In this document: piece after piece, positions 1 to 20,569 of the stretch | Layout: every line of letters begins with the position of its first letter | How positions within the stretch are numbered: position 1 is the stretch's first letter | From: a virus | Strand: one strand, 5' to 3' | Length of the DNA stretch: 20,569 bases | Virus record (IMG/VR): IMGVR_UViG_3300025168_000865 | Coordinates: 1 to 20,569 of that record | Translations under genes and position numbers: made by a program | Notes under the pieces: model-generated | Databases searched by the model: none | What the model saw: the letters and a program-made list of their open reading frames with translations, nothing else | Told to the model about the DNA's origin: nothing

Positions 1-1381
1 CTTCAGCTCGCCTAAAAAAATAACGAATGTAGTTTTTATCTGTTGCGGCAGGTGAAACAGCGTGATGACCGCCTGCAAAGTCTACGGTTACGCCATTAGA
101 ATGATCTAAAAAAAATGCTCCAGCATTACTAGTGCGTTCTTCATCGCTGGAATTTGTTAAGAGATCACCTCCACCTGATTGGCCTCTTAGCCTATCTCCC
201 AGTACCGTCGCGCTAGCAGCTCTGCTTCTATATATAGTAGTATCTACGTTAAAACCTGTAGGAATAAAGGTGTCGGCACCTTCTCCGGGTGATTTAGCTT
301 GGAGCGTAAACAAATCAGTAGCCGCAAACTCTTCTGCTGGCTTGTGGGGTCTGCGGATGGCTACGTAGACAAATGTTGAATTAGCACTACCAGTAACACC
401 GTTACCATTACCACCAAACCCAGTGCTATTTACATATTCAGAATCAGCACTAGATAAAGTTCCTTCTGCATTAGCACTATCAGGTCTTAAATATTTTCCA
501 CCCGCAGTGCCTTCTGCAAGAAAACCACGCATATTGTCTAAAAGATTCCACGAGCCTGAACCACTACTTCTTTTTATCAGCACCCATTGTGGTTCAAATC
601 CAAGACTCTCATAAAAAACAGCATTACTATCCGTAGTAAAGCTCCCGCACTTAATAATGGCCTCGTCACTGCCTGTGCCAAACTCTTGTTCGTCGTGGGC
701 AAATAAGTAAGCTACGTGTGACCCTCCATTTCTATTGTTTTCATTCTGCCCGCCTACTGTAAACACTGTTGAGGTTGGTGCGGTATTGTTCCAGCTGCCA
801 TCCCACGTAGTGGCGGCGGTGGTGTTGTCTAAATAAAGATTCTTAGTTCCGCCTAGAGATCTGTGATAAACAGGCCAATAGTTCGTGGTTCCTAATTCTT
901 TAATAATTATTAGACCGGGAACAGAGCCTAGATTGTGTGCTATTTCTCTACCGTTTGTTGCGTTACCCGTATAGGTAACAATGTCAAAAAACTTTTCTTG
1001 CTTGCGGAATGTCCACGAGCATATGTCGTCACCGTTCCCGTTTTCTGACCCACCGTAGCCGGTGCCTGTTTCAAAGCCAGTATTACCAGCAGACCTAAAA
1101 GTTACCTGTTGCGCGCCTGTTGCACTTAATTGCACGCCTGTGGAATCAGAGAATATTACTTTGCCTGCACCTCTTTCAGTGTCATATAAGCAATTGTTAT
1201 CACCACCCGATCTATTTTTAAACCAGACCAGACCGCCTTCGTCAGCAAGAGCAATCCCATTGTCTATGACTTGATTTACACCAGTACCTTCATACAAAAA
1301 CGTAGAAAACAAATCGTCAACGTAGGTGGCTGAACCTTTAGCGCCAGAGGCCGCAAGTAGTTTTAGCGCAGAATTACTCAT
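1..1381 (-). CDS. Phage tail protein with glycine-rich/LamG-like repeats, C-terminus cut by window edge
   Basis: The reading frame opens with ATG at 1381-1379 and runs without a stop to the window edge (at least 460 codons), so the C-terminus is missing. It starts MSNSALKLLAASGAKG. Visible motifs are LVWFKNRSGGDNN (about residue 51), SWTFRKQEKFFDIVTYTGN (about 117), AHNLGSVPGLIIIKE (about 143) and GFEPQWVLIKRSSGSGSW. From memory these recur in large phage tail or receptor-binding proteins (DUF7483 / concanavalin-like). A distal tail or fibre component is the likely role; the exact part is inference. Its ATG overlaps the stop of the upstream fibre gene by one base (TAATG), so the pair is probably translationally coupled. 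Host-binding function is not shown by the sequence. Confidence 0.8.
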   Translation of the reverse strand, partial: MSNSALKLLAASGAKGSATYVDDLFSTFLYEGTGVNQVIDNGIALADEGGLVWFKNRSGGDNNCLYDTERGAGKVIFSDSTGVQLSATGAQQVTFRSAGNTGFETGTGYGGSENGNGDDICSWTFRKQEKFFDIVTYTGNATNGREIAHNLGSVPGLIIIKELGTTNYWPVYHRSLGGTKNLYLDNTTAATTWDGSWNNTAPTSTVFTVGGQNENNRNGGSHVAYLFAHDEQEFGTGSDEAIIKCGSFTTDSNAVFYESLGFEPQWVLIKRSSGSGSWNLLDNMRGFLAEGTAGGKYLRPDSANAEGTLSSADSEYVNSTGFGGNGNGVTGSANSTFVYVAIRRPHKPAEEFAATDLFTLQAKSPGEGADTFIPTGFNVDTTIYRSRAASATVLGDRLRGQSGGGDLLTNSSDEERTSNAGAFFLDHSNGVTVDFAGGHHAVSPAATDKNYIRYFFRRAE

Positions 1382-3012
1382 TAGGCCATCGCCTGCCCAG
1401 CAGTAAAGCCGTAATAAGTAGTACCGCCATCCCTAGTAAAAAACACAAACACATCTACACCGTCGTTTGTTGCGGTTAGGGTTGGGGCTGTAGCCGCCGC
1501 CCAATCAACACTTGAGGGCCATGTAATTACTCTGGCCGAACTACCTTGAATAATCTTTAAAACAAAAAATGAAGCCGTGTTGTTTGCACCGGAATTACTA
1601 AATGTATAGGTAACATTTTCAGTAAGGTCATGCTCGAACACATTACCAAGCCGCAAGTTAATTGTTGCAGCATTAGAGCTAGACGTTATTGTATTTACGT
1701 CATCTGTCGTTCCAGCATCAAAATTAACAACGCCATTAGCATCCGATGTAACAATAGCTGCTGCTTGTGTAAGACCTAAAACATTAGGAAACGCTACTTC
1801 ATAAGTTGCTGCTGCACTATGCGCTGGCCCCTTAACGGTTACACCGTGTGAGTTGCTTTCACAATTAAATCTAACTGTGCCGGGGTTAGTGTTCCCATAA
1901 AACTCTGTAAAACCTTCTCCATTAGGAAACAACTGTATGTTGCCATCAGTGTTAGTTGACTTAACGGCATTAGCATCTATCTGGATATTGTCGACATCTA
2001 AACTTCCAAGCGTGCCAACAGAGGTAATTTGGGTCTGTGCGGCATCAACATTTAAAGTGTTGGTGCTAAGGCTAATACCTGTTCCTGCTACTAAAGCGGT
2101 TTTAGATACTGCGATTGCGGCACTTGCATTAACATCAGCGTTGACTATGACGCCAGAACCAATAGCTGCTACGCCAGTGTCTGCAATCGTAATGTCTCCA
2201 GATACAACGTTGTCAATCCACTTTGATGTGCCGGTGTCGTAAAACAAAAGAGCCGCATCAGCAGGAGAGGTAACGTTAGTATCAGCAAGACCTGCAAGCG
2301 TAGCGCCACCTAAGCCTGTTTGTGAGTCTACATAAGCCTTTACAGACTGCTGGCTAGGTATTCCAGTTGCAGAGTTACTACTAAGATCATCTTCATCTAC
2401 AAATGATTTGCCATCTAAGATGTTGAGTTCTGCGGCAGTAGATGTAACACCATCAAGAATGTTTAGCTCAGCCGCTGTAGCCGTGACAGCACCACCATTC
2501 ACAGTAAACGTGCCAGAAGCAGATAACGTAGTAAATGATCCAGCCGCAGGCGTTGCTCCGCCAATAACGGCGTTGTCGACCGTACCACCATCTAAGTTGG
2601 CGGTTGTAATTGTTCCAAGGTTACTGATGGTTGCACCGCTAAAGTTCACAGTGCCACTAGCAGTCAGGTTGGTAAATGTTCCTGCACCAGCAGATGAGCC
2701 ACCAATCGTAGCGCCATCTACCGTACCGCCATTAATGTCGGCAGATGTAACCACAAGATTGGTAAATGTACCGGCGGCTGCTGAAGAAGCGCCTATTACA
2801 GTTCCATCAATGTTTCCACCGTTAATGTCAGCGGTCGGAATAGTAACTGTGCCAGTAAACGTAGGGCCTGCTGTATCAGACTTAGTAGCTACCGCTGTAG
2901 CAATAGCATCAAATTCTGTTTCAAACTCTGCACCGCGAATAACCTTATTGGTGTCACCACCGGCAAGCGTGTCTTTTGCGGCAAAGTCTGTGGTTTTGGT
3001 GTAATTAGCCAT
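1381..3012 (-). CDS. Tail fibre protein with 30-residue repeats
   Basis: A 543-aa protein. The N-terminus (ANYTKTTDFAAKDTL, then GAEFETEFDAIATAVATK at about 27-44) resembles the virion-attachment end of many phage tail fibres. A repetitive rod follows: two adjacent 30-residue units at 61-120 with the pattern ADINGG-DG--IG-SSA-AGTFTNL, a third related unit at 138-167, and two TAAELNILDG motifs at about 179-201. SQQSVKAYVDSQTG (about 222) is another common fibre signature. The Ala/Gly/Thr/Ser/Asn-rich composition suits a trimeric beta-rich shaft, and the C-terminal part (about 440-543) looks globular. The ATG at 3012 has an AGGAAT ribosome site. The gene lies directly after the capsid terminator and is coupled to the next tail gene. 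The specific attachment partner is unknown. Confidence 0.88.
   Translation of the reverse strand: MANYTKTTDFAAKDTLAGGDTNKVIRGAEFETEFDAIATAVATKSDTAGPTFTGTVTIPTADINGGNIDGTVIGASSAAAGTFTNLVVTSADINGGTVDGATIGGSSAGAGTFTNLTASGTVNFSGATISNLGTITTANLDGGTVDNAVIGGATPAAGSFTTLSASGTFTVNGGAVTATAAELNILDGVTSTAAELNILDGKSFVDEDDLSSNSATGIPSQQSVKAYVDSQTGLGGATLAGLADTNVTSPADAALLFYDTGTSKWIDNVVSGDITIADTGVAAIGSGVIVNADVNASAAIAVSKTALVAGTGISLSTNTLNVDAAQTQITSVGTLGSLDVDNIQIDANAVKSTNTDGNIQLFPNGEGFTEFYGNTNPGTVRFNCESNSHGVTVKGPAHSAAATYEVAFPNVLGLTQAAAIVTSDANGVVNFDAGTTDDVNTITSSSNAATINLRLGNVFEHDLTENVTYTFSNSGANNTASFFVLKIIQGSSARVITWPSSVDWAAATAPTLTATNDGVDVFVFFTRDGGTTYYGFTAGQAMA
2512..2832 (-). repeat. 90-bp coding repeats in the tail fibre gene
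   Basis: Two adjacent 90-bp units (2743-2832 and 2653-2742) encode the 30-residue repeats of the fibre shaft, and a more diverged copy lies at 2512-2601. Each unit encodes a GG-x-DG-x-IG core followed by GTFTNL or GSFTTL. Such units can expand or contract by recombination and so vary fibre length. Confidence 0.75.
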
Positions 3013-3029
3013 TGGTTATTCCTAGCAAG

Positions 3030-3058
3030 AGAAAAGGAAAGGGGGCCTTGCGACCCCC
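3030..3058 (-). terminator. Probable intrinsic terminator after the major capsid gene
   Basis: On the minus strand a G5 run (3058-3054) pairs with a C5 run (3045-3041) across an 8-nt centre that can add one more G-C pair. A T-rich tail (TTTCCTTTTCT) follows directly. It begins 10 nt after the capsid stop codon and ends 18 nt before the fibre ATG. Some read-through must be expected, since no clear promoter is visible between it and the fibre gene; it may tune down fibre expression relative to capsid. Confidence 0.65.
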
Positions 3059-3067
3059 GGTACTCTA

Positions 3068-4045
3068 TTAGGCAGATGGTACTGCCATAACAAAACCAGC
3101 TTCAGGACGATACACCTGAACACCGTAGAGGGTGTCAGCGGTGTACAGAGTAGATAAGTACTCTTGCTTGTACTGAGTCTGAGAGCGAACAGCTAACTGC
3201 TCTGCCATTACGACAGCATCAGCGTGGAACAACAGCGCGGCACGAGTGTCGACGCTTGATGCAGTGTTATCGCCAGCAGCTTCGATAGTTCGGCAGTTAG
3301 CAGAAACGTAAACGTCTACGCCATACAGGTTGCCGATCAAGCCGTTGTTGACAGTTCCACCAGACACAAAGTCAGATGACACGTAACGATCAATACCCAT
3401 AATCGCATTGCGCGTTGCAGGCGGAATAATCAAGTTACGATTTTCCATCGGTACATTGTTGTCATCCATCTTCTGGATCATGTCGCGGAAAAACGCATCC
3501 GTGAACTCGTCACCAGCTACCAGAGTGTCATCAGTGTACTGAGTGGTAGTGCCGTTATCATTAAAGAAACAACCAGTGTGCTGGTAGTCAGTAGCAGCAG
3601 GGCTAAATACAACAGCGCCGCCGTCACCAAAACCAGTACCAGCCGCGTGCAGGTCGTTGTCAACCTGTACAGCCAGAGCGTAACCAGCGTCTTCAGTGTA
3701 GAACTGACGCAGAGATGACAGAGCCTGTACCTCTACGATGTCCTCGATCAGACGTGAGTACTCAAAGTGCCGGTTAATAGTAACCTGCAGCTCTGACTCG
3801 GTGTTTGCAATGATAGTTACCGCAGTATCAGCCGCTTTAGCGTTGGCATCACCACGAGTAGGCTTAGGGATATGAATAACGTCACCTTTCTTGCCAGTCA
3901 TAGCGAGACGCTTGACAAGGGGTGCCATTTTCAAGTTCTTTTGATATGCAGCAATAATTTCATCTGACCAAATTTCTGGTACAAAAGTTGCCGCTTCTGT
4001 TAGCGCAGTATTACCACCTGCACCGGGATAAGTTGCTGTAGCCAT
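3068..4045 (-). CDS. Major capsid protein
   Basis: A 325-aa protein of a size and composition typical of HK97-fold phage coat proteins. It opens ATATYPGAGGNTALTEAATFVPEIWSDEI, with basic KRLAMTGKKGDVIHIPKP at about 46-63, then EFSRLIEDI-like and DNDLHAAGTG segments. The C-terminal region carries YKQEYLSTLYTADTLYGVQVYRP. It immediately follows the scaffold gene, which is the standard order. The ribosome site (AAAGGAGATAACTC before the ATG at 4045) is the strongest in the left arm, as expected for the most abundant virion protein. A terminator-like hairpin follows. I infer the capsid role from motifs and position; the subfamily is not determined. Confidence 0.85.
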   Translation of the reverse strand: MATATYPGAGGNTALTEAATFVPEIWSDEIIAAYQKNLKMAPLVKRLAMTGKKGDVIHIPKPTRGDANAKAADTAVTIIANTESELQVTINRHFEYSRLIEDIVEVQALSSLRQFYTEDAGYALAVQVDNDLHAAGTGFGDGGAVVFSPAATDYQHTGCFFNDNGTTTQYTDDTLVAGDEFTDAFFRDMIQKMDDNNVPMENRNLIIPPATRNAIMGIDRYVSSDFVSGGTVNNGLIGNLYGVDVYVSANCRTIEAAGDNTASSVDTRAALLFHADAVVMAEQLAVRSQTQYKQEYLSTLYTADTLYGVQVYRPEAGFVMAVPSA

Positions 4046-4063
4046 GAGTTATCTCCTTTAGGG

Positions 4064-4861
4064 CTATCGAACTCGACCCTCGGCGTATGCTTGTAAAATT
4101 TCGTCTGATAACGAATTGTAGCGCTCTGGGTCGGTTTTCATTAGTTTAATAATGTCAGCACGACGATAGACTTTCCTACGAGATCCTTCTGCTGTACCAC
4201 GAGCGTTGCCTGTGGTTGCAGACTTTACGGCACTTTTACGGGCTTCTTTTTCAGCTTGAGCCGTTTGCTGAACAACCTGATTACGTTCTTTCCAAAGCGT
4301 AAAAAGTTCGTCAGCAGAGTCATAATCGTAACCTTGGTCTGCTTCTACAAACAGTTTAGTTCTAACCCTTGATCCCTTGATCCACTCAGCAAAACTGGTG
4401 TTTTGCAAGATACTTTCCATATCAGGGTGTTTAGCCCTAAGTTGTGAAAGAGTAGCTTGTTGACGGTTTTGTTGTGCGTAAGCCTCTGCTTCTCTGATCT
4501 TTGGGTGGTTATCAATAGCTCTGTTGACAGCAGTTTTAGGATCAATAAAAAAGTCTGTATCATCTTGATGTTGCTGTTCTTCAGGTGCTGTTTGTGTGTT
4601 GAGTTCTGTCTGAATGTAGTTATCAACAACTTTACGTAACTCGCCAACCTCCGTACTCTGTTTGCCTGAAAACTTTTCAAGCTCTTGGTGCATCTGTACA
4701 AGTTTTTCTACAGACTTACCTTGGTACTTTTCTGGAATATCAGGTTCTTGTACAGGTTGTTCCTCTTCTTGAGGAGTCTCTACTGTATCCTGTATGTCGA
4801 GTTGGTCTGTTGTTTCTAGCTCCTCTTCTGGACGCTCATCAATAATTGTCGCTCTTGACAT
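4064..4861 (-). CDS. Capsid assembly scaffolding protein
   Basis: A protein of about 265 aa, strongly acidic at the N-terminus (SRATIIDERPEEELETTDQ onward) and Gln/Glu-rich and helical through the middle (EKFSGKQSTEVGELRKVVDNY at about 63-83). Its C-terminus is basic (RRKVYRRADIIKLMKTDPERY). An acidic disordered start with a basic C-terminal helical segment that contacts the coat is characteristic of phage scaffolds, and it lies 18 nt upstream of the capsid gene. I chose the ATG at 4861; a GTG at 4864 directly in front would add one residue. The role is temporary: it shapes the procapsid and then leaves. Identity rests on composition and position rather than a catalytic motif. Confidence 0.78.
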   Translation of the reverse strand: MSRATIIDERPEEELETTDQLDIQDTVETPQEEEQPVQEPDIPEKYQGKSVEKLVQMHQELEKFSGKQSTEVGELRKVVDNYIQTELNTQTAPEEQQHQDDTDFFIDPKTAVNRAIDNHPKIREAEAYAQQNRQQATLSQLRAKHPDMESILQNTSFAEWIKGSRVRTKLFVEADQGYDYDSADELFTLWKERNQVVQQTAQAEKEARKSAVKSATTGNARGTAEGSRRKVYRRADIIKLMKTDPERYNSLSDEILQAYAEGRVR

Positions 4862-4899
4862 CACTAAAATTACCCCGCCTTTTTAGGTTATGGAGATTA

Positions 4900-5139
4900 T
4901 TATTGGGATTGACTCTCACGAGCTTCCCTTCCTCGTCGCCCAGCTTTTTCGTGTTCTCGCACCCACTTTATGTGTCTTCCGGGGAAGTCACCAGTAGATC
5001 CATCAAGAATAAACGGTGTTGCTGAAACGATTTTTGTAGCGTTAGCACCACATCCGCACCTAATGGTTGTGGTATCTTGATCTACAAATTCTTCAAATAT
5101 GTGTCCGTTAGTACAACGAAAATCGAATACTTTAATCAT
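4900..5139 (-). CDS. FmdB-like zinc-ribbon protein
   Basis: The ATG at 5139 gives a 79-aa protein beginning MIKVFDFRCTNGHIFEEF. This matches the usual FmdB-family opening (short strand, aromatic-Asp, Cys, then Asn-Gly-His), with a second knuckle RCGCGA about 20 residues later. Zn ligands would be Cys9, His13 and the two later cysteines. The C-terminus is basic and Arg-rich (EKAGRRGREARESQSQ). The frame is open upstream to 5160, but the start at 5139 fits the family and overlaps the previous stop by 8 nt. It sits between an unknown gene and the scaffold in the capsid operon. Such proteins are frequent in phages without a proven role; nucleic-acid binding is inference. Confidence 0.7.
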   Translation of the reverse strand: MIKVFDFRCTNGHIFEEFVDQDTTTIRCGCGANATKIVSATPFILDGSTGDFPGRHIKWVREHEKAGRRGREARESQSQ

Positions 5140-5371
5140 TATCTTTGTCAAGCTCATCATAATTAGTATTTGTTGTAGACTCTAAATTTAAAATGTATGC
5201 TAAGACGTTTAGCTGTCCTTTACGTACATACAAATCATTCGTGTCTTTAGTAGCTTCAACACTATTAATCACTAAAGCGTTCTGTTTTAGTTCTTCAATT
5301 AGTTGTTTCCAACCGTCAGTAGAAAACAGGGTGAAGTAATTGTCGTAATACTTTTGTATTTCTTGATCCAC
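5132..5371 (-). CDS. Small conserved-looking protein of unknown function, first gene of the capsid operon
   Basis: A 79-aa protein starting with GTG at 5371, chosen because CCTAAGAGGCCTCAA places an AAGAGG ribosome site at good distance and no ATG lies near. It begins MDQEIQKYYDNYFTLFSTDG, with WKQLIEELKQNALVINS and RKGQLNVLAYILNLES as amphipathic segments, and it ends acidic. No catalytic motif or transmembrane segment is seen. It is the first gene after the promoter at 5426-5454, suggesting an early step in head assembly. I do not recognise a named family; compact phage head operons often carry a protein of this size. Confidence 0.68.
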   Translation of the reverse strand: MDQEIQKYYDNYFTLFSTDGWKQLIEELKQNALVINSVEATKDTNDLYVRKGQLNVLAYILNLESTTNTNYDELDKDND

Positions 5372-5425
5372 TTGAGGCCTCTTAGGTTATCTCTGATTAA
5401 TAAAATGTACCACAGTACACTATAT

Positions 5426-5454
5426 ATTATATCATATATTAGATCAAAAGTCAA
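5426..5454 (-). promoter_or_regulatory. Consensus sigma-70 promoter for the scaffold-capsid operon
   Basis: On the minus strand, -35 TTGACT (5454-5449), a 17-nt spacer and -10 TATAAT (5431-5426). The start of transcription would be near 5419, about 48 nt before the GTG of the 79-aa gene. The spacer is very AT-rich. The 12-mer CTTGACTTTTGA covering the -35 is identical in the promoter at 11304-11332. Confidence 0.8.
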
Positions 5455-5457
5455 GCA

Positions 5458-5715
5458 CTATTTACCTTTTTTGGTAGTTTTTCTCCTTTTGCCCGAGGCA
5501 GTAACAGCGTATTTAATTGCCTTTGGGCCTCTTTTTTTGCGTTTTGCGGCTTCTTTCTCTGCTTTGGTCATCTTGGCGGCTACCGCTTTTGGCCTGCAAG
5601 CTGGGTAAGGACGTTTAGACCCTTTGGCTTTTTTACGGCCACATTTCTTTCCGGTCTTTATGTCAACCCACTCTTCTTTAAACCATTTAGTTAAACCGCC
5701 TTTAGACTTAGGCAT
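5458..5715 (-). CDS. Very basic small protein, DUF5872-like
   Basis: An 85-aa protein starting at the ATG at 5715 (MPKSKGGLTKWFKEEWVDI), not at the longer open frame reaching 5784, because the ATG overlaps the previous stop by 8 nt and the GGLTKWFKEEWVDI opening fits the family. Then come TGKKCGRKKAKGSKRPYPACRP and a Lys/Arg-rich tail (KRKKRGPKAIKY, GKRRKTTKKGK). The two cysteines in CGRK and YPACRP are family-like. I recall this domain as DUF5872, seen in marine phages and large algal viruses; function unknown. The strong positive charge suggests nucleic-acid or polyanion binding inside the virion or cell, which is inference. It is the last gene of the basic cassette, just before the capsid-operon promoter. 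Confidence 0.75.
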   Translation of the reverse strand: MPKSKGGLTKWFKEEWVDIKTGKKCGRKKAKGSKRPYPACRPKAVAAKMTKAEKEAAKRKKRGPKAIKYAVTASGKRRKTTKKGK

Positions 5716-5893
5716 AAGTACCACCGCGCTTCTTGTACGTCTTGACCAACCAAGCATTAGCGTACGCACTAGGGTACACATCAAACTTGCGCTTAGCTTC
5801 TGCTTTAACCCTAGAGTAAAGAGCCTTGTTCTTTACATTACTAGGTATAGAACTCTTTTTTTTCTTAGGCTTGGTTTTCTTTTTTGCAGTCAT
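5708..5893 (-). CDS. Lysine-rich conserved small phage protein
   Basis: A 61-aa protein. The first 15 residues are nearly all Lys (TAKKKTKPKKKKSS). A compact segment follows: ALYSRVKAEAKRKFDVYPSA then YANAWLVKTYKKRGGTYA. The KxKFDVYPSAYANxWLVKxYKxRGG pattern recurs in many marine phage genomes by my recollection and usually follows the portal region; no function is established. The ATG at 5893 overlaps the stop of the 26-aa gene upstream as TAATG, and its own stop overlaps the next ATG. This makes three consecutive coupled basic genes. Confidence 0.75.
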   Translation of the reverse strand: MTAKKKTKPKKKKSSIPSNVKNKALYSRVKAEAKRKFDVYPSAYANAWLVKTYKKRGGTYA

Positions 5894-5973
5894 TACTTTT
5901 TATTCTTCTTTTTCTTTTTAGGCGGCTGTGATTTCACCGTATATTTATTGCTTCCACCGTTTTTATACGCCAT
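5893..5973 (-). CDS. 26-residue polylysine-tailed microprotein
   Basis: ATG at 5973 is preceded by a perfect AGGAGG (TAGGAGGTTGTAATG), which is why I accept so short a gene. The product is MAYKNGGSNKYTVKSQPP followed by KKKKKNKK. Its stop TAA shares one base with the next ATG. It could be a real microprotein or a leader that loads ribosomes onto the next Lys-rich gene. No family is recognised. Confidence 0.6.
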   Translation of the reverse strand: MAYKNGGSNKYTVKSQPPKKKKKNKK

Positions 5974-5982
5974 TACAACCTC

Positions 5983-6132
5983 CTATTTACCTTTGTGGAC
6001 TTTTTGAACTTCAAAGTTTGCAGACTGAGACGCACCCTTGTGGGGCTTATAACCGCCTGCAGGATTTTTCATTAGCTTGTAACTGTTACCGCTTTTCATC
6101 CAGTGGTAACCTTTAGGTGCTGATACTTTCAT
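5983..6132 (-). CDS. 49-residue basic protein of unknown function
   Basis: ATG at 6132 opens MKVSAPKGYHWMKSGNSYKL, then MKNPAGGYKPHKGASQSANF and EVQKVHKGK before a TAG at 5985-5983. The APKGYHWMKSG start looks like a short conserved phage protein that I have no function for. It lies 5 nt after the DUF6321-like gene and 9 nt before the 26-aa gene, all on one strand. Rich in Lys, Gly and Ser with aromatic residues; no membrane segment. Confidence 0.65.
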   Translation of the reverse strand: MKVSAPKGYHWMKSGNSYKLMKNPAGGYKPHKGASQSANFEVQKVHKGK

Positions 6133-6137
6133 AACGT

Positions 6138-6404
6138 TTACCAGTTTTTGCAAGACCAGTATCTTGCGGTGAGTTTGCTAGGCTTGTTTGTATCACACCT
6201 GTGCCTAGCCCTAAATGACTTACGCCGTGCTGGTTGATCTTTTTTAATCTTCATATTAGCGTCACCAAAGCGTATAGTCTTGGTCTTGTCACCTTCCTTG
6301 GCTACTACTACAAACTTCTTGGTTGGGTGGTTAGGAGTCCGCTTCGGTTTGTTGTAACCGCTTACTCCTGCTCGTTCCAGCTTTGGATCCTTTTTCTTTG
6401 GCAT
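6138..6404 (-). CDS. DUF6321-like basic protein
   Basis: An 88-aa protein beginning MPKKKDPKLERAGVSGYNKP then KRTPNHPTKKFVVVAKEGDK and KTIRFGDANM. The middle and end are RRKSFRARHRCDTNKPSKLT and ARYWSCKNW. The DPKLERAGVSGYNKPKRTP...HVVVAKEGDKxKTIRFG...ARYW pattern is what I recall as DUF6321, present in cyanophages and algal viruses, function unknown. Its ATG shares one base with the portal stop (TAATG), so it is coupled to portal translation. Its first 74 nt are also read in another frame by the coiled-coil gene at 6331-6519. Confidence 0.78.
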   Translation of the reverse strand: MPKKKDPKLERAGVSGYNKPKRTPNHPTKKFVVVAKEGDKTKTIRFGDANMKIKKDQPARRKSFRARHRCDTNKPSKLTARYWSCKNW

Positions 6405-6519
6405 TAACCCTGTCCTCCAAATTGTTCACTTGGCATTGTAAGGTCTCTAACTGGTCCTTGAGGTCTTTGAACGCTTCGTTGATCTGCTTGAGTAGGCTGT
6501 TGAGTTCTGTTTGTGTCAT
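6331..6519 (-). CDS. Overlapping coiled-coil protein, out of frame over the portal 3' end
   Basis: ATG at 6519 gives a 62-aa product. Hydrophobic residues Leu6, Leu10, Ile13, Phe17, Leu20, Leu24, Leu27, Val31, Leu34 and Val38 follow strict 4-3 spacing, so residues 5-39 form almost five perfect heptads of a parallel coiled coil. A charged, Lys/Arg/Ser-rich tail follows (AKEKGSKAGTSRSKRLQQ). It overlaps the portal C-terminal coding region by 116 nt and the DUF6321-like gene by 74 nt, in a different frame from each. The portal in that stretch is low-complexity (Gln, Asn, Pro, Arg), which permits dual coding. A preceding ATG at 6525 is possible; the ribosome site is weak, so translation probably depends on coupling. 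A small head or packaging accessory protein is a guess. Confidence 0.68.
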   Translation of the reverse strand: MTQTELNSLLKQINEAFKDLKDQLETLQCQVNNLEDRVNAKEKGSKAGTSRSKRLQQTEADS

Positions 6520-8428
6520 TAGCATTTGGAGTTTTGCCCTGTATTTCTAATTCTTTGAGGTATCTATCTGCAACTTTGAGCCGTCTGTCAAACTCTTTGT
6601 CGTCAGAATCTCCTTCTTTGATGTTTTTAGTAACTGCGTTAAGAACATCAATCTCTAGCTCCTGAGGCATAAGTTGTGTTTCTACAGCCAACTTCTGTGC
6701 TCTAGCTTGGGATTCTGCTGCTTGTCCTGAAAGCGCTGCTGTTTGACTCTGCTGGAAAGCAATCTGCGCCTGTTGCGCCTGCATAGCCATTTGTTGTGCT
6801 TCTGGGTTAGGCTGAGCAGCTTGATTCATTGCTGCAATAAGTTCTTCACGATTACTGAGGTTCATATTGTCGATAATGCTTTGAATCAACACAGGATACA
6901 GAGGGCTGTCTTGTTTCATTGTTTGCAGCAGTTGAACAAGCTGGGTTACTTCGTATTCTCTAGCAATAATTCCAAGGGTGCTTGTTGCCGTAAACTTATA
7001 ATCTGCTACAGGATAGTTCTCAGGATCAAACTGCATATATCGGTGTGCAGCTTTGGTTACGAAAGGTAAAAGGAAAGACTGCTGGAAGTTAATTAAAGTA
7101 CGCTTATGACGCTTAATAATAGCACCAAGAGACATACTAATGCCAGCAGCGGTTGCTTCATTATTGACTTTTCCTGTAATGCCTGCGGAATCTACTGCTC
7201 CAGTTGCTTGTTGCACCATTTGTTGAAGGCTTGCCGCTTGTGCAAAGGTAATTTGACCCACTTGACCAAAGTTAAACGGCTGGAGTACTTCACGAGGGTC
7301 TCCATTAGTTAAAATCATCTTGCCGGGGCGAATTTCAGGCTTTGCGCCTCTAGGAAGTCGTGTAGCGTCCACAGCCATCATTGGATGAATTGTTAGGCTC
7401 AGGGCGTCAATACGCGCTCTAAGCTCTGTATCTAGTGCTTTCTGGCTGTTGTATCCCTTCTCGCATACTCCACGACCCCAGAAACGTCCGGGTACTACGT
7501 CCCACGGGAACGCGACCACAGGGCGGTCTTTCATCATGTATGGGTTGGCTTCTGCTTTAAGAAGAGTACCACCGTTAGCAATTACCACGATTGCCTCGAC
7601 GTACATAGAGTCTTCTTCTATTTCTACACCTTCTTCTTTTAGAAGCTCACGAGGCACAAGACCGTAGTACTTAGTCAGCCGTACCTTGTCATCATTATAG
7701 ATAGTAAGGTCTTGATCAGGTTCTAAGTCTGTGTCAGCAACAGCAGACTCAATAAAACCTTCGCGGTACACGCCTTGCTCTTGCAAAAGTTCTACAGAGT
7801 GTCTAGACACAAACTCATCAATAGCCACTCCGTAAGCATCATCAACTGAGGTAGCTACGGGGTCTATCAGAAAGTTTTGTGGTAGCACTGGCTTGAGTTT
7901 TACAACCACACGATCTTTAACGTTGACACCCACAGCAGTCAACTGACCGTCCATAATAGGCTGAGTGGCCGGAGCCATCTCTTTAATTTCTTCTAGTACA
8001 ACCTCACCAACCCCAGTACCAAACACTGCTGCGTTAATAAGACACTCTGCTACAGCCTTACGGACCTTACAGACCTCAAAGTCTTCTGTCAGTTTTTTAC
8101 GTAAATAAGTAATATCCTGACGTTCTTTATCGTTTACATCATCAGTAATATCAAAAAACTTACCACGACCGAACGTAGCTTCTTCTAGCTCTGCAACGTT
8201 AGACTCTACAGCCTGTTGCAGCGCAGGAGAAATAATTCTAGAACGTTCAGACCCTCTTTGCGAGTCATGCGGATCCCACTGACCTCGCCACAGCCTATAG
8301 TATTCTTCAAATCTTTCTTCGTAGTTTGACTCATAGTAATCTCGCCAATCTTCACACTTTGTCATTACCCACTCTTCCAAGGATTCTTGGATCATCAGCG
8401 GGTCTGGACTATAAATTTCTTCTGCCAT
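6404..8428 (-). CDS. Portal protein (head-tail connector)
   Basis: A 674-aa protein that would form the dodecameric ring at the capsid vertex through which DNA enters. It begins AEEIYSPDPLMIQESLEEWV, with WRDYYESNYEERFEEYYRLW then RGQWDPHDSQRGSERSRI, an opening typical of podovirus-type portals. GRFWGRGVCEKGYNSQKALD (about 311-330) and the following helical region fit the family. The C-terminal third is Gln/Ala-rich and coiled (AMQAQQAQIAFQQSQTAALS), as portal barrels often are, ending in a disordered NRTQQPTQADQRSVQRPQGP tail that overlaps the coiled-coil gene. The ATG at 8428 has AAGGAAAA upstream. Position after the large terminase supports the call. Length is within the podovirus portal range. 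Confidence 0.88.
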   Translation of the reverse strand: MAEEIYSPDPLMIQESLEEWVMTKCEDWRDYYESNYEERFEEYYRLWRGQWDPHDSQRGSERSRIISPALQQAVESNVAELEEATFGRGKFFDITDDVNDKERQDITYLRKKLTEDFEVCKVRKAVAECLINAAVFGTGVGEVVLEEIKEMAPATQPIMDGQLTAVGVNVKDRVVVKLKPVLPQNFLIDPVATSVDDAYGVAIDEFVSRHSVELLQEQGVYREGFIESAVADTDLEPDQDLTIYNDDKVRLTKYYGLVPRELLKEEGVEIEEDSMYVEAIVVIANGGTLLKAEANPYMMKDRPVVAFPWDVVPGRFWGRGVCEKGYNSQKALDTELRARIDALSLTIHPMMAVDATRLPRGAKPEIRPGKMILTNGDPREVLQPFNFGQVGQITFAQAASLQQMVQQATGAVDSAGITGKVNNEATAAGISMSLGAIIKRHKRTLINFQQSFLLPFVTKAAHRYMQFDPENYPVADYKFTATSTLGIIAREYEVTQLVQLLQTMKQDSPLYPVLIQSIIDNMNLSNREELIAAMNQAAQPNPEAQQMAMQAQQAQIAFQQSQTAALSGQAAESQARAQKLAVETQLMPQELEIDVLNAVTKNIKEGDSDDKEFDRRLKVADRYLKELEIQGKTPNANDTNRTQQPTQADQRSVQRPQGPVRDLTMPSEQFGGQG

Positions 8429-8438
8429 AGTATTTTCC

Positions 8439-8576
8439 TTAGATTATTGCTACGCTGTAACCAAGTGTAAAAAACACCACAGAAGAAATTGCGTAGATTC
8501 CGTATGTATTAAAAGGACGCCAAACACGTTTGGTACTCATAGATTTTACTAGCTCGTCTGGTAAAGGGTTCATCAT
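8439..8576 (-). CDS. 45-residue single-pass membrane protein
   Basis: Two in-frame ATGs (8576 and 8573) follow the terminase stop by 1 nt. An AGG in AGCAGGTTACTAAA serves as ribosome site. The product is MMNPLPDELVKSMSTKRVWR then PFNTYGIYAISSVVFFTLGY and SVAII, ending with TAA at 8441-8439. Residues about 24-45 form one transmembrane helix with a basic KRVWR flank, so the N-terminus probably stays inside. The gene fills the gap between terminase and portal, leaving 10 nt to the portal ATG. A small holin or another lysis or envelope role is possible but not shown. Confidence 0.62.
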   Translation of the reverse strand: MMNPLPDELVKSMSTKRVWRPFNTYGIYAISSVVFFTLGYSVAII

Positions 8577-8577
8577 T

Positions 8578-9828
8578 TTAGTAACCTGCTATTACGTCTA
8601 ATATTTCGTAGTCATCTATTTCGTAATCGTAGTCGTACGCTACTTGTGCTAACTGGTCTATATACGCTAGTGCGTCAACTAAGTCGTCGTGTGTTAGAGT
8701 ATCTGGAAACTGAAACAGTTGATCTAAGAATCTGCTGTTCCACTCACCTTTGTTTAAGTTAACGTACCCGTTTTCAAACCGTCCCTGCAAAGCCCACATA
8801 ACCCTGTCAGTTTTCTTTCGGTTACCGTGGCTCAGTTCTTCTACCCTAAAAAATGTTCCGTACCGTTTCATTAGGTCTGTTAGAGGAGACATTACAGCTT
8901 GTTTGGCAATTCCTTTTTCAATACCAACACTGACGGGTCTGTAGTCTCTAACGGCCTGAAATATCTTGGTGGCAGTCTCGTCAAGGCTCCACCGCCCATA
9001 TATAATGTTATCAACGTACCAACCATCAGGACTAACTTTAACAACAGCGATTGCGGTTTCATCTAGTTTAGTGTTCTTCGTCCGTTTTTTGTTTACGTCT
9101 TCAAAGCCTGCGAGGTCAACAGCTATGTAGTAGTCACCTTCGTCTGGTTCTTCGCCAAACTGAACCCAGTCCTCTTTGAACATTTCGGAGCCTCTTGCTT
9201 CAAACGAGGCCATGAACTCTTGTCGGAAGGCGTAACTCGACATTGACTTCTTTGCTGTATCAATTTCGTCAGGGTCGAGGATGGGGTTGTCATAACTGGT
9301 AAAGTGCCACCCCTTGTAAGTTTCATCGTCCCCTATCTCCGCAAATTTGTACAGTTCGTAGAAGTGGTTCCTGCCCATAGGAGTACCTATGAACATCGCT
9401 GAACCTTTTTGGTCAGCTAGTGCTGGACGGAGAATCTGCTCCCATACGTCAGGCTTCATGTCTGCGTACTCGTCCATCACGAGAAACTTCAAGGACACAC
9501 CACGCATTGTCTCTGGCCTGTCGGCTCCTTTGAGACTAATCATGGCCCCGTTGACCAGCCTGATCTGCAGGTTGTTGATATGTGATCCTGCAATCACAGG
9601 GTGTCCTAGCTCCATCAGGGTTTGCCACATAATGTCACGGGCTTGTCCCTGAGTAGGCGCAACGTAAAACACTTGCCCTTTGTCGGACTGTAGTGCGTTA
9701 ATAATTAACATCCAAGCTGCTAGTCTGGACTTTCCTGTCCGTCGTCCTGCAGCCACTACCTTGAACCGTGTCGGATCAGAGTAAACTTCTTGTTGCCACG
9801 GCAGTAACTGTACGTTTAAATCAGTCAC
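8578..9828 (-). CDS. terL: Terminase large subunit
   Basis: A 416-aa packaging motor. Walker A is GRRTGKS (28-34), Walker B FLVMDE (115-120) with the catalytic Glu120, followed by the coupling region FIGTPMG (146-152). The RNase H-like nuclease begins with IAVDLAG (Asp238 as metal ligand) and ends with HDDLVDALAY (380-389), whose acidic residues complete the site. Both ATPase and headful or site-specific cutting activities thus look intact. The start is GTG at 9828, supported by GGAAAG 5 nt upstream; the Met codons further in would cut the N-terminal segment before Walker A. The start overlaps the 28-aa membrane-protein gene by 8 nt. The C-terminus is unusually acidic (DYDYEIDDYEILD). Confidence 0.95.
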   Translation of the reverse strand: MTDLNVQLLPWQQEVYSDPTRFKVVAAGRRTGKSRLAAWMLIINALQSDKGQVFYVAPTQGQARDIMWQTLMELGHPVIAGSHINNLQIRLVNGAMISLKGADRPETMRGVSLKFLVMDEYADMKPDVWEQILRPALADQKGSAMFIGTPMGRNHFYELYKFAEIGDDETYKGWHFTSYDNPILDPDEIDTAKKSMSSYAFRQEFMASFEARGSEMFKEDWVQFGEEPDEGDYYIAVDLAGFEDVNKKRTKNTKLDETAIAVVKVSPDGWYVDNIIYGRWSLDETATKIFQAVRDYRPVSVGIEKGIAKQAVMSPLTDLMKRYGTFFRVEELSHGNRKKTDRVMWALQGRFENGYVNLNKGEWNSRFLDQLFQFPDTLTHDDLVDALAYIDQLAQVAYDYDYEIDDYEILDVIAGY

Positions 9829-9907
9829 ACACTTTCCAGCTTAAGTAAAACGTCAGTGCTCCTGTCACAAGAGGCAACAACATAAGAACGGTGAGAAAAA
9901 ACAACAT
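9821..9907 (-). CDS. 28-residue membrane microprotein
   Basis: ATG at 9907 shares one base with the stop of the glutaredoxin-like gene (TGATG), and the TGA at 9823-9821 lies inside the start of the terminase gene. The product MLFFLTVLMLLPLVTGALTF YLSWKVCD is almost wholly a transmembrane helix with a short charged end. It sits two genes after the endolysin, so a minimal holin or pinholin-like role is conceivable. That rests only on hydrophobicity and position. Confidence 0.55.
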   Translation of the reverse strand: MLFFLTVLMLLPLVTGALTFYLSWKVCD

Positions 9908-10131
9908 CACATTAGACCCACTGTTTCAAGAGATTGCATAAACTCTTTGGGATTTTTAAACCTGTAAAAAACAACAGGTACTGCCCTCCTTCCTGTCATT
10001 CGCTCTACCATTTCCCATCCAGCAGGACCGGGAGGCATACAAATGTACTCGTGTTCTATATCCAGTTCTTCTAGTTTTTCTAGGATAGCTTCACAACCGT
10101 GACACCAATCGGCCCCAAGAACTGTAATCAT
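9907..10131 (-). CDS. Glutaredoxin/thioredoxin-like protein
   Basis: A 74-aa thioredoxin-fold protein. The opening strand MITVLGADWC leads to the redox motif CHGC (Cys10, Cys13), then a helix with EAILEKLEELDIEHEY, and the conserved loop AVPVVF with the cis-proline at Pro52. CHGC differs from the CPYC of classic glutaredoxins and CGPC of thioredoxins but keeps the CxxC pair. It would reduce disulfides and could serve the phage ribonucleotide reductase at the right end, though it lies in the late packaging-lysis operon and another target is possible. It starts 1 nt after the endolysin stop and has only a weak ribosome site, so it is probably coupled. Confidence 0.82.
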   Translation of the reverse strand: MITVLGADWCHGCEAILEKLEELDIEHEYICMPPGPAGWEMVERMTGRRAVPVVFYRFKNPKEFMQSLETVGLM

Positions 10132-10132
10132 A

Positions 10133-10474
10133 TTAGTATAACCAAGAAACTGGGGTTGTTCCCCTCGTATCTACGTGAATAAAAGTACTAGCGACACCTA
10201 AACCCGTAAAACCTAGCTCTAAAGCGTTCTTTATAATCGTGTACCGCTCTGATGCGTTATTTACTTTTATATCAGCCGCCAAGCCTTGCGCGTGGGTTCC
10301 GGGTACATCTTTCTTTGCTTCAATAGGGTGGGTTAGACTACGATAGCCACTAGTAATAATAAAAGGAAAAGCACAACGATGTCTGAGTTCATCTACTAAC
10401 TCCATAAACTCAGGTTCCATCTGGTTTTCACCAGTGTGCTGACAGTTAAACTCGTCTACCGTAAAGTACCTCAT
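10133..10474 (-). CDS. Endolysin: M15-family zinc peptidase
   Basis: A 113-aa peptidase of the M15 D-Ala-D-Ala carboxypeptidase or endopeptidase type, which would cut cell-wall peptide stems for host lysis. SGYRS (42-46) carries the substrate-binding Arg. The Zn ligands are His61 in GTHAQG, Asp68 in AADI and His100 in FIHVD, all in the family order and spacing. No signal peptide or wall-binding domain is present, so export would need a holin-like partner; the nearby 28-aa and 45-aa membrane proteins are candidates. The ATG overlaps the upstream stop as ATGA. This lysis gene lies within the packaging operon rather than next to the tail genes. Confidence 0.9.
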   Translation of the reverse strand: MRYFTVDEFNCQHTGENQMEPEFMELVDELRHRCAFPFIITSGYRSLTHPIEAKKDVPGTHAQGLAADIKVNNASERYTIIKNALELGFTGLGVASTFIHVDTRGTTPVSWLY

Positions 10475-10773
10475 TTCTTCTTATTTGTTTTCTTTTTTGT
10501 ATTAGACTCGCCTAGTGTCTTTGCAGCCCTAGTTACATCGTTATTGTAGGCACGCTCACAGTGGCCGTCATCAAACACAAAGTTAATAGATGAGTTCATC
10601 CACGCCCAAGCCTTAAACTTGTCCTTGAGCCTGTAGGAGCGTCCTGAGACGGACTCGTTAGCGTTGTCACCGAAGAAAACAGCTACGTTAACTAACTGAG
10701 AAGTAGCATCACCTACCCGTACAACGTAGTCCAGAGCTTCTTTCAGTGCTACATCAACCTTATTCTGTGACAT
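10471..10773 (-). CDS. Conserved phage protein of unknown function
   Basis: The ATG at 10773 gives 100 aa (MSQNKVDVALKEALDYVVRV onward) and has GGAGAAG about 9 nt upstream. The open frame reaches 10875, but that extension lies inside the terminase small subunit gene and is rejected. The core DNANESVSGRSYRL (about 37-50), then WAWMNSSINFVFDDGHCERA, matches a pattern I recall in many tailed phages: an NxSxSGRxYRL segment followed by W, INxxF and HCxxAY. No function is established. The C-terminus is lysine-rich (NTKKKTNKKK). It overlaps the upstream gene by 14 nt and the endolysin by 4 nt. Position beside the endolysin leaves a lysis-accessory role open. Confidence 0.72.
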   Translation of the reverse strand: MSQNKVDVALKEALDYVVRVGDATSQLVNVAVFFGDNANESVSGRSYRLKDKFKAWAWMNSSINFVFDDGHCERAYNNDVTRAAKTLGESNTKKKTNKKK

Positions 10774-11161
10774 CAACTGCTTCTCCATCAATAGTTTCTC
10801 CCTCTTGAGGGCTTGTAAAAACTTCTGTAGCTCCAACGCCAGTAATGTTGATCTGTATTGCACTTCTCCCTGCATCTTTTACAACTTCCTTTTCAAATGC
10901 GCCTACTGGCAGAATACGATCCATTACTAGTTTCCACGCAGCAGCTTGATTCTTGTGGTCGTGGTCTAGTGCAGCTTCAAATATAGTCTCTAGTACCTTA
11001 ATTGACTTAGGTGAGGCTAACATTCTAGCCTTGTACTCATTAATTATAGAAGCATCACCTTTAGGTCTGCCTACTTTACCACGGGTTCCTGCTGTCTTTT
11101 CTACAATTTCACCCTTTCGTGGCCTACCTCTGCCTCTCTTTTTGGGTGTCTCTTCAGACAT
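10760..11161 (-). CDS. AT-hook protein, probable terminase small subunit
   Basis: A 133-aa protein, first gene of the leftward operon. Residues 7-17 (KKRGRGRPRKG) form a canonical AT-hook, and GKVGRPKGD (about 29-37) a second weaker one. A helical segment follows: IINEYKARMLASPKSIKVLE, TIFEAALDHDHKNQAAAWKL and VMDRILPVGAFEK. The C-terminus is acidic (QEGETIDGEAVDVTE). DNA binding is clear from the hooks. Identity as small terminase is inference from size, position upstream of the large subunit and the helical core, and no decisive motif is seen. An alternative is a transcription regulator of the operon. AAGGATACTGGATA precedes the ATG at 11161. An untranslated leader of about 135 nt precedes it. 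Confidence 0.65.
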   Translation of the reverse strand: MSEETPKKRGRGRPRKGEIVEKTAGTRGKVGRPKGDASIINEYKARMLASPKSIKVLETIFEAALDHDHKNQAAAWKLVMDRILPVGAFEKEVVKDAGRSAIQINITGVGATEVFTSPQEGETIDGEAVDVTE

Positions 11162-11199
11162 TATCCAGTATCCTTGTGTTTTACATCAGTTCGCATGAG

Positions 11200-11281
11200 T
11201 CCCCTGCCTAGGTGTAACAGATGAGGGGATCTATACGAACAGTTTAGTAGTTAACTAAGTTCCCTCACCTGCACTACTAAA
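11200..11281 (-). promoter_or_regulatory. Structured leader of the leftward late operon
   Basis: Between the promoter and the first gene the minus-strand transcript can form a 9-bp stem (TTTAGTAGT at 11281-11273 with ACTACTAAA at 11251-11243). Within or after it, CCCTC (11228-11223) can pair either with TGAGGG (11267-11262) or with AGGGGA (11205-11200). These two pairings exclude each other, a layout seen in attenuators. No polyuridine tract follows, so this may act on stability or translation instead. Read by eye only. Confidence 0.35.
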
Positions 11282-11303
11282 TACAACCTAGTATCTGCTT
11301 ATT

Positions 11304-11332
11304 ATTTTACCATACTTTTATTCAAAAGTCAA
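11304..11332 (-). promoter_or_regulatory. Strong sigma-70 promoter for the leftward packaging-lysis operon
   Basis: On the minus strand, -35 TTGACT (11332-11327), a 17-nt spacer and -10 TAAAAT (11309-11304). Transcription would begin near 11297 and read terminase, endolysin and portal genes. The 12-mer CTTGACTTTTGA around the -35 is identical to that at 5444-5455. Confidence 0.78.
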
Positions 11333-11400
11333 GTCTTTTTTTATCTTATTTATTACTGTAGTCCCGCCCCCCGGTAAACATGAGGTAAAACAAAAGGTTA

Positions 11401-11460
11401 GCTAGTGTATAAATTATGTTATTTTTACGTAGTTTTTCTAAAATTAACCTCTAGTAAACT
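11401..11460. other. AT-rich tract, possible DNA unwinding element
   Basis: By hand count 14 of 60 bases are G or C (about 77% A+T), clearly richer in A+T than the neighbouring genes. It lies about 70 bp left of the first DnaA box, the usual arrangement of an unwinding element beside initiator sites. Confidence 0.45.
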
Positions 11461-11530
11461 TGGGTGGCAACTACAATAATAAAACATAGGTCAATACCTG
11501 CCCCCGTGTCAAAATTAAGGCCCACCTAAG

Positions 11531-11568
11531 TTATCCACAGGTTGCACACAAGCGCAAAGTTATCCACA
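11531..11568 (+). promoter_or_regulatory. Two perfect DnaA boxes
   Basis: TTATCCACA occurs at 11531-11539 and again at 11560-11568, same strand, 29 nt apart. This is the highest-affinity consensus DnaA box. Between them TTGC and GCAA half-sites (11542-11545 and 11553-11556) frame an 8-nt centre. The sites suggest that host DnaA binds here to help start replication or to regulate the flanking promoters. Confidence 0.75.
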
Positions 11569-11579
11569 AGGCCACAACA

Positions 11580-11669
11580 TTGGCACACATCTTGCTAATG
11601 CAATACTCGTGCCAACCTGAGAAGTTTCCAAAGCTGGCACTATTCTTGCATGGGCAAAACCTGTGCCAA
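11580..11669. repeat. Two 36-bp nested palindromes in tandem
   Basis: Unit 1 (11580-11615) is TTGGCAC, 5 nt, TTGC, 4 nt, GCAA, 5 nt, GTGCCAA. Unit 2 (11634-11669) is CTGGCAC, 5 nt, TTGC, 4 nt, GCAA, 5 nt, GTGCCAA. Each is a symmetric double dyad with the same spacings, and the units are exactly 54 bp apart (about five helical turns), while the spacer bases differ. The half-sites are conserved and the spacers are not, which points to binding of a dimeric or tetrameric protein. Confidence 0.8.
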
Positions 11670-11690
11670 CATTGGGTGCTGTAACCTGTG

Positions 11691-11887
11691 AATATTTACG
11701 TTGACACAAGTGTGTGGACCAGTGTAGGACCCTCAGGCTATACACCAGCATACAACAGGCTAGGTTGTCAATGGTAATATTTACGTGACAACACGGAGTA
11801 AACTATGGTAGGGCTTTCTGGCAATCGCAAGCATACAACACACTGAGCTGTCAACAGTTTGTCCCAGGGAATTATGTGTAATATTAC
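11691..11887. repeat. Short direct repeats right of the palindromes
   Basis: AATATTTACG occurs at 11691-11700 and 11776-11785, each followed by a TTGACA or TGACAA sequence. A third related element, the perfect palindrome GTAATATTAC, is at 11878-11887. A 25-bp repeat, AGCATACAACA, 8 nt, TGTCAA, occurs at 11747-11771 and 11830-11854, 83 bp apart, with about 20 of 25 positions equal. They may be iteron-like binding sites or operators for the rightward early promoter. Confidence 0.6.
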
Positions 11888-11958
11888 CGCTTGCAAATAG
11901 GGCCGCACTAGTCCATAGTTACCCCATCGACAACGCAACACAACAGAGGCAACACACT

Positions 11959-12186
11959 ATGAACATTATGTATAAAGAAGATCGCGACAACATCGCAACA
12001 CTGATAAACACAATTATGGTAGATGACATAATGCGACAAGAGATGCGAACACAACGCAACACAGATAGGGCGTGGTATTATATGCAACAAGGTTACAAGC
12101 ATACCATAGAGCTTGCAGATACTTACGGCATCGAATTGCCTACGCTAAAACATGCAAGAGAATTCCTTAAAGCAGTGGAGGCCTAA
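11959..12186 (+). CDS. First early gene, 75-aa protein of unknown function
   Basis: ATG at 11959 has AGAGG 9 nt upstream. The product (MNIMYKEDRDNIATLINTIM, then VDDIMRQEMRTQRNTDRAWY, ending LPTLKHAREFLKAVEA) is helical and mixed-charge, with no cysteine, membrane segment or motif that I recognise. An ATG at 11968 is an alternative. As the first gene right of the presumed origin it is probably expressed early; small proteins at this position in virulent phages often act on host functions, which is only an inference here. Confidence 0.65.
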   Translation: MNIMYKEDRDNIATLINTIMVDDIMRQEMRTQRNTDRAWYYMQQGYKHTIELADTYGIELPTLKHAREFLKAVEA

Positions 12187-12190
12187 GGCT

Positions 12191-12361
12191 ATGCAAAAGA
12201 TTATAGGTAAATACTATGCTGAATACGATCACGAGACTAGACTTTGGTCTATCCTGAGGCGTGAGGTAGGCCACCCGTTTATTAGGTACCCTGTACTGGT
12301 AAAGATTTGGTTCCCTCGTTGGGTATCCAGCGCCCTGTTAAACAGAGGTCTGAGGCTATGA
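12191..12361 (+). CDS. Small early protein of unknown function
   Basis: The ATG at 12191 follows GGAGGCCTAAGG and gives 56 aa: MQKIIGKYYAEYDHETRLWS, ILRREVGHPFIRYPVLVKIW, FPRWVSSALLNRGLRL. A longer open frame from 12152 is rejected because it lies inside the previous gene. The protein is basic and aromatic, without a clear transmembrane helix, though the C-terminal part could lie on a membrane. Its stop overlaps the next ATG (ATGA). Confidence 0.6.
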   Translation: MQKIIGKYYAEYDHETRLWSILRREVGHPFIRYPVLVKIWFPRWVSSALLNRGLRL

Positions 12362-12468
12362 GAAACGAAGCATACTTAGCATTACTAATTGTGTCGGTAC
12401 TGACAGCGACACTTATACTTTCTGCATGGGCTGGTGCATTCTCACTAGCCACGACACCACATTTATAA
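12358..12468 (+). CDS. 36-residue membrane microprotein
   Basis: The ATG at 12358 overlaps the previous stop as ATGA and has AGAGGTCTGAGG upstream. The product is MRNEAYLALLIVSVLTATLI LSAWAGAFSLATTPHL, ending in TAA at 12466-12468. Residues 6-30 form one hydrophobic helix. The small N-terminal MRNEA is nearly neutral, and the sequence could also be read as a signal-anchor. An early membrane protein that alters the host envelope is possible; no family is recognised. Confidence 0.55.
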   Translation: MRNEAYLALLIVSVLTATLILSAWAGAFSLATTPHL

Positions 12469-12480
12469 CGGGGTTTACAA

Positions 12481-12564
12481 ATGAACATGACTGATATATT
12501 CTGGCTTTGGATCATAGGATCTCTTATAGCGGTCTTTTGGATAACGATTAACGAGGAGGCTTAG
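12481..12564 (+). CDS. 27-residue membrane microprotein
   Basis: ATG at 12481 with GGGG 8 nt upstream. The product is MNMTDIFWLWIIGSLIAVFW ITINEEA, ending in TAG at 12562-12564. A single tryptophan-rich transmembrane helix (about 6-23) with an acidic C-terminus. It sits between the 36-aa and 71-aa genes. Shortness lowers confidence, but the membrane pattern and tight packing support it. Confidence 0.5.
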   Translation: MNMTDIFWLWIIGSLIAVFWITINEEA

Positions 12565-12568
12565 GGCT

Positions 12569-12784
12569 ATGAACAGGTACGGACTACACGAGACACCAGT
12601 ACAGTTAGATTGCGAGTGGGCTACCATTGACGCTGTGATACACTGGGAGTTAACCTGTGACGACTTCAGGGATGTATTCGAGATCCTTAAGATCAGCATA
12701 GGCTCGCAGGACTTGCGCGAAGGGTGGAACATTGACTATTTCGAGGGTATCATACAGGATGAGATTGATAACGGAGATACTTAA
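12569..12784 (+). CDS. Acidic early protein of unknown function
   Basis: A 71-aa protein starting 4 nt after the previous stop. GGAGGCTTAGGGCT provides the ribosome site. The sequence (MNRYGLHETPVQLDCEWATI, then DAVIHWELTCDDFRDVFEIL, ending QDEIDNGDT) is strongly acidic with two separate cysteines and no metal-binding pair. High net negative charge in a small early protein recalls DNA-mimic inhibitors, but no motif confirms this. The next gene starts 2 nt after its stop. Confidence 0.62.
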   Translation: MNRYGLHETPVQLDCEWATIDAVIHWELTCDDFRDVFEILKISIGSQDLREGWNIDYFEGIIQDEIDNGDT

Positions 12785-12786
12785 AC

Positions 12787-12969
12787 ATGAGTACACTATA
12801 CCCAGACCAGTTAAAAAAGGACGTATATTATACAGCTAGCGACTTATGTAGCTGGGTTCGCAGAGAGTGGCTTGTAGATTACCCTTCTTGGGTCGTCGCA
12901 GTGTTGAAAAACGGGCGGACGGTGTGCGTGGCAAACGTAGACATTGAACACGCAGAGGGGGACAGATGA
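12787..12969 (+). CDS. Small early protein of unknown function
   Basis: A 60-aa protein, ATG at 12787, GGAG in the ribosome site. MSTLYPDQLKKDVYYTASDL, then CSWVRREWLVDYPSWVVAVL and KNGRTVCVANVDIEHAEGDR. The WVVAVLKNGRTVCVANVDIE part looks like a small beta-rich fold. No named family comes to mind. The stop overlaps the following ATG by 4 nt. Confidence 0.6.
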   Translation: MSTLYPDQLKKDVYYTASDLCSWVRREWLVDYPSWVVAVLKNGRTVCVANVDIEHAEGDR

Positions 12970-13445
12970 ACATATTTTACCTAGACCGTGACCCACACGA
13001 GGCCGCGAGGTTACAGTGTGATCGTCACGTGGTAAAGATGATCCTAGAGACTGCACAATTACTGTCAACGGCTCATAACGAGTTAGACGGTGGGCAGATA
13101 GCATACAAAAGCACCCACAAAAACCACCCTTCAGCGGTCTGGGTGCGGTCTAGTGCTAACGCTTACGTCTGGGCATGGCACCACCTGAAAGCCCTTGGAT
13201 GCGAGTACGAGCGACGTTATCAAAAGGTACATAAGACTATAGGTGAACACTTAGAAGCTCTCTGTGGGCTTCCTGTGGCCTTACAGAGCGATGTGTCACC
13301 CTTTGTAGACCCTCCGCAGTGTATGCCGGACGAATGCAAGAGGGTTGACCCTGTAACAGGATATCAGGTATACTATAACTTTAAGGCTGACGATTGGGAC
13401 GCTAGGGGCATCCCTATGAAATGGTATGGACAGGAGGCGGTATGA
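12966..13445 (+). CDS. Conserved phage protein, putative pyrimidine-dimer DNA glycosylase family
   Basis: A 159-aa protein beginning MNIFYLDRDPHEAARLQCDR, then HVVKMILETAQLLSTAHNEL. The MNIFxLDxDPxxAAxxxCDxHVVKMILExAQLLxTAH opening, followed by HKNHPSAVWVRSSANAYVWA and a C-terminal MPDECK...D-V-YQVYYN segment, fits a phage family often annotated as pyrimidine-dimer DNA glycosylase (endonuclease V type). It would repair UV lesions in phage DNA, useful to a virus exposed to sunlight. The residues I can see do not prove that activity; the annotation is from recollection of the family pattern. The start overlaps the previous stop (ATGA) and the end overlaps the next gene. Confidence 0.65.
   Translation: MNIFYLDRDPHEAARLQCDRHVVKMILETAQLLSTAHNELDGGQIAYKSTHKNHPSAVWVRSSANAYVWAWHHLKALGCEYERRYQKVHKTIGEHLEALCGLPVALQSDVSPFVDPPQCMPDECKRVDPVTGYQVYYNFKADDWDARGIPMKWYGQEAV
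13345..13374 (+). promoter_or_regulatory. Possible internal promoter in the early operon
   Basis: TTGACC (13345-13350), 18 nt, TATACT (13369-13374), inside the glycosylase-like gene. The -10 is followed by ATAA, giving GGTATACTATA as in the two other plus-strand candidates. It would serve the last genes of the early operon. Confidence 0.35.
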
Positions 13446-13630
13446 TGGAACCAGACTTAACACACGAGCAGATGATACAGGATATATCAGAGTTTGAGCT
13501 AAACTTCATAGACTTTGCAACGGTGGTGTCTATGGCTAGGACTGTGATACGTAAGCGGTACAGAGACATGAGCTACAACGAGCTATGCAAAGCATATGCA
13601 CAAGTCTTCGGGCCGGAGTATGACGGATGA
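13442..13630 (+). CDS. Small early protein of unknown function
   Basis: Starts MMEPDLTHEQMIQDISEFEL, then NFIDFATVVSMARTVIRKRY and RDMSYNELCKAYAQVFGPEY. Two adjacent ATGs (13442 and 13445) follow a perfect AGGAGG; the first overlaps the previous stop as ATGA, the second has the better 7-nt spacing. About 62 aa, helical, mixed charge, with a pattern like a small helix bundle. No function is recognised. Confidence 0.62.
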   Translation: MMEPDLTHEQMIQDISEFELNFIDFATVVSMARTVIRKRYRDMSYNELCKAYAQVFGPEYDG

Positions 13631-13773
13631 CGAGCAAGCGTACGGACTGGATTATAGCTACGATAGTGTGTATATTGTTACCGCCTGTTTTACCTATGAC
13701 ATTGTTGGCAGTACTGGTGTTATCAATATCTAACGGATTCAAAAGAGAAGGAGGTAAAACGGATGAGGTGTAA
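13627..13773 (+). CDS. 48-residue membrane protein
   Basis: ATG at 13627 overlaps the previous stop as ATGA; GGAG lies 9 nt upstream. The product is MTSKRTDWIIATIVCILLPP VLPMTLLAVLVLSISNGFKR EGGKTDEV. Residues 8-34 can form one long or two short membrane helices broken by PPVLP, with positive ends on both sides. Its last 11 nt overlap the next gene, whose AAGGAGGT ribosome site is inside it. Another ATG at 13620 opens a 37-aa frame without membrane character, which I consider less likely. Confidence 0.55.
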   Translation: MTSKRTDWIIATIVCILLPPVLPMTLLAVLVLSISNGFKREGGKTDEV

Positions 13774-13993
13774 GGCGTGTGACGTGATCTTAGATGATCT
13801 GGAGGCAGTAAAGAAGGACGTTAGAGGACTACATTACGATCTCTGTAGCGAATGTCTAACAGTCTCTATTGCTACTCACTGGGAACTAGAAAACTCTGAG
13901 TCAATAGATAATGACGGCAGTATTTTACAAGATGAAGTCTTGCAATTACAGGAGAACTATGATAGTATATACTTAAGTATTACTAAAGAGTAA
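13763..13993 (+). CDS. Small zinc-finger protein
   Basis: A 76-aa protein with two cysteine pairs: MRCKACDVILDD (Cys3, Cys6) and DLCSECLTV (Cys28, Cys31), a typical four-cysteine Zn knuckle. The acidic C-terminal half (ELENSESIDNDGSILQDEVL) lacks motifs. AAGGAGGT 8 nt before the ATG at 13763 is the best ribosome site of the early operon, suggesting high translation. Such small zinc proteins are common in phage early regions and may bind nucleic acid or host polymerase; neither is shown. It is the last gene before the hairpin at 14008-14036. Confidence 0.72.
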   Translation: MRCKACDVILDDLEAVKKDVRGLHYDLCSECLTVSIATHWELENSESIDNDGSILQDEVLQLQENYDSIYLSITKE

Positions 13994-14007
13994 GCTTTAG
14001 AAGAAAG

Positions 14008-14036
14008 TAAGGTAGTACTACATTAGTACTACCTTA
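14008..14036. terminator. Perfect 13-bp hairpin between early and replication operons
   Basis: TAAGGTAGTACTA (14008-14020) and TAGTACTACCTTA (14024-14036) pair perfectly around a CAT loop. It begins 14 nt after the early operon stop. No T-run follows on the plus strand, so it is not a textbook intrinsic terminator; on the minus strand a CTTTCTTCT tract follows. It could be an RNA processing or stability element, or an operator. Confidence 0.55.
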
Positions 14037-14056
14037 GAAACTTAAGTTGTCGAGGG

Positions 14057-14085
14057 TTGCAATCAGAGGAGGAGTGTGGTATACT
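14057..14085 (+). promoter_or_regulatory. Sigma-70 promoter (extended -10) for the replication operon
   Basis: -35 TTGCAA (14057-14062), 17-nt spacer and -10 TATACT (14080-14085) with TGG directly before it, an extended -10. Transcription would begin near 14091, where TGTACT-TGCG-AGTACA (14091-14106) would form a 6-bp hairpin at the mRNA 5' end. GTTAATTAAC, a palindrome (14108-14117), and the ribosome site follow. Confidence 0.7.
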
Positions 14086-14134
14086 ATAGGTGTACTTGCG
14101 AGTACAGTTAATTAACTAACGGAGATTATTCCAT

Positions 14135-14509
14135 ATGTCAAGCCAAGTTATCGAAGGAACAGTAAACTTTAGCAACGTCACGCAACACGACGTGTACCAA
14201 GGTCAGTCTACTGGTTCATTTAGTATGACCATAACCATGTCAGAAGACGACGCCAGTGCTTTGTCTTCAAACGGTGTGAAGATCAAGGACTACGAAGGCA
14301 ACAAGCAACGCAAGTTTAAGTCAAAGTACGATATTGCACTGTTTGACGCTGAGGGTAACAAGTACAGCGGAGAGGTTCCGTATAACTCCCGTGTGCGTTT
14401 GAAGTTTAAGACAGGCCCAGCACACCCAGTACACGGTACGCCTACGTATCTGGAAGCAGTCAAGGTTCTGGAGGAGGCTGATGCCCCTGAAGGAATGGCT
14501 GATTTCTGA
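14135..14509 (+). CDS. Single-stranded DNA-binding protein
   Basis: A 124-aa protein starting MSSQVIEGTVNFSNVTQHDV. Strand-rich segments SFSMTITMSEDDA and IKDYEGNKQRKFKSKYDIAL are compatible with an OB fold, and the basic KQRKFKSK run suits DNA contact. The C-terminus is acidic and ends with the aromatic tip EEADAPEGMADF, the feature that T7 gp2.5 and bacterial SSBs use to recruit replication partners. It would coat single strands at the fork and interact with the helicase and polymerase encoded next. It is the first gene of the replication operon, with GGAG 10 nt before the ATG. Its stop shares one base with the helicase start (TGATG). The call rests on position, size and C-terminal tip; no firm family match is claimed. 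Confidence 0.75.
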   Translation: MSSQVIEGTVNFSNVTQHDVYQGQSTGSFSMTITMSEDDASALSSNGVKIKDYEGNKQRKFKSKYDIALFDAEGNKYSGEVPYNSRVRLKFKTGPAHPVHGTPTYLEAVKVLEEADAPEGMADF

Positions 14510-16119
14510 TGGGTGATAAATTCTTATACCACGAGGAATGTCCCAAGTGTGGTAGTAAGGATAACATGGCGGTCTACTCTAACGGTGGCCGCCACTGTTT
14601 CACACCAGACTGCGGGTATCACGTAAACGGTAACACAGGAGAAGAAACGGAAGTGTCAACACCGAGTAACTTATACATGGGTGGCGTAGTGTCTGCCATA
14701 CCTGACAGGAGGCTGTCGGAGGGTACGTGTAAGCGTTACCAAGTGACAGTAGAGTACGCTCCTGACGGTACGATTGATGCACACTACTACCCTTACTTTG
14801 ACAAGGACACTGGCGAGGTAGTAGGCGCTAAGAAGCGTGTGGTAAAGACAAAGCAATTTAGTGCTTCAGGCAACCACAGTAATGTAGGCTTGTTCGGTCA
14901 GAAGCATTGCAGAGGCACAGGTAAGTACCTCGTGATAACTGAGGGCGAGTTAGACGCTATGTCTGTCTACGAGATGTTTGGACAGAAGTACGACGTAGTA
15001 TCGCTACGGACAGGAGCGTCTAGCGCATCTAAGGAGATCAAGCAGAACCTAGAGTGGCTAGAGGGTTACGAGAACGTGGTCATTTGTTTTGACCAAGACA
15101 AGGCTGGAGAGTTAGCGTTAGAGCAGGTCAAGGATCTCTTTAGCCCTAACAAGCTTAAGATATGTAAGCTCCCTCTGAAGGACGCCAGTGAAATGCTCAT
15201 GGCTAACAGGGTGCAAGAGTTTACACAGGCATTCTGGGACTCAGCAGTGTACAGACCTGACGGTATTGTGGCTGGAACTGAGACTTGGGATAAGCTAGTA
15301 GCCAAGCGCCAAGTGAAGAGCATACCGTACCCTTGGGATGGCCTAAACGAAATAACAAGGGGGCACAGGCCGTATGAACTCGTCACTATCACCAGCGGCA
15401 GTGGTATGGGAAAGTCCCAGTTTATACGAGAACTTGAGTACGATCTACTGCAAAGAACTGAATCCAACATTGGTGTACTTGCACTGGAGGAGGACGTTGC
15501 AACAACAGCACTGGGAATCATGTCGGTGGCATCCTCTAGGCGACTACACTTGGAAGAAGATTCACCTGTCGATGACCTTAGACCGCACTGGGAAGCAACA
15601 ATGGGGTCAGGTCGTTACTATCTTTTCGACCACTGGGGGTCAGCATCAGCGGACGAGTTACTATCACGAGTCAGGCACATGGCAAAGGCTTGCGACTGCC
15701 GGTACATCATCCTCGACCACTTATCAATCGTCGTTTCTTCTCAAGAAAACGGAGATGAACGGAAAGCCATTGACGAAATAATGACCAAGCTGCGGACACT
15801 GGTGGCTGAGACAGGGATCAGTTTGTTCCTAGTGTCACACCTACGTCGTAGCTCTGGCACTGCTCACGAGGACGGTGGACGTATCAGTCTACAGGACTTA
15901 CGGGGTAGCCAGAGTATCGCCCAGTTGTCTGATATGGTCATAGGTATGGAGCGTGACCAACAGAACCCAGATGAGGACATAAGGAACACAACGACTGTAC
16001 GTATCCTTAAGAATCGTTACTCTGGTGAAACTGGCCCCGCTTGCTGGCTACGTTACGATAAGCTTACAGGACGCATCCACGAGTGCGCTAACCCCACGCC
16101 ACCGGAGACAGAGTTTTGA
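14509..16119 (+). CDS. Bifunctional primase-helicase (T7 gp4 type)
   Basis: A 536-aa protein with the full domain order. The N-terminal zinc-binding domain has Cys11, Cys14, Cys30 and Cys35 (CPKCGS, then RHCFTPDCGYH). The Toprim primase domain has Glu145 in ITEGELDAM and Asp195/Asp197 in VICFDQDKAG. A linker leads to a RecA-type hexameric helicase with Walker A GSGMGKS (297-303), Walker B YIILDHLS and motif SLFLVSHLRR, then GSQSIAQLSDMVIGMERD. It would unwind the fork and lay primers for the adjacent polymerase. Length is close to T7 gp4 (566 aa). It overlaps the SSB stop by one base and the polymerase start by 4, so these three are probably made in fixed ratio. Confidence 0.95.
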   Translation: MGDKFLYHEECPKCGSKDNMAVYSNGGRHCFTPDCGYHVNGNTGEETEVSTPSNLYMGGVVSAIPDRRLSEGTCKRYQVTVEYAPDGTIDAHYYPYFDKDTGEVVGAKKRVVKTKQFSASGNHSNVGLFGQKHCRGTGKYLVITEGELDAMSVYEMFGQKYDVVSLRTGASSASKEIKQNLEWLEGYENVVICFDQDKAGELALEQVKDLFSPNKLKICKLPLKDASEMLMANRVQEFTQAFWDSAVYRPDGIVAGTETWDKLVAKRQVKSIPYPWDGLNEITRGHRPYELVTITSGSGMGKSQFIRELEYDLLQRTESNIGVLALEEDVATTALGIMSVASSRRLHLEEDSPVDDLRPHWEATMGSGRYYLFDHWGSASADELLSRVRHMAKACDCRYIILDHLSIVVSSQENGDERKAIDEIMTKLRTLVAETGISLFLVSHLRRSSGTAHEDGGRISLQDLRGSQSIAQLSDMVIGMERDQQNPDEDIRNTTTVRILKNRYSGETGPACWLRYDKLTGRIHECANPTPPETEF

Positions 16120-17762
16120 GCCTAGTCTTCTGTGACATAGAAACTGACGGGCTAAACCCTAGCGTTATCTGGTGTGCTGTCTGTCTACACAACGGAGAAT
16201 CAGAGGTAATATGTAATGAGCAAGATTTCAAAGAATATGTATCGCGTAAAGCGCCGGTTACGTTCGTATTCCACAACGGAGTTGGCTTTGATGTTCCTGT
16301 GGTCGAGCGTCTTTGGTCTTTTACTTTTGACAGGAGCATGGTCACTGACACTCTGATCTTGTCACGCTTGGCTGACCCTAGTCGGTCTGGTGGACACTCT
16401 CTAAGGAACTGGGGAAACATCCTAGGCTACGCTAAGGGCGACTACGAGGATTGGTCACAGTTGACACCTGAGATGATTGACTACTGCATCAGGGACACTA
16501 AGGTTACACAGGAAGTGTACAAGCGACTAATGGTTGAACTGTCGGACTTCTCGCAACAGTGCATTGATCTAGAACACGAGGTACAGTGGATCATACAGGA
16601 GCAGGTAAACAACGGGTGGCTACTAGATCAGCGTTTGTGCCACACGTTGTGCGCTAGGTTCAAGGAGAGTATGTATGCTATTGAGGATGAACTCCAGAAA
16701 GTGTTCCCGCCTATTGTCGAGGAAAGGGTGTCAGAAAAGACAGGCAAGCGCCTTAAGGATAAGGTTACGATCTTCAATCCCGGCTCACGCCAACAAGTTG
16801 CAGAAAGACTTGAGGCTAAGGGTGCTGTATGGTCGGAACTCACGCCCAGCGGTAGGCCGCAGGTGGACGAAAAGACCCTTGAGGAAAACAAACACGTACC
16901 GGAGGCTGTTCGGGTCTTAGAGTACCTCTTGTTACAGAAGCGGTACGCACAGGTATCGTCTTGGCTAGAACACGTACAGGACGACGGCAGGGTACACGGT
17001 AGGGTTACAACAAACGGAGCAGTCACAGGACGTATGACGCACCAGACCCCTAACATGGCACAGGTGCCTTCAGTTAACTCGCAGTACGGTAAGGAGTGTA
17101 GAGACTGCTGGATAGTACCTGAGGATCGTAAGCTGGTAGGTGTTGATGCCAGTGGACTGGAGTTACGTATGTTAGCTCACTACATGGACGATGAGGAGTT
17201 TACTAGTGTCCTACTTAGAGAAGATATTCACACCAGAAATCAAGTTGCTGCGGGACTTGCAACAAGACCTCAGGCAAAGACTTTCATCTACGCTTTCCTC
17301 TACGGAGCAGGGGACGCTAAACTTGGAAGCATCGTCGGAGGAACTGCAAAAGATGGCAGTAAGCTTAGGGGGCGCTTTCTACGAAATACACCTGCTCTTG
17401 AAACTCTACGAGAACGAGTTGGACAAGCGTCTAGGAAAGGCTTCCTCGTCGGAATTGACGGACGTAAGCTCTGGGTCAGATCAGAACATAGTGCATTAAA
17501 TACACTGCTACAGGCCGCTGGTGCTATCGTTATGAAGAGGGCTTTGGTTCTCTTAGATGACTACGCTACCCAGCACAAGATTGACTATAGATTCGTAGGA
17601 AACGTGCATGATGAAATACAAACGGAGGTTGTCACAGAACAGGCAGGGAAGTTTGGGTGGCTCGCAGTGGAGTGCATCAAGGCGTCGGGTCTATCATTCG
17701 ACCTCAGATGCCCACTCGATGGAGAGTATAAAGTTGGACAAACGTGGTCGGATACACACTGA
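16116..17762 (+). CDS. polA: Family A DNA polymerase with 3'-5' exonuclease
   Basis: A 548-aa polymerase. The start is TTG at 16116-16118, because the exonuclease motif DIETDG (Asp7, Glu9) lies only seven residues in and no ATG precedes it; GGAG 8 nt upstream supports it. Exonuclease motif II is FVFHNGVGFD (Asn54, Asp59) and III YCIRD (Tyr123, Asp127), so proofreading looks complete. Polymerase motif A is VGVDASGLELR (Asp344), motif B RPQAKTFIYAFLYG (Arg384, Lys388, Tyr392), motif C VGNVHDE (Asp499). Tyr392 corresponds to E. coli Phe762 and T7 Tyr526. It is shorter than T7 gp5 (704 aa). The start overlaps the helicase stop as TTGA. Confidence 0.95.
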   Translation: MSLVFCDIETDGLNPSVIWCAVCLHNGESEVICNEQDFKEYVSRKAPVTFVFHNGVGFDVPVVERLWSFTFDRSMVTDTLILSRLADPSRSGGHSLRNWGNILGYAKGDYEDWSQLTPEMIDYCIRDTKVTQEVYKRLMVELSDFSQQCIDLEHEVQWIIQEQVNNGWLLDQRLCHTLCARFKESMYAIEDELQKVFPPIVEERVSEKTGKRLKDKVTIFNPGSRQQVAERLEAKGAVWSELTPSGRPQVDEKTLEENKHVPEAVRVLEYLLLQKRYAQVSSWLEHVQDDGRVHGRVTTNGAVTGRMTHQTPNMAQVPSVNSQYGKECRDCWIVPEDRKLVGVDASGLELRMLAHYMDDEEFTSVLLREDIHTRNQVAAGLATRPQAKTFIYAFLYGAGDAKLGSIVGGTAKDGSKLRGRFLRNTPALETLRERVGQASRKGFLVGIDGRKLWVRSEHSALNTLLQAAGAIVMKRALVLLDDYATQHKIDYRFVGNVHDEIQTEVVTEQAGKFGWLAVECIKASGLSFDLRCPLDGEYKVGQTWSDTH

Positions 17763-17763
17763 T

Positions 17764-18306
17764 ATGGAAACAAAAATATGCTCTAAATGTAAAGAAACAA
17801 AAAAATTAATTGAATTCTCTTTGTGTTCTGCAAGTAAAGACGGGAGACAAGATTATTGTAAATCTTGCAAAAGTGAGTTTAATAGAACACACCAGCATAG
17901 AAACACAAGTAGAATGTGGGTAAATGGTAAATTTGTTCCTAAGTCACACCCGTTGCACAAACCCGGACGCTACAAGACGTTTACAGACGCAGCTTTTGAC
18001 AGTCTAGCGAAGTACGAAATGAGCAAAGAGGGACAGGTGTACATCATTACTAACCCTAACTTCTCTGAGTGGATTAAAGTAGGCATGGCAATAGACTCAG
18101 AAGACAGACTCAACGGTTACCAAACGTCTTCACCGTTCCGCGATTACTCTTTGTTCACAAGCTGGTCTGTGTCTGACCGACGATCTGCTGAGTCAGAGGC
18201 CCACGCTCTACTGGAGAAATCTTTTGACCGCAGAGGCGAGTGGTTCAAGTGCAAACCAGAGCAGGCACATGAAGCTATGGCTGAACTTATGGAGAACCAT
18301 CAATGA
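17764..18306 (+). CDS. Zinc-ribbon plus GIY-YIG nuclease
   Basis: Starts with ATG at 17764, directly after the polymerase stop; the longer frame from 17608 lies inside the polymerase. 180 aa. The N-terminus is a zinc ribbon (Cys6, Cys9, Cys32, Cys35 in ICSKCKE and DYCKSCKS), a module often attached to phage nucleases. A GIY-YIG domain of the T5orf172/MUG113 type fills residues 88-165: GQVYIIT (90-96), WIKVG (103-107), catalytic-type Arg115 in EDRLNG, a Glu in SAESEAHALL, and RGEWFKC. The first 150 nt are richer in A+T (many AAA, AAT) than the rest, suggesting a mosaic origin. It may be a free-standing homing endonuclease or a host-DNA nuclease. The ribosome site is weak. Confidence 0.8.
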   Translation: METKICSKCKETKKLIEFSLCSASKDGRQDYCKSCKSEFNRTHQHRNTSRMWVNGKFVPKSHPLHKPGRYKTFTDAAFDSLAKYEMSKEGQVYIITNPNFSEWIKVGMAIDSEDRLNGYQTSSPFRDYSLFTSWSVSDRRSAESEAHALLEKSFDRRGEWFKCKPEQAHEAMAELMENHQ

Positions 18307-19160
18307 ACAAAATATACTCACTGGTAGAGGACATCTACAAAGTAGTCGCCACCAAAGAAGTACCAGAGGACGTGGACCTCTACGAAGAGATAGACCGCTT
18401 TGGTGAGAACTGTAAGAAACTTATGTCAAACTTGTTTACAGAGAAGCGTGACGGTCGTAAGTTACGTATGTCTAACATTGGGCGAGATGATCGCTACCTC
18501 TGGAACGCCGTGAATAACTCTGACGTACAAGAGGAGATGACCCCTAACACGTATGTTAAGTTTATGTACGGGCATCTGATTGAGGAGATGCTGCTGTTTC
18601 TCACTAGGCTTTCAGGACACGAGGTGACAGATGAACAAAAGCAATGTGAAGTTGCAGGTATCAAAGGCTCTATGGACTGCAAAATTGATGGTGTTGTCAC
18701 TGATGTTAAAAGCACTTCCACTTTTGGGTTTAAAAAATTCAAAGACGGAAGTCTCGCTTTTGATGACCCGTTTGGGTACGTTGCTCAAATTAAGGGCTAT
18801 GCACATTCAGAAGGAGAAACAAAGTTTGGTTGGTTAGCTATGGACAAACAGAACGGACATCTAACTTATCTGATGTACGACTCTGATGACACACAGGCTC
18901 CTGTACATGCTAAGATTGGCTACGATATAGAGGAGCATATAGAACGCGTAAAAAAGCTAGTGGAGCAACCAGAGTGGCCGGAGGTGTGTCACGAGGTCGT
19001 ACCAGACGGAAAAAGTGGCAACCAAAAGTTAGCAGTGGGTTGCTCTTATTGCCAGTACAAGCGCGTATGTTGGTCAGGTCTGCGTACTTTCTTGTACTCA
19101 AGTGGTCCAAGGTATTTAACAGAGGTGGTCAATGAGCCGAAAGTCCAAGAAGTATCCTAA
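18303..19160 (+). CDS. Cas4-like PD-(D/E)XK exonuclease with Fe-S cluster ligands
   Basis: A 285-aa RecB-family nuclease. His91 and Glu94 (GHLIEEM) form motif I; Asp125 or Asp129 in GSMDCKIDG and Asp134-x-Lys136 in VVTDVKST form the metal site; Gln162-xxx-Tyr166 in AQIKGYA is the RecB motif. Cys37 near the N-terminus plus Cys247, Cys250 and Cys256 at the C-terminus (GCSYCQYKRVC) give the CxxC-x5-C arrangement of the 4Fe-4S cluster known from Cas4 and AddB. It probably degrades or resects DNA ends in phage recombination or host DNA breakdown, in place of T7 gp6. No cas gene or array is near. The ATG overlaps the previous stop as ATGA. Confidence 0.85.
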   Translation: MNKIYSLVEDIYKVVATKEVPEDVDLYEEIDRFGENCKKLMSNLFTEKRDGRKLRMSNIGRDDRYLWNAVNNSDVQEEMTPNTYVKFMYGHLIEEMLLFLTRLSGHEVTDEQKQCEVAGIKGSMDCKIDGVVTDVKSTSTFGFKKFKDGSLAFDDPFGYVAQIKGYAHSEGETKFGWLAMDKQNGHLTYLMYDSDDTQAPVHAKIGYDIEEHIERVKKLVEQPEWPEVCHEVVPDGKSGNQKLAVGCSYCQYKRVCWSGLRTFLYSSGPRYLTEVVNEPKVQEVS

Positions 19161-19539
19161 TGAATTTAGATCAGGGTTTGAATATGACGTATCGAAACAG
19201 CTACAACCATACGGCTTTAGCTATGAGCCGTTCCAAGTCCCGTACAGGATCGAACGTAAGTACACACCGGACTTTGTGTACGAAAGGAACGACCAGCAGT
19301 ACCTCATTGAGTGCAAAGGATACTTCAGATCAGGAGACACCCAGAAGTATCGCTCAGTCTCTAACTGCCTTGGAAGCAATCAAGAACTTATCTTCATACT
19401 TATGAAGCCTAACCAAAAAGTAAGCAAAAGTACTAAGAATACAATGGCTCAATGGTGTGACAAACACGAGATTCTATGGTATACTATAGACACACTAAGG
19501 GAATTAGTTGATTATGTCACTGACACTAGAAGAAATTAA
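19132..19539 (+). CDS. Endonuclease I, Holliday-junction resolvase (T7 gp3 type)
   Basis: A 135-aa protein resembling T7 endonuclease I. FRSGFEYDVSKQL supplies Glu17, YTPDF supplies Asp47 and IECKG supplies Glu60 and Lys62, the four active-site residues in order with spacing like T7 (Glu20, Asp55, Glu65, Lys67). The enzyme cuts branched DNA, resolving recombination or replication junctions and helping debranch DNA before packaging. The start overlaps the previous gene by 29 nt, with AGAGGTGG upstream. The final codons contain the promoter candidate at 19457-19485. The C-terminal basic end of T7's enzyme is shorter here. Confidence 0.92.
   Translation: MSRKSKKYPNEFRSGFEYDVSKQLQPYGFSYEPFQVPYRIERKYTPDFVYERNDQQYLIECKGYFRSGDTQKYRSVSNCLGSNQELIFILMKPNQKVSKSTKNTMAQWCDKHEILWYTIDTLRELVDYVTDTRRN
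19457..19485 (+). promoter_or_regulatory. Candidate internal promoter before the nucleotide-metabolism genes
   Basis: GTGACA (19457-19462), 17-nt spacer and TATACT (19480-19485) preceded by TGG, inside the end of the endonuclease I gene. The 13-mer TGGTATACTATAG (19477-19489) is identical to the one at 14077-14089. It would boost the DUF3310 and RNR genes. Confidence 0.5.
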
Positions 19540-19690
19540 GGAGAAGATTTTGCATTTGTATGACCCTGACGATCTACTAGAGGCGTTACAGATTTCATCT
19601 GAGGAAATACTAGACAGGTTTGAAGACAAACTTATACGCAAGTTAGACGAATTTACAGAGGAACTAGAGGATGAGGTTTATGAGTATTGA
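19514..19690 (+). CDS. Small acidic helical protein of unknown function
   Basis: ATG at 19514 gives 58 aa (MSLTLEEIKEKILHLYDPDD, then LLEALQISSEEILDRFEDKL and IRKLDEFTEELEDEVYEY). An upstream in-frame TTG at 19508 is less likely. The protein is acidic and wholly helical; the LYDPDDLLEALQISSEEILDRFEDKL stretch looks like a conserved helix-turn unit I associate with marine phages, function unknown. It overlaps the endonuclease end by 26 nt and the next gene by about 20 nt. Confidence 0.65.
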   Translation: MSLTLEEIKEKILHLYDPDDLLEALQISSEEILDRFEDKLIRKLDEFTEELEDEVYEY

Positions 19691-19958
19691 CAACGCGACA
19701 CCCGCAGAGTGGGATGAGGTGACAAAACCAGAGAAGAAGTGGATCAAGGTAGACGTAGTTGACAAACCAGAGCATTACAACAAAGGTGGCGTCGAGGCTA
19801 TTGACTACATCAAGCAGCAACTAGGTGATGACTTTCGTGCTTACTGTGAGGGAAACGTACACAAGTACATTCACAGATACAAGTACAAGAACGGAGTAGA
19901 GGATTTACGTAAGGCCCGTGTGTACCTAGAGTGGTTGATAAAGGAAGTTGCCTTATGA
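19671..19958 (+). CDS. DUF3310 protein
   Basis: A 95-aa protein. DKPEHYNKGGVEAIDYIKQQ (31-50), then FRAYCEGNVHKYIHRYKYKN and GVEDLRKARVYLEWLI, is the DUF3310 pattern (HYxxGGxEAIDYI...GNxxKYxxRYxxKxGxEDLxKAxxYL), widespread in phages near nucleotide and replication genes. Its biochemical role is not established; links to nucleotide metabolism have been proposed from context. I used the ATG at 19671; MSIDNATP at 19680 is an equally possible start, as each has a GAGG about 9 nt upstream. It overlaps its neighbours at both ends. Confidence 0.88.
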   Translation: MRFMSIDNATPAEWDEVTKPEKKWIKVDVVDKPEHYNKGGVEAIDYIKQQLGDDFRAYCEGNVHKYIHRYKYKNGVEDLRKARVYLEWLIKEVAL

Positions 19959-20215
19959 AAGTCGTAGAAGGTAGTTTTGGTAAAAGCAAAGATGATAAGG
20001 ATGAGATTACCACATCAGAGTTTCTATCAGCATTTGTAGTCAAAGCGATGGAACACGAGGAAGAGGGACGCAAGGTAAAGGTTGCAGTTGTGATGTACGA
20101 GGACGGTGAAATGTTTGAAGTAGCTTCTAACGAGCAGTACCCTGATGGGGTGTATATGCTGCTACAGATGGCAGGACAAGCAATTATTAACGAAACGCTA
20201 GGAGTAACTGAATAG
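19955..20215 (+). CDS. Small conserved-looking protein of unknown function
   Basis: ATG at 19955 overlaps the previous stop as ATGA with AAGGAAG 8 nt upstream; the open frame from 19931 is rejected. The 86-aa product begins MKVVEGSFGKSKDDKDEITT, then SEFLSAFVVKAMEHEEEGRK, VKVAVVMYEDGEMFEVASNE and ends MAGQAIINETLGVTE. It looks like a small alpha/beta protein. No motif is recognised. The RNR ATG follows its stop directly, so it may be a companion of that enzyme, which is inference. Confidence 0.68.
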   Translation: MKVVEGSFGKSKDDKDEITTSEFLSAFVVKAMEHEEEGRKVKVAVVMYEDGEMFEVASNEQYPDGVYMLLQMAGQAIINETLGVTE

Positions 20216-20569
20216 ATGGACGCATATCAACAATACATACACAAGTCACGTTACGCACGTTACAACGCAGAAGAGCAACGACGTGAGACTTGGGAAGAGA
20301 CAGTTAATCGTTATGTTAACTACTGGGTAGACAAAGCAGACTTAAATGACTTTGAAGTATCTGACATCTTCAAGGCCATACACGATCTAGATGTTATGCC
20401 CAGCATGAGAGCGTTGATGACAGCAGGGGAAGCACTAGACCGTGACAACGTAGCAGGGTTTAACTGTAGCTACCTACCTATCGACCACCCTAAAGCATTC
20501 GATGAGATGATGTACGTACTTATGTGTGGTACTGGTGTAGGCTTCAGTGTTGAGCGACAGTACATAGCC
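20216..20569 (+). CDS. nrdJ: Class II (B12-dependent) ribonucleotide reductase, N-terminal part
   Basis: The frame opens with ATG at 20216, directly after the previous stop, and runs off the right edge (118 codons). MPSMRALMTAGEAL (61-74) and GFNCSYLPID (82-91) with Cys84, a likely redox-active cysteine, followed by MCGTGVGFSVERQY (103-116), match the monomeric adenosylcobalamin-dependent ribonucleoside-triphosphate reductase type. It would make deoxyribonucleotides for phage DNA synthesis, and would depend on host or environmental cobalamin. An electron donor could be the glutaredoxin-like protein at 9907-10131. The C-terminal catalytic part lies outside, so class II is inferred from the N-terminal motifs only. 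Confidence 0.85.
   Translation, partial: MDAYQQYIHKSRYARYNAEEQRRETWEETVNRYVNYWVDKADLNDFEVSDIFKAIHDLDVMPSMRALMTAGEALDRDNVAGFNCSYLPIDHPKAFDEMMYVLMCGTGVGFSVERQYIA

Follow-up and report, generated by a model that had tools for sequence, protein, structure and literature searches.

Through comparison of related phage loci, we identify a minus-strand open reading frame at 6525-6331 of the window (the whole 20,569-nucleotide stretch of viral DNA analysed here) as a genuine protein-coding gene under selection rather than a chance shadow of the genes that it overlaps. The reading that we favour overall—that this gene is real, that the tail of the portal protein grew over it when it was already an ancestral neighbour, and that its product is a coiled-coil factor of the head/portal module—has in our estimation a probability of roughly 0.62.

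The frame comprises 64 codons plus a stop, running from an ATG at 6525-6523 to a stop codon at 6333-6331, and counted from this first codon it holds an exact 4-3 series of hydrophobic residues (L8, L12, I15, F19, L22, L26, L29, V33, L36 and V40). The initial annotation, which had proposed a hidden coiled-coil gene with ten hydrophobic positions in strict 4-3 spacing, was accurate on this pattern; its residues 6-38 are the identical series, numbered from a second in-frame ATG at codon 3 (6517..6519, minus strand). The upstream gene (6404..8428, minus strand) was also rightly named as the portal, with matches to phrog_1216 (E 7e-54) and SU10_portal (PF23899, E 5e-24), and its last 40 codons are overlapped by the coiled-coil gene in the +1 frame, such that portal third positions are second positions of the ORF and portal first positions are its third positions. 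This overlap measures 122 nt from codon 1, or the 116 nt given earlier when the ORF is counted from codon 3.

The next gene on the same strand (6138..6404), whose start shares 1 nt with the portal stop, encodes a basic protein of 88 amino acids and shares 74 nt with the ORF, stop included, as had been described. Its former label of DUF6321 has to be replaced, as the protein matches PHROG 7595 (phrog_7595, E 1e-27), while a Pfam scan returned no DUF6321 and a sub-threshold match to DUF5754 as its sole hit. Proteins of PHROG 7595 are found in 157 phage records, including phages of Vibrio, Roseobacter, Pelagibacter and Synechococcus, and because the gene is so widespread and its neighbourhoods vary among phages, it resembles a mobile accessory gene.

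To gauge what chance alone would produce, we held the portal and next-gene proteins fixed and redrew their synonymous codons. The frame stayed open for at least 64 codons in 1.5% of redraws for this one genome (0.4% when a start codon was also demanded), a fraction at which a single sequence cannot decide between gene and chance. It is the comparison of relatives that settles the matter in favour of a gene. Relatives were gathered by a search with the portal only (80 loci), which gives no favour to loci that keep the ORF. The frame was kept in 78 of these 80; a diverged in-frame homologue was found in locus L141 (E 1e-7), and the contig of locus L118 stops inside inserted genes before reaching the ORF site, where presence of the ORF cannot be judged. 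Across the portal overlap, open frames were observed in 76 of 76 loci against 25 expected, which removes the doubt about chance. Aligned portal loci thus bear out the conservation of the frame, which is open and heptad-like in relatives.

Diversity by codon position, calculated on 24 non-redundant gap-free loci, points in the same direction. Upstream of the overlap, diversity at portal positions 1, 2 and 3 is 0.23, 0.17 and 0.50, as against 0.41, 0.30 and 0.17 within it, with the third-position drop (0.496 to 0.174) significant at p = 1.5e-13; the synonymous-site constraint that was to be looked for in the portal frame is therefore present. The most variable site in the overlap is portal position 1 (0.41), that is, the ORF's third position, and given how the two frames are registered, the diversity pattern of the overlap is that of the ORF. 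Translated from the same bases, the ORF is more conserved in amino-acid identity than the portal tail (0.594 vs. 0.454). When the portal was redrawn with coherent synonymous changes, identity in the ORF frame fell to 0.448 +/- 0.018, compared with 0.597 observed over 39 residues and a maximum of 0.503 in 300 redraws, and a mean of 6.3 rows remained open as opposed to all 24 observed. The comparison shows that selection preserves the reading frame, the start site and the helical core, and that it does so whatever the portal frame requires.

Loci in which the two genes have been parted provide a further comparison. In 12 distinct relatives, 1.8-3.5 kb are inserted between portal and ORF, leaving the ORF free-standing, and the portal of these loci ends early, with a different short tail. 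Over the 40 codons concerned, these 12 loci contain no stop in the ORF as against 51 stops in the former portal phase, the opposite of the pattern that would have spoken against the gene, namely stops or heptad breaks in the ORF where the portal frame is kept. Three further loci (L018, L043 and L266) were left out of the insertion set as their portal frame is broken internally, probably by sequence errors, and one of the 12 (L325) belongs to a distant, non-overlapping group where there is no need to suppose that an overlap ever existed. The insertions require about 5-6 changes on the portal tree and therefore several insertion events or exchanges. The inserted genes are fibre-like, encoding collagen repeats with LamG, carbohydrate-binding, Gly-rich or propeller domains, and their distribution identifies the portal/coiled-coil junction as a site of repeated insertion of a fibre/adhesin cassette. 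A collagen-repeat-led form of this cassette occupies the junction in L027, L029, L046, L049, L055, L069, L072, L147 and L325, and its first gene mostly starts alike, with MSELVVAAALAK or MSDIVISAALTK.

Taken against these comparisons, the idea that the frame is open by chance and its conservation a mere shadow of the portal and downstream proteins becomes highly implausible. It can draw on the redraws for one genome, in which an open frame is not rare enough, and on the part of the ORF over the downstream gene, which does look shadow-like; against it stand the higher conservation of the ORF over the same bases, the third-position constraint favouring the ORF, and the separated loci, in which the ORF persists and the portal phase is lost. 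Assembly artefact is an unlikely source of these separated loci, which come from unrelated contigs of many samples.

Signals around the start are best explained by translation of the ORF from a start codon of its own (codon 1, either ATG or GTG), preceded by a Shine-Dalgarno-like sequence inside the portal coding region. In the window, this motif is an AGGG at 6537..6540 (minus strand), 11 nt before codon 1 and within the portal coding sequence. Of 141 overlapping loci, 132 carry such an SD-like 4-mer ahead of codon 1 (4-11 nt spacing, mostly 9-11 nt), compared with 9.6% of control positions. Codon 1 itself is ATG in 118 and GTG in 30 of 148 loci; in a second count, which the start-locating method slightly favours, the figures are 101 and 40 of 141. 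The portal Asn codon lying over the codon-3 ATG is AAT in 139/141 loci, including the window, although within the portal core AAT accounts for 25% of the codons for Asn.

The far end of the ORF appears to be under looser control. Its stop position differs widely between relatives, and within the 74-nt overlap it is the downstream gene that hardly varies at positions 1 and 2 (diversity 0.08), with its position 3 reduced to 0.295 from 0.56 beyond the overlap. The charged C-terminal tail of the ORF thus looks like a weakly constrained extension, mostly dictated by the gene that it overlies. That three products share one region, as first proposed, holds for the DNA and fails for any equal constraint, since the ORF's end varies and the downstream gene dominates.

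Structure prediction supports a coiled coil. AlphaFold2, run with a 30-row alignment, gives the ORF product one confident long helix at residues 5-46 (6388..6513, minus strand) that takes in all ten a/d positions, with block means of 89-97 up to residue 40 and low confidence in the tail after it. The hydrophobic a/d columns are kept in the alignment of relatives, in which M1, M3, T4, E7, N16, F19 and L36 are invariant, and we accordingly describe the product as a predicted coiled coil, modelled as a continuous helix with a conserved heptad pattern. The corresponding model of the portal was poor (mean pLDDT 43) and uninformative on disorder of its tail. By gene order among the relatives, a large group of marine podovirus-like phages carries the gene for this family of helical proteins (about 41-90 aa) beside that for the portal. 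The phage group numbers over 400 contigs in one collection and is widespread, marine and apparently uncultured; no cultured phage-host pair was found for it in the phage collection.

Searches for known counterparts returned little. The ORF protein falls outside every PHROG, Pfam and NCBIfam model, its weak coiled-coil cross-matches lying below the cut-off where one exists, and the Pfam Bbp19 model does not match it. A tblastn search against named phages gave no match and no annotated counterpart, a scan of bacterial and archaeal genomes found none, and a structure search with the helix among viral models yielded nothing significant. A PDB profile search found generic coiled coils only (best E 7e-4); such proteins, whether designed trimers or the heptad repeats of viral fusion proteins, have the heptad repeat in common with the ORF product, and we rejected them as homologues, the matches being of repeat pattern only and to designed or eukaryotic-virus proteins. 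Our literature search, of an open library, found no description of the family, which may nonetheless be described elsewhere. The small post-portal genes of HMO-2011, CRP-13, CHOED and phiM6 were also weighed as possible homologues and, on visual inspection, set aside for their different, Bbp19-like pattern. Two of these, HMO-2011 gp50 and CRP-13 gp56 (58-63 aa, Bbp19-like by eye), are apparently helical and directly follow a related portal gene, with a sequence pattern unlike that of the ORF protein; Bbp19-like and coiled-coil genes stand side by side in loci L271 and L272.

How the overlap came about can be read, with some caution, from more distant relatives. Lower-identity portals (about 65-80%) are followed by a free-standing gene, usually after 1 nt and in an equal relative frame, with one such homologue after the portal stop beginning MVITSAQFQDAIDQINAKFEELENKIKELESK... 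In a profile-profile comparison, the free-standing and overlapping sets match with a probability of 93.5% and E 2e-7, values that coiled-coil composition can inflate, and both the start and the QIN-AF region align. On a midpoint-rooted portal tree, the overlapping loci form one clade (SH-aLRT 98), which, together with its insertion-bearing members and those lacking the gene, is nested among adjacent or lacking lineages. Because distant relatives carry the free-standing homologue 1 nt past the portal stop, the overlap probably arose once, and we consider it likely that a lengthening portal tail came to cover a coiled-coil gene already in place. The ancestral gene would have started one base past the portal stop; in a single event that stop was likely lost or moved, after which a Gln/Asn/Pro/Gly-rich portal tail would have been read across the first 40 codons of the ORF. 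The original picture of a hidden gene in a low-complexity portal tail therefore survives as to the gene being real and needs revision as to which partner is new: the gene is probably no newcomer, and the portal tail is the likelier overprinted one, given that in distant relatives the gene stands free after a shorter portal.

The reverse order, in which the overlap is older and the adjacent form came later, when the portal acquired a new stop immediately ahead of the ORF, seems to us less likely, with a minority share of the probability that is by no means small. By a published criterion, the more genome-like frame of an overlap in codon usage is the older one (PMC8227390), and here it is the portal tail that lies closer to the genome than the ORF does, in 24/24 loci; the test thus points to the portal frame as the older, but it is confounded. 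Free-standing copies of the ORF are less atypical in codon usage, so the overlap itself may distort it. The tree root, too, is not fixed independently, as the attempt to root it with named phages foundered on long branches and was unreliable. Against an older overlap, the midpoint root places it inside adjacent or absent lineages, and portal tails are dispensable, as the altered tails of the insertion loci illustrate. For the favoured history of a portal tail extended over its neighbour, we also advance, tentatively and at somewhat less than even odds, a wider form: that a conserved, uncatalogued family of coiled-coil assembly factors, encoded next to the portal, exists in abundant marine phages, and that fibre genes, inserted time and again, undid the overlap in several lineages.

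As to function, three features (the position of the gene beside the portal, its small helical product and its translation shared with the portal) point to a factor that serves assembly in the head module, a role to which we give about an even chance. The product would be a small coiled-coil oligomer for virion assembly within a portal - Bbp19-like - scaffold - capsid module, possibly one that helps to assemble or complete the portal or the procapsid, and its production would keep pace with that of the portal through translation from a common message. In L271 and L272 the gene order is portal - coiled coil - Bbp19-like - Zn ribbon - scaffold - capsid, with neighbour labels that rest on resemblance to the window's own genes. 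The coiled-coil gene is absent from L284 and L270, and is thus replaceable and not universally required. This absence from some related lineages, as is often seen with accessory genes, would also suit a real, translated ORF that acts on the host (in early takeover, defence evasion or regulation), as small overlapping phage genes can do, such as those for superinfection exclusion in phage Fc02 (PMC9936078). We regard such a host role, the main rival, as rather unlikely, since the gene lies within a structural block, sits beside the portal with few exceptions among the lineages that carry it, and stays on the capsid side of fibre genes where these are inserted. Still less probable is that the overlap serves mainly as a translational device tuning the downstream gene, with the peptide itself of little weight: translation of the ORF necessarily crosses the downstream start at 6404, and its variable end implies that the C-terminus matters little, but the helix is conserved in its amino-acid sequence, with several invariant residues, and homologues exist without such a downstream gene and without the overlap.

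Elsewhere in the window, a small Bbp19-like protein (5132-5371, minus strand; sub-threshold to Pfam Bbp19) is encoded in the same operon; in HMO-2011-type phages and in L284 and L270 the Bbp19-like gene directly follows the portal. Two overlapping minus-strand ORFs within 5458-5893 (5893-5708 and 5784-5458) match the first and second halves of Pfam DUF5872 (the former at positions 3-39; the latter, just under the cut-off, at 50-109), and may represent one gene split by a frameshift or programmed slip near 5708-5784. The DNA polymerase (16116-17762, plus strand) is nearest to those of pelagiphages HTVC103P/104P/115P (about 48%), and the capsid protein (3068-4045, minus strand) to those of freshwater cyanophages (about 27-32%), affinities that mark a mosaic of modules.

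Overlapping genes have long been known in phages. As in viral overlaps of the phiX174 type (PMC8227390), two proteins are here read from one stretch in different frames, in +1 phase, and one partner is rich in residues typical of disorder; the present case differs in being a terminal overlap between a structural gene and its neighbour, in which the upstream portal probably grew and the small gene is also free-standing in relatives. The olg1/olg2 genes of phage Fc02 (PMC9936078) likewise encode small proteins in an alternate frame of another phage gene, and are comparable in arrangement alone, lying in a lysogeny region and having a tested function (superinfection exclusion). The arrangement itself is hence of a well-known kind; what is new within the collections searched is the coiled-coil family and the series of freed and overlapped forms.

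Together, these loci offer an unusually clean natural case of dual coding, with one gene free-standing, overlapped and freed again, and with the cost and release of the overlap readable from living sequences. Annotation tools that disfavour long overlaps may miss the coiled-coil gene. With this finding, the head module of widespread, apparently uncultured marine phages gains a small gene family and, if the wider form of our reading is true, two parts of one head machine would be dual-coded and locked together.
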